This document shows, one piece after another, positions 1-64,000 of a stretch of 64,000 nt of DNA. Location: contig JAOACS010000031.1 in the NCBI GenBank assembly GCA_026417655.1, positions 1 through 64,000 on the forward strand, read 5' to 3'. Position 1 is the stretch's first letter; each line of letters opens with the position of its first letter. Source of the stretch: Syntrophobacterales bacterium. GTDB taxonomy: Bacteria > Desulfobacterota > Syntrophobacteria > Syntrophobacterales > Thermodesulforhabdaceae. The translations under genes and the position numbers were made by a program. A model generated the notes under the pieces. The model saw only the letters and a program-made list of their open reading frames with translations. It did no database searches and was not told where the DNA came from.

Positions 1-1
1 T

Positions 2-274
2 TTTATGAAAGATATGGCAGTGCTTGGGATTGAGCAGATATTCACCTCTTATGACAATCCTAAGGGAAATGCTGACACTGAGAGAGTAATGAGAACAATC
101 AAAGAGGAGTTGATTTGGGTTGATGAGTTTAGTAGTTTTGAGGAAGCGAAAGAGAGGATAAGGGAATGGGTAGGATTTTACAATAGGTTTTATGTGCATA
201 GTGCTCTGGATTATTTATCTCCAGAGGAATATGAGATAAAATACTACGAGGGACAGAGAAGAGATGTTGTATAG
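2..274 (+). CDS. IS3-family transposase, C-terminal fragment (cut by window edge)
   Basis: The visible 90 residues are the C-terminal end of an rve/DDE integrase-type transposase. The segment DNPKGNADTERVMRTIKEE carries the glutamate (in TER) that corresponds to the third catalytic residue of the DDE triad. It is followed by the family-typical FxSFEEAKERI and FYNxxxxHSALDYLSPEEY pattern. The frame is open to the left edge, so the start and the first two catalytic aspartates lie outside the window. An IS3-type terminal inverted repeat lies about 26 bases after the stop, which places this as the last gene of the element. Function (transposition) is known for the family; whether this copy is intact cannot be told here. 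Confidence 0.85.
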   Translation, partial: FMKDMAVLGIEQIFTSYDNPKGNADTERVMRTIKEELIWVDEFSSFEEAKERIREWVGFYNRFYVHSALDYLSPEEYEIKYYEGQRRDVV

Positions 275-300
275 GGCTTTACAAATTGAAAGGCTAAAAA

Positions 301-327
301 GTGTCCACACTTTTGGGGTGCAGTACA
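301..327 (+). repeat. Right terminal inverted repeat of the IS3-family element
   Basis: Read on the minus strand from 327, the sequence begins TGTACTGCACCCCAAAAGTG. This is the typical form of IS3-family ends, which begin with TG and carry an ACTG..CCC.AAAAGT core. It lies just downstream of the transposase stop codon, as expected for the right end. The left end and the target-site duplication are outside the window, so the boundary is called from the motif only. Confidence 0.7.
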
Positions 328-618
328 GCTTGAGTGACTATAGCATAGAAAGCTTTTGTATATCCCACTGCTGACAAAAATCTCAGAGAAATTAGAAAAA
401 TGGTTAAAATAATCTCCTTTTATCCATGAGAAACTTCCCAATTTACTTCTTATTCCAAGGATTCTCTTCAAGACAACAGCCATTGGCAACAATTTTAATT
501 TTTCAGGAAAGATGTGAGGGTAGTTAATAAGATCTAATTGTTTTGCGAAGTAATAAAATAATAAGGTAAAATCGATAAAATATGATTTCTCACAGGAGGA
601 TTCAAGGAGCGAAAGGAG
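328..618 (-). pseudogene. Possible gene fragment truncated by the IS element
   Basis: On the minus strand one frame stays open from the stop at 619-621 down past the IS end at 327. Before the IS sequence it encodes about 97 residues, including a stretch PEKLKLLPMAVVLKRILGI, and it then runs into IS sequence and stops at 244. No ATG lies upstream of residue 40 or so, although TTG codons are available. I do not recognise the family. The open frame in AT-rich DNA and its abrupt end at the IS boundary suggest the remnant of a gene interrupted by the insertion, but chance openness is possible. The remaining 618-760 holds no gene that I can see. Confidence 0.25.
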
Positions 619-716
619 TCAAGGCCCCTAAAAATCAAGGCTTTTTTAAAATTAGGGAACCAAGTTTAGATATAAGATGGAATAGCTCATTCCTTAGGAT
701 CGATCCCACAGTCTCT

Positions 717-752
717 ACAAAGGAGCAAGTATGGATAAACCTGCTCCTTTGT
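717..752 (-). terminator. Inverted repeat after the MepA-like gene, possible terminator
   Basis: ACAAAGGAGCA (717-727) and TGCTCCTTTGT (742-752) form a perfect 11-bp stem with a 14-base loop, 9 bases beyond the stop codon of the minus-strand gene. There is no clear U-tract on either strand, so an intrinsic terminator is uncertain; it could instead stabilise the mRNA 3' end. Confidence 0.45.
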
Positions 753-760
753 AAGATATT

Positions 761-2371
761 CTACTTCTTCCTTACCGAGGAGGTTTTCAAGATCGGTGAT
801 ACCTTTGATTTATCCTGCTGTTTAGCCTTGGTGATTACCGTAGTGGGAGAGGACTTCCTTGTTACCTCCATTTTTTTTCCTTTAGCCTGTTGAGAAAGGT
901 TTGTAGCCTTTGATGAGGGCTTATTATTAGACACCTGTTTTGCTTTGACAGCACTACTGGAGGACTTTCCATCAACGGAGACATTCTTTGGAGCTTTTGT
1001 AACCTTGTCATTTTTTGAATTCTGCTGTAGCTTGTCACCAAAGGTTCTATTTAAGGCCACTAGATTGGCGGGTGTAGATTTACGTTGGTTGTTTTTTGAA
1101 ATAATAAGTCTTTGCCCTGGCTTTAGAGTGGTCTTCGGAGAAATCTTGTTAAGGGTTACAACTTCCTTGATGGAAAGATTATACTTTTTAGCAATACTTT
1201 CTAAGGTATCTCCCTTTTTTACAACATGAAATAGAGGAGGGAAAGATGGTTTCGCTTTATTCACAGGCTTAACATTTCCAAACAATTGCTGAGGGGATGG
1301 TTCATTTTTTTTATCCTCCTCCGATCTAATTTGAAAGATAATATTTCGTGTCAATGGAATGTTCAAGATTACATCGTTATGAAGTAGGGCTAGGTTTTCT
1401 CCATTTCGAGATCTCATAAGCATAGCATCAAGACTTAGAGCCAGTTGGACACTTTCAAAATCAAACCCTCTTTTGTAAAAAACTATGGGCATACCAGGTC
1501 TAATTACATCCAACCGTCTTAATTTGTTCCACCTCACAATGTCCTCTAGAGGTATACCCAACTTGGAACTCAAGGCCTCTGGAGTCCCCTCATCTTTAGC
1601 ATAATAGAGCACCTTCTTCGGAAGGAAGCTACTCTGGGCAAGCTCAATCACTCTAATCTGTTGGGGAGATGGGTTCTCAATACGTCCAGCAAGCTCCGAC
1701 CATGGAGCTACAAATCTTATGTGCATATGGTCTCTATGATTAGGCTCATGCCGAACAAAGGTATATTCATATTCCCCCGATCCAGCTTGAAAAACCTTAT
1801 CGAGGAAACTCTTGTCGTATCCCTGAGATAGTGCGTAGTTATACAAAAGACGTTGAATAGATATATCTACAAAAATTCTCTCAACTAAATGGGAGTTCAA
1901 GAGGTGTAATATAAGTGACCAGTTTTTGGGGAGATCAAGGTTTTCTTCATTCATGGGGACTAGGGTATTTAAGGGTTGGTTACCTTTAGCATACATCCCT
2001 ATGTCAACATCTCGACCATTTTGGTGTGATTTATGAACAGGATACCAAGGCCCCCCACCGGGCCTTGAAAAATCGCCTAAATAAATATCGCATGTATCAG
2101 GAAAATCTTGTCTTACGTTTTCTATAGCATCAAGCAGGGCTCCAATTACTTCAGGAGTAGTATATGTGTGTTCTACGGATCTTAGCTGATACCCGCGGAA
2201 TTCTCTAGGAAAGGGTATGCCATTTTCTAGCCTACCTTCAAAGGGATAACCTACAGATCTAGTCATAGCCTCAAGTTTTGGGCAAAGTGGCCATCCTACC
2301 AACCATAGAGAAAAAAGTATGGGTCCCACCATCAATCCGAATAAAAACTTACTATTTACTCGCTTATTCAT
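761..2371 (-). CDS. MepA-like murein endopeptidase (M74) with LysM repeats
   Basis: This is a 536-residue exported protein. Residues 1-35 look like a signal peptide with a long hydrophobic core. The next roughly 200 residues match penicillin-insensitive murein endopeptidase (peptidase M74). The motif SHQNGRDVDIGMY (about residue 115) and the C-terminal DHMHIRF (about residue 214) supply the metal-binding His and Asp residues. Two LysM-like segments follow: one degenerate (about 252-300) and one clear (VVKKGDTLESIAKKYNLS, about 380-425). The last 110 residues are Ser/Lys/Thr-rich and low in complexity. The family cleaves D-Ala-meso-DAP cross-links in periplasmic peptidoglycan, and the LysM parts should anchor it to glycan. 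An AAGGAG site precedes the ATG. E. coli MepA is much shorter and lacks LysM. Confidence 0.85.
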   Translation of the reverse strand: MNKRVNSKFLFGLMVGPILFSLWLVGWPLCPKLEAMTRSVGYPFEGRLENGIPFPREFRGYQLRSVEHTYTTPEVIGALLDAIENVRQDFPDTCDIYLGDFSRPGGGPWYPVHKSHQNGRDVDIGMYAKGNQPLNTLVPMNEENLDLPKNWSLILHLLNSHLVERIFVDISIQRLLYNYALSQGYDKSFLDKVFQAGSGEYEYTFVRHEPNHRDHMHIRFVAPWSELAGRIENPSPQQIRVIELAQSSFLPKKVLYYAKDEGTPEALSSKLGIPLEDIVRWNKLRRLDVIRPGMPIVFYKRGFDFESVQLALSLDAMLMRSRNGENLALLHNDVILNIPLTRNIIFQIRSEEDKKNEPSPQQLFGNVKPVNKAKPSFPPLFHVVKKGDTLESIAKKYNLSIKEVVTLNKISPKTTLKPGQRLIISKNNQRKSTPANLVALNRTFGDKLQQNSKNDKVTKAPKNVSVDGKSSSSAVKAKQVSNNKPSSKATNLSQQAKGKKMEVTRKSSPTTVITKAKQQDKSKVSPILKTSSVRKK

Positions 2372-2682
2372 GGAGTTGACTCCTTTTTTCCAGGTTCAAA
2401 CCTATTTCCGGACAACAACCAAAAATGGTAAGACCCTTCTTGGCTAACGAAAATAATCACCCTTTGTCAACCCCTAAAATAGCATTTATTAATTTTTTTA
2501 AGGATACCCAACTAATATACTAGTATTATCAACATGTTATAAAGCTTACCCACAAGTAGGGCTACAGTTTTTGAAAAACACCATGAGAATTTTATATCAT
2601 CCCTGGCAGCCACAACATCTGCTCAGGGATGACCGTAAAAGACAAAATTGTGATCCAAAGGTTGATCTTCCTAAAATGAGAT
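2372..2682. other. Intergenic region between jag and the MepA-like gene
   Basis: These 311 bases hold no open frame of interest. A TGTCAA at 2465-2470 reads TTGACA on the minus strand, a perfect -35 element that could drive the MepA-like gene, but no good -10 lies at the expected distance. A hairpin at 2598-2631 is listed separately. The rest is AT-rich and featureless to my eye. Confidence 0.5.
2598..2631 (-). terminator. Hairpin downstream of jag, likely terminator
   Basis: CATCCCTG-GCAG (2598-2609) pairs with CTGC-T-CAGGGATG (2619-2631). This gives a 12-bp stem with one bulged base and a 9-base loop, about 50 bases after the jag stop. On the minus strand the stem is followed by ATATAAAATTC, only a weak U-tract. 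Its position at the end of the rpmH-jag operon supports a terminator role. Confidence 0.5.
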
Positions 2683-3348
2683 TTATTGTCCAGTTCGTTT
2701 ACTTTTTACCTTATCCTGTTTGATAGGATAGACGATAATCCGTTTCATCGTGCCTTCGCCTTTACTTTTAGTTCTAACATCTGGGTCATCCTTTAGGGCG
2801 AGATGGATAATCCTTCTTTCACTTGTATTCATCAGGCCGGTGGTAATAGGTTTACCTGTCTTTTTCACCTTTTCTCTTAATTTTTGAGCAAGTTCTCGAA
2901 GACTTTCTTCTCGCCGAGATCGATAATTTTCCGTGTCCACAACGACCGAAATATTCTGTCCCACCTGTTTACTTAGAATTCTGGAAACCAAATATTGGAG
3001 GGAATCCAGGACTTGCCCCTTCTTACCTATAAGAAGTCCAGAACCGTTACTTATGATGTTTAAGTAAACATGATCCTCCCTCAACTCTCCATCTACCACC
3101 ACAGGCAGTTTTACATACCGAAGAATCTCCTCAAGAATTGCCTTGGCCCTCTCCAGAAGAACCTCCGGAGAGGTCTTCTTGGGACGGACCCTAATCTTCG
3201 CCTTTTTAGCCCCTACTATCCCAAAAATACCAGAGGAACCCCTGGAAATAATCTCTATGTCAAGCATTTCTCGGGGAAGTTTTAAGGTTTCACAGGCTAC
3301 CCTGATAGCATCTTCTATAGACTTTTCTTCGATTTCAAGACTGGACAT
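2683..3348 (-). CDS. jag: Jag/KhpB RNA-binding protein
   Basis: A 221-residue protein of the Jag (SpoIIIJ-associated, KhpB) family. The N-terminal Jag_N part begins at SLEIEEKSIEDAIRVAC and includes GSSGIFGIVGAKKAKIRV. It is followed by a KH-like domain with the GLLIGKKGQVLDSLQYL loop (about residues 125-145) and an R3H-type domain ending in RRIIHLALKDDPDVRTKSKG. Such proteins bind RNA and in Gram-positives affect cell-wall growth; the role here is inferred. The start at 3348 is chosen because AAGGAGG sits correctly before it. The frame stays open 28 codons further, to the yidC stop, but that extension does not resemble the family. It is last in the rpmH-rnpA-yidD-yidC-jag set. Confidence 0.93.
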   Translation of the reverse strand: MSSLEIEEKSIEDAIRVACETLKLPREMLDIEIISRGSSGIFGIVGAKKAKIRVRPKKTSPEVLLERAKAILEEILRYVKLPVVVDGELREDHVYLNIISNGSGLLIGKKGQVLDSLQYLVSRILSKQVGQNISVVVDTENYRSRREESLRELAQKLREKVKKTGKPITTGLMNTSERRIIHLALKDDPDVRTKSKGEGTMKRIIVYPIKQDKVKSKRTGQ

Positions 3349-3431
3349 CGCCTCATCCTCCTTCTGGCCTCCACCAGATCCGAAAAAGAAAGGGAGAACA
3401 AACCGATTCGCCTCACAGGCCGGTTTCCACA

Positions 3432-5090
3432 TTATTCTTTCGACGATCGCTCAATCCAATACTGTTGGGCGATCGAAAGAATATTGTTAACAAACCAGTA
3501 GAGCACTAGACCTGAAGGGAAATTTATGAATAACACCGTAAAAACTATTGGCATCAACAGCATTATCTTCTCCTGGCGTGGATCTCCAGGCGATGGACTC
3601 ATCTTCTGTTGGATAAACATTGTCGCTCCCATGAGCAGCGTAAGAACCGGTAGTCCTCCCAAATAGGGAATAGAAAACCCTATATTAAGCCTGTCTGGAG
3701 CTGTAAGATCCGTGATCCAAAGACAGAAGGGTTGGTGTCTTAGTTCCACAGCGCTGTAAAGCATACGGTAGAGCGCAAAAAATATTGGAATCTGAAGCAA
3801 TATGGGAAGACATCCTCCCATTGGATTAACTTTATAAGTTCTGTAAAGATTCATTAGTTCTTGATTGAGTTTTTCCCTATCGTCTTTGTATTTTTCCCGA
3901 ATCTGGTTAATGAGAGGCTGAATTTGTTTCATTTTTTTCATGGACTGATAACTCTTATCCGTAAGTGGCCAACAAACAAGCTTTACAACAATTGTAAGGA
4001 TAATAATAGCTACACCATAATTGTGGGTAAAAGAATAGAGCCATTTTAGAAGATATAAAAGTGGCTTAGCAAGAAATCCAACCCATCCATAATCAATGGA
4101 TGCTACAAGTTTATAACCCGATTTCTTCAGTTCACTCATCTCCTTGGGACCAGTATAAAACTTGAACTTCCATACCTTATCCTCCTGCGGCTTTAGATTA
4201 AAAGATTCTGAAAGATAAACAAGTTGCACCACAGAGTCTTTATCGTCTACAATCCTCCCTACAATCTGATACTTTTCATCGGTTTCAGGAATAAGCGCCT
4301 GTAGGAAGTAATTATTCTGATACCCTATCCAGTCCACAGGCGCCGATACTGTTTTCATCTCCTTCTTGAGTTCCTTCATATCTAACGCATTAAAAGACTT
4401 ATTCCCATAATAGGCAAGCTGAGATATGTTATAGGAAGGTTCATCCTTTTGGTAAGGCATAAAGTAGAAGCTCAAACCAATACGATCCTCAATAGGTTCG
4501 CTGGAGATGTTTTTTACTCTGACCTCCATATCAGCCATGTAAGTGTTCGATCTCCAAAGATAGGTCTTTTCAATTAGCACCTTTTCGCCCACTAGAGCAT
4601 AAAATTTTACCGACCTTTCTTCCCCATCCTTAAGAATAATCTCCCTTTCGCTAGGCCCCTTATAGGAATGGGTGGCAAGATAAAGTTTTTGATTCTTTAA
4701 TAGATCAACCGAGCCGGGAAAATACCCCAGGGGCTGAACTGAAATAAGCTCCATAGGAGGAGCATCCTTTCCTAGAAAGGCCCTATAACGCAAAAGTTTA
4801 ATGGATGAAATCCTAGCTCCCCTATCCACTATCTCAGCTTCGTATATTGGAGTCTTTACAATCCACTTTTCCATCTTTGGTGCCGCTTCAGTAAAGGGTC
4901 TTATAGAAGTGGTATCGCCTGGGGGAAAATTATCAAGAGAGGGCTTTTCTGGAAGTTTTTTCTGATCCGTAGATTCAACGCTTTTTGACTCCTTAGACGG
5001 TTGTTGAGGCTGATAAGGGGTAAAATAGTATTCCCAAAAAAGTAAAACTAAGACTGAGAGTATCAAGGCAAGAAGTGCTCTTTTTTCCAT
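3432..5090 (-). CDS. yidC: Membrane protein insertase YidC
   Basis: A 552-residue Oxa1/YidC insertase of the Gram-negative type, with an N-terminal membrane anchor ([19 protein letters not shown]). A proline/lysine-rich linker and a large periplasmic domain (about residues 75-340) follow. The conserved core begins near [20 protein letters not shown], with later membrane segments around [14 protein letters not shown] and [22 protein letters not shown]. It inserts membrane proteins alone or with SecYEG. The start overlaps the end of yidD by 28 bases, indicating co-transcription. The length is normal for a proteobacterial YidC. Confidence 0.97.
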
Positions 5091-5374
5091 TTTCTTTCTC
5101 CGATAATATTCAATTCCAATGATTCAGGAAGGGGATCATATCCGCCAGGATGCCAGGGATGACATCTCATTAATCGAAAAACTGAGAGCATAAGTCCCTT
5201 CAAAAAACCATATCTAAGAAATGCCTGTAGGGCATACTCAGAACAGCTGGGGTAGAACCTACATACTCCACGGCTTCCCAAAACTGGTGAAAGGATAATT
5301 CTATATCCGTAAATAAGAAATTTTACTCCATTAACCATCAAGTCGTTCAATTTCCCTAGTATATTCGACCACAC
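5063..5374 (-). CDS. yidD: Membrane protein insertion efficiency factor YidD
   Basis: A 103-residue YidD-family protein with the diagnostic core [19 protein letters not shown] and the later [15 protein letters not shown]. It is an amphipathic peripheral inner-membrane protein that assists YidC-dependent insertion. It overlaps rnpA upstream by 19 bases and yidC downstream by 28. The GTG at 5374 has a GAGGAGC site about 11 bases ahead. An ATG at 5338 (MVNGVKFL) would give a protein closer to the usual length, so the exact start is uncertain. Confidence 0.93.
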
Positions 5375-5697
5375 AAGCTCTCTAGCTCCTCAAAGGTTCC
5401 TCTGCAGCTTTTTAGATTCATTCCAGGCAACACTACTACCACGATATCCTTGGGAGGAGAAGAGAGAAGATCTTTATGGAGTCGGAACCATTCTCTAACA
5501 CAGCGCTTCACACGGTTCCGCTCCACTGCTTTTTTGTAATACTTTTTCGGGACTATCAAACCAAGTCTTGAGACCGAAAGCCCGTTAGGCATGTAATTTA
5601 TGATGAAAAAACGTCCTTTGATTCTCTTACCTCTCGATTTTACAAGCTCATAGGATCTACTATTACGTAATCTCTCATAGGGCTTAAATGTGTTCAT
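5356..5697 (-). CDS. rnpA: Ribonuclease P protein component
   Basis: A 113-residue basic protein of the RnpA family. It contains the signature [19 protein letters not shown] (about residues 53-71), which contacts the catalytic RNA, and an N-terminal [20 protein letters not shown] typical of the leader-binding face. It helps RNase P RNA remove tRNA 5' leaders. It lies six bases after the rpmH stop and overlaps yidD, the usual bacterial arrangement. The RNase P RNA gene itself is not in the window. Confidence 0.96.
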
Positions 5698-5703
5698 ACT
5701 ATT

Positions 5704-5838
5704 CTACACTGCAAGTCTCTTCCGCCCTTTTGCTCTACGTCTCTTGATAACCTTTCGCCCTCCCTTAGTCGACATTCTGACGAGAAACCCATGGGTTCTC
5801 TTCCTTCGAATATTGCTCGGCTGAAATGTCCTTTTCAT
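5704..5838 (-). CDS. rpmH: 50S ribosomal protein L34
   Basis: A 44-residue, highly basic protein beginning [18 protein letters not shown] and ending [13 protein letters not shown], a full-length match to bacterial L34. It is first in the rpmH-rnpA-yidD-yidC-jag operon and lies directly behind a TTGACA/TATACA promoter. It was found by reading the gap upstream of rnpA on the minus strand. Confidence 0.97.
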
Positions 5839-5895
5839 AACTCAGACCCCTTTCTAAACGATATATTCCCCTATCTAAAGCATCGACACGTGCTG

Positions 5896-5923
5896 TGTAT
5901 AGAAAATCTCTTACCATTGTCAA
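5896..5923 (-). promoter_or_regulatory. Sigma70-type promoter of the rpmH operon
   Basis: On the minus strand a perfect -35 TTGACA (5918-5923) is followed after 16 bases by -10 TATACA (5896-5901). The initiation point would lie about 50 bases before the rpmH ATG. It is the strongest promoter match I saw in the window. Confidence 0.75.
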
Positions 5924-5939
5924 GAACCAAGGAGCCCCC

Positions 5940-7523
5940 TTAGGATTTACCCTTTTCGTCCTTATACATCTTATAGGTAATACTATCCACTAGGGCTTGC
6001 CAGCTGGCCTCAAGAATGTCGTGGGATACCCCAACCGTTCCCCATTGGTCAACACCGTCCGTAGATTCAATGAGAACCCGCACCTTAGCAGCAGTCCCAG
6101 AGCGACCGGGAAGAACCCTAACCTTGTAATCTAAAAGTGACATCGTCTTGAGTTGAGGATAAAATCTCTCAAGAGCCTTTCTTAGGGCGTTATCAAGGGC
6201 GTTGACGGGACCATTCCCCAAAGCCGCCGTATGCTCTACCTTCCCTCCTACCCTAACCTGAATGGTCGCTTCAGCGACAGGACTTCCATCCTCTTGAAGT
6301 TTCTGATCAATTACCCTAAAACCTATAAGTTCAAAATATTTCTTGGATCTCCCCATCGCCTTGTTTATAAGAAGCTCAAGACTTGCTTCCGCAGCCTCGA
6401 ATTGATACCCCTCCAATTCCAACTGCTTAATCATTTCCACAACTTCCATGGCGACAGGGTCGTCTCTAGAAATTTTTATACCAAACTCATCAGCCTTCCA
6501 TTTAATTGTTGCACGACCAGAAACTTCTGATACGAGGATCCTTCGTTTATTACCTACCAACTCCGGTTCTATATGCTCGTAGGTTCTAGGATTGCGTTCG
6601 ACAGCACTAATGTGAACTCCTCCCTTGTGAGCAAAGGCGCTCCGCCCAACAAAGGGCTGATGTTTATTCGAAGCAAGATTTGCAAGTTCAAGTATGTAAC
6701 GGCTTACATGTCTTAGTTTCCTTAAATTTTCTCTAGGTATACACTCAATCCCCATTTTAAGGCAAAGGTTGGGAATAATGGAAACAAGGTTCGCATTTCC
6801 ACAACGTTCTCCCACTCCATTCATTGTTCCTTGGACGTGTCTAACACCCCGCCTTACAGCCTCAATAGAATTAGCCACAGCAGTGTCGGAATCATTGTGG
6901 GCATGAATACCTAGCACCATATCGGGAAAACGTTGTCTTACAACCTCAACAATCTCGCCTATTTCATGAGGAAGTGAACCACCATTTGTGTCGCAGAGCA
7001 CTAAGACATCTGCGCCTCCATCCTTTGCCGCTTGAAGGGTGGAAAGGGCGTACTCCATATTGTCCTTGAAACCATCAAAGAAGTGTTCCGCGTCGTAAAT
7101 CACCTCTGCCACGTTCTGCTTTAGGTAGGCAACACTGTCCCGAATAAGAGCAAGATTTCGCTCAGGGGTTGTGTTAAGAGCATCCTTTACATGAAGTGTC
7201 CAGCTTTTTCCAAAAATTGTGACAGTCTTGGTCTTAGCTCTTATAAGTGCTCTTAGGTTCTTATCGTTTTCGGCAGATACGTCCTTATGATGGGTAGAGC
7301 CAAAGGCTGTTATAATAGAATTTTTAATGTTGTAGTTTCTTATCTCTTCGAAGAATTGGGTATCCTTCGGATTCGCTTCAGGCCAGCCACCCTCGATGTA
7401 ATGAATGCCAAGTTCATCAAGCTTAAGGGCGACCCTAATTTTATCTTCTAAGGTGAGAGAAAAATCCTCACCCTGGGTGCCATCCCTCAAAGTTGTATCG
7501 TATAAAACCACCCCTTCTCTCAT
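5940..7523 (-). CDS. cimA: (R)-citramalate synthase CimA
   Basis: A 527-residue enzyme of the DRE-TIM metallolyase family. The N-terminal [20 protein letters not shown] carries the divalent-metal and catalytic Arg/Asp motif. [13 protein letters not shown] supplies metal-binding His residues, and [16 protein letters not shown] completes the barrel. The C-terminal 130 residues form a LeuA-type dimerisation/allosteric domain. The sequence resembles CimA ([21 protein letters not shown]) rather than LeuA or homocitrate synthase. It would condense pyruvate and acetyl-CoA to citramalate, giving threonine-independent isoleucine synthesis. It overlaps lysC by 4 bases, so the two are translationally coupled and both supply aspartate-family or branched-chain amino acids. 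Confidence 0.92.
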
Positions 7524-8794
7524 CTAACGACCTCTTTCGGTAAAATTTCTTCCTTAACTTGGAAAACTCCGTTAGGATCCTTATCAAGCTCAAAGGCGTC
7601 ATGTAACACTCTAACGGCAAGTTCCGTATATTTAGAATCAATCACACAGGAGATCTTTATCTCAGAGGTGCTAATCATTTGAATATTGATATTCTGAGCC
7701 GCAAGAGCTGAAAACATCTTCTCTGCAACACCACAATGGCTTCTCATCCCAAGACCTACGATTGAAACCTTGGATATCTGATTATCCCCATGAACCTTCC
7801 CGGCACCAATCTTATTAGATATGCTTTGGACTATTTCTATCGTTTCGTTATACTTATCCTCTGGAACCGTAAATGATATGCTAGCTCTTCCAGGAATGCC
7901 GCTACTTCCCTGAATAATCATATCCACATTAATACCGGCATCAGCAAGAGGTCTAAATATTGCCGCCGCCATTCCTGGAACATCGGGAACATCATTTATT
8001 GTAACTCGAGCAACATTTTTAGTGTATGTAACCCCAGAAACTACAACCCTTTCCATATCTTCATCCTCCTTGGTAACAAGCGTGCCGGGGACGTCTTTAA
8101 AAGATGAGGCAACATAGATTGGAACTCCATATTTCATTCCAAATTCAACAGAGCGAAAATGAAGAACCTTAGCCCCAAGACTCGCCATCTCGAGCATTTC
8201 CTCATAACTTATCTTCTTAAGCTTTCTTGCCTTCTTATAGATTGATGGATCGGTGGTATAAACACCATCAACATCAGTATAGATCTCACACCGATCAGCC
8301 TTAATAGCAGCAGCAATAGCAACAGCTGTCGTATCTGATCCTCCACGACCAAGGGTAGTAATATTTCCTTCAGGATCTACTCCCTGAAAACCTGCAACAG
8401 CTACTATTCTGCCCCGTTTAAGGTGATTCATTATAGCCTCTGTATTTATTGAGCTTATCCTGGCATTCCCATAATGATCATCGGTAAGAATGCCAGCCTG
8501 ATAGCCTGTCATAGAAATAGCATCATAACCTCGATCTTTAACCGCCATGCAGAAAAGGGCAATAGTAATTTGCTCACCTGTGGAGACAAGCATATCTAGT
8601 TCTCTCGGATCGGGGTTTGGGCTCATCTCTCTCCCAAGTTGAATAAGTCTATCTGTATCGCCTGCTCTGGCGGAAAGAACTACTACAACATCATGCCCTT
8701 CCCTCTTTGCTCTTATAACACGTTCCGCTACCGACCTGATTCGCTCGATATCTGCAACCGACGTTCCACCATATTTCTGGACAATAAGCGCCAT
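7520..8794 (-). CDS. lysC: Aspartate kinase
   Basis: A 424-residue monofunctional aspartokinase. The kinase domain opens with [16 protein letters not shown], contains [17 protein letters not shown] and [10 protein letters not shown], and ends near residue 245. Two ACT domains follow (about 265-335 and 345-410; [20 protein letters not shown] is the first effector-site helix), which normally bind lysine and/or threonine. It phosphorylates aspartate, the first step to lysine, methionine, threonine and diaminopimelate. An excellent GGGAGGAGG site precedes the ATG. It is first in a two-gene unit with cimA. There is no lysine riboswitch in the 127 bases upstream. Confidence 0.96.
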
Positions 8795-8921
8795 CTAAAA
8801 CCTCCTCCCGGATAACTTTGCATTCCGGTAGATAGTTTTAACACCGGAGTAAAGCGATTGAGTATCACAACTCTAGAAATAATGGTAGAAATTTTTGTGG
8901 GCTTGGGAAGAGAAATCTATT

Positions 8922-10988
8922 TCAAATCCTCTCCCTTTCTATTCTACAGTAGAAGCTCCTACTGGATGGTGTTCCCGTGATACTGTTTCTTTTTCTATCA
9001 TCCGTGAGATTATTTAGACTCCATCGGGGATCTAATTCGCCCCATCCCCATGGGATTCGAACCACCTTCCTGGGCACAATGTCGGATACCCGAGCTCTCA
9101 TTCTAACTTCGCCTCGAGGAGTCCTTATCACCACCCTGTCTCCCGTATTAATTCCGATAGATGTTGCCTCTTCGGGATGAATCTCGACGAAGGGCTCCGG
9201 CTCGAGTTTTCTTAATGCCTCTATTTGAAAAAATTGAGTATGGGTATAACAGTTTCTCCGCTCCCCACTAATACCCAACAGAGGGTATTGATCTCTGAGA
9301 TCGGAAAAACTTACAGGATCCTCAGGAAAGCCTCTCATGTAGGGTACAGGATCATGACCCGCCAACTCAAGACGTTCCGAAAATATTTCAACCTTTCCCG
9401 ATGGAGTAGAAAATCCATTGGTTCGATATTTCTCGTAAGTCAACGGTGAGGCATAGAGCCCCTGGGGATGTTCCCTAAGTTTTTCTACACTGAGACCCGA
9501 AGGTTCCAATTGCTCATCGATGGCCTCCTCGACGGTCTTCCATGGGAAATAACGACCGAGCCCCAAGTAGTGGGCCATATCGAAGGTGATCTTCCAATCT
9601 GGACGACTATCGCCAACCCACGGTATTACCTGATTCTGGAGCACCACAAGACTATTTCTCATAGATACCCGGTTAAGCTGTGTTTTCTCAAAACAGGTTG
9701 TGGCAGGAAGAATTACATCGGCAAAATGGGCCGTTCTGTTCTTAAAAAGATCGATTACAACAAGAAACTCCAACCTTTCCAAGGCCATAGAAACACGATG
9801 CGCCTCAGTCATTGTAACCGCTGGATTCCCTGACTGAACAATTAGACCCCTTATGGCATAGGGATCCTCTTCCAGTATAGCGTCAATCAAGGAGGATTGA
9901 GCATGCAACCCCCAGGTGGGATGAAAGGAGTTAAAAAGTGGATAGGAGGATGTAATAGGTTGAATATCCGGAGAAAGAAGTTCCTTAAGTTGGATATTCT
10001 TCAATGGCACCGGTTGAGTTATAAAGTCACCTCCAGGCACATCGAGATTCCCTGTAATAGATCTCAATAGAGCCACTGCCCTCGTAGCTTGGAAAACCTC
10101 AAGCTGCATGTCGAGGCCATTCCCATCAATTATACATGCCGGCTTGGTAGAGGCATAGAGTCTAGCTGCTTCCTTTATAAGTTCAGGGTTGAGCCATAAC
10201 GTTTCCGCTACCCTATCGGGATCATATCTATCGTTAAGAGCAACCTGACAAAGCTTATCAAAGCCCAGGGTGTATTTTTCCACAAAGGATCTATCGTAAA
10301 GCCCATTCTTTATAATCTCATGTAAAAACGCCATAGCAAGAAGGCCATCATGGCCTGGCCTAATTTGAAGCCATATATCCGCTCTTTTGGTGAAGAAGGT
10401 TCTTACAGGATCAACTACAATGAGCTTTGCTCCCCTTTCCTTCGCAAAAAGTATAGCCTCCGCCATGCCTGGGGCCGTATTTTTATCGTTTTTTCCCCAA
10501 ATGACAATACATTTAGCATCCTTCGCCATGGGAGCTGTCAATACACCGTAGGTGTAAACGTGAGCCATCTCCCTCGCCACGTGACACACAGAACCATTGC
10601 CTATTACGTTGGGAGAACCGAAGGCACTCATTAGACGATTTGCGTAATCCCATGGAGCCCCCCAATCTGCCGCCATACCCCTAAGCCAAGCGACTGATGG
10701 AGCCCCATAAAAATCCTTGATCTTTTGAAGGTGCTCAGCAACAAATGAGAGAGCCTCTTCCCAAGAACTCTCTCGAAATTCGCTATGGCGACCTTTACGA
10801 ATGAGGGGCTTGAGAATGCGATCCTTTGAATAGACAATATCTGGTGCAGCCTTTAACTTTGGACATACGAGTCTTTTGTTTGGAAGCAAAAAGGAGAGCC
10901 GCTCTGCACTAATCAGCTTTCCCTTCTCAACTATAGCTTCAATGGGGCAGCAGGCGGAACAAAGCCTACAAACGGTATAATGAATCAT
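8922..10988 (-). CDS. Cytoplasmic molybdopterin oxidoreductase, substrate unknown
   Basis: A 688-residue member of the DMSO-reductase (Mo/W-bis-pyranopterin) superfamily. The N-terminus CRLCSACCPIEA plus a later CPK gives a CxxCx3C..C site for one [4Fe-4S] cluster. The segment GNGSVCHVAREMAHVYTYG has a Cys at the usual metal-ligand position. The C-terminal 110 residues form the molydop-binding domain (VEIHPEEATSIGINTGDRV). No twin-arginine signal is present, so it should be cytoplasmic. It ends a co-directional run that includes a formate-dehydrogenase-like subunit and three ferredoxin-type proteins, which suggests shared electron carriers. The family includes thiosulfate/polysulfide reductases, acetylene hydratase and formate dehydrogenases, and I cannot assign a substrate. 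Confidence 0.85.
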   Translation of the reverse strand: MIHYTVCRLCSACCPIEAIVEKGKLISAERLSFLLPNKRLVCPKLKAAPDIVYSKDRILKPLIRKGRHSEFRESSWEEALSFVAEHLQKIKDFYGAPSVAWLRGMAADWGAPWDYANRLMSAFGSPNVIGNGSVCHVAREMAHVYTYGVLTAPMAKDAKCIVIWGKNDKNTAPGMAEAILFAKERGAKLIVVDPVRTFFTKRADIWLQIRPGHDGLLAMAFLHEIIKNGLYDRSFVEKYTLGFDKLCQVALNDRYDPDRVAETLWLNPELIKEAARLYASTKPACIIDGNGLDMQLEVFQATRAVALLRSITGNLDVPGGDFITQPVPLKNIQLKELLSPDIQPITSSYPLFNSFHPTWGLHAQSSLIDAILEEDPYAIRGLIVQSGNPAVTMTEAHRVSMALERLEFLVVIDLFKNRTAHFADVILPATTCFEKTQLNRVSMRNSLVVLQNQVIPWVGDSRPDWKITFDMAHYLGLGRYFPWKTVEEAIDEQLEPSGLSVEKLREHPQGLYASPLTYEKYRTNGFSTPSGKVEIFSERLELAGHDPVPYMRGFPEDPVSFSDLRDQYPLLGISGERRNCYTHTQFFQIEALRKLEPEPFVEIHPEEATSIGINTGDRVVIRTPRGEVRMRARVSDIVPRKVVRIPWGWGELDPRWSLNNLTDDRKRNSITGTPSSRSFYCRIERERI

Positions 10989-11002
10989 CCCTCTTCCTCT
11001 CT

Positions 11003-11941
11003 TTATCTCATGGCCTTTATAAAAAGGCTTCTTATTAACTCAAAATGGTTACGGTGAGTTCTCAGCTTCCACCATACATATCCTCTGTGAACAACGCGCC
11101 AGGGAGGATTTAGCCCTCCATTTCCCGATTCAAGAAGCCCCACTATGTTATCCAGACCATACCCAGAAAAATCACCACTGTCCTTACCACCTAACCATAG
11201 CTCAACAGGAGATGCTTCCAAAGACCAAGAGAAAGGATCCGATACAATACACTGAGCCCTATAGTGACGAGCGATCCGATTCATCTCTGTCAAATGCTTC
11301 AAGGGATTGGGAACTTTATCTATCACATTTAAAGAAGATACTACTGAAACGGTTTCAGACTTAAAGGGCAAATGGAGAGCATCGGCTATAATAAATTCTG
11401 TTCCCTCAGAATACCACGAAGGAGCAAGGGAGAGGGTCTTTTCTCGAGTTATAAGTCCCTCCTCGAAAAGTTTTACCTTTAGCTCACCTTCCTTTATGAG
11501 CTTACGAGCTGTAGAAACAAATAGGAGGGAAACATCTAATCCAACAACAAACCTACTCTTTTCGCTCATCTCCAGAGCAAAGCGCCCTACCGCACAGCCA
11601 ACATCAACAACAAGCCCATCCGACGAATCCATGATCTCAGCCCACTTTCTGTAGGCGTCTATGTGTCCCTCTTCCCCCATAAGATCTCCATAATGGCTCC
11701 AGAGATAAGAAGATAGTGCCTGGGGGGTTTCATATTTGTTTCCAGGAATAGGCTTCCAATCTGGATTTGGATCTAAAAAGGCAATACCCTCTCTTATGGG
11801 AAAGGCTTTACCACAATGGGGACAGTTAAGGGTTCCATAGATAATATCGTGGGCTTCCTTAGTCTCTATCCTTTCCTGAAGGGGATATTCCTCAGGAAGA
11901 CAGGAAGGACAAATCAGGAAATCGAGCAAAAACTCTTTCAT
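11003..11941 (-). CDS. SAM-dependent methyltransferase with N-terminal zinc ribbon
   Basis: A 312-residue protein. Residues 1-55 form a Trm112-like zinc ribbon (CPSC near the start, then CPHCGKAFPIREGIAFL). Residues 100-215 form a class I methyltransferase fold, with motif I DGLVVDVGCAVGRFALEM and an acidic residue at the end of the second strand (VVGLDVS). It sits between a ferredoxin gene (22 bases) and the molybdopterin oxidoreductase (14 bases). It is therefore part of the redox operon, which is unusual for this type of enzyme. The substrate is unknown; a role in cofactor or enzyme maturation is only a guess from context. Confidence 0.75.
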   Translation of the reverse strand: MKEFLLDFLICPSCLPEEYPLQERIETKEAHDIIYGTLNCPHCGKAFPIREGIAFLDPNPDWKPIPGNKYETPQALSSYLWSHYGDLMGEEGHIDAYRKWAEIMDSSDGLVVDVGCAVGRFALEMSEKSRFVVGLDVSLLFVSTARKLIKEGELKVKLFEEGLITREKTLSLAPSWYSEGTEFIIADALHLPFKSETVSVVSSLNVIDKVPNPLKHLTEMNRIARHYRAQCIVSDPFSWSLEASPVELWLGGKDSGDFSGYGLDNIVGLLESGNGGLNPPWRVVHRGYVWWKLRTHRNHFELIRSLFIKAMR

Positions 11942-11963
11942 ACTAAGACCCTTCCGAAGTAAT

Positions 11964-12320
11964 TTATGCCTGCTGACTTGATCTTCGCCGGCAGTCAGGA
12001 CAGACTTTTAGATTAATATGCTCTACCCTTTTCGAAAGAAACTCTATCATCTTCTCCGTTGCCATCGGTAAACCACAACTAACACAGGAAGCCATTGCCA
12101 AAAGTATCTCCTGAGGGACTTTAAAATCCTCATAGACAAAGGCTATAGCACCCGTTGGACAAATATCCTTGCAGTAAATACATCCCTCCCTACAGGCTTC
12201 CAATATACTAATTTTTCTAAGATAACCTTCATCATTTAAACGAACTACGCCGTGTTCACAGGCATTGTAACAGGCATAACATCCGATACATAATTTTTCG
12301 TTAATTAAAAGCCTTCTCAA
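11964..12320 (-). CDS. Two-cluster ferredoxin-like protein
   Basis: A 118-residue protein. CIGCYACYNAC and CIYCKDICPTGAI form a 2[4Fe-4S] ferredoxin fold in the first 60 residues. The C-terminal part carries two further Cys pairs, CVSCG and CPDCRRR, spaced about 30 residues apart, which may form a zinc or additional cluster site. Such tails occur in ferredoxin subunits of hydrogenases and formate dehydrogenases. It lies 16 bases after the preceding ferredoxin gene in the same operon and probably passes electrons between the two large oxidoreductases and an outside partner. Confidence 0.8.
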   Translation of the reverse strand: MRRLLINEKLCIGCYACYNACEHGVVRLNDEGYLRKISILEACREGCIYCKDICPTGAIAFVYEDFKVPQEILLAMASCVSCGLPMATEKMIEFLSKRVEHINLKVCPDCRRRSSQQA

Positions 12321-12336
12321 AACTATATTCCCCCTC

Positions 12337-12795
12337 CTACCCTCTTAGATACAACCTATAAACCTTCTCTCTCTTACTAACCACCGCATCCTCAAACCTT
12401 TCCCATCCTATAGCTCCAGATGGACATGTTAGAGCACAAACCGCAAAACCATAAGGCCTTTCCCAACATCCATCACATTTATGAATCCTTGGTATCTTTT
12501 TTCCATCCCTTTCAACCTCGGTCACCATGATAGCTCCAAAAGGGCAGGACAATACGCAAATTCCACAATTAGTGCAGTAATCCTTACGTATAACAACTAT
12601 CCCCTCTTTTATTTCTAAGGCTCCCCTATAACAGGATGTAATACAGGGGGGCACCTCGCAATGTAGACATACCAAAGGAACGCCTTGAACTTTTATATTT
12701 CCCATCCCCTCATGAGTCTTTTCACAGGCAACTTCACAGGCGTAGCAGTTTATACATCGCTCTGGTCTTAGAAAAATTCTTAATGAAGATCCCAT
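12337..12795 (-). CDS. Four-cluster iron-sulfur subunit (FdhB/HycB type)
   Basis: Four cysteine groups, CINCYACEVAC, CLHCEVPPCITSC, CTNCGICVLSCPFGA and CDGCW...CALTCP, would hold four [4Fe-4S] clusters. This is the pattern of electron-transfer subunits of formate dehydrogenases and hydrogenases. No membrane segment is visible. The ATG at 12795 follows the stop of the catalytic subunit by one base and has AAGGGG before it. A longer frame from 12831 would overlap that gene by 35 bases and add 12 residues. It is the probable direct partner of the upstream FdhA-like protein. Confidence 0.85.
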   Translation of the reverse strand: MGSSLRIFLRPERCINCYACEVACEKTHEGMGNIKVQGVPLVCLHCEVPPCITSCYRGALEIKEGIVVIRKDYCTNCGICVLSCPFGAIMVTEVERDGKKIPRIHKCDGCWERPYGFAVCALTCPSGAIGWERFEDAVVSKREKVYRLYLRG

Positions 12796-12796
12796 A

Positions 12797-14842
12797 CTAG
12801 GTCCCCTTAGTCGATATCTTACATTTTGCATCCTTAAAAGAAGGGATTCTGGCTAGGGGATCAAGATCCCTTGGTGTAAGCCTATTTGCCTCAGGAAAGT
12901 GAAAGGGCATGAATAGGCTACCTTCCCGAACCTGGGAGCTGATTTTAGCTATGGCATCTACAGCCTCCCTCTCTCCTCTTACTGTTACGAGATCGCCTGC
13001 TCTTATTCCAAGTTTTTCAGCGTCCTTCGGATGGATTGTTACCTCCAATTTAGGTTCGTAGCGGGAAAGGGCCTCGATCCGCCGGGTAATTGAACCAGAG
13101 TTATAGTGCACAACAACACGCCCTGTTATTAAAGAAAACGTATCCTCCTCTGTAGGAGTAGCATCACGGTCAGCATCGTAGGGATAGAATTTAGCTAGTC
13201 CATTTTCTCTATTAAACCTCTCAACGTAGAGAATAGGAGAGCCAGGATGGTTTTCCTCAGGACAGGGCCATATAAGACCTTCCCTTCTACCGAGGAGTCG
13301 CTCCGGTGTGATTCCTCCGTATAGGGGCACAACTTTGTTGATTTCTCTGAGCACCTCCTCTGGGGTTGGAATGCTTTCCCAAATCCCTAGCCATCTACCT
13401 AAGTTACCTATAATCCACAGATCCGGCTTTGATTCCCCTTGAGGATCTAAAACCTTTGGCGACCATTGGACTCTACGCTCTGTGTTAGTGTAACTTCCTG
13501 ATTTTTCAGCCCACATGGCCGCAGGGAGAACAAAATGGGCAAGTTCGGCCGTCTCTGTAGGGAATATATCCTCTAGGACCAAAAGATCCAGCCTTGAAAG
13601 GGCCCTTTCTGTCTCGGCCCCAGAAGGATCGGAAACAAGGGGATTTTCACCCAACACGAAAAGGGCTCTTATTTTACCGCTCAATATTTCATCTACCATC
13701 TCCGTGATAGTCAAGCCACCAACAGGTATATCCTTCTGATTCCAAAGACTTACTATCGATCGCCTTCTTTCAACATCTCCTACGGGAACGTAGCCAGGGA
13801 GAAACTCCGAAAGAGCTCCCATATCCGATGCTCCCTGAACATTATTCTGACCCCGAAGGGGAAATACTCCCGCTCCACTTCGACCTATATGACCACAAAG
13901 TAGAGCAAGATTTGCACAGGATGCGACGAAATCGGTTCCAGACCTATGTTGGGTAACCCCCATGCAGTAAATAATTGAAGATGCAGAAGAGTTAGCATAA
14001 CGACGGGCTGCAGTTATTATATCCCCCAAGGGAACTCCAATCTGTTTTGAAACTTTTTCAATATTTACGCTTCTCAAAATAGGCTCTAGCTCTTGGAACC
14101 CCTCTGTTCGGGATCTTATGAAATCTCGATTTTCTAAACCCTCCCGAAGAATTTGCGCCATCATGGCATTAAGAAGTAGACCATCGGTTCCAGGGCGAAT
14201 CATCAAGTGAAGATGGGCCATTTTGGTGGTTGGAGTAACCCTAGGATCAACAGAAATTATATATGCCCCTCTATCTCTAGCATTCCATACCCAGCGGGAG
14301 ACAACAGGGTGGTTTTCAGCAAAGTTGGAGCCGATAATTAATATACAGCGAGCGTTTTCGAGATCCTTAATAGGATTGGTCATGGCACCTGAGCCGAAGG
14401 ATCGAGAAAGAGCCACAATGGAGGGAGCATGACAAAGTCTTGCGCAATGATCGATATTGGGAGAGCCAAAAATTCTTGCTAATTTTTGAAAAAGATAATT
14501 CTCCTCATTCGATACCTTAGCCGATGCAAGAAATCCAACGGCTTCAGGACCAAAATCGGAGCGGATCTGAAGAAGTTTAGTGGATATAGTCTTTAGGGCT
14601 TCATCCCAGCTTATGCGATGTCTCCTTCCATGGGAGTCACGCCTATAGGGGAATAACAATCGATCCGGATGATAAAGAAGATCTAAGGCAGAGTTACCCT
14701 TAGGACAAAGAGCTCCTTGGGCTACGGGATGGTCTGAGTCGTAACAAATATCCCTCGCCCTCCCATCTTTAATAACAAGACCGAATCTACAACCGGCCCC
14801 ACAATAGGGACAAACTACAGAAGAGATAGGATCTCGCATCAC
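12797..14842 (-). CDS. Formate dehydrogenase-like catalytic subunit (Cys type)
   Basis: A 681-residue Mo/W-bis-pyranopterin enzyme resembling formate dehydrogenase alpha subunits. The N-terminal CPYCGAGCRFGLVIKDG and later GALCPKG form the [4Fe-4S] site. DHCARLCHAPSIVAL supplies the metal-ligand cysteine, encoded by TGT, so this is the Cys form and not the selenocysteine form. The neighbouring His is present, as in formate dehydrogenases. The region MWAEKSGSYTNTERRVQWSP and a C-terminal molydop-binding domain complete the fold. There is no twin-arginine signal, so it should act in the cytoplasm. It is flanked by two four-cluster ferredoxins. Formate oxidation or CO2 reduction is the likely reaction, but related enzymes with other substrates cannot be excluded. 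Confidence 0.85.
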   Translation of the reverse strand: MMRDPISSVVCPYCGAGCRFGLVIKDGRARDICYDSDHPVAQGALCPKGNSALDLLYHPDRLLFPYRRDSHGRRHRISWDEALKTISTKLLQIRSDFGPEAVGFLASAKVSNEENYLFQKLARIFGSPNIDHCARLCHAPSIVALSRSFGSGAMTNPIKDLENARCILIIGSNFAENHPVVSRWVWNARDRGAYIISVDPRVTPTTKMAHLHLMIRPGTDGLLLNAMMAQILREGLENRDFIRSRTEGFQELEPILRSVNIEKVSKQIGVPLGDIITAARRYANSSASSIIYCMGVTQHRSGTDFVASCANLALLCGHIGRSGAGVFPLRGQNNVQGASDMGALSEFLPGYVPVGDVERRRSIVSLWNQKDIPVGGLTITEMVDEILSGKIRALFVLGENPLVSDPSGAETERALSRLDLLVLEDIFPTETAELAHFVLPAAMWAEKSGSYTNTERRVQWSPKVLDPQGESKPDLWIIGNLGRWLGIWESIPTPEEVLREINKVVPLYGGITPERLLGRREGLIWPCPEENHPGSPILYVERFNRENGLAKFYPYDADRDATPTEEDTFSLITGRVVVHYNSGSITRRIEALSRYEPKLEVTIHPKDAEKLGIRAGDLVTVRGEREAVDAIAKISSQVREGSLFMPFHFPEANRLTPRDLDPLARIPSFKDAKCKISTKGT

Positions 14843-14851
14843 AATTGATCC

Positions 14852-15334
14852 TTAGAAGGTTCTAGAGATAGCCTCACGTCTCACAAGGCTCGCAAAATCC
14901 TGCTCCTCCAAAAAAACAAGAGCCCCTGTAAGACAAGCTTTCACACACGCTGGTTCCTCCCTCTGAGGACAACGGTCGCATTTTATGGCTATACGCCTTT
15001 CCTCTTCTCGATTGATAACACCGTAGGGGCAAGTCATAGCGCAGAGCCAGCAACCAATACATCGTTCAGGGCTGTGGGTAACTATTCTTGTAACGGGATC
15101 TTGAAGAAGAGCGTTTGTTCTACAGGCCCGCACACAGGGAGCATCTTCACAGTGACGGCAGAGAAAAGGGATCCTTCGGCCTTCCATCTGCTCTACATAA
15201 AGTCGCCTCTTTGGTCGCGGGATTTCATAAATGGCTTCATATAGGTTCTTAGAGCGAGAGTGTTCTACAGCACAGGCTAACTCACAGGAGTGGCATCCAA
15301 CACAACGCTCTATTCTAACGAAAATCTCTTTCAT
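14852..15334 (-). CDS. Four-cluster ferredoxin, first gene of the redox operon
   Basis: A 160-residue protein with four [4Fe-4S] cysteine groups: CVGCHSCELACAVEH, CRHCEDAPCVRAC, CIGCWLCAMTCPYGV and CDRCPQREEPACVKAC. It resembles CooF/HycB-type electron carriers of hydrogenases, CO dehydrogenases and formate dehydrogenases. The start at 15334 is chosen for its GGAGAGG site; the frame is open 26 codons further upstream without family resemblance. It lies 9 bases before the FdhA-like gene and may be its second electron-transfer partner. Confidence 0.88.
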   Translation of the reverse strand: MKEIFVRIERCVGCHSCELACAVEHSRSKNLYEAIYEIPRPKRRLYVEQMEGRRIPFLCRHCEDAPCVRACRTNALLQDPVTRIVTHSPERCIGCWLCAMTCPYGVINREEERRIAIKCDRCPQREEPACVKACLTGALVFLEEQDFASLVRREAISRTF

Positions 15335-15500
15335 TCTATCCTCTCCCTGGAGATAATTAGATTCTTCTACCACCCAGGCGAAAAATCTGATACCTTTTAT
15401 CTCTACATTCAAAAATAGTCAACTCCAACCTTATCATAATCATAATACTACTAAGGGTCTCGTCGTAATTTTTAGGGAGGGGCCTTGATTGCGGTTTAAA

Positions 15501-15529
15501 AGGTGAGACGAAGTATCTTCGCCTCACCT
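15501..15529 (-). terminator. Strong hairpin after the 15.5-16.0 kb gene
   Basis: AGGTGAG-A-CGAAG, loop TAT, then CTTCG-C-CTCACCT forms a 12-bp stem with one A/C mismatch. It begins 9 bases after the stop codon of the minus-strand gene. The following minus-strand bases are TTTAAACC, a short U-rich tail. It probably separates the small-gene pair from the redox operon downstream. Confidence 0.6.
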
Positions 15530-15537
15530 AGTGTCAT

Positions 15538-15972
15538 CTATTTAGTTTTTGGAAACTCTATCTCTAGAACTTCCCTATCGTCTTCCTTTTCTAGCTCTAT
15601 TTCGACCTCTATACTGCTTTCTCCAATGCCTACGGTTAGGGGAAGCTCTCCGGAGGGTTTATCAAGGTGCATGATGTTTCTTATAACATCGATCACTTTT
15701 TTCCCGATCTCGGTTCCAGGGGATGGGAGCTCGGCCTTGTAATATTTGGCCGTAACAGAAACGGAACCATCCTTTTCAATGGATAGCTTTATTTTCTTAG
15801 CCTGATCGGTTATACCATACAGTAACGTAAGGGCAATCCACTTTACCGCTGCCTCTTCCAAATCAGCATCAGGAGCAATTTTAAGGTTTGACATCTCCTT
15901 CAAAGGATCTGTCTGGGCATAACAGGCACACATTTCCTGAACTTTAAGGTGAAAGCTTCTCTTATCCTGCAT
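15538..15972 (-). CDS. Uncharacterised 144-residue protein
   Basis: I do not recognise this protein. The N-terminus has MCACYAQTDP with a CxC pair. The middle (DADLEEAAVKWIALTLLYG) looks helical. The C-terminal half alternates strands with charged residues (KIKLSIEKDGSVSVTAKYY, SSIEVEIELEKEDDREVLE), so an alpha/beta fold is likely. No signal peptide or membrane segment is seen. The gene starts 16 bases after another small unknown gene, so the two are probably co-transcribed, and it ends at a strong hairpin. AT-content and codon use look like the neighbours. Confidence 0.7.
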   Translation of the reverse strand: MQDKRSFHLKVQEMCACYAQTDPLKEMSNLKIAPDADLEEAAVKWIALTLLYGITDQAKKIKLSIEKDGSVSVTAKYYKAELPSPGTEIGKKVIDVIRNIMHLDKPSGELPLTVGIGESSIEVEIELEKEDDREVLEIEFPKTK

Positions 15973-15988
15973 AGTTTCCCCCTACTTT

Positions 15989-16261
15989 TTAAAGAAGCCC
16001 CACATGTTTTTTAAGCTGCTCTATCTGAAGTCCTAAGTGGATACACTCACGCCCCTCCTTGCAGGCCTGAACGTCTTGAGGTTCAAGAAAGGTCTTTAGA
16101 GTATGTCCCTCCTTAGAAAGGCTAACGACCCAGGCCTTTGTCTGTTCATCGTAGGATGCCTGAACATCAATTCCACATCTTCCAATGTCTGGATAGATCT
16201 CTCGGATCTTTTCGCAAAGTCTTCTAGCTTCATCCTCTATGGTATGTTGCAAGCAAGCCAT
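15989..16261 (-). CDS. Uncharacterised 90-residue cysteine-containing protein
   Basis: A small soluble protein beginning MACLQHTIEDEARRLCEKI. It has five cysteines in 90 residues, including GRCGID and ACKEGRECIHLG, and a central pair of strands (GIDVQASYDEQTKAWVVSL). The Cys spacing does not match a ferredoxin. The start at 16261 is set by AAGGAGG placed eight bases upstream; the frame extends 11 codons further without a good site. It is the first gene of the two-gene unit with the 15538-15972 gene and is divergent from the PhoH-like gene. Function unknown. Confidence 0.7.
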   Translation of the reverse strand: MACLQHTIEDEARRLCEKIREIYPDIGRCGIDVQASYDEQTKAWVVSLSKEGHTLKTFLEPQDVQACKEGRECIHLGLQIEQLKKHVGLL

Positions 16262-16435
16262 ATGAAACCTCCTTATTTTTTTAACTTTGAACATAGGGTT
16301 TGTTTTATTCTAATGGTAATCCCTATCAACAAAAAGTAAATGCCAATAACTCTGATGATAAAAGCTTTTCCTATCATTAATATCGTGTTAAAAAGATGTG
16401 GAAATTATACATTCGAAGGAGGTAAACGTAAGAAA

Positions 16436-17437
16436 TTGAGGTCCAAAACAGGAGGATTATTTGCGAAAGAGTCTTGCTCCTTCGATGATGTAGAGGTTGT
16501 AAGACAGCTTGCGGGTGAACGGAATGGAAACCTCAAAGTCATCGAGAAACAGCTGGGAGTAAAGCTTCATTTGAGAGGCAATCAGTTTACTATAGAAGGA
16601 CTCGCTCCACAGGTCGATATTTCCCTTAGACTTTTAGAGGAACTATCGGATCTAATCCAAAAGGGCTACCAAGTGTATACGAGTGATGTTATCTACGCCT
16701 CAAGAATCCTTAGCGAGAACATAGATGCCAGTCTCAAGGATATTTTCTTCGATAGGATCATAGTTGGATCTAACCGTAAATCTGTTACTCCAAAAAGTCC
16801 AAAGCAGAAGGAGTATATAGAGGCGATACGCAACTACGACGTAGTCTTTGGAATTGGACCAGCTGGAACGGGTAAAACCTACCTCGCTATGGCAATGGCC
16901 GTTGCCGCTCTCATAAAACAGGAAGTACGCCGCATAGTTCTTGTCCGGCCTGCTGTAGAAGCTGGAGAAAAACTAGGTTTCCTTCCAGGTGATCTGGCGG
17001 AAAAGGTTAATCCCTATCTTAGACCACTTTACGACGCCCTTCATGACATGATGGATTTTGATGATGCTTCAAGACTAATCCAAAAGGGAGTGATAGAGGT
17101 TGCTCCCCTTGCTTTTATGAGAGGCCGGACTTTAAATGAGGCCTTCATAATCCTTGATGAAGCACAAAACACCACAAAAGAACAAATGAAGATGTTTCTT
17201 ACACGCCTTGGTATCGGTTCCCGAGCTGTGATTACTGGGGACGTCACTCAGATTGATCTTCCCGACGAAAAGCTCTCGGGACTTATAGAAGCTATGGAAA
17301 TCCTTCAAGGTATCGAAGGCATTAGGTTTATCTTCTTCTCCCATCGTGATGTAGTTAGACATAGGCTGGTGCAGGATATAATTATGGCATATGAAAGAGT
17401 ATCTTGTAATTCTGGGGAAAAGAAGAGACAACAATAA
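16436..17437 (+). CDS. PhoH-like ATPase
   Basis: A cytoplasmic P-loop NTPase of the PhoH-like (YbeZ) type. An N-terminal KH-like part ends near LHLRGNQFTIEGLAP. It is followed by Walker A GIGPAGTGKTYLAMAMA (about residue 142 from this start) and Walker B FIILDEAQN. YbeZ proteins associate with YbeY in ribosome and rRNA processing, and ybeY lies two genes downstream. The TTG at 16436 is proposed as the start because AGGAGG lies 12 bases before it. An ATG at 16340 in the same frame would add 32 residues that do not look conserved. The start is therefore uncertain. Confidence 0.9.
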   Translation: MRSKTGGLFAKESCSFDDVEVVRQLAGERNGNLKVIEKQLGVKLHLRGNQFTIEGLAPQVDISLRLLEELSDLIQKGYQVYTSDVIYASRILSENIDASLKDIFFDRIIVGSNRKSVTPKSPKQKEYIEAIRNYDVVFGIGPAGTGKTYLAMAMAVAALIKQEVRRIVLVRPAVEAGEKLGFLPGDLAEKVNPYLRPLYDALHDMMDFDDASRLIQKGVIEVAPLAFMRGRTLNEAFIILDEAQNTTKEQMKMFLTRLGIGSRAVITGDVTQIDLPDEKLSGLIEAMEILQGIEGIRFIFFSHRDVVRHRLVQDIIMAYERVSCNSGEKKRQQ

Positions 17438-17459
17438 CCCTATTAACAAAAAGAATATA

Positions 17460-19124
17460 ATGGGCAACATGGCCAATTATAGCGATAGAGTAAAGTTAGT
17501 GTTTCACCGAGGGGTTACCCCCTATTGGAAACGGTGGGGAGCAGCCCTTTTTTGCTCCATCTTTATAACAGTTCTCTTTGTTTCCCTTCACTGGGATAAA
17601 ATCGCCCTAGGTTATGGCTCCAGTGGGTCTCTTTTGACATTCATCCTAATCCTTGCCTTATTCTATACCACCATAAGTGTAATGCCCTTTTCTATTGGAC
17701 TTCGCCACTTTGGGCTATTAAGGCTTAAGGACAGGGATGTGTTTTTACTATCCGCCATAGTTATTCTCTATGCCTGTATCGCCTTTTGGTTAGCCCATAT
17801 TCAATTCAAAGTCTACGGAGAGGGGTTTTCGCTAAACAGAACATTTTTCTTCGGAAATGAGCTGGACCTATTAACCCTTGTCATACCCATCACAGCAGCC
17901 CCCATGATTGTTACAACCTTTTTCAACGTATCCCTAGGTTATCTCTTCTCCTTCACATTATGTTTTGTTGTAGCCTTTCTTTGTCGAGGAGGACTGTGGA
18001 CTTTTATATATCTATTTCTTAGCTCAATTCTTAGTGTCCACCTATTACATCCCTACCATGATCGCATGAAACCAATAAGAACTGGCTTTTGGATTGGGAT
18101 TTTTCAGGCTACCTTTGTCGCCCTCTCTTTGCTTATCTTTACAGGGGCGGACTGGAGTTTTCTCTTTTCCCACATCGCCGCTTCTCTCATTAGTGGCCTC
18201 TTTTCAGGTGTCTTAGCTTCAGGTTTCATTCCCCTTGTGGAACACCTCTTCAATTACACCACCGACATGCGACTTATGGAGCTTGCATCAATAAACCATC
18301 CCCTCCTTCGGGAGCTTATGATTCAAGCCCCTGGTACATATCACCATAGCCTCATTGTTGGCACAATGGCGGAGGCAGCAGCAAATTCAATAGGAGCCAA
18401 CGGGTTGCTCGCCAAAGTCGCTGCCTACTACCACGACATTGGCAAAATAAAAAAGCCTCTATACTTTATTGAAAACCAGTTTAGCTCCGAAAACCGTCAC
18501 GAAAAACTAGCGCCATCTATGAGTAGTCTGATTCTGATCTCCCATGTTAAGGATGGCGTTGAGCTCGCAAAGCAATATAAGCTTGGTCAACAAATAATAG
18601 ACATTATACAGCAACATCACGGCACTAACCTGATCTCCTACTTCTACAACAAGGCGTTAGAGCTCCGAAGTAAAACCAAACAATCCAAAAAGGGGATCGA
18701 GCCTCCACCGGTAAACATTGAAGATTATCGCTATCCAGGTCCCAAGCCACAAACAAAGGAAGCCGGCCTGGTTATGCTTGCAGACATTGCAGAGGCGGCA
18801 TGTAGATCTCTTTCCAATCCTACACCGGCCCGAATTCAGGGCATGGTATCAAAAATCATCAATCAGGCATTCACAGATGGTCAGCTCGACAACTGCGAAC
18901 TAACCCTTAAAGATCTCCACCAGATTGCTAAACATTTCTACCAAATTCTTGCAGCCATTCATCACAAGCGTATCGAATACCCACAACAACAACAGGGTCT
19001 AGACACTAAAAAGGATGCAACAAATGAACGAGGTGATGATTCAAAACGCACAGCTACAACAGGAAATCAACCTCCAGAGATTGGAAAAGTCAGCCAACCA
19101 TATCTTAGACGCCTTGGGTTGTGA
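17460..19124 (+). CDS. 7TM-HD family phosphodiesterase lacking the extracytoplasmic domain
   Basis: A membrane protein of the YqfF/PgpH type. About seven to eight hydrophobic segments occupy residues 25-290. A cytoplasmic HD domain follows, with HHSLIVGTMAEAAANSIG and AYYHDIGKIKKP carrying the metal-binding His/Asp pairs and QQHHGTNLISYFY further on. PgpH hydrolyses cyclic di-AMP in Firmicutes; the substrate in this lineage is not established. Typical members have a roughly 250-residue extracytoplasmic domain after the first helix, but here the second helix follows within about 15 residues. An in-frame ATG at 17391 would overlap the PhoH-like gene by 47 bases. Neither start has a clear ribosome-binding site. 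Confidence 0.85.
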   Translation: MGNMANYSDRVKLVFHRGVTPYWKRWGAALFCSIFITVLFVSLHWDKIALGYGSSGSLLTFILILALFYTTISVMPFSIGLRHFGLLRLKDRDVFLLSAIVILYACIAFWLAHIQFKVYGEGFSLNRTFFFGNELDLLTLVIPITAAPMIVTTFFNVSLGYLFSFTLCFVVAFLCRGGLWTFIYLFLSSILSVHLLHPYHDRMKPIRTGFWIGIFQATFVALSLLIFTGADWSFLFSHIAASLISGLFSGVLASGFIPLVEHLFNYTTDMRLMELASINHPLLRELMIQAPGTYHHSLIVGTMAEAAANSIGANGLLAKVAAYYHDIGKIKKPLYFIENQFSSENRHEKLAPSMSSLILISHVKDGVELAKQYKLGQQIIDIIQQHHGTNLISYFYNKALELRSKTKQSKKGIEPPPVNIEDYRYPGPKPQTKEAGLVMLADIAEAACRSLSNPTPARIQGMVSKIINQAFTDGQLDNCELTLKDLHQIAKHFYQILAAIHHKRIEYPQQQQGLDTKKDATNERGDDSKRTATTGNQPPEIGKVSQPYLRRLGL

Positions 19125-19518
19125 CGGGATCGAGTTGAGCATTCTCCTTACTGACGATGATACCATAAGGGATCTAAAATTTCGCTACATGGGTATCGAT
19201 GAGCCAACAGACGTATTAGCCTTTCCAATGGAGGATCCCTTGTCTTCCAGTGAAAATCGTCTTAGGATGCTAGGTGACGTGGTAATCTCCGTTACAACAG
19301 CAAGCAATATGGCAAGAGAGAAGGGATACTCCCTTGAGATGATAATGGATCTTCTTTTGGTTCATGGCATCTTGCATCTTCTTGGGTATGACCATTCTAC
19401 ACCAGAAGAAGCCTCAACCATGGATACAAAGACATTGGAGTTACTATTATCTCTTGGTTATGATCCTTCATTGTGGACATGGTATCTTACAGAGAACGAA
19501 GGAAGTAAAGGAGAGTAA
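19024..19518 (+). CDS. ybeY: Endoribonuclease YbeY
   Basis: A 164-residue zinc-dependent RNase of the YbeY family, identified by [11 protein letters not shown] (about residues 116-126), whose three histidines bind the metal. [17 protein letters not shown] is the conserved substrate-groove region. It acts in 16S rRNA 3'-end maturation and ribosome quality control. The start at 19024 has AAGGA correctly spaced, overlapping the end of the HD gene by about 100 bases. An ATG at 19036 gives an N-terminus (MIQNAQ) that also fits the family. It clusters with the PhoH-like and 7TM-HD genes, a common bacterial arrangement. Confidence 0.95.
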
Positions 19519-19522
19519 TTCT

Positions 19523-20257
19523 ATGGCTAGGCTGGCCGTAAATGTTGATCACGTAGCGACCCTTAGACAGGCGAGAAGAGCAAAAAACCCAGATCCAGTA
19601 GCAGCAGCTATTCTTGCAGAACTGGGAGGGGCGAATGGCATTGTGGTCCACCTAAGAGAAGATCGACGCCATATTCAGGATAGAGACCTTGAGCTACTTC
19701 GAAAAACTGTAAAAACTCACCTAAACTTAGAAATGGCAACCACTGAGGAAATGATCTCTATAGCCACGCGAATAAAGCCAGATCGGGTAACTCTCGTCCC
19801 TGAAAGAAGGGAAGAACTCACCACCGAAGGTGGTTTAAATGTCTTAGATCAGGAAGGACGTCTTCAGGATATAATCTCGGTCCTTCACAAAAATGGTATA
19901 GAAGTTAGTCTCTTCATAGATCCAGCAATTTCACAAATTCAGGCTGCCAGTAGAGTTGGAGCTGATGTTGTAGAACTTCATACGGGCATCTTTGCAGAAG
20001 CCGAGACTAAGGAGGAAAGGCGGCGTCAATTCGAAATCCTTCGTAACGCTGCAAAGGCTGCTCGAGAGCTAGGACTCCACGTTCATGCTGGCCATGGTGT
20101 CGATTATGAAAATATATTGTGGCTAAGGGAAATCCCGGAGATTGAAGAGTTCAGCATAGGACACGCCATTATCGCGAGGGCTATTCTTGTAGGTATGGAA
20201 AAGGCTGTAAGAGATATGGTAGAACTTATCAGGAATCCTCTTGAACGAGGCAAATAG
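19523..20257 (+). CDS. pdxJ: Pyridoxine 5'-phosphate synthase
   Basis: A 244-residue TIM-barrel enzyme. The N-terminus [16 protein letters not shown], the [14 protein letters not shown] segment and the C-terminal [14 protein letters not shown] are all diagnostic. It condenses 3-amino-2-oxopropyl phosphate with deoxyxylulose 5-phosphate in DXP-dependent vitamin B6 synthesis. The start is the ATG at 19523, four bases after the ybeY stop and preceded by AAAGGAGAG. The open frame extends upstream to 19364 inside ybeY, but that part is not PdxJ. Confidence 0.97.
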
Positions 20258-20259
20258 AA

Positions 20260-20643
20260 GTGGCGATACGTGGAATCGGAGTTGACATAGTGCATATTCC
20301 TCGAATTGAAATGGCCCTGTCAAAATGGGGAGACCGCTTCCGTAGAAGGATCTTCACCGAAAGAGAGCTTTTTGCAGCCAGGAGTCGATCAAAGGAAGGA
20401 CTTTTTCTTGCTCTACGATTCGCCGCTAAAGAAGCCTTTGCCAAAGCTGTGGGGACAGGAATAAGAGATCCCCTGAAGTGGCGTGACATAGAGGTGGTAT
20501 CAAATGAGTTAGGACGTCCTGAAATTGTCCTTTCCAATAGGCTAGAAACATGGTGTAAGGCTATGAACATACATCGGTGGTATCTCAGTTTATCCGATGA
20601 TAGGGACTATGCTATAGCCTTTGTCGTTCTTGAGGGAGATTAA
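20260..20643 (+). CDS. acpS: Holo-[acyl-carrier-protein] synthase
   Basis: A 127-residue 4'-phosphopantetheinyl transferase of the AcpS type. GIGVDIVHIPRIEMAL at the N-terminus and RFAAKEAFAKAVGTG (about residues 50-64) carry the magnesium-binding Asp and Glu. It transfers phosphopantetheine from CoA to apo-ACP. It starts with GTG two bases after pdxJ and ends two bases before nnrDE, so it is tightly operonic. The pdxJ-acpS-nnrDE-tsaE order is widely conserved. Confidence 0.95.
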   Translation: MAIRGIGVDIVHIPRIEMALSKWGDRFRRRIFTERELFAARSRSKEGLFLALRFAAKEAFAKAVGTGIRDPLKWRDIEVVSNELGRPEIVLSNRLETWCKAMNIHRWYLSLSDDRDYAIAFVVLEGD

Positions 20644-20645
20644 AG

Positions 20646-22205
20646 ATGTATCTAGTGACTGCCCAGGAAATGGCAGAGATTGATCGGTTTACAATTCAAA
20701 AAATCGGCATCCCTGGCATTGTTCTTATGGAAAATGCTGCAAGAGGTGCCTGTCAATTTTTTCAGGAAGTTCTTCCAGATCTTCTAAAAAAATCCATTGC
20801 CGTGGTTTCAGGTCCCGGAAACAACGGAGGTGATGGTCTAGCTATAGCAAGAATTCTTTATGGGAAGGGTGCTAGCGTGAAGGTGTTTTGCCTAAAGTCT
20901 CCCCAGCATTTTTCTCAGGATGCTCTCCTTAATTACGAAATCGTCACAAACCTTGGCTTACCTGTCTATTTTTTAAGCGAAGAAGAGGGTAAAGAATGGG
21001 ATCTATTATCCAAGAGTGCAATCGTCATAGATGCTTTACTCGGCACTGGACTTACTCGGGAGGTGACAGGTGTTTTCAAAAAAGCCATCGATCACATAAA
21101 TAGCATGGGAGTCCCTGTACTTTCTGTAGACATCCCATCAGGAGTTGATGGCTCAACGGGAAAGATCATGGGAACAGCCATAAGTGCCTACGCGACAGCA
21201 ACCTTTGGACTTCCTAAAATAGGTCATGTATGCTGGCCCGGTATGCGTTACGTAGGAAAATTAGGGGTTATAGACATAGGCATTCCCCCTTCGGTTATCG
21301 AACAACATCGAATAACCCGTTATCTACTAACGGCCGAATTTATGGCTAAGACCATGGAATCACGACCTCTAACAACCCATAAGGGCCAGGCAGGACATGT
21401 GGCTATACTAGCAGGCTCCCCCGGCAAAACAGGTGCTGCAGCTATGGCAGCCCTTGCAGCATTGAGAGGGGGAGCTGGGCTTGTAACCCTCATGACCCCT
21501 AGGAGTCTAAACCCCATCTTTGAAGTAAAACTCACTGAACCTATGACTCTTCCCCTTCCTGAAACAGAAGGTCAGTCGGTTTCTTTAGAAGCCTTAGATG
21601 AGATTATGGACTTTATCTCCAACAAACAGTGCTTAGCTGTTGGACCAGGCGCCTCTCTACATCCAGAAACTCAGGAGCTAATGCGTCAACTCATCGTTAC
21701 TTCACCATGCCCTGTTGTTGCGGACGCAGATGCCCTCACAAGTCTTGTGGGACGTTGTAACATTCTACGGGATGCTACCTCCCCTGTAGTGATAACCCCT
21801 CACCCTGGTGAAATGGCAAGACTTCTTGAAATTTCTACAGTGGATGTGCAGGCCAATCGTATTAAGGTAGCCGAATTATTTGCAAAGGATTTCGAAGTTA
21901 TTGTGGTACTGAAGGGACATAGAACCGTAGTGGCCGATCCTTCCGGAAGAGTTGCTATAAATACTACAGGAAATCCTGCTATGGCTTCTGGTGGAATGGG
22001 AGATATACTTACGGGATTAATAACCTCCCTTATTGGTCAGGGACTCGATGCCTTTGAAGCCGCATGTGTAGGGGTCTTCGTTCATGGACTGGCGGCCGAT
22101 AGAATTGTGGAAAGGAAAAATTGGGGCTCTCGAGGGTTAGCTGCTACAGATCTCTTAGATGAAATTCCAAGAATTTTACGAGAGTTAGAAAAACAAGGTT
22201 CATAG
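20646..22205 (+). CDS. nnrDE: Bifunctional NAD(P)H-hydrate epimerase/dehydratase
   Basis: A 519-residue fusion. The N-terminal YjeF_N domain (about 1-215) has VSGPGNNGGDGLAIARIL and LSVDIPSGVDGSTG and epimerises hydrated NAD(P)H. The C-terminal ribokinase-like dehydratase (about 225-510) has ILAGSPGKTGAAAMAAL, VVITPHPGEMARLL and NPAMASGGMGDILTGLI, the last being the nucleotide-binding glycine region. Together they repair NADHX and NADPHX at the expense of ADP. It lies between acpS and tsaE in the same direction with very short spacers. Confidence 0.96.
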   Translation: MYLVTAQEMAEIDRFTIQKIGIPGIVLMENAARGACQFFQEVLPDLLKKSIAVVSGPGNNGGDGLAIARILYGKGASVKVFCLKSPQHFSQDALLNYEIVTNLGLPVYFLSEEEGKEWDLLSKSAIVIDALLGTGLTREVTGVFKKAIDHINSMGVPVLSVDIPSGVDGSTGKIMGTAISAYATATFGLPKIGHVCWPGMRYVGKLGVIDIGIPPSVIEQHRITRYLLTAEFMAKTMESRPLTTHKGQAGHVAILAGSPGKTGAAAMAALAALRGGAGLVTLMTPRSLNPIFEVKLTEPMTLPLPETEGQSVSLEALDEIMDFISNKQCLAVGPGASLHPETQELMRQLIVTSPCPVVADADALTSLVGRCNILRDATSPVVITPHPGEMARLLEISTVDVQANRIKVAELFAKDFEVIVVLKGHRTVVADPSGRVAINTTGNPAMASGGMGDILTGLITSLIGQGLDAFEAACVGVFVHGLAADRIVERKNWGSRGLAATDLLDEIPRILRELEKQGS

Positions 22206-22225
22206 AACTAACGGGGTTTTCTAAG

Positions 22226-22666
22226 ATGTCAGAAAAATATACAACAAGATCTCCGGAGGAAACTGTAGCTCTAGGAAGAACCTTTGGATCCCGCCTTAAG
22301 CCAGGAGATGTGGTAGCCCTTTGGGGAGACCTGGGTTCTGGGAAGACGACCTTTACCCGGGGAATTGCTCAATCCCTTGGAATTCCTCCCTCTATACCCA
22401 TTACCAGTCCCACCTTTACAATAATAAACGAATACTTAGGAACAACTAGACTCTACCATATTGACCTTTATAGGATTAGGGGATCAGAGGATGTCGAATC
22501 CATAGCCCTTAGGGAAATTCTTTATGGAAATGGCGTATCTGTAATAGAATGGCCTGATCGGCTAGGAATTGATGGGCTTCCTGAAAACAGATGGGATATT
22601 TTATTCGATATCTTAGACGAAAATGGGCGATTAATAACCATAGAGTGGATTTCTACAGGTGACTAA
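22226..22666 (+). CDS. tsaE: tRNA threonylcarbamoyladenosine synthesis ATPase TsaE
   Basis: A 146-residue P-loop protein with Walker A GDLGSGKTTFTRGIAQSLG and the family motifs SPTFTIINEY and YHIDLYR, plus VIEWPDRLG near the end. It works with TsaB, TsaC and TsaD in making t6A37 in ANN-decoding tRNAs; those genes are not in the window. It ends the run that begins with the PhoH-like gene and lies 20 bases after nnrDE. Confidence 0.95.
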   Translation: MSEKYTTRSPEETVALGRTFGSRLKPGDVVALWGDLGSGKTTFTRGIAQSLGIPPSIPITSPTFTIINEYLGTTRLYHIDLYRIRGSEDVESIALREILYGNGVSVIEWPDRLGIDGLPENRWDILFDILDENGRLITIEWISTGD

Positions 22667-22788
22667 TAAGGTCTCTAATACCTTCACACATATTCTAAGA
22701 TTTTTCTTTCAAATGGGCCTATTTTTTGCTACATAAGCGAGCCTCGGTTTTGCCCAACTCAAAATTATAGCAAGAGGTGTAAAGAAAC

Positions 22789-24858
22789 ATGACAACCCAG
22801 ATTGATAGGTTAAGAAACATCGGTATAAGTGCCCACATAGATTCGGGAAAGACAACTCTAACAGAGCGTATTCTCTACTATACCAGAAGAATTCACACCG
22901 TCCATGATGTAAAGGATGGTCATGGCCCCACTATGGATTTTATGGAGCTTGAACGTGAGCGAGGCATTACCATCCAATCGGCGGCTACCTACTGTTATTG
23001 GAAAGGGCACGAGATCAATATAATAGATACCCCTGGTCACGTGGACTTTACGATTGAAGTTGAAAGGGCCCTTAGAGTGCTCGATGGAGCGGTGCTTGTG
23101 CTATGCGCTGTTGCCGGAGTCCAGTCTCAGTCTATAACGGTGGACAGGCAGATGCGTCGTTACAATGTGCCTCGCATCGCATTTATAAACAAGTGTGATA
23201 GGATCGGTGCTAATCCCTTTAGAGTTGTTGATCAGATTAGAGACCGCCTTAATCACAACGCGGTGCTTCTTCAGCTTCCATGGGGCCTTGAAGGAGATTT
23301 CAAGGGAGTTATAGATCTCGTAAAAATGAAGGCCTACTCCTTTGAGGGAATTCTTGGAGACAATGTGGTGGAACATGAAATCCCCGAAGAGTATTTGGAA
23401 CTAGCCCAACAGAAGAGAGAAGAGCTCCTCGATATCGCATCGCTATTTTCCGACGACCTGACCGAAGCTGTGCTAGAGGATGCTGTGACGGAAACTCTCA
23501 TCAATGACGCCATAAGACGGGGCACCCTATCTCTTAGGTTAACTCCCGTGTTCCTCGGATCGGCATATAAAAATAAGGGCGTTCAATTACTTCTCGATGG
23601 AGTGATTAATTATCTTCCAAGCCCTCTGGATGTATCGGTAGAAGCATACCAGATGGGGGAACAGGATGAATCTATACCTGTAGCCCTCTCTCCCAATCCA
23701 GAGGCTCCCCTTGTGATGCTCGCCTTTAAACTGGAAATAAGCCGTTATGGACAACTTACCTTCTTTAGAATCTATCAAGGAAAGCTCCGCAGAGGAGACA
23801 CCATAGTTAATATGCGAACGGGGCAAAAGGTTAAAGTTGGTCGACTCGGTCGGATGCACGCTCATGAGATGGAAGAGATAAATGAAGCTCTCTCTGGCGA
23901 GATAGTGGTCCTTTTTGGGATAGACTGCGTCTCAGGTGACACCTTTACCGATGGTTCAATAAGGTATGTGATGACATCCATGCATGTTCCGGCTCCAGTC
24001 ATCTCCCTTGCCATAAAACCAGAGAATCGGGACTCCCAAATAAAAATTAGCAAGGCTCTAAACCGATTCACAAAGGAAGATCCAACCTTTCGTTCTTATG
24101 TAGATGAAGAAACAGGAGATACAATTATCTCAGGGATGGGAGAACTTCATCTTGAGGTCTATATTGAACGGATGAGACGGGAGTATCAGGCTCAGGTAGA
24201 AGTGAGCCCACCACAGGTAGCCTACCGGGAAACCATTACTAAACGGGCAGACTTTGACTATACCCATAAAAAACAGACGGGAGGAGCAGGACAATACGGA
24301 CGAGTTGTTGGATACATCGAGCCCCTGGAAGAAGGTGAATACGAGTTTGTTAACGAAATTGTGGGAGGAGCGATTCCTAAGGAGTTCATCCCTTCTTGCG
24401 ATACAGGCTTTCGTTCATGTCTTACTAAAGGAAGGCTTGGGGGTTACCCAATTGTGGGAGTTCGAGTAGTCCTAAAGGATGGAGCATACCACCCCGTTGA
24501 TTCCTCAGATATCGCCTTTCAACAGGCGGCGATAGGAGCCTTTAGATTGGCCTATGAAAAGGCCCAACCTATACTACTTGAACCAATAATGAGAGTCGTC
24601 GTAGAGACACCAACGGAATTTCAGGGGGCGGTGTTAGGAAGCCTCAATCAAAGGCGAGGCATCATAGTAAGCACCTCGGAAGACAGATCCTTTTCAACGG
24701 TAGAAGCAGAAGTCCCTTTGGCGGAAATGTTTGGATACGCTACGGCTCTTCGCTCTATCACTCAGGGGAAGGCGGAATTTACGATGGAATTTTCTAGATA
24801 TAATCCTGTGCCTAAACATATCACAGATGATATTGTAAAAGCGAAAAAGTCGAAATAA
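22789..24858 (+). CDS. fusA: Elongation factor G, spd/mitochondrial-like type
   Basis: A 689-residue translational GTPase. G1 is [19 protein letters not shown]2 RGITIQSA, G3 DTPGHVDF and G4 NKCD; the usual domains II-V follow. The form [20 protein letters not shown], in place of HIDAGKTTTTERIL, is what I know from mitochondrial EF-G1 and the spirochaete/planctomycete/delta-proteobacterial spdEFG1 group, which acts in translocation. It is a lone gene rather than part of an rpsLG-fusA-tuf operon, consistent with that type. A second EF-G for ribosome recycling may exist elsewhere. About 120 bases upstream are AT-rich with no clear promoter. Confidence 0.93.
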
Positions 24859-24886
24859 ACTCGATACAACTTGAAGGAGGATCGGC

Positions 24887-25567
24887 GTGGAAGAGCTTAA
24901 CTTTCCCTACGTGTCAGCGGGATTGGAAACAATCTCGTCCCTTAAACCGGAAGAGATAGGTGTGGTTATGGCAAGAGCTGGAGTTGGAAAAACCGCCTTT
25001 CTCTGTCTTCTTGCTCTAGAGGAAATAAGACAGGGAGGTAGAGTCCTACATGTTTGTGTGGATGAAACACCCGATAAGATAAAAACCTGGTATGAAGAAA
25101 TTCTAAGAACCTACTGTAAGAATTTGCCAAGGGCTATAATTAAAGAGATGGTATCGAAAACCGATCCCCTAAGGTTTATTGCCTCATTTTTACATAATAG
25201 TTTTTCTCTTCAGAGATTAAGAGAGCTTACGACCAACTTGATTGAGCAGGCAAATTTCATACCTACCCTTATCATTATGGATGGACTCGACGTAGAAAGA
25301 TTTGATGAGACCTTTTTTTCATCGCTTAAAGCATTTCTCATCGAAAAACGGATGCCCCTATGGATGTCTGCAAGGATGCATGGCCATATAAAAGAACAAA
25401 CCGAAGGGAGGGTGCCCTATCCCTGTGATACTATTGAGGGATTCCTTAACGTGGTGTTGATCCTAGAACATGATGATCAAAACACTCTTAGAATCAGGGT
25501 AGTAAAAAATAGGGAAGACTTTCCTTCCAATCTCTATCTTCCCTTCCCCTCTCCCATGTTCAAATGA
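24887..25567 (+). CDS. RecA/KaiC-like P-loop ATPase, function unknown
   Basis: A 226-residue soluble protein. Residues 25-55 hold a Walker A motif, GVVMARAGVGKTAFLCLL, followed by a strand and VDETPDKIKTWYEE. A Walker B-like LIIMDGLDVERFDE lies near residue 130. The layout resembles single-domain KaiC/RadA-like ATPases rather than a transporter. It starts with GTG and has AAGGAGG placed correctly. It follows EF-G by 28 bases and precedes an unknown protein by 32 bases, so the three may be transcribed together. I cannot name the family or substrate. The KaiC Ser/Thr autophosphorylation motif is not visible. Confidence 0.7.
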   Translation: MEELNFPYVSAGLETISSLKPEEIGVVMARAGVGKTAFLCLLALEEIRQGGRVLHVCVDETPDKIKTWYEEILRTYCKNLPRAIIKEMVSKTDPLRFIASFLHNSFSLQRLRELTTNLIEQANFIPTLIIMDGLDVERFDETFFSSLKAFLIEKRMPLWMSARMHGHIKEQTEGRVPYPCDTIEGFLNVVLILEHDDQNTLRIRVVKNREDFPSNLYLPFPSPMFK

Positions 25568-25599
25568 GGGCACTTTAAGATAGTAAGGAGTGCTTTGAA

Positions 25600-26313
25600 A
25601 TGGAAGATGATTTGATACTATCGCTTACACGGCAGGTTCAGGAAGAGATAGTTGAAAACTATCTCAGAGAAAGACGTTTAATAGATCTCCAATTGGAGGA
25701 GTTGGATGAACTAGGCGTTAAGACCCTAAAGAAGGCCCAAAAGACATGCCACCGTTTTTCCCGTATAGGCTATCTTCTTGTGGATAACGAATTTCGGAAT
25801 CGATGGAGAATTATGGTTGGAATCTCGGAAGATTCCTACTGGTGTGGCTGCCTCACTGAGGAATTTCGCCACAATACCCGTTTTATAACCGTTACCGCCT
25901 TGACCCATAAAGGGAGGTTTAAAAGGCTTGTCCATGAGGCTTATAAACGTCTTATAGAAAGGATGGCCGAATACAGAAAACTTTATGAAACACTCCAACA
26001 ACAGATAAGAGCGGTCAATCTAAATATCGAGACTTTCCACAGGAATTTCGATCTTCTCACCATCATCCAATTCCTTAAAAGCATGGATGTTGTTGAATTA
26101 GAGAGAAAAAAATTCCTTGGAGGAAACTTCTCCCCTGAGGAACTCACCTCAATTGATAAAGCCATGTATTTTAAGCCCGCAAAGATTGAAAGATGGAATC
26201 CTCCTTCTCCCTTTGATCTACCTTCCCATGAACTTATTGAAAGGCAGCTAGATCATCTCGCTTCAGAGGTTTATACTCGCTATGGTTGGCACTTAAGAAC
26301 AATTGTAAAGTAA
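25600..26313 (+). CDS. Uncharacterised 237-residue protein paired with the ATPase
   Basis: A mostly helical, charged, soluble protein that I do not recognise. The first 50 residues (VQEEIVENYLRERRLIDLQL) and the stretch around residues 110-160 (YKRLIERMAEYRKLYETLQQ) look like coiled coil. Between them is a beta-rich part with SYWCGCLTEEF. No enzyme motif, signal peptide or membrane segment is visible. It starts 32 bases after the RecA/KaiC-like ATPase with AAGGAG near the ATG. Co-directional spacing suggests that it is a partner or adaptor of that ATPase. Confidence 0.65.
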   Translation: MEDDLILSLTRQVQEEIVENYLRERRLIDLQLEELDELGVKTLKKAQKTCHRFSRIGYLLVDNEFRNRWRIMVGISEDSYWCGCLTEEFRHNTRFITVTALTHKGRFKRLVHEAYKRLIERMAEYRKLYETLQQQIRAVNLNIETFHRNFDLLTIIQFLKSMDVVELERKKFLGGNFSPEELTSIDKAMYFKPAKIERWNPPSPFDLPSHELIERQLDHLASEVYTRYGWHLRTIVK

Positions 26314-26610
26314 TCTCACAAAGTTCCCTCAGATTCCTTATGGGAAGATATAAAAAGATTTTACATCATGAATCAATTTTTCCTTGACTCAAACTTAGCT
26401 ACTATGATACCTCGAAACTGCGCGACATGTAAAACCGATCATTACTGATACGTTGTTATAACCTGAGAGTTCGGTAGATTTTTACTGTCGTCTGTTTTCC
26501 GGATGTTCTGTGTAAAAAGGCCTGGGTTTAGTTGGTCTAATTTATGGGGGGTCAACATTTTTGGCCACTAAGGCATTATACCATCAAAAGTTAAGGAGGG
26601 AGAAGGAGCT
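26314..26610 (+). other. Long leader region before the acyl-CoA synthetase
   Basis: These 297 bases have no gene. A TTGACT at 26391-26396 lies close to TATGAT (only 13 bases between), too short for a canonical promoter. Several short AT-rich segments could serve as promoters, but none is convincing. The last 20 bases contain AAGGAGGGAGAAGGAG directly ahead of the ATG. I see no known riboswitch fold. Confidence 0.4.
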
Positions 26611-28371
26611 ATGGGAATGGAGCAATTTTATCGTGAACTAATGCAGATCAATATGATGCCTGACAATGAAGAAAAAGCCAAGGCATCGGAGGCCTTTTTT
26701 GAAAAACTTAATAAAACTCCCCTTCCAGCGCACTTCAATTGGGCAGAAGAGATTTTCGAAGGCCTCCATTGCAAAGAAAGACCAGACCAACTGGCTCTAA
26801 TTTGGACAGACCTCGACACCGGTGATGAAAAGAATTATTCTTATCTTCAGCTTGCCGAAAAAAGCAACCAACTCCTTAATTTCTTGAGAAACAACGGAGT
26901 GGGGAAAGGTGATGTTGTCTACATCATGATCCCAGCTCTTCCAGAAATATGGTTCGCCAGCATAGCTACTGTGAAGGGTGGAATGGTACTAGTTCCAACT
27001 GCCATGACCATGACGGCAAAGGAGCTGGAATATCGTTTCGATACCTATCCTCCAGCGGCAGTTATAGCCACAAAAACTTCGGCTCCCCTTATCGACCAAG
27101 CACTTAATGCCTTAGGTATTAAACCCAAGGTAAAACTCAGCGTCGATGGAACCGATGGATGGGTGCCCTATTCTGAGGTTGACAAGGAATCCACATCTGC
27201 TGCTGCTGAAAAAACTTCACCATCCGACATCATTCTCTGCTTCTTTACCTCTGGAACAACCGGTATGCCGAAGCGAGTTGTCCATACAGCCTCATCCTAC
27301 CCCATAGGACATCTTTCTACCGCCAACATGATAGGGTTAAGGCCTGGTGACATCCACCATAACCTCAGCCAGCCTGGATGGGCAAAGTACGCCTGGAGTT
27401 CCTTCTTTGCTCCCCTTAATGTTGGAGCTACTACAAGTGGTTTTAACTATGGTCGCCTCAATGTGGAAAAATACCTGGGAGCTATAGCAAAGTATAAAGT
27501 AAACATATTCTGTGCTCCTCCCACAGCTTGGAGAGCCTTTATACTGGTAGATCTATCAAAGTTCGATTTTTCTGCCCTAAGGGAATCGGTAAGTGCCGGT
27601 GAGCCCCTTAACCCCGAGATCATCCAGACATGGAAGAAATACACAGGAACAGAGATTCGAGATTTCTATGGCCAAACTGAAACAACGGCTATGATAGGGA
27701 ATCCTCCTTGGTATAAAGGAAAGGTTATTCCTGGCTCCTTTGGAAGACCCCACTTCCTCTATGACGTCGTCCTTGTAGATGATGAAGGAAAGGAGATTAC
27801 AAAACCAGACGAAGTTGGCCACATTACAATACGGCTCAAAAATTGGCGTCCCATCGGTTTATTCCGGGAATACCTTGGCGCACCAGAAAAAATGGCGGAG
27901 GCTTTCCGTGGAGACTACTACTACACCGGTGACCGTGCTTATTTCGATGATAAAGGCTATTGGTGGTTCGTTGGAAGAGCTGATGACGTAATTAAGTCTT
28001 CGGACTATCGTATCGGTCCCTTTGAAGTTGAAAGCGCCCTCGTTGAACATCCTGCCGTTGCAGAGGCTGCAGTCGTTGGAAGTCCAGATCCCCAGAGATG
28101 GCAGCTGGTCAAGGCCTTCGTAATTCTGAAACCGGGTTACGAACCCTCAAGAGAGCTCGCTCTAGAATTATTCAAACATTGCATGAACATACTTGCCAAG
28201 TTTAAGATCCCAAGAATTATCGAATTCGTTCCCGAAGTACCAAAAACCATAAGTGGAAAGATCAGACGAGTAGAGCTTAGAGAAATGGAGATTCAGGCCA
28301 AGCAAAAGGGTGAACGTCGTCCGAACGAGTATTTCTACCACGAATTTCCTGAACTGAAATCTTCTTCCTAA
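26611..28371 (+). CDS. Acyl-CoA synthetase of the AMP-forming family
   Basis: A 586-residue adenylate-forming enzyme. FTSGTTGMPKRVVHTASSYP (about residues 212-231) is the P-loop-like AMP motif, FYGQTET is the A5 motif and YYTGDRAYFDDKGYWWFVGR holds the adenylate-binding Asp. PKTISGKIRRVELR near the C-terminus carries the catalytic lysine. The overall pattern resembles medium-chain/aromatic acyl-CoA synthetases (ACSM type) more than acetyl-CoA synthetase. It would activate a carboxylic acid to its CoA thioester with ATP going to AMP and PPi. The substrate is not readable from sequence. It has a very strong ribosome-binding site, and a hairpin follows, so it appears to be monocistronic. Confidence 0.85.
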   Translation: MGMEQFYRELMQINMMPDNEEKAKASEAFFEKLNKTPLPAHFNWAEEIFEGLHCKERPDQLALIWTDLDTGDEKNYSYLQLAEKSNQLLNFLRNNGVGKGDVVYIMIPALPEIWFASIATVKGGMVLVPTAMTMTAKELEYRFDTYPPAAVIATKTSAPLIDQALNALGIKPKVKLSVDGTDGWVPYSEVDKESTSAAAEKTSPSDIILCFFTSGTTGMPKRVVHTASSYPIGHLSTANMIGLRPGDIHHNLSQPGWAKYAWSSFFAPLNVGATTSGFNYGRLNVEKYLGAIAKYKVNIFCAPPTAWRAFILVDLSKFDFSALRESVSAGEPLNPEIIQTWKKYTGTEIRDFYGQTETTAMIGNPPWYKGKVIPGSFGRPHFLYDVVLVDDEGKEITKPDEVGHITIRLKNWRPIGLFREYLGAPEKMAEAFRGDYYYTGDRAYFDDKGYWWFVGRADDVIKSSDYRIGPFEVESALVEHPAVAEAAVVGSPDPQRWQLVKAFVILKPGYEPSRELALELFKHCMNILAKFKIPRIIEFVPEVPKTISGKIRRVELREMEIQAKQKGERRPNEYFYHEFPELKSSS

Positions 28372-28387
28372 ACCAAAGGATGGAGAA

Positions 28388-28413
28388 GGGGTAGGCCTCC
28401 TAGGGCCTCCCCC
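28388..28413 (+). terminator. GC-rich hairpin after the acyl-CoA synthetase
   Basis: GGGG-T-AGGCC (28388-28397), loop TCCTAG, then GGCCT-C-CCCC (28404-28413) makes a stable 9-pair stem with one mismatch, 16 bases after the stop. A TTTTTT run follows only 17 bases later. It is probably a terminator or attenuator between this gene and the TPR gene. Confidence 0.5.
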
Positions 28414-28437
28414 ATAAACAAGGCGGAGTTTTTTCAA

Positions 28438-29007
28438 ATGGATGGAGTTATAGATCGATTAGAGTGGTATCAAGAGATTCTAAAGGAGGATCATAGTTCT
28501 CCTATCTTTGCGGAACTGGCAAAACTTCTGTATGAAGAGGGGCGATTTGAAGATGTTGTGGAGGTTTGTAAAAAGGGGTTAATTATCCATCCCTACCATC
28601 TAAAAGGTCAAGTTTACCTAGGCCTTGCTCTTATCTCATTGGGAAGACGAGAGGAGGGTATAGGAATTTTAAAAGATGTTGAAAAACAGCTAGCCCACTA
28701 CTCTATAGTTTTTGTGACCCTTTCGAATATTTATAAGGAAGAAGGCGATACGGAGGAGGCCAATCGTTTGGCAACCATCGCTCGCCTTCTCGGTCCATAT
28801 CATCCTAAGGACATTCTCAAACCAGTCGAAGCTGAAGTGAGAAAATCCCCCTTGAAAAATCGTCTTATTCGCATGTTAGAGCTCGTTGATGAAAAACTTA
28901 ACATGGGTGTCCAGGAAGTGGTCGATCTTCGCTTTTTTACAAGGGAAGAACGTAATATTCTAATCTCTTTCCTCCACTCTTCTAGCAAGAAAGCCCTTCT
29001 TCATTAA
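28438..29007 (+). CDS. TPR-repeat protein
   Basis: A 189-residue soluble protein with about three tetratricopeptide-like repeats in residues 20-125: AELAKLLYEEGRFEDVVEVC, VYLGLALISLGRREEGIGIL and VTLSNIYKEEGDTEEANRLA. These should form a superhelical binding surface. The C-terminal 65 residues are not TPR-like. The partner is unknown. Its stop overlaps by four bases the 3' end of the convergent AICAR transformylase gene. Confidence 0.8.
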   Translation: MDGVIDRLEWYQEILKEDHSSPIFAELAKLLYEEGRFEDVVEVCKKGLIIHPYHLKGQVYLGLALISLGRREEGIGILKDVEKQLAHYSIVFVTLSNIYKEEGDTEEANRLATIARLLGPYHPKDILKPVEAEVRKSPLKNRLIRMLELVDEKLNMGVQEVVDLRFFTREERNILISFLHSSSKKALLH

Positions 29008-30290
29008 TGTTTAAAAGCTCTTTGAGCTGTGAAAACCATTGTAACTCCGGCTTCGTTACAGGCTTCTATAACTTCCCAGTCTCTAACCGAACCTCCTGGT
29101 TGTATTACAGCCCTTATCCCATGTCTTATCCCCACATCCACTCCATCTCTAAAGGGGAAGAAACCATCGGAAACCATTGTGGCACCTATTAGCCCACCCT
29201 TTTGGTGCCTAGTTTCCTCATCTATTTCATCCTTTACCCTCCGTGGTTTTTCACCCCTTTCCACAGAAAGTTCTAGTTCCTTATAGGAAATACCATAACG
29301 GTCGAAGCAAAGGAGATCAGCAAACCTCTGATAGGCCTTGTAAGCCGCAATTTCTGCGACCCCTACCCTATCTTGCTCCCCTGTGCCAATACTTACGGTG
29401 CACTCGTCCTTTACATACAAAACTGAGTTAGAAGTTACTCCCTGCTCGACAAACCACCCAAAGAGCATATCCCTTATTTCATCTTCGGTTGGTTGGCGAT
29501 TTATCCGGTAGAGTTTCCCATCGTGGATCGCCTCCGCCGGTTTCAGGTCCTTTGAAGAATTTATGGTGCAAAGGAGTGACTGTTGAACAATTAAACCGCC
29601 ATCCATAAGCGATTTAAAATCGACGTAACGAAGACCTCGATATTCTGAAAGCCGATCAATTCTTGCGATGCGGATAAGTCGTAGATCCTTTCTTCTTTTG
29701 AGAATCTCTATAGCACCTTCCTCATAGTCGGGAGCTGCGATAACCTCAAGATAGCAGGGATATATGACTTCGGCCGCCTCGCGATTTAAAGGTCGATTTA
29801 CCACAAGACATCCACCAAAGGCTGCAACTCTATCGGCCCTATAGGCTTTCCAAAAGGCCTTAGTAATGTCTTCAGAGGAGGCAACGCCGCAGGGGTTATT
29901 GTGTTTGAGAATAACAGCAGTTGGTTTATCCATAAGAAATTTTAGAATGTTTAGGCCATTGTCCACATCAGTAAGATTGATTTTTCCAGGGTGTTTTCCT
30001 CTCTGGAGTAGATCTTCCTCAGTTATAGCGCTTACAAGGCCTCTGCCGGGTTCTATGTACTGACAACTTCCAAGCAAAAGATTACCTCCCACCAATTCGT
30101 AAAGAGCAGCTTCCTGGCCAGGGTTTTCCCCGTAGCGAAGTCCCTGTTCTACTAGGGACCCATCGTCCTGAGGGATTCTCCAAACCTTTTTTCTGTAGAC
30201 TAGCTTCTGTTCTCCGAAGTAGATGGTGAGGGTTTCCGGGAAATGGTCGCTTACAATAGTTCGATACATCCTGCGAAGCTCTTCAACCAT
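29004..30290 (-). CDS. Stand-alone AICAR formyltransferase (PurH C-terminal domain only)
   Basis: A 428-residue protein matching the AICAR transformylase half of PurH. Evidence includes RYGENPGQEAALYE near the N-terminus, VILKHNNPCGVASSEDI (the catalytic Lys-His pair, about residues 130-146), AAFGGCLVVNRP, and the C-terminal GGSVRDWEVIEACNEAG and MVFTAQRAFKH. It would transfer a formyl group from 10-formyl-THF to AICAR in purine synthesis. The MGS-like IMP cyclohydrolase domain that begins ordinary PurH is absent, so cyclohydrolase must be supplied by another gene. The start codon is preceded by a moderate site (AGGAGTATG). No other pur gene is adjacent. Confidence 0.9.
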   Translation of the reverse strand: MVEELRRMYRTIVSDHFPETLTIYFGEQKLVYRKKVWRIPQDDGSLVEQGLRYGENPGQEAALYELVGGNLLLGSCQYIEPGRGLVSAITEEDLLQRGKHPGKINLTDVDNGLNILKFLMDKPTAVILKHNNPCGVASSEDITKAFWKAYRADRVAAFGGCLVVNRPLNREAAEVIYPCYLEVIAAPDYEEGAIEILKRRKDLRLIRIARIDRLSEYRGLRYVDFKSLMDGGLIVQQSLLCTINSSKDLKPAEAIHDGKLYRINRQPTEDEIRDMLFGWFVEQGVTSNSVLYVKDECTVSIGTGEQDRVGVAEIAAYKAYQRFADLLCFDRYGISYKELELSVERGEKPRRVKDEIDEETRHQKGGLIGATMVSDGFFPFRDGVDVGIRHGIRAVIQPGGSVRDWEVIEACNEAGVTMVFTAQRAFKH

Positions 30291-30356
30291 ACTCCTACTC
30301 CTCTATGCTGAAAAATTTGCCAATGCGACCTATATTATTCTCAAAAAAAATCTATA

Positions 30357-30385
30357 TTGTCACATCATTTCTATTATTCTATGCT
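30357..30385 (+). promoter_or_regulatory. Likely sigma70 promoter of the binding-protein gene
   Basis: TTGTCA (30357-30362), a 17-base spacer and TATGCT (30380-30385) match a sigma70 promoter at 5/6 and 4/6 positions. It lies 60-odd bases before the start of the periplasmic binding protein gene, in the divergent gap. Confidence 0.5.
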
Positions 30386-30447
30386 AGGGAGAAATAGTTG
30401 AGTTGATCTACTAAGATGAATTTGGAGTGGGAAGTGGAGATACAATA

Positions 30448-31680
30448 ATGGAGACAAGGAATAGCTTTACGATGGTTTTTCTCTTAGTTTTATATTTTAT
30501 AAGTTTTGGTCCCATAATTTCCTATTCCGCCACAGACCAGGAGGTCATCATAGGACTCAACATACCCCTTACGGGCCCCTATGCGCTACAAGGAAAGGAC
30601 CAACTCCAGGCTTATAAGTTGGCTCAGGAAGAGGTCAATGCTTCGGGAGGCATTTTGGGGAAAAAAATTCGATATCTTTTCGCCGATAGTAAGAGCGATC
30701 CGGTAGTTTCTGTAGAAAATGTTCAAAGGTTTATCAACGAAGGCGCAGATATGATCACAGGAGGTGCCTCAAGCGCTGTTGCTGTGGCTGTCAGCAAAGT
30801 TTGTAGGGCCCACAAAAGGTTATTCTTGGTAACTATCGCATACTCTAACGACATCACAGGAAAGGATGCTAACCGTTACACCTTCCGGGAAACCTATAAT
30901 GCCTGGATGGCAGCGAAGGCTTTGGGGAAATATCTAAACCCACGGTTTCCGAAGGCTAAGTACTTTTATATCGTAGCTGATTACACCTGGGGTTGGACAA
31001 CAAGGGACTCTCTTAAGAAAATCACTGGATCCCAGGATGCCCCTGATGTCTTAGTGCCTCTTGGTGCTCAACATGAGCTCTATCGTGATGCCCTAAAGAA
31101 GGCGATGGAGTCAAATGCGGACATTCTTGTCCTCGTGCTCTTTGGGCGGGACATGATTTATGCTATGCAGGAAGCGGTTGAACTGGGGGTTACTAAGAAA
31201 TTTAAGCAAATAGTTGTTCCAAATCTTGAGATTCACATGGCTATCGGTAAAAAACCACCTTACACGGTTGGGCTTATAGGAGCCATTCCGTGGTACTGGG
31301 AAATACCCTACATCTATAATTACGAAAAGGGAAAGCAATTCGTTGAGGCGTACAAAAAGCGCTGGAATGAGATGCCTGGATCAGGTGGAGGCACGGCCTA
31401 TACAAACATTATGCTTTACAAATGGGCTGTAGAACAGGCAAAATCTTTCCGTTCAAGGGATCTTATTCCACTTCTTGAGAATCATACTTTCGTATCCCTC
31501 AAGGACAAACAAACGATAAGAGCCTACGATCATCAGACCATCCAAACGGTTTACGTGGTAAGAGGTAAGGAGTCTGGAAGGGATATGTGGGATGTATTTG
31601 AAATCCTTCAAGCTGTGCCTGGTGAAGAGGTAATGCCCACTCCGGAAGAGAATCCCGTTCAACTCGAACCATTGGATTGA
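30448..31680 (+). CDS. Branched-chain amino-acid type ABC substrate-binding protein
   Basis: A 410-residue periplasmic binding protein (Peripla_BP_6/LivJ type). The N-terminal hydrophobic segment TMVFLLVLYFISFGPIISYS is a signal peptide. The mature part opens with VIIGLNIPLTGPYALQGKDQ and includes ITGGASSAVAVAVSKVC and the hinge region around YIVADYTWGWTTRDSL. Members bind amino acids, amides, aromatic acids or urea. No permease or ATPase gene of the LivHMGF type is nearby, so it is an orphan here and the ligand is unknown. An in-frame GTG at 30427 is an alternative start, but the ATG at 30448 gives the better signal peptide and GTGGAG site. Confidence 0.88.
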   Translation: METRNSFTMVFLLVLYFISFGPIISYSATDQEVIIGLNIPLTGPYALQGKDQLQAYKLAQEEVNASGGILGKKIRYLFADSKSDPVVSVENVQRFINEGADMITGGASSAVAVAVSKVCRAHKRLFLVTIAYSNDITGKDANRYTFRETYNAWMAAKALGKYLNPRFPKAKYFYIVADYTWGWTTRDSLKKITGSQDAPDVLVPLGAQHELYRDALKKAMESNADILVLVLFGRDMIYAMQEAVELGVTKKFKQIVVPNLEIHMAIGKKPPYTVGLIGAIPWYWEIPYIYNYEKGKQFVEAYKKRWNEMPGSGGGTAYTNIMLYKWAVEQAKSFRSRDLIPLLENHTFVSLKDKQTIRAYDHQTIQTVYVVRGKESGRDMWDVFEILQAVPGEEVMPTPEENPVQLEPLD

Positions 31681-31682
31681 TC

Positions 31683-32135
31683 ATGAAGGCTTCACACAAC
31701 TCTCAAAAAAATGACGATTTTAGGGATGACAAGGCCACCTGGGCCTCCCTATGCCACTTCGCAGCTCTTATGGGAGTAGTGTGGTGGGTGCCTCTAGGAG
31801 GCATGTGGGTGCCAGTGGGACAGATAGTCGGGCCCCTAGGTGTATGGCTTATTAAAAGAAAAGTCGATCCCTTCGTAGATCTTTCAGGTCGAGAGGCCCT
31901 AAATTTTCAAATTAACATAACGGCAGTTAGCCTTGGTCTAGCCTTCTTCTTTGATAATATTATCTCCCTAATTGTAGTATGGGGTATCGTGTTGTTTAGT
32001 CTTTTTCTAGTTGTGAGGGCAGGAGTAGTATCAAGTCGTGGTGAAATATACAAATATCCTGTGCCCCTCGTAAGCATATTTCCTACAAAATCTCTTGAGG
32101 GTCAAATCACTGAGAAAAGGAGAGGTAGTTATTAG
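31683..32135 (+). CDS. DUF4870-type small membrane protein
   Basis: A 150-residue protein with the DUF4870 pattern. WASLCHFAALMGVVWWVPLG opens a first membrane pair and PLGVWLIKRKVDPFVDLSGREALNFQINI is the conserved centre. Two more membrane segments (SLGLAFFFDNIISLIVVWGI and onward) follow. Function is unknown for the family. It starts two bases after the binding-protein stop and lies 11 bases before the UbiA-type gene, so it is within a possible operon. Confidence 0.75.
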   Translation: MKASHNSQKNDDFRDDKATWASLCHFAALMGVVWWVPLGGMWVPVGQIVGPLGVWLIKRKVDPFVDLSGREALNFQINITAVSLGLAFFFDNIISLIVVWGIVLFSLFLVVRAGVVSSRGEIYKYPVPLVSIFPTKSLEGQITEKRRGSY

Positions 32136-32146
32136 ACCTTGTAGTT

Positions 32147-32998
32147 ATGGCGCTTTTAAAGTTAACAAACTATTTAAGACTTCTTAGACTCTCTCACTGG
32201 CTCAAAAACTGCCTAATCTTTGTGCCCATATTCTTTGGGAAGAAAATTTTCCACGAACCAACCCTTGTATCCGGGATTAAGGGATTTTTATATTTTTCCC
32301 TTGTCGCCAGTGGGATTTACATATTGAATGACTATCACGATAGAAAAAGAGACAGATATCACCCAGAAAAGGCATTACGTCCCATTGCGGCAGGTATTGT
32401 CTCAGTTCCTATAGCTCTTTCCATGGCCGTAGGCCTTTTGTTTAGTGGCCTGACTCTTGGTTTTATGGCAAATATCCATTTTGGGATAATCTTGGTTGTA
32501 TATATTCTATTAAGCGAGACCTATTCACTAAAGCTTAAACACATAGCTCCACTTGATGTAATGTGTATTGCGACAGGGTATCTTTTGAGAATCCTAGGAG
32601 GATCGACCATTTCTGGCATTGAAGTCTCAAGATGGCTATTTCTTGCAGGCTTCTTCGTAGCTCTCTTTATATCCCTAACAAAGCGCCTAGGTGAACTTCA
32701 GCTAGAACAGAATTATTCACATCGGATAACCCTCAGTGTCTATTCCGCAGACTATATTCTTACGGCCTCTGCTATATCTGCAAGTGCAGCTCTAGTAACG
32801 TTCGGTTTATACAGCCTTGAAAGGGGAGGGAAATTCATTTACGCCGTTATCCCCGCTTCATATGGTCTTTTGCGATATTTACTCGTTGTGACAAACCGAA
32901 AGGGTTCTGAGCCTATTCAAATTTTCCTAAAAGATACTCAGCTTCAGATCGTTTCTTTCATTTTTCTGGTAATTATTGGTTGGGTTATATACCATTGA
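32147..32998 (+). CDS. UbiA-family prenyltransferase, DPPR synthase-like
   Basis: A 283-residue polytopic membrane enzyme with about eight helices. The first Asp-rich motif is NDYHDRKRDRYHPEKALRPI (about residues 62-81), the form known from decaprenyl-phosphate phosphoribosyltransferase (Rv3806c-like), where NDxxDxxxDxxHPxKxxRPIA is typical. The second region, around SLTKRLGELQLEQ, follows. DPPR synthase attaches phosphoribose to polyprenyl phosphate on the path to polyprenyl-phosphoryl arabinose or ribose. The adjoining polysaccharide exporter genes fit a cell-envelope glycan role. Assignment within the UbiA family rests on that motif; a quinone or haem prenyltransferase is less likely. Confidence 0.75.
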   Translation: MALLKLTNYLRLLRLSHWLKNCLIFVPIFFGKKIFHEPTLVSGIKGFLYFSLVASGIYILNDYHDRKRDRYHPEKALRPIAAGIVSVPIALSMAVGLLFSGLTLGFMANIHFGIILVVYILLSETYSLKLKHIAPLDVMCIATGYLLRILGGSTISGIEVSRWLFLAGFFVALFISLTKRLGELQLEQNYSHRITLSVYSADYILTASAISASAALVTFGLYSLERGGKFIYAVIPASYGLLRYLLVVTNRKGSEPIQIFLKDTQLQIVSFIFLVIIGWVIYH

Positions 32999-33081
32999 TT
33001 TGGAGGGATTTTCGAAGAACTGAATAAACAAAGGATCCGATAATTCTTTATAAGTCAAAGAGGATTCTATTTTGAGCTCCT

Positions 33082-33855
33082 ATGATAAAGCGAATTTGGC
33101 ATTATAGAGACCTTTTAATAATTTTTGCATGGCGGGAATTTATAATCCGCTATCGCCAATCTGTTATAGGGATAATATGGGCTATTATACAGCCCCTAAG
33201 TATGATGCTTCTTTTTACCTTTGTATTCTCGATTATTCTTCAGGTAGACCTATCTCCTATCCCCTATCCTCTGTTTTTCTACGCTGGAGCACTACCGTGG
33301 ACATTTTTTTCCTCTTCCCTTTATTATGCAATCCCAAGTCTAACTAACCACTACAGCCTTATAACTAAAATTTACTTTCCTCGGGAAATCCTTCCCCTAT
33401 CCTACGTCGTTGTTGCCCTTGTAGATTTCCTTATCGCATCCCTATGCCTTGTGATACTTATTATCTTTTATCGTATATCTATTACATGGAACTCGATATG
33501 GTTTATCCCCCTAATGGCTATTCTTGTTATATTCACATTCTCCGTTACCATGTTCCTTTCCGCTTTAAATGTTTATTATCGAGATGTAAGGGCTGCAACC
33601 GGTTTTCTTGTCCAGCTATGGTTTTTCGTGTCGCCGGTAATGTATTCTATAGACAAGATTGACATAAAGCTTAAATTAGTCCTCTTTCTCAATCCTCTCA
33701 CCTTTATCATAGAAAACATGAGACGATGCATCCTGGAAGGACGAGAAGTGGTGTGGTGGCAGTTCATATTAGTTACCGCTATTGTGTTATTACTATTTTT
33801 GCTATCTTATCGTTTCTTTGAATACGTGGAGAAGTCCTTTGCCGATGTTATCTGA
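33082..33855 (+). CDS. ABC-2 type polysaccharide export permease (Wzm-like)
   Basis: A 257-residue integral membrane protein with six predicted helices. It opens with a short cytoplasmic stretch (HYRDLLIIFAWREFIIRYRQ) followed by VIGIIWAIIQPLSMMLLFTF, which is typical of O-antigen/teichoic-acid exporters of the Wzm/TagG family. It would export a lipid-linked glycan with the ATPase encoded next. The two genes overlap by 11 bases. No glycosyltransferase genes are adjacent in this window, so the glycan is not defined. Confidence 0.88.
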   Translation: MIKRIWHYRDLLIIFAWREFIIRYRQSVIGIIWAIIQPLSMMLLFTFVFSIILQVDLSPIPYPLFFYAGALPWTFFSSSLYYAIPSLTNHYSLITKIYFPREILPLSYVVVALVDFLIASLCLVILIIFYRISITWNSIWFIPLMAILVIFTFSVTMFLSALNVYYRDVRAATGFLVQLWFFVSPVMYSIDKIDIKLKLVLFLNPLTFIIENMRRCILEGREVVWWQFILVTAIVLLLFLLSYRFFEYVEKSFADVI

Positions 33856-34561
33856 TTCACAGGTAGTGCTAGCTTTTAAGGAAGTTTGGAAAAAATATTC
33901 CCTTCATGATGTCACTTATCGATCACTCAGAGAAGACATTGTGCGTCTTTTCAAAGGAAACGGGAAAAAACTTAAAAAAGGCGAATTCTGGGCTTTAAAA
34001 AACGTCACCTTCAAACTCTTCAAAGGAGAATGCCTTGGTTTGTATGGCCCAAACGGTGCTGGAAAATCCACTATCTTAAAACTTATCGCCTCTGTTACGT
34101 ATCCAACGATAGGTTCCGTGGAAGTCAATGGTAAGGTAGCTCCACTTATTGAAGTGGGAGCTGGTTTCCACCCAGATCTCACGGGGAAAGAGAATATATT
34201 CGTAAACGGAACAATAATAGGTTTAAGAATTAAAGAAATAAAAAGCAGATTGGAAGATATAATCGCCTTTTCAGAGCTTGGACCTTTTATAGATACCCCA
34301 GTTAAAAAATACTCCTCCGGAATGTACCTAAAACTTGGCATGGCAATAGTTCTACACAGCAATGCCGATATTTTACTGATAGATGAAATTCTTAGTGTAG
34401 GGGACAAAGATTTTCAAAAAAAATGTGTAAAGGCTCTACAGGGCGTTACTAAGGAGGGTAAAGCCGTAATTCTTGTCTCCCATGATATGAATCTTCTTAG
34501 GGAATTGACTAACCGCATCATCTATATAGAAAAAGGGGAAATCGTTGGAGAGGAGTATTAG
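33845..34561 (+). CDS. ABC polysaccharide export ATPase (Wzt/TagH-like, short)
   Basis: A 238-residue ABC ATPase. Walker A is LYGPNGAGKSTILKLIA, the signature is KYSSGMYLKLGMAI (the YSSGM form seen in polysaccharide exporters), and Walker B is ILLIDEILSVGD with a following switch His (VSHDMN). It powers the Wzm-like permease with which it overlaps. The start at 33845 is chosen because it follows GGAGAAG and because the family begins at this point. It has no C-terminal carbohydrate-binding domain, so a Wzt mechanism that recognises a capped glycan is unlikely. The gene is convergent with xseA, with an 11-base gap. Confidence 0.9.
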   Translation: MLSDSQVVLAFKEVWKKYSLHDVTYRSLREDIVRLFKGNGKKLKKGEFWALKNVTFKLFKGECLGLYGPNGAGKSTILKLIASVTYPTIGSVEVNGKVAPLIEVGAGFHPDLTGKENIFVNGTIIGLRIKEIKSRLEDIIAFSELGPFIDTPVKKYSSGMYLKLGMAIVLHSNADILLIDEILSVGDKDFQKKCVKALQGVTKEGKAVILVSHDMNLLRELTNRIIYIEKGEIVGEEY

Positions 34562-34572
34562 GCTAGCTCAAA

Positions 34573-35937
34573 CTACAGAACAATACAAAATATTTCCCCC
34601 TTTGAAACCCTTATCTTAAGAACTTCCCCCTTTGAGACATCCTCTGGTCCCTTAACAAGTCTCCCATCAGAGACCCTTGTTACAATCGCATAACCACGAT
34701 CAAGCACCCTGTAGGGATCTAATGCTTCAAACGACGCCAGATACTTATTACACTTTTCACTGTAGCCCTTTAGGACCTCACTAATCCCCTTTAGGATCAA
34801 GCTCCTTTGGTAGTCGAGTTTTTGTTTAATAAGCGGTATCTCCTGAATTTTTCGTAAAGAGGTCAATTTTGAATAGAGAAGCCCTATATTGCTCCTTGTT
34901 ATATCAAAGCGAAACCTTATTGCCATAAGCATCCGTTCCCGCCATATATTTATCCTCTCCCCCTGCTCCTTTAGCACTTGATCTGGACTTTTTAGTCGCT
35001 CCCTTAAAAGATCCAGCGTTTGCTGAGCTCGAAGCATTAGATCTTCAATATACAACCTGAGATTAAGCCTATAAGTCTCAAGATAAGCCCTTACCTTTTC
35101 CTGTTGATCTACCACCCACTCTGCCGCGGCGGTTGGTGTAGGAGCTCGATAATCTGCCACAAGATCCGACAAAGTCACATCGATTTCATGCCCTACGGCG
35201 GATATAGTTGGAATTTTCATATCCGCTAGAGCTCTCACTACCTTTTCTTCGTTAAAGACCCAAAGATCTTCGATGCTTCCCCCACCTCGGCCAATAATTG
35301 CAAGATCCCACTGTTTCTCAGTCTGGAGTTTATTAGCCATGTAGATAGCCCCTACAATTTCGTCCGATGCTCCATCACCTTGCACTTTGACGGGGATTAT
35401 AGAAATTTCAGTTGGAAAGGGGGCCCTACGCAATATAGCAAGAATATCCCTTAAGGCTGCACCGGCAATAGAGGTTATTATCAGAATTCTCTGAGGACAA
35501 ACAGGAAGAGCCTTCTTTCTCTCAGTGTCAAAGAGTCCTTCCTTTTCAAGTTTTTCCCTAAGCTTGTCAAAAAGCATTTTTAATGCGCCAATACCCCGAG
35601 GTTCCATGTATTCGACTATTATCTGATATTCACCTCGAGGTTCATAGACCGTGATACGACCAAAGCAGAGTACCTCAAGACCATCCACTGGTTTGAACCG
35701 AAGAACCGGCCGACTTCCTCTGAAACAAACTGCCCGAAGCTGGGCTCCACTGTCCTTCAGTATAAAATAGAGATGGCCAGAACTTGGTTCCTTGAGGTTG
35801 GAAATCTCTCCCACCACCCAACAGAAGGCAAACTCATCCTCTAGGAGGCGCTTTACTTTCCTAGTCACCTCACTTACTGTAAGGATATGACCTTCACCAC
35901 CTAAGTCATGCAAAAGACCTGGTTCGTAAGTAATCAT
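34573..35937 (-). CDS. xseA: Exodeoxyribonuclease VII large subunit
   Basis: A 454-residue protein. The N-terminal OB-fold is seen around CWVVGEISNLKEPSSGHLYF. The catalytic core includes ITSIAGAALRDILAILRRAP, IIGRGGGSIEDLWVFNEE and TISAVGHEIDVTLSDLVADYRAPTP. The C-terminal coiled-coil region is present, and RGYAIVTR precedes the end. With the small subunit XseB it degrades single-stranded DNA. The xseB gene is not seen next to it. The gene is divergent from thrS and convergent with the exporter ATPase. Confidence 0.95.
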   Translation of the reverse strand: MITYEPGLLHDLGGEGHILTVSEVTRKVKRLLEDEFAFCWVVGEISNLKEPSSGHLYFILKDSGAQLRAVCFRGSRPVLRFKPVDGLEVLCFGRITVYEPRGEYQIIVEYMEPRGIGALKMLFDKLREKLEKEGLFDTERKKALPVCPQRILIITSIAGAALRDILAILRRAPFPTEISIIPVKVQGDGASDEIVGAIYMANKLQTEKQWDLAIIGRGGGSIEDLWVFNEEKVVRALADMKIPTISAVGHEIDVTLSDLVADYRAPTPTAAAEWVVDQQEKVRAYLETYRLNLRLYIEDLMLRAQQTLDLLRERLKSPDQVLKEQGERINIWRERMLMAIRFRFDITRSNIGLLYSKLTSLRKIQEIPLIKQKLDYQRSLILKGISEVLKGYSEKCNKYLASFEALDPYRVLDRGYAIVTRVSDGRLVKGPEDVSKGEVLKIRVSKGEIFCIVL

Positions 35938-36047
35938 AAGCCATAAAACTCCTCTCTAAAAATTATCACACCAAGAAATTTAGCGACCATAAGTTTTTAG
36001 ACAAGGTTAATCATATACTTTTTGAGAGGCTACTCAGGTTTTTATAG

Positions 36048-36078
36048 TTGTTAAAGCGTTAAAATCATGCCATATAAG
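36048..36078 (+). promoter_or_regulatory. Weak candidate promoter for the thrS operon
   Basis: TTGTTA (36048-36053) and TATAAG (36073-36078) are separated by 19 bases, a long spacer. They lie about 60 bases before the thrS start in the xseA-thrS divergent gap. The match is modest, and other AT-rich sites in the gap could serve instead. Confidence 0.25.
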
Positions 36079-36135
36079 GGTCGAATCCCCTGAAACTAGA
36101 TTCTAGAGTTGCAAATATCGAAGGCAGGTGAGTTT

Positions 36136-38076
36136 ATGGAGAGCAAACAATTGGAGTTTGAGGTAGGCGATAATAAGAAGAGTTTTCCTGAAGGTATAAC
36201 AGCAATAGAGGCTTTACGAGCCTTTTTCCCTCAATGGGATCCAGAATGGATAGCTGTAAAGGTTAATGGCCATCTTGTGGATTTCAATAGAGCTCTTGGC
36301 GAAGGAGGAAAGCTAGAGCCCGTAAGCATACGATCTCCGGAGGGATTAGAAATCCTAAGACATAGCACTTCACATGTTATGGCTCAGGCTGTTAAAGCTC
36401 TATTTCCGGAGGCCAAAGTTACAATAGGACCTGCCATTGAAAACGGTTTCTACTACGACTTCGACGTACCTGAACCTTTCTCTGATGAAGACTTGGAAAG
36501 AATTGAAGCGAAGATGCGAGAAATAGTTGCATCTAAGCATCCCTTTATTCGTAAAGAATTGAAGAAAGAAGAGGCGATATCCCTTTTTAAGGAAAAGGGG
36601 GAAACATACAAGGTTGAAATTATTGAAGAACTCAACGAACCAGTGGTTTCCTTATATGAACAGGGGGATTTCTTGGATCTTTGCCGAGGTCCCCACATTC
36701 CTGACACAGGTTACATTAGGGCCTTTAAACTTACGGGTGTTGCTGGCGCTTACTGGCGTGGAGATGAAAGAAATCCCATGCTTCAGAGGATCTATGGAAC
36801 AGCCTTTCCAGACGAAGAGGGGCTTAAAAAATACCTAGAATTCCTTGAGGAGGCCAAACGGCGAGACCACAGACGCCTTGGGAAGGAACTGGATCTATTT
36901 CACTTTAGCGATGAGGTTGGTGCTGGCATGGTCATCTATCATCCCAAGGGTGCTATGCTCAGACATATTCTTGAAACCTTTGAAAAACGGGAACATCTAA
37001 GACGAGGTTACCAGCTCGTTATGGGCCCAACGCTTCTCAAAACCGATCTTTGGAAGCGGTCGGGACATTTCGACAACTACCGAGAAAATATGTATTTTAC
37101 CGAGATCGAGGGCCAATCCTATGGCATAAAACCCATGAACTGTCTCGCCCACATGTTGATTTACAAATCTAAGATTCGAAGCTATCGAGACCTCCCTATT
37201 AGATACTTCGAACTCGGCACAGTCCACCGTCACGAAAAGTCGGGTGTACTCCATGGCCTTCTACGAGTTAGACAGTTTACCCAGGACGATGCTCACATTC
37301 TATGCACACCTGAGCAGCTTCACAGCGAAATAGAAGGAGTTATCGATTTTGTTATCGAGGTTATGGATATTTTTGGGTTTCCCTATGAGATAGAAATCAG
37401 CACTCGCCCAGAAAAATCCATAGGTTCCGATGAAGATTGGGAAAGGGCAACCAAGGCTTTGATGGAAGTTCTTCAGGCAAGAGGCATCCCCTATGCTATA
37501 TGTGAAGGGGAAGGAGCCTTCTACGGCCCCAAGATAGACGTAAAGCTTAAAGATGCCCTTGAAAGGCGTTGGCAATGTGCCACAATTCAGTGCGATTTTA
37601 CGTTGCCTGAAAGGTTTGATCTCACTTATATTGGTCCCGACGGAGCAAGGCACCGTCCCGTTATGCTACATAGGGTAATTCTTGGAGCTATGGAGAGGTT
37701 CATAGGGGTTTTAATTGAGCACTACGCCGGTGCCTTCCCTGTTTGGCTCGCACCGGTTCAGGCGATTATTCTTACAGTTACCGACAGGCATATCAGTTAT
37801 GCCCGTGAGGTTTACGAGATCTTAAGAGACAAGGGTATGAGAGTCGAACTGGACGATCGGAATGAAAAATTAGGGTTCAAAATTAGAGAAGCTCAGCTTC
37901 AGAAAATTCCATATATGTTGGTTATCGGAGATCGAGAAATGCAGTCTCGAACAGTCTCACCTAGGCGTCGTGATGGGACTCAACTCGATCCAATGGGTAT
38001 TGATATCTTTTGTGATTTTGTAGATAAGGAATGTCTTACTGCTACTAAAGGTCGGTGTGGTATGAGGGTTATTTAA
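36136..38076 (+). CDS. thrS: Threonyl-tRNA synthetase
   Basis: A 646-residue class II synthetase. It has an N-terminal TGS domain (about 1-60), an editing (SAD) domain ([20 protein letters not shown] and [12 protein letters not shown]), a catalytic core and a C-terminal anticodon-binding domain. The zinc-site residues are present: Cys in [12 protein letters not shown], His in [13 protein letters not shown], and His in [20 protein letters not shown]. The usual MNCP motif reads MNCL here, a Pro-to-Leu change that leaves the Cys. The ATG at 36136 is preferred; an upstream TTG at 36109 is in frame but lacks a good site. It heads the thrS-infC-rpmI-rplT-pheST operon. Confidence 0.97.
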
Positions 38077-38096
38077 GTTAAGAGGAGGGTAAGGTT

Positions 38097-38609
38097 CTGG
38101 AAAAGGAAGTTAGAGTCAATCATCAAATAAAAGCTAGGGAGGTTCGAGTAATAGGAACGGACGGCAAACAGCTTGGTATCGTTCCTATCGAGAAAGCTTT
38201 GGAATTGGCTACAGCAGAAGGGCTGGATCTTGTGGAAGTAGCACCCCAGGCGGATCCACCGGTTTGTAGGATTATGGATTATGGGCGATATAAATACCAG
38301 CTCAACAAGAAAAGCCAAGAAGCCAAGAAAAAACAAACAGTAATACAAGTAAAGGAGATTAAGCTTCGTCCTAAAACGGATGAACACGATTTTCAAACAA
38401 AGATTCGCCATATTAAGCGCTTTCTCGCTCAGAAGGATAAGGCCAAAATAACGGTGGTGCTTCGAGGTAGGGAAGTAATGTACAAAGAGCAGGCCTACCA
38501 GGTTCTTCAAAGAATTGAAGAGGCTTTGAAGGATGAGGCTATAGTGGAAAGCACGCCAAAAGAGGAAGGGAAAAATGTGGTAATGGTTCTTGCTCCCAAG
38601 AGAGATTAG
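38097..38609 (+). CDS. infC: Translation initiation factor IF-3, CTG start
   Basis: A 170-residue IF-3. The N-terminal domain begins VNHQIKAREVRVIGTDGKQLGIV and continues LVEVAPQADPPVCRIMDYG; the C-terminal domain has VKEIKLRPKTDEHDFQTKI and VVLRGREV. Full-length homology begins right at 38097. In this frame only GAG GAG GGT AAG GTT precede the CTG after an upstream TAA (38079-38081). GAGGAGGG is spaced 7 bases from the CTG, so CTG is the only reasonable start; the next start-type codon (TTG at 38199) would delete about 34 conserved residues. E. coli infC uses AUU and is autoregulated through it, so a similar control is possible. Confidence 0.95.
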   Translation: MEKEVRVNHQIKAREVRVIGTDGKQLGIVPIEKALELATAEGLDLVEVAPQADPPVCRIMDYGRYKYQLNKKSQEAKKKQTVIQVKEIKLRPKTDEHDFQTKIRHIKRFLAQKDKAKITVVLRGREVMYKEQAYQVLQRIEEALKDEAIVESTPKEEGKNVVMVLAPKRD

Positions 38610-38635
38610 AGGGGTTACGTTTACTTAAGTAAAGC

Positions 38636-38664
38636 TTGACATGGGCATTCAAGATTCATAGATT
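38636..38664 (+). promoter_or_regulatory. Internal sigma70-type promoter before rpmI
   Basis: A perfect TTGACA (38636-38641), a 17-base spacer and TAGATT (38659-38664, 4/6 to TATAAT) lie in the infC-rpmI gap, about 50 bases before the rpmI ATG. This would let the L35/L20/pheST part be made independently of thrS-infC. Confidence 0.5.
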
Positions 38665-38714
38665 AGCCGCTTGCTTTAGTAGATAGAGGAAGAGATGGGA
38701 AAGGAGAGGTTCTA

Positions 38715-38915
38715 ATGCCAAAAATAAAGACTCACCGCGGAGCGGCAAAGCGATTTAAATTTACCGGAACGGGTAAAATTGTTCGAGCCAAGGCGAACAA
38801 GAGCCATCTTTTGACGGGAAAGAACCGAAAAAGAAAAAGAAATCTTAGAAAGAAAACTGTTGTTGACTCAACCAGTGTGGCGGCTCTTAAAAGGATTCTT
38901 CCGTACGGAAGCTAG
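38715..38915 (+). CDS. rpmI: 50S ribosomal protein L35
   Basis: A 66-residue basic protein starting [20 protein letters not shown] and containing [20 protein letters not shown], a complete L35. AAAGGAGAGG precedes the ATG. It lies between infC and rplT in the conserved order. Confidence 0.97.
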
Positions 38916-38947
38916 ACCATTTTTTGCAGAAAAAGGGAGTATAAGGG

Positions 38948-39310
38948 ATGACACGGGTTAAAAAAGCTGTAAAATCAAGGCGCCGTCGAAAAGAGATCAT
39001 AAAGATGGCGAAAGGCTATAGGGGAGCTCGGGGAAATCTTCTGAAGCAGGCTTCAGAAGCGGTAGACAGAGCTTTGAAATATGCCTATAAAGGTCGCAAA
39101 CAGAAGAAGCGAGACTTTCGTAAGCTATGGATTCAGCGGATCAATGCTGCAGCCCGTTTGAGTGGTTTGACCTACGCAAGGCTTATTAACGGGTTAAAGA
39201 AGGCTAAGGTGGAGATAGATAGAAAAGTTCTTGCTGGCCTTGCCTATAGCGATCCAGAGGCATTTTCTAAGCTTGTCAATGTAGCGAAGGAGGCATTAGA
39301 TCAGAGTTAA
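38948..39310 (+). CDS. rplT: 50S ribosomal protein L20
   Basis: A 120-residue protein beginning [20 protein letters not shown] and containing [18 protein letters not shown] and [20 protein letters not shown], a complete L20. It binds 23S rRNA early in 50S assembly. In other bacteria L20 represses its own operon by binding an mRNA leader; I see no obvious rRNA mimic here but cannot fold the leader. Confidence 0.97.
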
Positions 39311-39337
39311 TTTGAGCTTCGGAAAGTGGGGATCAGA

Positions 39338-40366
39338 ATGGAGCAAGTTGCGGATCGAAGGGAAATAGAACAGGTAGTCAATGAAGCTCTGCGAGAACTA
39401 GAAGAGGCCAAAAAGGATCTTAAACTTATCGACGCCTTGCGAGTAAAATACCTTGGCCGTAAGGGACTTATAACAAATCTTTTTAAACAGCTAGGAAAGG
39501 TAAGTCCAGAAAAGAGGCCTGAATTAGGGCGCCTTCTTAACGAAGCTCGTGATACTGTCGAAAGGGCGATAGGCTCCGCAACTGAACGGGCGAAGGAAGC
39601 GATCCTCACTTCAAAGGAAACAATTGATGTTACAACCCCGGGGCGGATTCCAATAATTGGCAGTCTCCATCCTGTAACCCAGGTTACACAGGAGATTGTC
39701 CGTATCTTCTCTCAGATGGGCTTTGAGGTGGTTGAAGGGCCCGAGGTGGAACTCGATTACTATAATTTTGAGGCCCTAAATATTCCAAAGGATCATCCTG
39801 CAAGGGACATGCAGGATACATTCTATATATCCGAGGATGTGGTATTAAGAACCCATACCTCTCCTATCCAGGCGAGAATAATGGAGAAGCGTCGTCCCCC
39901 CATCCAGATCATTGCGCCAGGGAAAACCTATCGGTGTGATTCCGACATGACCCATACACCTATGTTTCATCAAGTTGAAGGGCTCATGGTGGGAAAGGAT
40001 ATATCCTTTTCTCACCTTAAGGCGGTGCTCACCCTCTTTGTCCACCGTATGTTTGGGCCTCAGGTGGGACTACGATTTCGCCCTAGTTTTTTCCCCTTTA
40101 CCGAACCAAGTGCAGAAGTTGATATCCAATGTGTGATGTGCGGTGGCTCTGGTTGCAAAGTATGCTCCTACACTGGATGGCTAGAGATACTGGGATCTGG
40201 TATGGTTGATCCTGCCGTCTTTGAAAAGGTTGGTTACGATCCTGAGGAAGTTACCGGTTTTGCTTTCGGAATGGGTATAGAACGGATAGCTATGCTCAAA
40301 TGGTCAATAGATGACCTACGGCTATTTTTTGAAAACGATGTAAGATTTCTCGAACAATTTACCTAG
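39338..40366 (+). CDS. pheS: Phenylalanyl-tRNA synthetase alpha subunit
   Basis: A 342-residue class II subunit. It has an N-terminal coiled coil (about 1-90) and motif 2 around [41 protein letters not shown] and the C-terminal [16 protein letters not shown] (motif 3) complete the fold. With PheT it forms the alpha2beta2 enzyme that charges tRNA-Phe. The ATG at 39338 follows a GGAAAGTGGGG stretch; an in-frame GTG at 39326 would add four residues. It is separated from pheT by 15 bases. Confidence 0.97.
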
Positions 40367-40381
40367 TGGAGCAAAGAAGGG

Positions 40382-42790
40382 ATGCGATTCAGCTTCAAGT
40401 GGTTGAAATCTTACGTAGAGATTGAAGCTAATCCAAAAGAGATAGCTGATCGACTTACAATGGTGGGGCTTGAGGTAGAAAGTGTTGAACCTCGTTACCC
40501 TCACCTCAAAAGAGTTATCCCCGTAAAGATCACAAGGGTGAATAGACATCCGAAGGCTGATCGACTGATGTTATGTAACGTAACCGACGGGACTTCGACA
40601 TTTCAGGTTGTTTGTGGTGCTCCCAATGTTCGAGAAGGCATCGTTGTGCCCTTGGCTCTCCCCGGAACAGAACTTCCAAATGGTATAAAGGTTGAGGAGG
40701 CTATCATTCGAGGCGAAGGATCAAAAGGTATGCTTTGCTCTGGAAAGGAATTAGCCCTTACCGATGATGCTTCAGGATTATGGATCCTTCCAGAGACTAT
40801 CACCTTGGGAATACCTTTGGATGAAGCCCTTGGAATTGACGACTTTATCTTGGATATTTCTGTTACTCCAAACCGGGGAGATTGCCTCTCGGTAATAGGT
40901 ATCGCCCGTGAGGTTGCTGCTATCTATGGCACATCCGTTCGCTACCCCGACATTAGTTTAGTCGAGGAGGGGCCTCCCATAGAGTCAATAGCCCGGGTTG
41001 ACATTGAAGATCCCCAGAAGTGCCCAAGATATGCTGCAAGGGTTATATTCGACGTAGAAATCAGGGAATCTCCCGAATGGATAAGAAACCGTCTTGAGTC
41101 GGCCGGTGTTAGAGCCATAAATAACATTGTAGACGTAACAAACTATGTCATGCTTGAAATGGGACAGCCTTTACATGCCTTCGATTATGATCGATTGGCC
41201 GATCATCGAATTATTGTAAAGTGCGCCAAGGCAGGGGATCGTTTCCTAACGTTGGACGGGCAGGAACGGATTCTCTTCGATGACTCCCTCATGATCTGTG
41301 ATGGACGAGAGGCAGTAGCTATCGCTGGCATTATGGGAGGTGAGCTCTCTGGTATCGACTTTAGAACAACCAGGGTGCTGATAGAAAGTGCATGGTTTGA
41401 TCCCATAACAACACGTCGAACAAGTAAGAAGTTAAGGCTTACTACAGAATCAAGTTATCGTTTCGAACGGGGGATCGATCCCGAAGGAGTGATAAGAGCC
41501 CTTGATAGGGCTGCCCAGCTTATGAAGGAACTCGGAGGAGGTAAAATCTCTAAAGGACGAATTGACGTCTATCCAAGACCCTACCAAAGAAAAACCATAA
41601 GACTTCGGGTAGATCGTGCTAACAAATATCTTGGCACAAATCTCTCCACCGAAGAGATGGCGTCAATTCTTAGCCGACTCGAGATGAAAGTGGAAAGGAG
41701 GGAAGATGGAGACCTCGATGTGACACCACCTTCTTTCCGACAGGACTTAACCCGGGAGGTAGATCTTACAGAGGAAGTTGCTAGAATTCACGGTTATGAT
41801 AACGTTCCCCTAGAAAGACCCCGAGTTCTCATGGTGGACATTGAACCAAATGAACATTTGCAACTTAGGGATGCCCTTAAGGAGTTTCTAAGGGGACTTG
41901 GTCTTAGAGAAATAATTACCTACTCCTTTATCTCTCCTTCAGCAATATCAAAACTTGGCTTCCAGGATGGAGATGAGAAACTAAGAACGGTAAGGCTTCT
42001 AAATCCCCTCAGCGAAGAACAATCCGTTATGAGAACATCTCTTGTACCCTCTATGCTTGAAACGCTTGCTTTCAATCTTAACCGTCAAAGCAACTGCCTT
42101 AGACTGTTCGAATTAAGTAAAATTTTCATTCCTAAAGAGGGATTCCTTCTGCCCCAGGAAGATTTTCATCTCATAGTAGCTCTTGTGGGAAAACGTCATC
42201 CGAAACTACTTTATAGCGATGAAGATGTCGATTACTCCGACATAAAAGGGATAGCCGATGCGATTCTGAGTTTCTTCAGGATAACTAACATTTCATTTCA
42301 ACCTCTCGATAAATTTGAAACCCCCTATATGGATCCAGCATCTTCCGCGGACATTATTTGCGGTGAAAGTCACATCGGGAGAGTGGGGAAGCTGGATATT
42401 AGAGTGGCAGAGCGTTTTGATATAAAAGAGCCAGTATGGATGTTAGAGTTCGATTACGAAAAACTTTTTTCTCTAAGGGGGCCGATTCCAAAATTTCGTT
42501 CTCTTCCCAAGTATCCCTCGGTGGTTAGAGATATTGCCATGGTGGTTGATGAATCTTTCCAAGTTCAGAGAGGGATTGATTTCATAAACTCTATCGGAGA
42601 AACTCTCCTTGAGAGTGTTGAAATATTTGATATCTTCAGAAGTTCTCAAATCGGTGAAGGGAAGAAGAGCATCGGATACCGTCTGACCTACAGATCTTCT
42701 GAAAGAAGCCTTACTGATGAAGAAGTGAATAGGATCCATGAGGGTATAGTTAAGCAGATGTTGGAATACTTCGGAGCCAAACTGAGGTAA
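40382..42790 (+). CDS. pheT: Phenylalanyl-tRNA synthetase beta subunit
   Basis: An 802-residue subunit of bacterial type. It contains a tRNA-binding OB domain (about 38-150, KADRLMLCNVTDGTSTFQVV) and the B3/B4 editing region (NNIVDVTNYVMLEMGQPLHAFD). The B5 domain, a catalytic-like core (FFRITNISFQPLDKF) and a C-terminal FDX-ACB domain (KYPSVVRDIAMVVDESFQ) follow. The length is normal. It is the last aminoacyl-tRNA gene of the operon, and the PilZ-like gene starts 15 bases later. Confidence 0.97.
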   Translation: MRFSFKWLKSYVEIEANPKEIADRLTMVGLEVESVEPRYPHLKRVIPVKITRVNRHPKADRLMLCNVTDGTSTFQVVCGAPNVREGIVVPLALPGTELPNGIKVEEAIIRGEGSKGMLCSGKELALTDDASGLWILPETITLGIPLDEALGIDDFILDISVTPNRGDCLSVIGIAREVAAIYGTSVRYPDISLVEEGPPIESIARVDIEDPQKCPRYAARVIFDVEIRESPEWIRNRLESAGVRAINNIVDVTNYVMLEMGQPLHAFDYDRLADHRIIVKCAKAGDRFLTLDGQERILFDDSLMICDGREAVAIAGIMGGELSGIDFRTTRVLIESAWFDPITTRRTSKKLRLTTESSYRFERGIDPEGVIRALDRAAQLMKELGGGKISKGRIDVYPRPYQRKTIRLRVDRANKYLGTNLSTEEMASILSRLEMKVERREDGDLDVTPPSFRQDLTREVDLTEEVARIHGYDNVPLERPRVLMVDIEPNEHLQLRDALKEFLRGLGLREIITYSFISPSAISKLGFQDGDEKLRTVRLLNPLSEEQSVMRTSLVPSMLETLAFNLNRQSNCLRLFELSKIFIPKEGFLLPQEDFHLIVALVGKRHPKLLYSDEDVDYSDIKGIADAILSFFRITNISFQPLDKFETPYMDPASSADIICGESHIGRVGKLDIRVAERFDIKEPVWMLEFDYEKLFSLRGPIPKFRSLPKYPSVVRDIAMVVDESFQVQRGIDFINSIGETLLESVEIFDIFRSSQIGEGKKSIGYRLTYRSSERSLTDEEVNRIHEGIVKQMLEYFGAKLR

Positions 42791-42804
42791 AGGGTGCTTA
42801 AGGC

Positions 42805-43149
42805 GTGGCACAATTAAAGCCACTTCAAATCGCTATGTATGTTAAGGATGAACTTTTTCCTGGCACATCGACAAATTTTGGTCCAACGGGTATTCTTATT
42901 CTTATGGATAATCCACCTATGCTGGGAGAAGAGGTGCGGCTTAAAATTCATTTCCCCGATGTTCCTAATCCTGTTGAAGTAAAGGGAGAGGTAGTTTGGA
43001 CTAATCCTTTTGGGGGAACGGATCCTGCCATACCAAAGGGTTGCGGTGTTAAATTCACAGGGATTTTACCTGACCTACAGTCTATATTTTCAAATATATC
43101 CTTTAGATACCATCCCCAGGGAGATCCCCTAAAATTTTTTTACTCCTAG
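42805..43149 (+). CDS. PilZ-like domain protein
   Basis: A 114-residue soluble protein starting with GTG. The segment PMLGEEVRLKIHFPDVPNPV followed by VKGEVVWTNPFGG and GCGVKFTGI follows the pattern of PilZ-related domains of the Myxococcus-type TIGR02266 group. The c-di-GMP contacts of true PilZ domains (an N-terminal RxxxR and DxSxxG) are not present: the corresponding area reads STNFGPTGI and no paired arginines are found. It may therefore be a non-binding member. It is co-directional with pheT and may be read through from it. Confidence 0.65.
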   Translation: MAQLKPLQIAMYVKDELFPGTSTNFGPTGILILMDNPPMLGEEVRLKIHFPDVPNPVEVKGEVVWTNPFGGTDPAIPKGCGVKFTGILPDLQSIFSNISFRYHPQGDPLKFFYS

Positions 43150-43197
43150 ATGAAAGGGGCAACATAAAGCAAGGTCGCCCCATGGAGTTTTAAGAAT
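43150..43197. terminator. Convergent gap with a weak GGGGC/GCCCC hairpin
   Basis: GGGGC and GCCCC flank about 16 bases in the middle of this convergent gap between the PilZ-like gene and the MCP gene. With two more pairs the stem is short. It could be a bidirectional terminator, but the support is only positional. Confidence 0.3.
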
Positions 43198-45648
43198 TTA
43201 AAAGTCTTTAAAATCATCATCTAAAGGAATTACCTCCTCGGGTGATACCTCCTTCTTCTTGGTCTTATCAGGCTCTGCCTTTAGAGGGGCCCTTTTGGAA
43301 ATGTCGGCCTTTGGAGCAACTAGTTGTTCTTGTTTGGGCCTTCGAGGTGCTACCGTAGTTTTAGTAGCCTTCACCTCCGTATATTTACCACTCTGACATA
43401 GGGATATTAGATCTTTGATATTAGCCCTTAATTGCTGGGCCTGAGCACTTAGTTCCTCTGAAGCTGCTGCGGCTTCCTCGGCACTTGCCGCTGTTCTCTG
43501 AACAACCTTATCCATATCAGAAATGGCCTTGTTGATCTGGGTTACACCTTCGGCCTGTTCATTGGAGGCTGCCGCAATCTCGCCTATAAGTTCTGTAATC
43601 TTACTGGCCCTCGTCTCAACAACTCTAAATGTTTCTTCCGCAAGATGAACATAATTGGACCCTTCCTGAACTCTCCTTCGCGTATTTTCGATGAGGAGAG
43701 CCGTATTTTTAGCAGCCTCAGCAGCTCTCATTGCAAGGGCTCTAACTTCGTCGGCGACCACAGCAAAGCCCGCTCCAGCTTCACCGGCTCTAGCAGCTTC
43801 AACAGCAGCATTCAAGGCAAGAAGGTTAGTCTGGAAGGCGATCTCATCAATGGTTTTTATGATCTTTTCTGTCTCTTCACTTGCCTTGTCGATGTCGTGG
43901 ATTGAATTAACCAGTTTACTCGTAGCTTCCATCGCATCTTTTACGGCTTTTGCCGTCTCCTGAACCATACGGTTTGCTTCCGAAGCATTATGGGAATTTT
44001 GAGTCGCCATGGACGACATCTCTTCAAGAGCCGATGCAGTCTCTTCGAGAGATGCGGCCTGTTCAGAAGCTCCCTTTGCAAACGATTGGCTAGTCGATGA
44101 GACCTCATGGGCTGCAGTAGCTACCTGGTTTACAGCCTCTTCCATGTTTTTTGCTATAGCCGAGAGGGATCGCGTTGTGCTCTTTACAATTAAAAAGGCT
44201 ATTAGGATAGCCAATAAAACTATTGCTCCAGAGGCGATCGCTATAAAAAACCTGGTCTTAGCCACCATATCTGCAAGGACTGTCTCAGAAACTACCCTCT
44301 TGGCTACTAACTTTTCCAATTCCCCTAAAAGCTCCATGTTTTTATTGTAAGCGGGGACTACCTCTTCTTTGAAGATCTTAGTAACCATTTCATTTTGAGC
44401 TCTAACCTTATTCTCCTCTTCAACTACTGCTCCAATTAGGGTATCAAGTCTTGCGAGCCCAGGGCGAATAGTATTTTCGATCTCAAAGATGGCATCGTCA
44501 GGAAGCAATTTGTTAATGGCCTCTTCAATCTTACCTATTGAAGCCCTCATGGCTGAATTGATCTTTTCCATCTCCGGAATAGCCTTGGCCAACATAGGAA
44601 GACTCTGGGCCCAGGAGTGCATCTCCGGGATCATGTAATCTTTCCATTCCTTAAGTTGCACTGTGAGCTTGAAGGGTTCACCCTTTTCAAAGCTGGCAGC
44701 CCTTTTCATAATCGCCTCATTTCTTTCATCTAAATAGACCCCTGTTCCCAGCACCCAACCCCATGGTTCAAAGAGCTGAATATAGGAGATTTTGGGAACC
44801 GAATCCTGCTCGGCATATTTAGGCCAGTAATACATTACAAAACCGGCTCCCCTTTTCTTAGCTACATTAACGAATTCAATAAAAAGCTTCTTACCTTTTT
44901 TGTCGGTAAAATTACTTAGATCCTTCCCATCGAGCTCCGGTTTGTAAGGATGCATGACCATTGTAGGGTGGAGATCATTAATCCAAACATAGTCTTTCCC
45001 TTCGTAACCATAGCGAAGCCCCTTTACCAATTTCTTCGCAATCTCCTGACGTTGGGCTACTGTTCCTAAGGAGCTATCATCAGCTATAGCTTTCACCATA
45101 CTGACCGCCGATTGGACAACAGAGCGGGTAAGAAGTTGGTAGTTGGTAAGACAGGCGATCTCCCTTTCTACCTGACTATTAAGCTCTGCAAGAAATTTTT
45201 GATGATCTCCTAAAATCGTCTGTAGTAGATAAGCTCTTATCCCCGTCCGTTCTATTCGTTGAATGGAAGCCATCTTCAGGACGATCTCGTAGAGCTTCTT
45301 ATTAGATTCCTCAAGGTTTTTTAGAATTTCCCTCGAATCTCCAAAGGTTTTCTCAAACTCCGCTCTCTCCGGTCCGTAGAGAAATTTGCCTATAGCAGAC
45401 TTTGTAGGGTCAGTATTGGCTGAGATCTTTTGTGCCTTAACATTACCTACATATTCTGAAACAGAACTCATCCATTGCATCTCCATCAGCTTAATCTCTG
45501 AGATGTATTGGGGCCATTTCCTGAGAGTTATAATGTTTTGAGCCCTTTCAAGGATGCTCCCTATCCTTGAATAGATCCCCACAGAAAGAACAACAAAGCA
45601 AGTAATAATAAAAACAAAGCCGATACTAACCCTTCTGCCAACGGTCAT
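43198..45648 (-). CDS. Methyl-accepting chemotaxis protein with Cache-type sensor
   Basis: An 816-residue receptor. It has one N-terminal membrane helix ([19 protein letters not shown]) and a long periplasmic part to about residue 470. Within it, the segment [20 protein letters not shown]...[13 protein letters not shown] (about 220-305) is a single Cache_2-type ligand domain. A second helix follows ([20 protein letters not shown]). The cytoplasmic MCP signalling domain has the tip [20 protein letters not shown] and methylation-type helices on both sides. The C-terminal 60 residues are Lys/Pro/Glu-rich and lack an NWETF-type pentapeptide. No clear HAMP domain is seen. It starts 33 bases after the hybrid sensor gene, so it is probably in the same operon. 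Confidence 0.92.
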
Positions 45649-45680
45649 TTCGGTTCCTCCCTGTTGTATGAGATTTTTGT

Positions 45681-48503
45681 TTACTTGTTACCCGTCCGCG
45701 ACAAAAGATTTACAGCCAAGTGAATTAACTTCGTTAACTCAAAGGGTTTTTTAATAAAAGCAGTCCCTTCGTGATCTAATCTGGTTGATAGCTTAGGCTT
45801 GTCGTATCCGGAAATGAAAATAATGGGAATAGAGGGGCGGCTATCCCTCATAAGCTCGGATAGTTCTATGGAGGTTCCGGCTTGAAGATTTACATCAAGA
45901 ATAGCAAAATCAATAGAATTTATGTAATCCCACCATTTTGACCAGGCTTCTTCCAAACTGAAGGCCTCTATAACATTTACACCGTATAGTCTCAATGAGG
46001 ACCGGAGAACATTCATAAGGGAACTATCGTCTTCTACAATAAAAACCGTTTTCCCTTTAAGAATTTCTACTCCCGATTCTCCATCATCCACATCATAATT
46101 TGCTTCTAGAGGAAATTTAATCTCAACCTTTGTATGGTTTTCTAAATCGCCAATAGTCATATACCCCCCGGCCTGCTCTACAATTCGGTTAATGAACGAC
46201 AAGCGACCAAAAGGAGGTTGTTTCTTATCCGATTTTCCATCCTCCAGGTATGTTATGGATAGGACAGCATAGGTCCCCGGTGGAATACGAATATCAGGGG
46301 TAATTAAAGCTACCTGCTGTTTCTCTACTCTTGTCTCTAGCACTACATTTTTGGAAAGAGATAAGTCCTCCCTATTGGTTACAAGAAGGCTGAAAATGGC
46401 TGTTTCAAATTCCGAGCGTCTTATATTAACTTTTCCTATATTAGATTCGAATTTACATTGTAAGTTTAATATATCACGAAGTAAAGGCATAAGAGGATCA
46501 AGAACTTCCTGAATGGTATCATTGAAGGGTTTCTTTTCCACAGAAGACTCATCAGAACGTCCCATTTTTTGAAAATAGCCTGAGAGGGTAGATCCCTTAT
46601 GGACAGTGTCTCTTATCATACCCAGATAGGGCTGAATCTGGGGTGATTTGGCGAATTCAAAGGATAACATATCGCAGACGCCCAATATGATGGTGAGGAG
46701 GTTGTTTAATTCATGGGTAAAAGCTGAAGTCAGGCGAGCAATACTTTCTGCCTTCTGAGCCTCTGCTAGGGTTTTTTGAAGATTTATCTCCTCTGTAATG
46801 TCTCTAGCACACTGGAGGTAACCAACCACGTTTCCGTCCTGGTCAGTTAGGCGGCTAGCTAATATTTTAACATATCGTTTCTGTTCTCTTGACCAGATCC
46901 AACCTGTAGCTTCTACGGTCTGGGGAAAATCCGAAGAGACCCTAATCCTTCCATTTGTAATCCTTTCAATCTCTTCGGGCTCATGGTTCATAAGGAGAAT
47001 TGCTGGTATAAGAATCTTTTTACCACCGAAGAAAAGAGGAGACAAGTCTAAAGGCTTTTGGAGAACGTCTTCTTTATATAAACCTGTTATCTTCTCACAT
47101 GCCTCGTTCCAGACTATAACATTTCCTTCGGTATTAATTATAAAGAGAGGAAGGGGCATCTTATCAACAATTTGTTGGAAAAAGGACCACCTGTTCTCAT
47201 AAAACCTGGCAATCTCTTTTAATTCCGTTATATCCTGTATCAAAGTAAGAATATAGGTATTATGAGCCTTCACCCGACGCAAATAGATCTTGGCTACCCT
47301 TGGTAAAGATCTACCTTCTCTACACTCCCATTCCAGTTGATGTTCAAATCCCTCAAGGGTGCTATTAAAGGACCTCTCCATTTGTGATTCCAAGCCAGGA
47401 AAAATTTTCCAAAGAGGGATATCCTTTGAGACCATTTCACCAATGTTTTTAAACCACCTTAATGCTTCTATGTTCCAGATAAGGATCCTACCTTCGGTGT
47501 CGGCTACTATTACTCCTGCCTGGAGGTTATCTATTAGGAGTTGCCTTAGCTGTTTCTCTGCCTCCAAAGTCTCCCTTAGCTCTTCTTTATATTGCAACTC
47601 AACCTTTAGCATTTCGACGAAGCGTTTGAGATCCTTTGTTTTCTCAACTACGAGATATCTTAGTATTACAACTATTCCCAGAAGGATTGCTAAGGAGCAG
47701 ACAAAACCTAACAATATCCATTTGAACCAGCCTCTAGTCTCAGGCACTTGGAAGATCCACTTATTAAGAAATTCATAGTAGGGTGAATTTGGATCGTCCT
47801 TGAGAACCCTAATATAGGTGTCAATACGTTGTAGGAGTTCACTATGCATTCCCTTATTAGCAGCGATTCTAAGGTCTGTTGGCTGAAAGCTTACAGGAGT
47901 TCTATGAACATTTCTGTAACGCTCAAGAAAGACAAATCCCGAAAGACGGCTTGCTACGCCGCAATCTACCTCCCCATTGTGAACTATTCTAAAAACATCT
48001 TCATAATCCTTCGCCGTCTCGTAGGAGATACCCTTTATATTGAAACTACTGACGATTCGCTGAAACGCTTCCGTATAAATATCTCGCTGAACTAGGGCTA
48101 TTACCTTGTTTTGGAGACCTTCGAGGGTTTGAAGTTTGAAATCTACATTACAATAGAGTTCTCCCCAACTGGTGAAGACCGTTACCTGGTTAAAATTGAA
48201 ACGTTCAATCCTCTCCTGGGAAAACGCCACAGGAAGAAGTAAATCGATGGAACCATTTTTAAGCTGCTCCAAACATTGGGTCCATTCACAGGGAATAAAA
48301 TTTAACTCCAGATTCTCCTTTTTCGCAACATAGCTTATAAGATCTATTAGAAACCCTTTAGCTACTCCGTCTTGGGTAAACACAAGAGGTGGATTTTCAT
48401 AGACTCCCACCGTGTATGAGTTGTGGGTGTTTCCAAAAAGGATGTTGGGGACTAAAAGGGTAATAACGGAAACTTTCATTAAAAGCTTTAAAAGGCATGC
48501 CAT
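45681..48503 (-). CDS. Hybrid sensor protein with degenerate kinase ATP-binding domain
   Basis: A 940-residue membrane sensor. It has a signal peptide, then a periplasmic SBP_bac_3-type solute-binding domain (about 30-250: [30 protein letters not shown]). A membrane helix ([20 protein letters not shown]) and a coiled coil follow, then two PAS domains (about 325-430 and 440-580). A HisKA helix pair has the acceptor-type [14 protein letters not shown]. In the ATPase domain the N-box reads [12 protein letters not shown] instead of LNLAVNARDAM. The DxGxG motif is lost (YLEDGKSD), the lid is deleted, and G2 reads PFGRLSF. The C-terminal receiver ([29 protein letters not shown]) is intact. It probably cannot bind ATP, so its receiver may be phosphorylated by another kinase. 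The gene lies upstream of an MCP gene. Confidence 0.88.
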
Positions 48504-48604
48504 ATTTCAGCTACTCAGGATAAGGGTTTTGGATTACTATGAAAAACATGCTATCAGAGAACTGATAACATGAAATTGTAGGAAATGGAAAGATATTTAT
48601 GATA

Positions 48605-48682
48605 TGGCGTCCCCAAGGGGATTTGAACCCCTGTTGCCGGCGTGAAAGGCCGGTGTCCTGGACCTGGCTAGACGATGGGGAC
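48605..48682 (-). tRNA. tRNA-Glu (anticodon TTC)
   Basis: Read on the minus strand, GTCCCCA...TGGGGAC closes a 7-bp acceptor stem. It is followed by discriminator G and an encoded CCA. The anticodon arm CCGGC-CTTTCAC-GCCGG presents TTC, and the T arm is AGGGGTTCAAATCCCCT. The sequence is close to E. coli tRNA-Glu throughout. It is 78 bases including CCA and lies about 100 bases upstream of the hybrid sensor gene in the same direction. Confidence 0.95.
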
Positions 48683-48705
48683 GCTTTTGCTATGAAGCGA
48701 AAAGC

Positions 48706-48734
48706 TTCTACTATGGATTGGAAGACCAAGTCAA
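48706..48734 (-). promoter_or_regulatory. Candidate promoter of tRNA-Glu
   Basis: On the minus strand TTGACT (48729-48734) is followed, after 17 bases, by GTAGAA, with TAGTAG two bases closer. The -35 is good and the -10 is weak. The position about 30 bases before the tRNA 5' end fits a tRNA promoter. Confidence 0.3.
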
Positions 48735-48856
48735 GCATTTTTATAGTATTTTCAAAAATTACTACTAAAGGGGACTCCATCTTCTCTTGCCATGGAGGGG
48801 AAAAATTGAGAAACTCTTTGGGGTAATATTCTTTTCAAAAAGGGGGATCACGGGAG

Positions 48857-49699
48857 ATGACAATATCTACATTTCGGTTCGAAGGTACAGATCGCTATTA
48901 TCTTAATCCTGAGCTTCGAGAAATTGTAAACATTGCTATCGCTATGGAGAAACCACTTCTTCTTACCGGCGAAGCAGGCACTGGAAAAACAAGGCTTGCC
49001 TTTGAAATTTCAAGAGCCCTCAACCTTAAAATGGAGGAAGCCCGATGTAAATCGACCTTCAAGGGTGAGGAGCTCTGTTATGTCTATGATACGGTGCTTC
49101 GCCTAAACGATTCCAGGTTTGGTCCTGGAAATACTGGAAGAAATGTTGACAATATCTGGGACTATATACGCTTTGGTCCCATTGGAAGAGCCTTTATTGC
49201 AGAAGAACGTAGAGTGCTACTTCTTGACGAAATAGATAAAACCGACTCTGACACCCAAGACAACCTTCTCGACGTTCTTGAAGAGGGCTCTTTCATAATA
49301 CGGGAGATCAACCATAAGATAGAGGCAAAGTTTAAACCTATTATTATCATCACAAGCAACGCAAAACGAGAGCTTTCCGACCCCTTCCTTCGCCGGTGCT
49401 TCTGTCATTACATTCCCTTTCCATCCCCAGAAGAAATGGCCATCATTGTAAGACTCCACTATCCCGACATCCCCAATCCTTTACTCGATGCTTGTCTTAC
49501 GGTCTTTTACCGTTTGAGAGAGCAGGACTTTGAAAAACCCCCTGCTACTGCGGAACTCCTCGATTGGATTGGAGCTTTGAAAAAAAGTAATTTGAAGGGA
49601 CCAGGAGGGGGCAAAGATATCCCCTTCATAGGAACTCTTCTTAAGCGAACGGAGGATCTTCTAAAATTCAAGGGCATGAGACGTAAGGAAAGGTTTTAG
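48857..49699 (+). CDS. MoxR-type AAA ATPase
   Basis: A 280-residue AAA+ ATPase of the MoxR type. Walker A is LLTGEAGTGKTRLAFEI (about 37-53), Walker B RRVLLLDEIDKTD, sensor 1 IIITSNAKREL, and an arginine finger lies near DPFLRRCF. MoxR proteins act as chaperones with VWA-domain partners, and the next gene, two bases downstream, encodes such a protein. The substrate enzyme is not evident. The start has GGGGGATCACGGGAG before it. Confidence 0.88.
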   Translation: MTISTFRFEGTDRYYLNPELREIVNIAIAMEKPLLLTGEAGTGKTRLAFEISRALNLKMEEARCKSTFKGEELCYVYDTVLRLNDSRFGPGNTGRNVDNIWDYIRFGPIGRAFIAEERRVLLLDEIDKTDSDTQDNLLDVLEEGSFIIREINHKIEAKFKPIIIITSNAKRELSDPFLRRCFCHYIPFPSPEEMAIIVRLHYPDIPNPLLDACLTVFYRLREQDFEKPPATAELLDWIGALKKSNLKGPGGGKDIPFIGTLLKRTEDLLKFKGMRRKERF

Positions 49700-49701
49700 A
49701 G

Positions 49702-50907
49702 ATGATAGAGCTTTTCTATCGACTTCGAGAGGGGGGTATTCCCGTAAGCATCCACAGCATAATGGATTTCTATAGAGCTCTTAAAAAAGGGCTTATTCGG
49801 GACATTGATTCACTTTTTCTAGTGACCCGCCTCATTTTTGTAAAACGTGTTGAACACTATGATTTATTTGAGCAGATCTTTGAGGCCTATTTTGGTGGAA
49901 AAGATGGAATAGAGGAGCTTCAAGAATGGGAAGAACTTTTCTATTCAAAACCCTTTAGGAAATGGCTAGATGAGGAAATAAGAGCTGGCCGACTTACACC
50001 TCAAGAAGCTCAGGAACTTCCGATGGAAGAGCTCATTAGACGCTTTTGGGAAACAGTTACAGCCCAGCGTGAAGCTCACCATGGTGGTAACAAATGGGTG
50101 GGAACTGAGGGAGGATCCCCTTACGGCCATAGCGCTTCCTATCCCCAGGAAGGAGGTATAAGGGTTTATGGAGCCAGTGTTCATGGCACAGCAAGGAAGG
50201 TTATAGGAGAGCGAAGATATATAAACTATGCAGAGGACGCTCCACTTACAAAGGAAAATATACGTCAAATTCTTTCCACTATGAAAAGCCTTCGTCCCGT
50301 AGGGCCCCTTGCTGAACTAGATATTGACGAGACAATTTATCGCACCGCTAAAAACGGTGGAGAGATTGAACTGATCTTTAGGAGGGAGCTCCGAAACAAG
50401 GTAGAAATAATAGTTCTTCTAGACAATGGTGGCTATTCCATGACCCCTTATATACCTCTTGTTAAGACACTTTTTCACCGTATTCGAGATACCTTTGAAC
50501 ATGTAAGATATTACTATTTCCACAATTGCATATATGGCACCGTCTACAAAAATCCTCAAAGAACAGAACCGCTCCGTTGGGATGACCTCCTCCAATATGG
50601 TCCCAAGGCGAGGCTTATAATCATTGGCGACGCCAACATGGCTCCCTCTGAGCTAATGGCCTCCTTTGGTGCGATAGATATGTTCACAGCTGTTAGAAAG
50701 CCAGGTTACCAATGGCTTCAGGAGCTTCGAAAGGCTTTTCCCGTAAGTGTATGGCTCAATCCCATAAGAAAGGAGCTTTGGCAATACGAAAGTTCTACGA
50801 TTCGCCGTATCGCCTCCATATTCTATATGGAGGATCTAACTCTTGGTGGACTTAAAAGGGCTGTGGAACACCTAAATATTCAGGGATCGACTGTAGATAT
50901 CCTTTGA
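49702..50907 (+). CDS. VWA-domain (CoxE-like) protein
   Basis: A 401-residue protein. The N-terminal half is helical and acidic, with a Gly/Ser-rich linker around residues 135-175. The C-terminal half is a von Willebrand A domain resembling the VWA_CoxE family. Its metal-site loop reads VLLDNGGYSM, a DxGGxS form rather than the classical DxSxS, with a Thr/Asp position later (IIIGDANMAPSE). It is the expected partner of the adjacent MoxR ATPase and probably takes part in metal or cofactor insertion, or in complex remodelling. It abuts a TtcA-like gene downstream. Confidence 0.8.
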   Translation: MIELFYRLREGGIPVSIHSIMDFYRALKKGLIRDIDSLFLVTRLIFVKRVEHYDLFEQIFEAYFGGKDGIEELQEWEELFYSKPFRKWLDEEIRAGRLTPQEAQELPMEELIRRFWETVTAQREAHHGGNKWVGTEGGSPYGHSASYPQEGGIRVYGASVHGTARKVIGERRYINYAEDAPLTKENIRQILSTMKSLRPVGPLAELDIDETIYRTAKNGGEIELIFRRELRNKVEIIVLLDNGGYSMTPYIPLVKTLFHRIRDTFEHVRYYYFHNCIYGTVYKNPQRTEPLRWDDLLQYGPKARLIIIGDANMAPSELMASFGAIDMFTAVRKPGYQWLQELRKAFPVSVWLNPIRKELWQYESSTIRRIASIFYMEDLTLGGLKRAVEHLNIQGSTVDIL

Positions 50908-50930
50908 TAGGCCTTCGAAAGAATGGGAAA

Positions 50931-51698
50931 ATGGGAACATATCTAGAACGAGAGATTAGGCATCTTTTTGGTAAAGCCGTTCATGGCTATAACCTCATAG
51001 AGGATGGCGATAAGATTGCTGTTGCCTTCTCCGGAGGAAAGGATAGCGTTCTTCTACTCCACCTCCTTCGAGAGAGGCTAAGTTATATTCCTATTCGTTA
51101 CGAACTTTTTGCCATATATGTGGACCTTGGATTTGATCCAAAGATGGCAGAAATGGTCGACTCTTTTTTAAAAAGCACAAATGTTTCCTACGAAATTATA
51201 ATGACAGACATTGGTATTAGGGCCCATAGCAGGGAAAATCGAGAAAACCCCTGTTTCTTATGCTCTCGATTGAGACGTAAGGCCATTTTTAAAGCGGTAT
51301 GGGATCGGGGTTACAGAAAAATAGCCTTTGGCCATAACCAGGACGATCTCATTGAGACCTTTTTTCTAAACGTGTGTTATTCTGGACAAATAGCAACAAT
51401 GCTCCCAAAGCAGGAATTCTTTAGGGGAGAATTAACCGTTATTAGGCCTCTTTCCCTTATGCCAGCCTCAAAGATTAAAAAGTTTGTAAAGGAAAAGGGG
51501 CTTTCTTTCATGGAAAATCCATGCCCATCGGCAGGGGCTGGAAAGCGAGCTCTTATCAAAGAACTTCTTTCCAAGCTTTATAAAACCAACAGTAAGATTC
51601 GAGGAAATATCTTCCGTGCCATGAGTAACATAAACCTAGAATATCTCCTGCCATCTCTTAACGGAGGAGCAATAGATGCTCGAACCGACAAGCAATAA
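50931..51698 (+). CDS. TtcA/TtuA-family tRNA thiolation enzyme
   Basis: A 255-residue PP-loop ATPase. VAFSGGKDSVLLLHLL is the PP-loop, and NPCFLCSRLRRKAIF supplies a CxxC pair. A third Cys in MENPCPSAGAGKR completes the [4Fe-4S]-site pattern of TtcA-type enzymes, and FGHNQDDLIETFFLN is also typical. The family makes 2-thiocytidine 32 or a related thiolated base in tRNA. The ATG at 50931 is used; a TTG at 50904 overlapping the VWA stop is in frame. It overlaps polA by 23 bases, so the MoxR-VWA-TtcA-polA run is probably one operon. Confidence 0.85.
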   Translation: MGTYLEREIRHLFGKAVHGYNLIEDGDKIAVAFSGGKDSVLLLHLLRERLSYIPIRYELFAIYVDLGFDPKMAEMVDSFLKSTNVSYEIIMTDIGIRAHSRENRENPCFLCSRLRRKAIFKAVWDRGYRKIAFGHNQDDLIETFFLNVCYSGQIATMLPKQEFFRGELTVIRPLSLMPASKIKKFVKEKGLSFMENPCPSAGAGKRALIKELLSKLYKTNSKIRGNIFRAMSNINLEYLLPSLNGGAIDARTDKQ

Positions 51699-54474
51699 AG
51701 TGATCTACCTTATTGATGGTAGTTCTTACCTTTATCGGGCCTACTACGGTGTCAAGGCTAACTTAATGAGTCCCCAGGGAATCCCTACAAGAGCCATCTA
51801 TGGATTCGCTCAGATGCTTCACAAGGTTCTCAAGGAAAAGAGTCCTTCCTATGTGTGTGTAGTCTTCGATGCTCCTGGGAAGAAATTTCGTCACGACATG
51901 TATCCCAACTACAAAAGGCATCGGGAAATGATGCCAGAAGATTTAATTATTCAGGTAGGTTACATAAAACAGCTAATCGACCTACTTGGCATCCCGAGAT
52001 GGGAAGAGCCTCAATACGAGGCCGATGATCTCATAGCCTCTGCTGTGAGGTGGTCTAAAGAGTTAGGGTATAGGGTAGTCATAGTCTCTGGTGATAAGGA
52101 TCTTCATCAGCTGATAAGCTCTCCCCAGGTGGTTCAGTGGGACCCTCAGCGAGATCAGTGGTATGACGAGAGGACGGTAGAGGAAAAGGTAGGGGTGCCA
52201 CCCTCAAAGATAGCCGACTTCCTGGCAATTGTTGGCGATAAAAGCGATGATGTGCCCGGAGTTTCGGGTATTGGAGAAAAGGGAGCTTTGAAGCTTCTTA
52301 AAAGATATAAAAATCTTGAAGAAATTCTTGAAGTGGCCTATCGAGGAGAACTTTCGGATGAAGCATCGCTTCAGAAACGTCTTCTTGAACATAGGGAAGA
52401 AGCTCTTCTTTCGAAAAAACTAGTATTACTTAAGGACGATCTCCACAACTTGATAACTCTTGAACAATTTAGGAGAAGGATCCCCGATGTTGAGGCTCTT
52501 AGGCGATTTTACAAGGAATTAGGATTTAGAAGCTTTCTTAAGGAGCTTGAGGAACACTTAAAAGAGACTCAAGAAAGGGGACTGGAAAGTCTCTCCTCTG
52601 GAATAGAGGTTGATTTCCAAGAGCCCTCAGAGGAGAAGGGTATTGGGAGACAGGTAAAGATAATAGAGTCCCTCGAGGAGCTTAAGATTCTTATGGAAAA
52701 TATCGGTCAACATCGGGCTGTCTCTCTCGATCTAGAGACCTCTTCAGAAAATCCGATGATAGCAGAAATCGTAGGGTGTGCCTTTTCTCTTAGGCCCTAC
52801 GAAGCCTTTTATGTCCCTCTAAAGAGGGGGATTGAATTGAAGGAATTCATAGATACTGTCCGTCCAATTTTGGAAGACGAATTAGTGGCCAAGTATGGGC
52901 AGAATCTAAAATATGAGATGATAGTTCTCAAACGCCACGGGATAGAACTTCGGGGAATAAAGTTTGATACTATGGTTGCCAGTTATCTTCTGGATCCGGC
53001 TCAGCGATCCCACGGGCTCAAGTGGATGGCGGAAAGATACCTTGGAGAGGTAATGAAAAGTTACAGTGATGTTACCGCCGTGAATGGCGAAGATAATGAT
53101 AAGGAAGGGAAAGAACCCAAGAGAAAGAAAAGGGGCTTACTCCCCTTTGAGGCTGTGCCTTTGAAGGAGGCGGCAGAATATGCAGGTGCCGATGCGGAGG
53201 TTATACAGCGCCTTACTCCCATTTTGTTGAGTCGCCTTAAAGAGGAAGAGCTTTTCGATCTCTACATTAGGCTTGAAGTCCCCCTTATAAGTGTCCTTGC
53301 TCAGATGGAATATAACGGTGTTCTTGTTGATATCGATAGACTTAGAGACTTATCTAAAGAGTTTGATATAAGACTCAGAAATCAGGAAGAGCGGATCTAT
53401 AGTATGGTGGGCGAAGTTTTTAATATCCAATCGCCAAAACAACTTGCTACTATACTCTTTGAAAAACTGGGGCTTCCCGTAATAAAAAAAACTAAGACTG
53501 GGCCATCTACGGACATGGGTGTTCTAGAGGAACTTGCACTTCAGCATCCCGTGGCTCAAGAGATCCTCGCTTACCGGACCTTCGCTAAGCTAAAAAATAC
53601 CTATGTGGATAAGTTACCGGAGTTGGTAAATTCTACTACCGGTAGGATTCATACCTCCTATAACCAGACAGTCACAGTCACGGGACGTCTTAGTAGCTCC
53701 AATCCTAATCTTCAAAACATCCCTATCAAGGCTGAAGAAGGAAGAAGGATCCGTGAAGCTTTCATCCCTAAGAGGGGTTACAGACTTATCTCGGCCGATT
53801 ATTCCCAGATAGAACTTCGTATCTTGGCTCATTACAGCAGAGATGAGGGGTTAATCAGAGCCTTTAAAGAGGGAGATGATATACATAGGATAACGGCCTC
53901 AGAAATCTTCCACGTCTCGCCCCAATATGTAACACCAGAGATGAGGCGCCAGGCTAAGACCATAAACTTTGGTATCATTTATGGCATGGGTCCCTATAAG
54001 TTATCTCGATCTTTAGGAATAAGCCAATCTGAGGCCAAAGAGATCATAGAAAGGTATTTTGCTAGATATTCTGGGGTCGGACATTTTATAGAAAAGACAA
54101 TAGCCCTAGCTCGAGAAAAGGGCTTTGTTAAGACACTTTTTGGTCGAAAAAGATGGGTTCCCGAAGTGAAGAGCCAAAATAAAAATGTCCGTCAACAGGG
54201 AGAAAGGCTTGCCTTTAATACTGTTATTCAGGGCACAGCGGCGGATATTATGAAGAAATCTATGGTAGAAGTTCATAGGGAGCTTACCAGTAGATACCCT
54301 GAAGCCATGCTGATTCTTCAGGTTCACGACGAGCTTGTGCTGGAAGTTCCTGAAGAAAAAGTTTACGAAATAGCCTCAATGGTTAAAGGGCTGATGGAAA
54401 GTGTATGCTCTTTGGAAGTTCCTCTTCAGGTTGATGTGGGTCATGGCCTAAATTGGGCACAAGCTCACAATTAA
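51676..54474 (+). CDS. polA: DNA polymerase I
   Basis: A 932-residue three-domain enzyme. The 5' nuclease (about 1-290) has YLIDGSSYLYRAYYG and VVIVSGDKDLHQLIS and ends in a helix-hairpin-helix (VPGVSGIGEKGALKLL). The 3'-5' exonuclease has VSLDLETSSENPM near residue 355, retaining the DxE metal ligands, so proofreading may be active. The polymerase A domain has RLISADYSQIELRILAHYS, RQAKTINFGIIYGMG and LILQVHDELVLEVP. The start is the ATG after GGAGGAGC. It is last in its operon and convergent with the DnaJ-like gene. Confidence 0.97.
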   Translation: MLEPTSNKVIYLIDGSSYLYRAYYGVKANLMSPQGIPTRAIYGFAQMLHKVLKEKSPSYVCVVFDAPGKKFRHDMYPNYKRHREMMPEDLIIQVGYIKQLIDLLGIPRWEEPQYEADDLIASAVRWSKELGYRVVIVSGDKDLHQLISSPQVVQWDPQRDQWYDERTVEEKVGVPPSKIADFLAIVGDKSDDVPGVSGIGEKGALKLLKRYKNLEEILEVAYRGELSDEASLQKRLLEHREEALLSKKLVLLKDDLHNLITLEQFRRRIPDVEALRRFYKELGFRSFLKELEEHLKETQERGLESLSSGIEVDFQEPSEEKGIGRQVKIIESLEELKILMENIGQHRAVSLDLETSSENPMIAEIVGCAFSLRPYEAFYVPLKRGIELKEFIDTVRPILEDELVAKYGQNLKYEMIVLKRHGIELRGIKFDTMVASYLLDPAQRSHGLKWMAERYLGEVMKSYSDVTAVNGEDNDKEGKEPKRKKRGLLPFEAVPLKEAAEYAGADAEVIQRLTPILLSRLKEEELFDLYIRLEVPLISVLAQMEYNGVLVDIDRLRDLSKEFDIRLRNQEERIYSMVGEVFNIQSPKQLATILFEKLGLPVIKKTKTGPSTDMGVLEELALQHPVAQEILAYRTFAKLKNTYVDKLPELVNSTTGRIHTSYNQTVTVTGRLSSSNPNLQNIPIKAEEGRRIREAFIPKRGYRLISADYSQIELRILAHYSRDEGLIRAFKEGDDIHRITASEIFHVSPQYVTPEMRRQAKTINFGIIYGMGPYKLSRSLGISQSEAKEIIERYFARYSGVGHFIEKTIALAREKGFVKTLFGRKRWVPEVKSQNKNVRQQGERLAFNTVIQGTAADIMKKSMVEVHRELTSRYPEAMLILQVHDELVLEVPEEKVYEIASMVKGLMESVCSLEVPLQVDVGHGLNWAQAHN

Positions 54475-54507
54475 CAACCCTAAGGAACTAGATTCTAGAA
54501 TTTATGG

Positions 54508-55329
54508 TTAAATCGATTTAATTCTTAGATACAGATCTCCTCGTTTGCTTTCCCTACTTGATATAAGTCCAAGGCCCCTAAGTCGGATACGTATACCTGG
54601 CTTTACTCCCGGAGGGATTTTTACTTCGACGGTTTTACTCTCAGGACTATGGGGAAGAACGACCTCTATTTCACCACCCTTTAGCATTTGCTCCTCCGTA
54701 AGGGGAAGATCCAAGGTAATATCAAGGGATACCTCCTCGGAGGACACCTTTTTGTTTTTCATCTTGTCTACAAAAAACCCTATAACCTTCTTGCCTACGG
54801 AGGCTACAGACTTTAGAGTATCCCGAAGAAAAGAATCACCTTCCGAATAGGGCTTCTTGCCTTCGCTACGATACTCTTCCCAACCATACCGCGAGTAGGT
54901 CCTGTAGGGGCTAGGATCAAAAAAGACTCCCTTAAATATGATTTTTCTCCCTCCAAAGAAAATGGTGTTAAGAAAATCCTCATCAAAGCGAATCCCCATT
55001 TTCGCAAGTTCCCGCTGAAGCTCTTGGAAAACATCCCAGGCCTCTCGATTAGAAAAAAAGGCCCGAAAAATTTCTTCTTGGGAATAGGAAAAATCATAAT
55101 CGTAAGTTCTACCTGCCCGCATACGATCGTATTGAGCTCTTTTTGAGGAATCTATAAGCACAGCATAGGCTTCGCTAACCCTTTTAAATTCTTCCTCTGC
55201 CTGGGGATTTCCAGGATTTCGGTCAGGGTGATATTTAAGGGCAAGCCTTCTATAGGCCTTCTTTATCTCTTCCTGGCTGGCGTCAGGTGAAATTCCAAGG
55301 ATACTGTAATAATCTGGAACACTTCCCAT
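54508..55329 (-). CDS. Short DnaJ-like co-chaperone
   Basis: A 273-residue protein. A full J domain fills the first 70 residues, with the [11 protein letters not shown] motif carrying HPD that stimulates DnaK. A poorly conserved middle region (about 75-200) has no CxxCxGxG zinc fingers. A single DnaJ C-terminal substrate-binding domain ([39 protein letters not shown]) ends the protein, and the second such domain of DnaJ/CbpA is absent. It is therefore a shortened type B/C J-protein. It starts three bases after the radical SAM gene ends, so the two are co-transcribed. Confidence 0.85.
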
Positions 55330-55332
55330 AGT

Positions 55333-57081
55333 CTATTCATCTCCATTTCTATTTTTCTCTTTTTCACAAACTCCGCAAAGATTACAAGAGGCTTTAGAGA
55401 AACACCCCGGCGACTCCTTCCCAGCAAGAGCTGCCTCATACTCCCTCCAAAGAAAGTCTTTGTCAATTCCGTGATCTACAATCTCCCAAGGGAATCTTTC
55501 CTCCTTTTCGCGCTCTCTCATAACAAAGAAGTCTGGATTCCAAGGCATATGCCGGAGAGAGTCTGACCATCCCAATCTGTCTTTTACCTTTTTCTCAATA
55601 AGCATACTAACTCGTCTGTCCCCTCTCGCAAAGAGAGCTTGAAGATAGGCCCACTTTGGCACATCGAAGTGAACTCTCAAGTTGGAAAATCCCTTTAGGA
55701 GATTTTGAAGTTTTTTTATTTTCCGTTTCAAAGAGCCTATCTCATCGAAGGGGACCCACTGAAAAGGGGTAAAGGGTTTTGGTACAAAGGCATTAACATT
55801 AACCACTATACTCCCAAGATTTTTTACTCCCTTAGCGGCCCGAATGACCTCGTGTCGCACCCCTTTTGCTAGAGACGCTATAGCCTCCACATCTTCGTCC
55901 GTTTCAGTGGGAAGGCCTATCATGAAATAGAGCTTCAAATGGCGAATTCCAGCTTCAGTAAGGGTGACACAGGCTTCATAGATTTGATCGTCACTAAGTT
56001 TTTTGTTAATGACTCGGCGTAACCTCTCGGATCCTGCCTCTGGTGCTATTGCTACGGCGTGATGCTGACTCCTTTTAAAAATCTCCTTTACAATCGGCTT
56101 GATCCCATCGACTCTAAGCGAAGAGAAGGAAATCTCCACACCCTTTCCTATTAGAAAACTAGAAAGCTCTTCAAGGTATGGATAGTCTCCTACTGCAGCG
56201 CTTACTAGTCCCCACCGTTTTGGAAATTCGGTCTCAGGCACAGCCCTTAATATATTATCCACCCTGTGAAATCTAGGTGGACGATATATATAGCCAGCTG
56301 CACAAAATCGACATCCCCTTCCACATCCTCTTCCAATCTCCACAAGAAAAGCATTACTGAATTCGGTATCGGGGGTGAAAATACGAGTTCTAGCTGGCAA
56401 GGTAGCTTCAAGGGAGCTTTTTTGAACAAAAACTCTTTCCGGTAAAGCAGGTAGTAAGGGAGATATCTCTTCTATTGTCCCGTCTTGTTTGTAACTCTCA
56501 CGATAAAACAGGGGAACATAGATACCTGGAATGGAACGAGCTAGGTCCTCTAACCACTTCCGCCTTTCAAGCTTGACCAGTCGATGATCTCGGAAAAAAT
56601 CCCGGAAGGTGGTCGTAAACATCTCTGCCTCTCCCAGGAAGAAAAAGTCTACAAAGGGAGAAAGGGGTTGGGGATTAAGAAAAGCCGTTATTCCTCCTAA
56701 AGCGACAATAGGGTGGAGTTCAGAACGCTCCTCACTTCTAAGGGGAATGCCAGAGCGAAGAAGTATTTCAAGGACTTGGGAATAGTCCATCTCGAAGGGT
56801 ACAGAAAAGGCGAGGATATCGAATTCTGAAAGGGGCTTCTGAGATTCTACTGAAAGCACTAAAGCCTCTTCACTCTCGGGATAGAAGACACGTTCGCAGA
56901 CAACATCGGATAGAGCGTTAAAAAGCTCGTAAGCGGTTTGGAAGCCCAAATTAGACATACCAACGAAATAGGTATTGGGGAAGATAAGCGCTACACTCAT
57001 CTTCCCTCCCCAATCCTTTATAATATGGCCAGTTTCTACCTTAAGCCTCTCCTGAAGAGTTCTAATATACTTCCAAGACAT
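55333..57081 (-). CDS. B12-binding-like radical SAM protein
   Basis: A 582-residue protein. The N-terminal 170 residues are a Rossmann-like, cobalamin-binding-type region (VALIFPNTYFVGMSNLGFQ). The radical SAM core follows, with LVEIGRGCGRGCRFCAAGYI holding the CxxxCxxC iron-sulfur motif (about residues 250-270). The C-terminus carries a Cys-rich tail (GCFSKASCNLCGVCEKEK) that may hold another cluster. It resembles the broad uncharacterised family often annotated TIGR03960. The substrate is unknown. It lies between ftsZ and the DnaJ-like gene, 10 bases from ftsZ. Confidence 0.82.
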   Translation of the reverse strand: MSWKYIRTLQERLKVETGHIIKDWGGKMSVALIFPNTYFVGMSNLGFQTAYELFNALSDVVCERVFYPESEEALVLSVESQKPLSEFDILAFSVPFEMDYSQVLEILLRSGIPLRSEERSELHPIVALGGITAFLNPQPLSPFVDFFFLGEAEMFTTTFRDFFRDHRLVKLERRKWLEDLARSIPGIYVPLFYRESYKQDGTIEEISPLLPALPERVFVQKSSLEATLPARTRIFTPDTEFSNAFLVEIGRGCGRGCRFCAAGYIYRPPRFHRVDNILRAVPETEFPKRWGLVSAAVGDYPYLEELSSFLIGKGVEISFSSLRVDGIKPIVKEIFKRSQHHAVAIAPEAGSERLRRVINKKLSDDQIYEACVTLTEAGIRHLKLYFMIGLPTETDEDVEAIASLAKGVRHEVIRAAKGVKNLGSIVVNVNAFVPKPFTPFQWVPFDEIGSLKRKIKKLQNLLKGFSNLRVHFDVPKWAYLQALFARGDRRVSMLIEKKVKDRLGWSDSLRHMPWNPDFFVMREREKEERFPWEIVDHGIDKDFLWREYEAALAGKESPGCFSKASCNLCGVCEKEKNRNGDE

Positions 57082-57091
57082 GAACAGCTAG

Positions 57092-58429
57092 CTACTTAGA
57101 ACGACGCCGAATAAAAGTAGGTATAGAAAGATCCTCTTCATCATCATCAGAGGTAAACTTTCGCTTAAACCTATCGATTAGAGAGTGCTTCCTTTCCGAT
57201 TCTTCGCCATAAATTCTTCTAGTTTTTTCAGGATTTGGCTCTGATATGGCAATTTCGGAACCTTCATAAACGTCGTCATCTATAAAGATCCTCTTTTGTT
57301 CTTCCTTCTTTGGGATTGAAGAAGATTGCAAGGGTTGGGACGGATAAGAAGAGGTATAACGAGAAGTGGGTTTACTTTCATACCGTTTTGAAGTGGAAAC
57401 ATTACAAGTTCTCGACTGGCTATTTCCACCTATACCGGTTGCTATAACCGTTATTCTTAGTTCATCACCAATTTCAGGATCGAAGGCCATACCAATATTT
57501 ATGTTAGCTTCAGGATCGACCTCACTATGAATAATGCTTGAAGCTTCCTCAAATTCGTGCATCGCCATATCGGGAGAGGCAGTTATATTGACTAAAACTG
57601 CCCTAGCTCCCTTAATGGAAATGTCCTCTAAGAGGGGGCTTGATATAGCCTGCTGAGCAGCCTCCACCGCTCGATTCTCGCCTCGTCCCACCCCTGTTCC
57701 CATAAGGGCCATTCCTCTTTCGCTCATTACCGTTTTAACATCATTAAAGTCCACATTGATGTAACCAGGCGTCACTATAAGATCCGAAATTCCCTTTACG
57801 GCGTAGTAAAGAATATCGTCTGCTTTCTTAAACATTTCAAGGAAACTAGCCCGTTTATCGGCAAGGGTTACTAAACGGTCATTGGGTATGGTAATAAGAG
57901 TATCCACGACATCTTGAAGTCTAGCAAGACCCTCCTGGGCATTTTTTAAACGGATACGACCTTCGAAGGAGAAAGGCTTTGTGACTATTGCTACTGTAAG
58001 AATTCCCAATTCTTGACAGGCCTTAGCAATCACAGGGGCAGCACCGGTTCCAGTCCCACCACCAAGCCCCGCTGTTATAAAGACCATATCACTTCCGCTT
58101 AAAATTTGCTTAATCTTTTCAATATCTTCCTCTGCAGCTTTAGCACCTACTTCTGGATTTCCTCCTGCTCCAAGTCCCCTTGTAAGCTGTGTTCCAAGCT
58201 GAATCTTTATAGGAGAAAGACATCTTTTTAGAACCTGGGCATCGGTATTGGCCGCTATAAATTCAACCCCCTTTAGACCAGAAAGTATCATGTTATTTAC
58301 AGCGTTATTTCCAGCACCCCCAACTCCCAATACTTTAATTATCGCAGGCGATTCCGTAAACTGTTCCCTATCGTCATCTTCTGTATTCGTAAAATGTTGA
58401 AATGGTGTTATCCTATCTTTTATTCCCAT
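57092..58429 (-). CDS. ftsZ: Cell division protein FtsZ
   Basis: A 445-residue tubulin homologue. The GTPase domain has [16 protein letters not shown], the tubulin signature [15 protein letters not shown] and the T7 loop region [14 protein letters not shown]-terminal domain and an 80-residue disordered linker lead to a basic conserved tail [11 protein letters not shown], the typical FtsA-binding peptide form. It assembles the Z ring at mid-cell. It follows ftsA by 80 bases in the order ftsQ-ftsA-ftsZ. Confidence 0.97.
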
Positions 58430-58509
58430 AATATACCCCCCAAAGTTTTTAGCCTTAGCCTGAAAGGCGAGACTTACGAGGCCTCAGCTTTTATAAATGA
58501 TAATAGAGC

Positions 58510-59751
58510 CTAAATTTCTCTAAACCATCTTCTTACAAAAGCAATAGCTCTTCTAAGCCATTCCATTACAGCGAGGGAAGATGGTCGGGCACCATAAAGT
58601 TTTTCCCCTAGTTCGTCCATATCCGGAAGCAAAAGGCCAGCCGCAGTTGCAAACATGGGATTTTCAATAACATCCTTGAGACCACCAAAACCAATAGGAA
58701 CACCAATCCTTACCGGCATCTCAAAGATATCCTCTGCAAGTTCCTTAATATATGGAAGCATTGCCACTCCCCCCGTAAGCACAACGCCTGCGTGAAGGTG
58801 GTCAATATAACCCGACTGTAATACCCTTTTCCATGCGAGTCGAAGGATTTCATCTGTTCGATCCTCTATAATAGTACCAAGAGCATAAGAGTCTACGAAA
58901 AAAGATCTTCGGCCATCTAAGGACCTTACCTCTATAGGTTCATCCTGAGGCATCGCCTCTGCCAGAGCGCAACCGTATTTTCTTTTAATCCGTTCCGCCT
59001 CATCTAGAGAAGTTTTAAGGCCTACGGAAATGTCGGCGGTAATGTGGTTACCTCCTAGAGAAAGCACACCAATATATCTGATCGATCCGTTTTGAAATAC
59101 CGCTATATCTGTAGTCCCTCCACCAATATCTATCACCGCTACACCCAGCTTTAGCTCATCAGGATAAAGAATCGCCCTACTGGAAGCGAGAATTTCCAAT
59201 GAATAACTCTCTACATATACACCGGCTTGAGCACAGCACTTCTCAATATTTCTTATAGCCGAGCCAGAAGCTATAATCAGATGGACTCTCGCTTCCAGTC
59301 TCACTCCACTCATACCCAAAGGATCCATTATGCCCTTATGATCATCGACTATGAATTCCTGGGGTATAATGTGTAAAATTATTTTATCTGCGGGCATAGC
59401 TACCGCTTGAGCTGCATCCATGACGCGGTAAATATCCGTCTCCGTTACCTCACCCCGGTCCTTTATAGCTATTACACCGTGACTGTTTAGTCCCTGCACA
59501 TGAGTTCCCGCAACACCTACATGAACACCATCAATATCACATCCCGCCATGAATTTCGCCTCTTCTAAAGCCTTGTAAATCGCCTTCACAGTCTTTTCTA
59601 TATTCACAACTACCCCAGCACGAATGCCATGGGAAGGAGCCATCCCAAGCCCTATAATGTTAATTCCCTCCGTCGTTCGTTCACCCACAACAGCACATAC
59701 CTTTGTGGTTCCTAAATCAAGTCCAACCACAACATCGCGACTTCTCGGCAT
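58510..59751 (-). CDS. ftsA: Cell division protein FtsA
   Basis: A 413-residue actin-like protein. VVVGLDLGTTKVCAVVGER is the phosphate-1 motif, IDIGGGTTDIAVFQNG phosphate-2 and VVLTGGVAMLPYI the adenosine motif. The FtsA-specific 1C subdomain lies at about 85-165. The C-terminus ends in an amphipathic basic helix (WLRRAIAFVRRWFREI), the membrane tether. It links FtsZ to the membrane and to FtsQ-class proteins, and lies 18 bases after ftsQ. Confidence 0.97.
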   Translation of the reverse strand: MPRSRDVVVGLDLGTTKVCAVVGERTTEGINIIGLGMAPSHGIRAGVVVNIEKTVKAIYKALEEAKFMAGCDIDGVHVGVAGTHVQGLNSHGVIAIKDRGEVTETDIYRVMDAAQAVAMPADKIILHIIPQEFIVDDHKGIMDPLGMSGVRLEARVHLIIASGSAIRNIEKCCAQAGVYVESYSLEILASSRAILYPDELKLGVAVIDIGGGTTDIAVFQNGSIRYIGVLSLGGNHITADISVGLKTSLDEAERIKRKYGCALAEAMPQDEPIEVRSLDGRRSFFVDSYALGTIIEDRTDEILRLAWKRVLQSGYIDHLHAGVVLTGGVAMLPYIKELAEDIFEMPVRIGVPIGFGGLKDVIENPMFATAAGLLLPDMDELGEKLYGARPSSLAVMEWLRRAIAFVRRWFREI

Positions 59752-59769
59752 CTCCCCTTCCCTTTTTCT

Positions 59770-60525
59770 CTATCTTACAAAAACCCATCTAGTATAACGC
59801 AAATCGATCTCCTTAGGACCCTCTTCCCTATTTGCCAATCCCAATCTTTGCATAATATATTGTAATTTTGCAACATTATTGGAAATGTTACTAGTTCCGA
59901 TAAGTGCCCTCAAACTGGAAAAGCTCAAAACAAACCCGTATTCCGTTGAATAGGAGATTTCCATGTCCCCCCAGGAGTGGGAGAAATCATTTCTTAGGGT
60001 CTTCATAAGAATGGAAAAGCTACTCAAGATATCAGGAGAGATTTCGAGAGCTTCCTTAGAATCAGAGCGATCTGGAGGACAAAAGTTAAACCATGGCACA
60101 TCATAATGAGAGACCCTTTGTCTGTCAACTCGGCTAAAGCCCCTTCCCCTATCATCCACGTAAAAACAGGTATCGCAACATAAGACAGCAACAGGGTAAC
60201 GCTCTACTACCGTAATTGATATAACACCAGGAAAACGCCACTTGATAACGGCCTTTTCGATCCATTGATGTTTCAAAAGCTTCTTTTCAAGCTCTGGCAA
60301 ACTAATATCCCATAAGGACACACCAGGGGAGAGATCAATGATCCTTAATATTTCATCCCTGGAAACCCTTTTCAATCCCTCAATCACTACATGGTTGATC
60401 TGCCATAGAGAGGAGGTTCTTACAAAATTATACACTCTGATAGTCAACATAGTAGAAGTTAACACAAAACCAATCCACAAAATAATAAAAAAAGTAAACC
60501 TTAGTCTTGTATTAATCCGCACCAA
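59770..60525 (-). CDS. ftsQ: Cell division protein FtsQ
   Basis: A 251-residue bitopic protein. One membrane helix (FTFFIILWIGFVLTSTMLTI) is followed by a POTRA domain (about 38-110, WQINHVVIEGLKRVSRDEIL). A beta domain ends with LRYTRWVFVR. It scaffolds FtsB/L and other divisome proteins. It starts eight bases after nadB ends. The mur genes commonly found before ftsQ are not here; nadB takes that position. Confidence 0.92.
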   Translation of the reverse strand: MVRINTRLRFTFFIILWIGFVLTSTMLTIRVYNFVRTSSLWQINHVVIEGLKRVSRDEILRIIDLSPGVSLWDISLPELEKKLLKHQWIEKAVIKWRFPGVISITVVERYPVAVLCCDTCFYVDDRGRGFSRVDRQRVSHYDVPWFNFCPPDRSDSKEALEISPDILSSFSILMKTLRNDFSHSWGDMEISYSTEYGFVLSFSSLRALIGTSNISNNVAKLQYIMQRLGLANREEGPKEIDLRYTRWVFVR

Positions 60526-60533
60526 TTCTCGTC

Positions 60534-62168
60534 CTATTCAAGTTCTCTCCATATAAGGGTGTCCCTTCTCCACCTAAGATCGTCCTTATTAGGATGATCA
60601 ACATTGTAGTGAAGCCCCCTACTCTCCTTTCTCATAACGGCACAGGACACTATGAGCTCTGCTACAAGGGCAAGATTTCTAAGCTCCATCGCATCAGTAT
60701 TTAAAGGGATATGAGGTAAGTGCTCCCTTATCTCCTGTCTTATTTGGGCAATATGATCCTGAGCAAGCTTAAGTCTCGAGTCGCGACGAACAATACCAAC
60801 GTAATTCCACATTATCTTTCGAATTACATCCCAGTTGTGAGCTATAAATACCATCTCACTTTGCTGATTATTCTCAAGAGCATTATAGGGACAGTCCTGG
60901 GAGGAAAGAGAAGGAAAGGGACGCTTAAACCATTCATCAAAGTGTCCTTTAACATCAAGGTAGGCCTGATGAGAGAAAACCACAGCCTCCAGAAGGGAAT
61001 TACTGGCGAGCCTATTGGCTCCATGAAGCCCTGTGCAGGCACATTCTCCAATAGCATAGACCTGATCAATGGAACTTCTCCCCCGCATGTCGGTTTTAAT
61101 ACCACCACACATATAGTGAGCTGCTGGCACAACCGGAATGGGTGTTTTAGAAATATCAATCCCGAGCGAAAGACATTTTTCGTAAATATTGGGAAATCGC
61201 TTAACAAGAAAATCCTTCCCTCGATGGGTGATATCAAGAAAGACGCAATCGTCACCGGATTTTTTCATCTCGGTATCAATAGCTCTCGCTACAATATCTC
61301 TAAAGGCAAGGTCTCCTAGGGGATGGTATTTATGCATGAAGGGCCTACCATGCTTATCTATAAGTCGCCCACCTTCTCCTCGAAGTGCTTCCGAAATAAG
61401 AAAATTTTTTGCTTGAGGGTGGTAGAGACATGTAGGATGAAATTGAACAAACTCGAGGTTAGCTAAAACTGCTCCAGCCCGGTAGGCCATAGCCAACCCA
61501 TCTCCGGTAGCCACATCGGGGTTACTAGTATAAAGATAAACCTTTCCAGCTCCACCCGTACATAACAGTGTAACGTGAGACAGAAAAAGATCCACCTGTC
61601 CCGAAGATACATTAAGAACGTAAGCTCCCCAACCTCGTTTTCTTCTCTTTATCGATCTATCCCCTATACGGATACCATCGTATTCAACAATAAGATCGAG
61701 AGCAAAATGATTCTCAAAGATATAAATTCGTGGATGTTCCTCCGCTGCCCGAATAAGAGCACGCTCTATCGCTTGTCCTGTCATGTCATGAGCGTGGATA
61801 ATCCGATTACGACTATGTCCCCCTTCCCTTCCCAGATCAAAATCAAAGGGACCACTACCACGACGGTTAAATTCGACACCCCATTCTACAAGTTCTCGAA
61901 TCCTCTCTGGAGCCGAGCGAACAACCATCTCCACCACTTCAGGATCGCAAAGTCCATCACCTGAAGTCAAAGTATCCTGAATGTGTAATTCAAAGGAATC
62001 ATCATTACCGATGGCTGAAGCGATGCCTCCTTGGGCATAGTTGGTAGAGGTCTCAAGTTTATCTTTTTTCGTAACAATAGCCACATCACCAAGAGATGCT
62101 GCCTTAAGGGCGAAGGAAAGGCCTGCTATGCCACTTCCTATCACTAGAAAATCGAAACGATATTCCAT
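60534..62168 (-). CDS. nadB: L-aspartate oxidase
   Basis: A 544-residue flavoprotein. The N-terminal FAD motif is FLVIGSGIAGLSFALKAAS. SSTNYAQGGIA-type sequence (KLETSTNYAQGGIASAIG) and VVPAAHYMCGGIKTDMRGRS are diagnostic of NadB and fumarate-reductase-like flavoproteins. The C-terminal helical domain ends with SRGLHYNVDHPNKDDLRW. It oxidises aspartate to iminoaspartate for NAD synthesis, using fumarate as acceptor in anaerobes. It lies 41 bases after the cysteine synthase fusion gene. Confidence 0.95.
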   Translation of the reverse strand: MEYRFDFLVIGSGIAGLSFALKAASLGDVAIVTKKDKLETSTNYAQGGIASAIGNDDSFELHIQDTLTSGDGLCDPEVVEMVVRSAPERIRELVEWGVEFNRRGSGPFDFDLGREGGHSRNRIIHAHDMTGQAIERALIRAAEEHPRIYIFENHFALDLIVEYDGIRIGDRSIKRRKRGWGAYVLNVSSGQVDLFLSHVTLLCTGGAGKVYLYTSNPDVATGDGLAMAYRAGAVLANLEFVQFHPTCLYHPQAKNFLISEALRGEGGRLIDKHGRPFMHKYHPLGDLAFRDIVARAIDTEMKKSGDDCVFLDITHRGKDFLVKRFPNIYEKCLSLGIDISKTPIPVVPAAHYMCGGIKTDMRGRSSIDQVYAIGECACTGLHGANRLASNSLLEAVVFSHQAYLDVKGHFDEWFKRPFPSLSSQDCPYNALENNQQSEMVFIAHNWDVIRKIMWNYVGIVRRDSRLKLAQDHIAQIRQEIREHLPHIPLNTDAMELRNLALVAELIVSCAVMRKESRGLHYNVDHPNKDDLRWRRDTLIWRELE

Positions 62169-62209
62169 AACTTTTCGTTCACTCCTTCCCTTTGGATTTT
62201 GGGGAGAGA

Positions 62210-64000
62210 TCAGAGCTTTTCCCAGAAGGTTCCCTTAGGGGTATCAATAAGTTTAATTCCTCTAAGAAGGAGCTCCTTTCTTAAATTATCAGAAATTTCC
62301 CACAACCCACTTTTCCTAGCCCTTTCGCGCTCCGCTATGATTTTCTTTTCTTCCTCCCTAAGTCCCTCAAGATCTCTCTGGAAAATGCCTCCGAGGATAC
62401 CGTTAATTTTACCAAAAATGTCTAGAATCCCCCTACCATCCTCTTCCAATAGCCCCTTTTCGTCTATTAGAGGATTTACCTTACGCACAAAGGCGAAAAC
62501 TTCGGCCATGGCCTGAGGCACATTCAGATCATCCGACAAAGCCGAAGTAAAACCCTGTTCAAGGGAGTAAATATCATCTGAGAGTGAAGGCGTGTCCCTT
62601 ACGGGACGCTCCAGGGCGTTATGAATGCGAGAGATGAAACGTCTTATCCTGTGAAAGCCTTTAATCGCTCCCGCAAGATCCTTCCTTGATGCATGAAGAG
62701 GCTTACGATAATGGGTAGTCAACATCCAGTATCGGATCTCTTCTGGTTTGTAACCCTCCCGAAGAAGATCCATTAAGGAGATCTCATCGCAAATCTCATC
62801 ATCAGGACAATCCCTTCGGGTCCAGCACTGTTCGGAGATAAGCCATATCCTGGAAAACTCCTTAACTCCTAGGGCATCGGCGAGAGCCTTTACATTCTCA
62901 AGGTGGGGAAAAAGAAACTCAACGCTACTAAGATATATATCGACTGAGCCCTTCGAGGTTCCACCAACCTTTCCAAGAGCCGCTGCCGTTACGGCGATGT
63001 GCCACGTGGGTATAACATTTCCCCAGGGGGTTTTCATGTAGATACCTTGCTTTAGCTCAGAAAGCCCAACTCGCTTGAGAAGCGCGAAGTCCTGGGGAGC
63101 GAGTTTTTCGTAATAGGAAAAATCCGACGGTTTACCTGGACGAAGCCTAGCAGGATCGATGTGGGAAAGTCCCCCGTATCCAGGCACCTTGGAGATATCG
63201 AAATAAACAGATCTAAGCTTTTCATAGGCGAAACCTCTTGACATGAGAAGCTTAACCTGCTCGATGATGGCATCCTCAAGTTCCGACATTTTCACAAAGT
63301 GATAGGATGGATCCATGAAAAACCTTCGGAAAAGATCAAGAAGATCCTCAATCCTTTCCCTAACATATCTTCCGAGCTCCATACCTGCGATGGTTGAACC
63401 TGCAATTGTTCTACTGTCAAAATCAGGAAGAACAATAACGGGATAGACCATAAACTGTTTGAACTTAAGAAACCTTACCAGAAGATCAGCCACAAAGAAG
63501 CGACGAGATTCCTTGAGATTAAGGGGAACATCAAGAGGAGGTCCTGTTATAAAAAGCCTTACCTTCCCCTCCTCTATTGGAACAAGCCTTCTTTTCTCTG
63601 AGGAGGCTTCATCGTAAAAGCTAAAATCCGGCTCAATCATTACTGTAAAGAGGTTTGTGCTAAGATAGCGATCGCCTCCATCGGGAAGAATGGCCACTAT
63701 TGTCCCCTCTCTTCTTTCTTTAGCGATACGAACTGCGGCAGCCATTGCCGCCCCAGAACTCATACCGGCAAATATACCCTCTTCTTTGGCAAGTCGTCTC
63801 GCCATTTCAAAGGCTTCTTCGTCGCCGATGTGGATGATTCTGTCGAGTATAGTCGGATCATAAATACCGGGAACATAGGACTCCTTCATATTCTTAAGTC
63901 CTTGAATCTTATGGCCCGGATAGGGTTCAACAGCAACAATCTCAATATTTGGATTTCTTTCTTTGAGGGCCCTTGCCAATCCCATCGCAGTCCCGGACGT
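62210..64000 (-). CDS. Cysteine synthase fused to a degenerate cysteinyl-tRNA-synthetase-like domain (partial)
   Basis: The gene runs off the right edge; 596 C-terminal residues are visible. The first 110 are the C-terminal part of a CysK/CysM-type PLP enzyme (TSGTAMGLARALKERNP, ILPDGGDRYLSTNLF). The next 470 residues follow CysRS along its whole length: VRLFITGPPLDVPLNLKESR aligns with YVCGPTVYDYIHIGNAR, TWHIAVTAAAL with GWHIECSAMS, and EEIRYWMLTTHYRKPL with the anticodon-stem region. The HIGH site, at least two zinc ligands (the Cys of CGP and the Cys of HIEC) and KMSKS (here DDEICDEIS) are all replaced. The tail ends KLIDTPKGTFWEKL, as CysRS does (DTPxGTxW). It should not charge tRNA-Cys, and a regulatory or scaffolding role is inference. 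Confidence 0.85.
   Translation of the reverse strand, partial: TSGTAMGLARALKERNPNIEIVAVEPYPGHKIQGLKNMKESYVPGIYDPTILDRIIHIGDEEAFEMARRLAKEEGIFAGMSSGAAMAAAVRIAKERREGTIVAILPDGGDRYLSTNLFTVMIEPDFSFYDEASSEKRRLVPIEEGKVRLFITGPPLDVPLNLKESRRFFVADLLVRFLKFKQFMVYPVIVLPDFDSRTIAGSTIAGMELGRYVRERIEDLLDLFRRFFMDPSYHFVKMSELEDAIIEQVKLLMSRGFAYEKLRSVYFDISKVPGYGGLSHIDPARLRPGKPSDFSYYEKLAPQDFALLKRVGLSELKQGIYMKTPWGNVIPTWHIAVTAAALGKVGGTSKGSVDIYLSSVEFLFPHLENVKALADALGVKEFSRIWLISEQCWTRRDCPDDEICDEISLMDLLREGYKPEEIRYWMLTTHYRKPLHASRKDLAGAIKGFHRIRRFISRIHNALERPVRDTPSLSDDIYSLEQGFTSALSDDLNVPQAMAEVFAFVRKVNPLIDEKGLLEEDGRGILDIFGKINGILGGIFQRDLEGLREEEKKIIAERERARKSGLWEISDNLRKELLLRGIKLIDTPKGTFWEKL

Follow-up and report, generated by a model that had tools for sequence, protein, structure and literature searches.

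A probable hybrid histidine pseudokinase whose ATP site appears to have been lost in the ancestor of its genus

The gene at 45681-48503 on the reverse strand of the window (the whole 64,000-nucleotide stretch of DNA analysed) probably encodes a hybrid histidine pseudokinase that would have lost its ATP site in the ancestor of its genus and would now act on a partner as RetS acts on GacS. We put the probability of this whole statement at roughly 55%. That the protein is a pseudokinase, as the sequence-only reading had proposed, and a maintained one, is very likely: it is well supported by comparable losses in a sister species, by purifying selection in the degenerate domain and by intact positional orthologues in sister genera. 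A RetS-like draining or phosphatase action on a partner falls a little short of an even chance. We infer the absence of autophosphorylation, the existence of a partner and the RetS-like activity itself; like a few known bacterial sensors, the protein probably controls or drains other signalling kinases rather than starting a signal of its own.

Domain organization and genomic context

The genome (G000; 2.3 Mb in 31 contigs) carries 35 HATPase_c matches (E<=0.001), 53 receiver matches (E<=1e-5) and 6 Hpt matches (E<=0.01), and the window corresponds to G000:C2:1-64000. According to Pfam and our reading of the translation, the domain order of the protein is SBP_bac_3-TM-PAS-PAS-HisKA-(degenerate CA)-REC. 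The solute-binding domain and two PAS domains recognized earlier from the sequence alone are recovered by Pfam (SBP_bac_3 at 31-215, PAS at 325-429 and 441-569). The features of the locus are as follows.

48605..48682, reverse strand: tRNA-Glu(TTC), directly upstream of the sensor gene and on its strand; marks the orthologous locus in 5/5 family genomes
45681..48503, reverse strand: whole gene, probable hybrid histidine pseudokinase, 940 aa (ORF list and Pfam)
47754..48413, reverse strand: SBP_bac_3 (Venus-flytrap) domain, aa 31-250 (Pfam 47.1 bits, aa 31-215)
47649..47720, reverse strand: transmembrane helix, about aa 262-285 (hydrophobic stretch seen by eye in the translation)
47208..47537, reverse strand: PAS 1, aa 323-432 (Pfam match 325-429)
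46788..47207, reverse strand: PAS 2, aa 433-572 (Pfam match 441-569)
46539..46787, reverse strand: HisKA/DHp domain, aa 573-655, H-box FTHELNN (Pfam match 590-639, alignment, AlphaFold)
46713..46715, reverse strand: codon of the phospho-accepting His597, which forms the HExxN motif together with Glu598 and Asn601
46104..46538, reverse strand: degenerate CA (HATPase-like) domain, aa 656-800 (no HATPase_c match; residual profile homology; AlphaFold fold)
46377..46379, reverse strand: N-box position, Asn to Thr709 (alignment)
46236..46250, reverse strand: G1 remnant YLEDG, aa 752-756, replacing DxGxG (alignment)
46194..46214, reverse strand: G2 remnant PFGRLSF, aa 764-770, with neither F-box nor lid left between G1 and G2 (alignment)
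45699..46052, reverse strand: receiver domain, aa 818-935, with Asp870 (codon 45894-45896), Ser898 and Lys919 kept (Pfam Response_reg 820-928, alignment, structure match)
43198..45648, reverse strand: gene for a Cache-domain methyl-accepting chemotaxis protein, downstream neighbour across a 32 bp gap (ORF list; same neighbour in the sister species)

Sequence matches of the SBP region in the PDB comprise, besides solute-binding proteins, a single sensor protein (3h7m), and the signal-like start together with the transmembrane helix suggests that this domain is periplasmic. The HisKA domain scores 19.5 bits in Pfam, below the curated cut-off of 26.9, as does that of an intact relative (L010). 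Neither immediate neighbour of the gene is a kinase or a response regulator, and promoter and terminator scans performed no better than shuffles.

Loss of the ATP-binding site

HATPase_c was not found in the 940-aa protein by Pfam even at E<=10, and the CA region is absent from the 35 matches in the genome at E<=0.001. We scored the ATP boxes on an alignment of 98 full-span homologues, excluding the window protein and its sister-species orthologue L009 and dropping 22 partial-coverage sequences from 121 BLAST hits. Some records contribute more than one row, and the set leans towards intact proteins because it was chosen by full-span similarity.

No N, G1, F or G2 box survives in the window protein. 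The N-box Asn (96/98 homologues) is Thr, the G1 Asp (98/98) is Tyr, the first G1 Gly (98/98) is Glu, and the F-box Phe (94/98) is deleted, as are the first (92/98) and middle (96/98) G2 glycines. Glycines still align at 2/5 of the G1/G2 glycine columns: at the second of G1 (97/98), where YLEDG supplies it, and at the last of G2 (96/98). The alignment bears out the earlier description of DxGxG as gone and of G2 as reduced to PFGRLSF. For the other boxes that description needs small adjustments: the Thr/Ser proposed at the N-box is Thr in the window protein, the sister species having Gly there, and the F-box and lid, described as deleted, are so in the window protein and are replaced by unrelated sequence in the sister species.

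Relative to the intact profile, the CA domain of the window protein is short by 14-16 residues. Against a profile of 45 intact CA domains, the window protein scores 32.7 bits and L009 34.7, compared with 180-241 for intact rows, a gap that is somewhat flattered because the intact rows built the profile. A frameshift or second-frame artefact was considered and rejected, since the other five frames of 46000-46650, read by eye, show none of the missing boxes.

The phosphotransfer residues of the other domains are retained. The HisKA histidine and the receiver aspartate, previously read as kept, are indeed present as His597 and Asp870, in columns conserved in 98/98 and 97/98 homologues. The window protein retains HELNN (His597, Glu598 and Asn601, the last being the Asn at +4 found in 97/98) and, in the receiver, the acid pair (first acid 98/98), Asp870, Ser898 (Ser/Thr in 95/98) and Lys919 (97/98). 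The kept HELNN, which fits HE/DxxN/T, suggests a third mechanism beyond the two already proposed (acceptance of phosphate from a partner and signalling by conformation), namely phosphatase action on the receiver of a partner.

The idea that such degeneration is common in the wider family was rejected: among the 98 homologues, a set that leans towards intact proteins, at least two of the seven scored ATP residues are altered in 3 and all are lost in none. The three lie in records titled Verrucomicrobiaceae (L064:4947-6158), Akkermansia muciniphila (L073:4956-6176) and Verrucomicrobiia (L105:1261-2481), and their ATP boxes are partly degenerate, hinting at independent pseudokinase formation. In an alignment-based search of genome contigs, none of the best 80 of 475 confirmed relatives is close, and a single-protein search of genome contigs found no relative. 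One record titled Candidatus Harpocratesius, an Asgard archaeon (L031), matches the N-terminal SBP part (query residues 31-349) and also contains a frame in which G1, F and G2 boxes of the histidine-kinase type occur.

Conservation of the degenerate state in a sister species

One other genome of the genus (G003) carries an orthologue, L009, at 49-51% identity to the window protein and with comparable losses: Gly at the N-box, Ala and Ser in place of the G1 glycines, Asn in the F-box column and Ala for the last G2 Gly. L009 keeps the G1 Asp, its G1-G2 interval is unrelated sequence, and it has no HATPase_c match at E<=10. The frames are open over their full length in both species, the H-box and receiver residues are kept in the alignment, and gene order is conserved on both sides of the locus.

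Within the degenerate CA domain, codon positions 1, 2 and 3 differ between the two species at 37, 21 and 66% (145 codons; position 2 versus 3, Fisher p about 1e-14), a pattern that indicates purifying selection on the protein rather than drift. Third-position change also exceeds second-position change in all five domains tested (SBP, PAS2, HisKA, CA and REC). A pseudogene is disfavoured by this codon-position evidence.

Identity within the genus is highest in HisKA and PAS2 (66%). The gene as a whole is 49% identical, compared with 71-92% for its real neighbours (overlapping antisense frames excluded), and given this faster divergence part of the gene may be under relaxed constraint. In the domain tree, the receiver branch of the window species measures 1.02 against 0.17 for the sister species, and in the loop that follows the phospho-Asp the window receiver no longer has the conserved Pro and Gly. 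Together these weaken the idea of the receiver as a phosphate sink in the window species, where the domain may be drifting or specialising.

Orthology of the locus and timing of the loss

The sensor gene lies directly downstream of tRNA-Glu(TTC), on the same strand, in all five family genomes examined, and this shared position identifies the family genes as positional orthologues. Three of the family genomes come from other genera, and in these the ATP site at the tRNA-Glu locus is intact. Relatives in a second family adjoin tRNA-Pro(CGG) on the other strand in 4/4 genomes examined (five have a match); the sensor gene thus keeps the company of a tRNA gene in both families, though the other neighbours differ. 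Across the order, 10/39 genomes match at E<=1e-50, two of them degenerate (the window genus) and eight with intact boxes. HATPase_c scores 72-86 bits in 7/7 scanned orthologues outside the genus, and in the eighth (L020) the boxes are intact by eye.

Domain trees were built on a fixed topology with 8/9 sequences, leaving out L012, which has no SBP domain. The stem leading to the genus has a length of 2.51 for CA, 1.15 for HisKA, 0.99 for PAS1, 0.91 for REC, 0.58 for PAS2 and 0.54 for SBP. Expressed relative to the rest of the tree, the CA stem exceeds those of SBP, PAS1, PAS2 and REC in 50/50 bootstraps and that of HisKA (median stem/rest 0.47) in 42/50. The branches after the stem, taken relative to an intact pair, give a ratio of 1.00 for CA and 0.55-0.86 for the other five domains; since the two members of that pair belong to different genera, the degenerate gene probably continues to change faster than intact ones per unit time. 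The burst on the genus stem is clear, and the later slowing is relative. Both genus species have lost 20/33 of the CA residues that are invariant in seven intact orthologues; by the same reference, the losses are 8/23 in HisKA and 2/16 in REC.

These comparisons point to an ancestor that would have been an ordinary SBP-PAS-PAS-HisKA-HATPase-REC kinase, with the ATP site destroyed in the ancestor of the genus and the rest kept.

Predicted structure of the degenerate domain

An AlphaFold model built with 47 sequences, mostly intact kinases, has a mean pLDDT of 87, and its secondary structure, as we read it, shows the usual element order of the CA sandwich minus the lid segment. When the input was restricted to the two degenerate sequences, model quality was poor (mean pLDDT 56) and the elements followed much the same order. 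The CA fold is therefore likely to survive without the ATP lid, in a prediction that leans on the relatives. Foldseek retrieved hybrid and simple histidine kinases, including CckA and GacS of P. aeruginosa, with significant E-values and low TM-scores over the whole multi-domain model, the latter probably because the domains are placed differently. The VIA-align matches were filled by receiver domains and have no bearing on the CA fold.

Proposed mechanism and alternatives

In the mechanism that we favour, a periplasmic ligand would be sensed by the SBP domain, and the protein, dimerising through HisKA, would act on another sensor kinase or response regulator in the manner of RetS on GacS. Phosphoryl groups could be taken up on the receiver Asp870, the HELNN motif could remove them from the receiver of the partner, and/or the catalytic core of the partner could be inhibited. 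HisKA shares with CA the stem on which it changed, and today no part of the protein except PAS2 is as well conserved within the genus, which would fit a new dimer or docking partner. Two paralogues in the same genome are candidate partners: L004, which is intact and has the order SBP-PAS-PAS-HisKA-HATPase-REC, and L002, a PAS-PAS hybrid and the closest paralogue. The chemoreceptor gene co-located in both genus species makes a link to chemotaxis possible.

The retained histidine could also belong to a split kinase, in which His597 would receive phosphate in trans from the CA domain of a different kinase, in a heterodimer or a CheA3/CheA4-like complex, before the phosphate passes to its own or another receiver. 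We consider this unlikely. The His is kept in both species while the CA is lost, the HisKA stem change (0.47) and 66% conservation within the genus are as expected with a changed dimer partner, and both L004 and L002 exist in the genome; split kinases have been described, and one survey counts 711 of 42417 HisKA proteins that lack HATPase and keep HE/DxxN/T (PMC3591291). However, none of the 35 HATPase_c matches in the genome (E<=0.001) falls anywhere in the 64 kb of the window, so that no separate kinase core lies beside the gene. Moreover, RocA (PMC7028121) and the evolved ChrS (PMC9491836) are pseudokinases reported not to need the His, and a kept His597 is therefore no proof of phosphorylation. 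Signalling by conformation only, after the fashion of DivL or RocA, would have the ligand shift the PAS-HisKA-CA unit and a partner, possibly the chemoreceptor encoded at 43198-45648 or another kinase, read that shift with no phosphotransfer. The constraint on CA despite its lost ATP boxes fits this account, as do a scaffold predicted to fold and a chemoreceptor gene that lies 32 bp downstream in the window and holds the same place in the sister species; precedents are found in reports that DivL binds DivK~P (PMC5361649) and RocA binds CovS (PMC7028121), both without catalysis. His597, Asp870 and Lys919 are nevertheless kept in both species and would be needless in a purely allosteric protein, and we regard this account as improbable.

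Hardly any weight falls on an unorthodox but active ATP site that binds nucleotide through other residues. L009 does keep one G1 Asp, the window protein has Gly at two of the five G1/G2 columns, and the fold is predicted to be intact; yet the window protein is missing the Asn of the N-box, the Asp and first Gly of G1, the F-box, the lid and two glycines of G2, L009 has lost an overlapping but different set, and the G1 Asp and first Gly are kept in every one of the 98 homologues. It is likewise very improbable that relaxed selection removed the ATP site from a gene that is eroding as a whole. The within-genus identity of 49% against 71-92% for real neighbours, the long receiver branch of the window species and a post-stem ratio that is higher in CA than in the other five domains could be read as decay, but both frames are open and full-length, the excess of third- over second-position change extends across the five domains tested, the degenerate CA included, and the H-box and receiver residues are retained.

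Beyond the RetS-like pseudokinase that we prefer, we tentatively raise the idea, with the odds somewhat against it, that the ATP domain was rebuilt to serve as a surface for new signalling contacts: following the burst of change on the stem, the dead CA and a retuned HisKA would have been selected for a new task, such as binding the kinase core of a partner or sensing a phosphorylated receiver. If this were true, the locus would show how a pseudo-histidine kinase arises, with the states before and after both preserved in nature.

A second pseudokinase family outside the window

Checking HisKA matches that lack HATPase_c led to another gene of the same genome, outside the window, at G000:C2:71451-73712 on the forward strand (L119:952-3213; relatives L120, L124-L141 and L147-L166). 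It encodes dCache_3-HAMP-PAS-HisKA followed by a degenerate CA domain, with no receiver. HATPase_c scores 15-23 bits, below the cut-off of 26.4, in 5/5 members scanned. At E<=1e-60, relatives occur in 27/39 genomes of the order and are absent from the three other genera of the window family; at E<=1e-100, they occur in 31/297 genomes of a phylum sample, 9 of these 31 in the order.

We checked 41 loci against a profile, of which 39 were readable over CA (L161 and L167 were not). DxGxG and GxGLGL are each found in the CA domain of 0/39, the single DxGxG match (L164) sitting in a C-terminal tail. The H-box HE[IVLM]RNP is present in 39/39, and a motif H(F/Y)FYPF in 28/39. The N-box Asn is absent in 20/20 members from the order and kept in 7/19 from outside it. 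From these sequences, the family appears to be a histidine pseudokinase of old origin and wide conservation that has no receiver. It deserves a study of its own and is a stronger lead than the window gene.

With ten loci fetched, the dCache_3 gene was seen directly downstream of an apparent gltX (glutamyl-tRNA synthetase, by eye) in 5/5 inspected genomes from two other families (L170, L171, L172, L173 and L177). The apparent gltX is not directly upstream of it in the two genomes of the window genus.

Comparison with known systems

RetS of Pseudomonas aeruginosa, as described in PMC5992135, has no G boxes, does not autophosphorylate and keeps HExxT; its receiver Asp takes phosphate from GacS, and it dephosphorylates and inhibits GacS. 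The window protein resembles it in being a hybrid kinase with a HATPase region devoid of G boxes, a HisKA domain with the HExxT/N phosphatase motif (here HELNN) and a receiver with a phospho-accepting Asp (PMC5992135). RetS differs in having more than one receiver (REC2 and 'both REC domains' are named in PMC5992135), whereas the window protein combines an SBP domain, two PAS domains and one receiver. It also differs from RetS in that its sister-genus orthologues are intact SBP-type kinases and in that a GacS-like partner is putative here. The sensor of RetS is a 7TMR-DISM domain. No 7TMR-DISM family was found in the window protein by the Pfam scan at E<=10, which gave SBP_bac_3 and PAS instead.

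To our knowledge, DivL of Caulobacter has neither an SBP domain nor a receiver, and we know of neither in RocA of group A Streptococcus. Like the window protein, DivL is a PAS-containing histidine pseudokinase that retains the HK fold; unlike it, DivL has exchanged its His for Tyr, whereas the window protein keeps the His and has lost the ATP site (PMC5361649). RocA shares with it the nature of a sensor-kinase homologue whose CA lacks catalytic residues, and acts on a partner kinase; it is described with six putative transmembrane segments, unlike the window protein (PMC7028121). The ChrS frameshift pseudokinase of C. glutamicum has likewise lost CA function and works through a paralogous kinase, but, according to PMC9491836, it arose by laboratory evolution, whereas the state described here is natural and common to two species.

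In a SMART-based survey (PMC3591291), 1556/42417 HisKA proteins have no detectable HATPase, and 711 of these carry HE/DxxN/T. The window protein fits this HisKA-without-HATPase, HE/DxxN/T class, with the proviso that Pfam rather than SMART was used here and that its HisKA lies under the curated cut-off. The class in that survey is statistical, whereas in the present case one can see both the intact positional orthologues and the branch on which the loss fell. The class itself is already known, with RetS, DivL and RocA as worked examples; what is added is a member, an SBP-PAS sensor and intact positional orthologues. Histidine pseudokinases have been worked out in few cases, and one tRNA-marked locus that is intact in three sister genera and degenerate in one makes it possible to map the losses on a tree and to compare the two forms directly in vitro.
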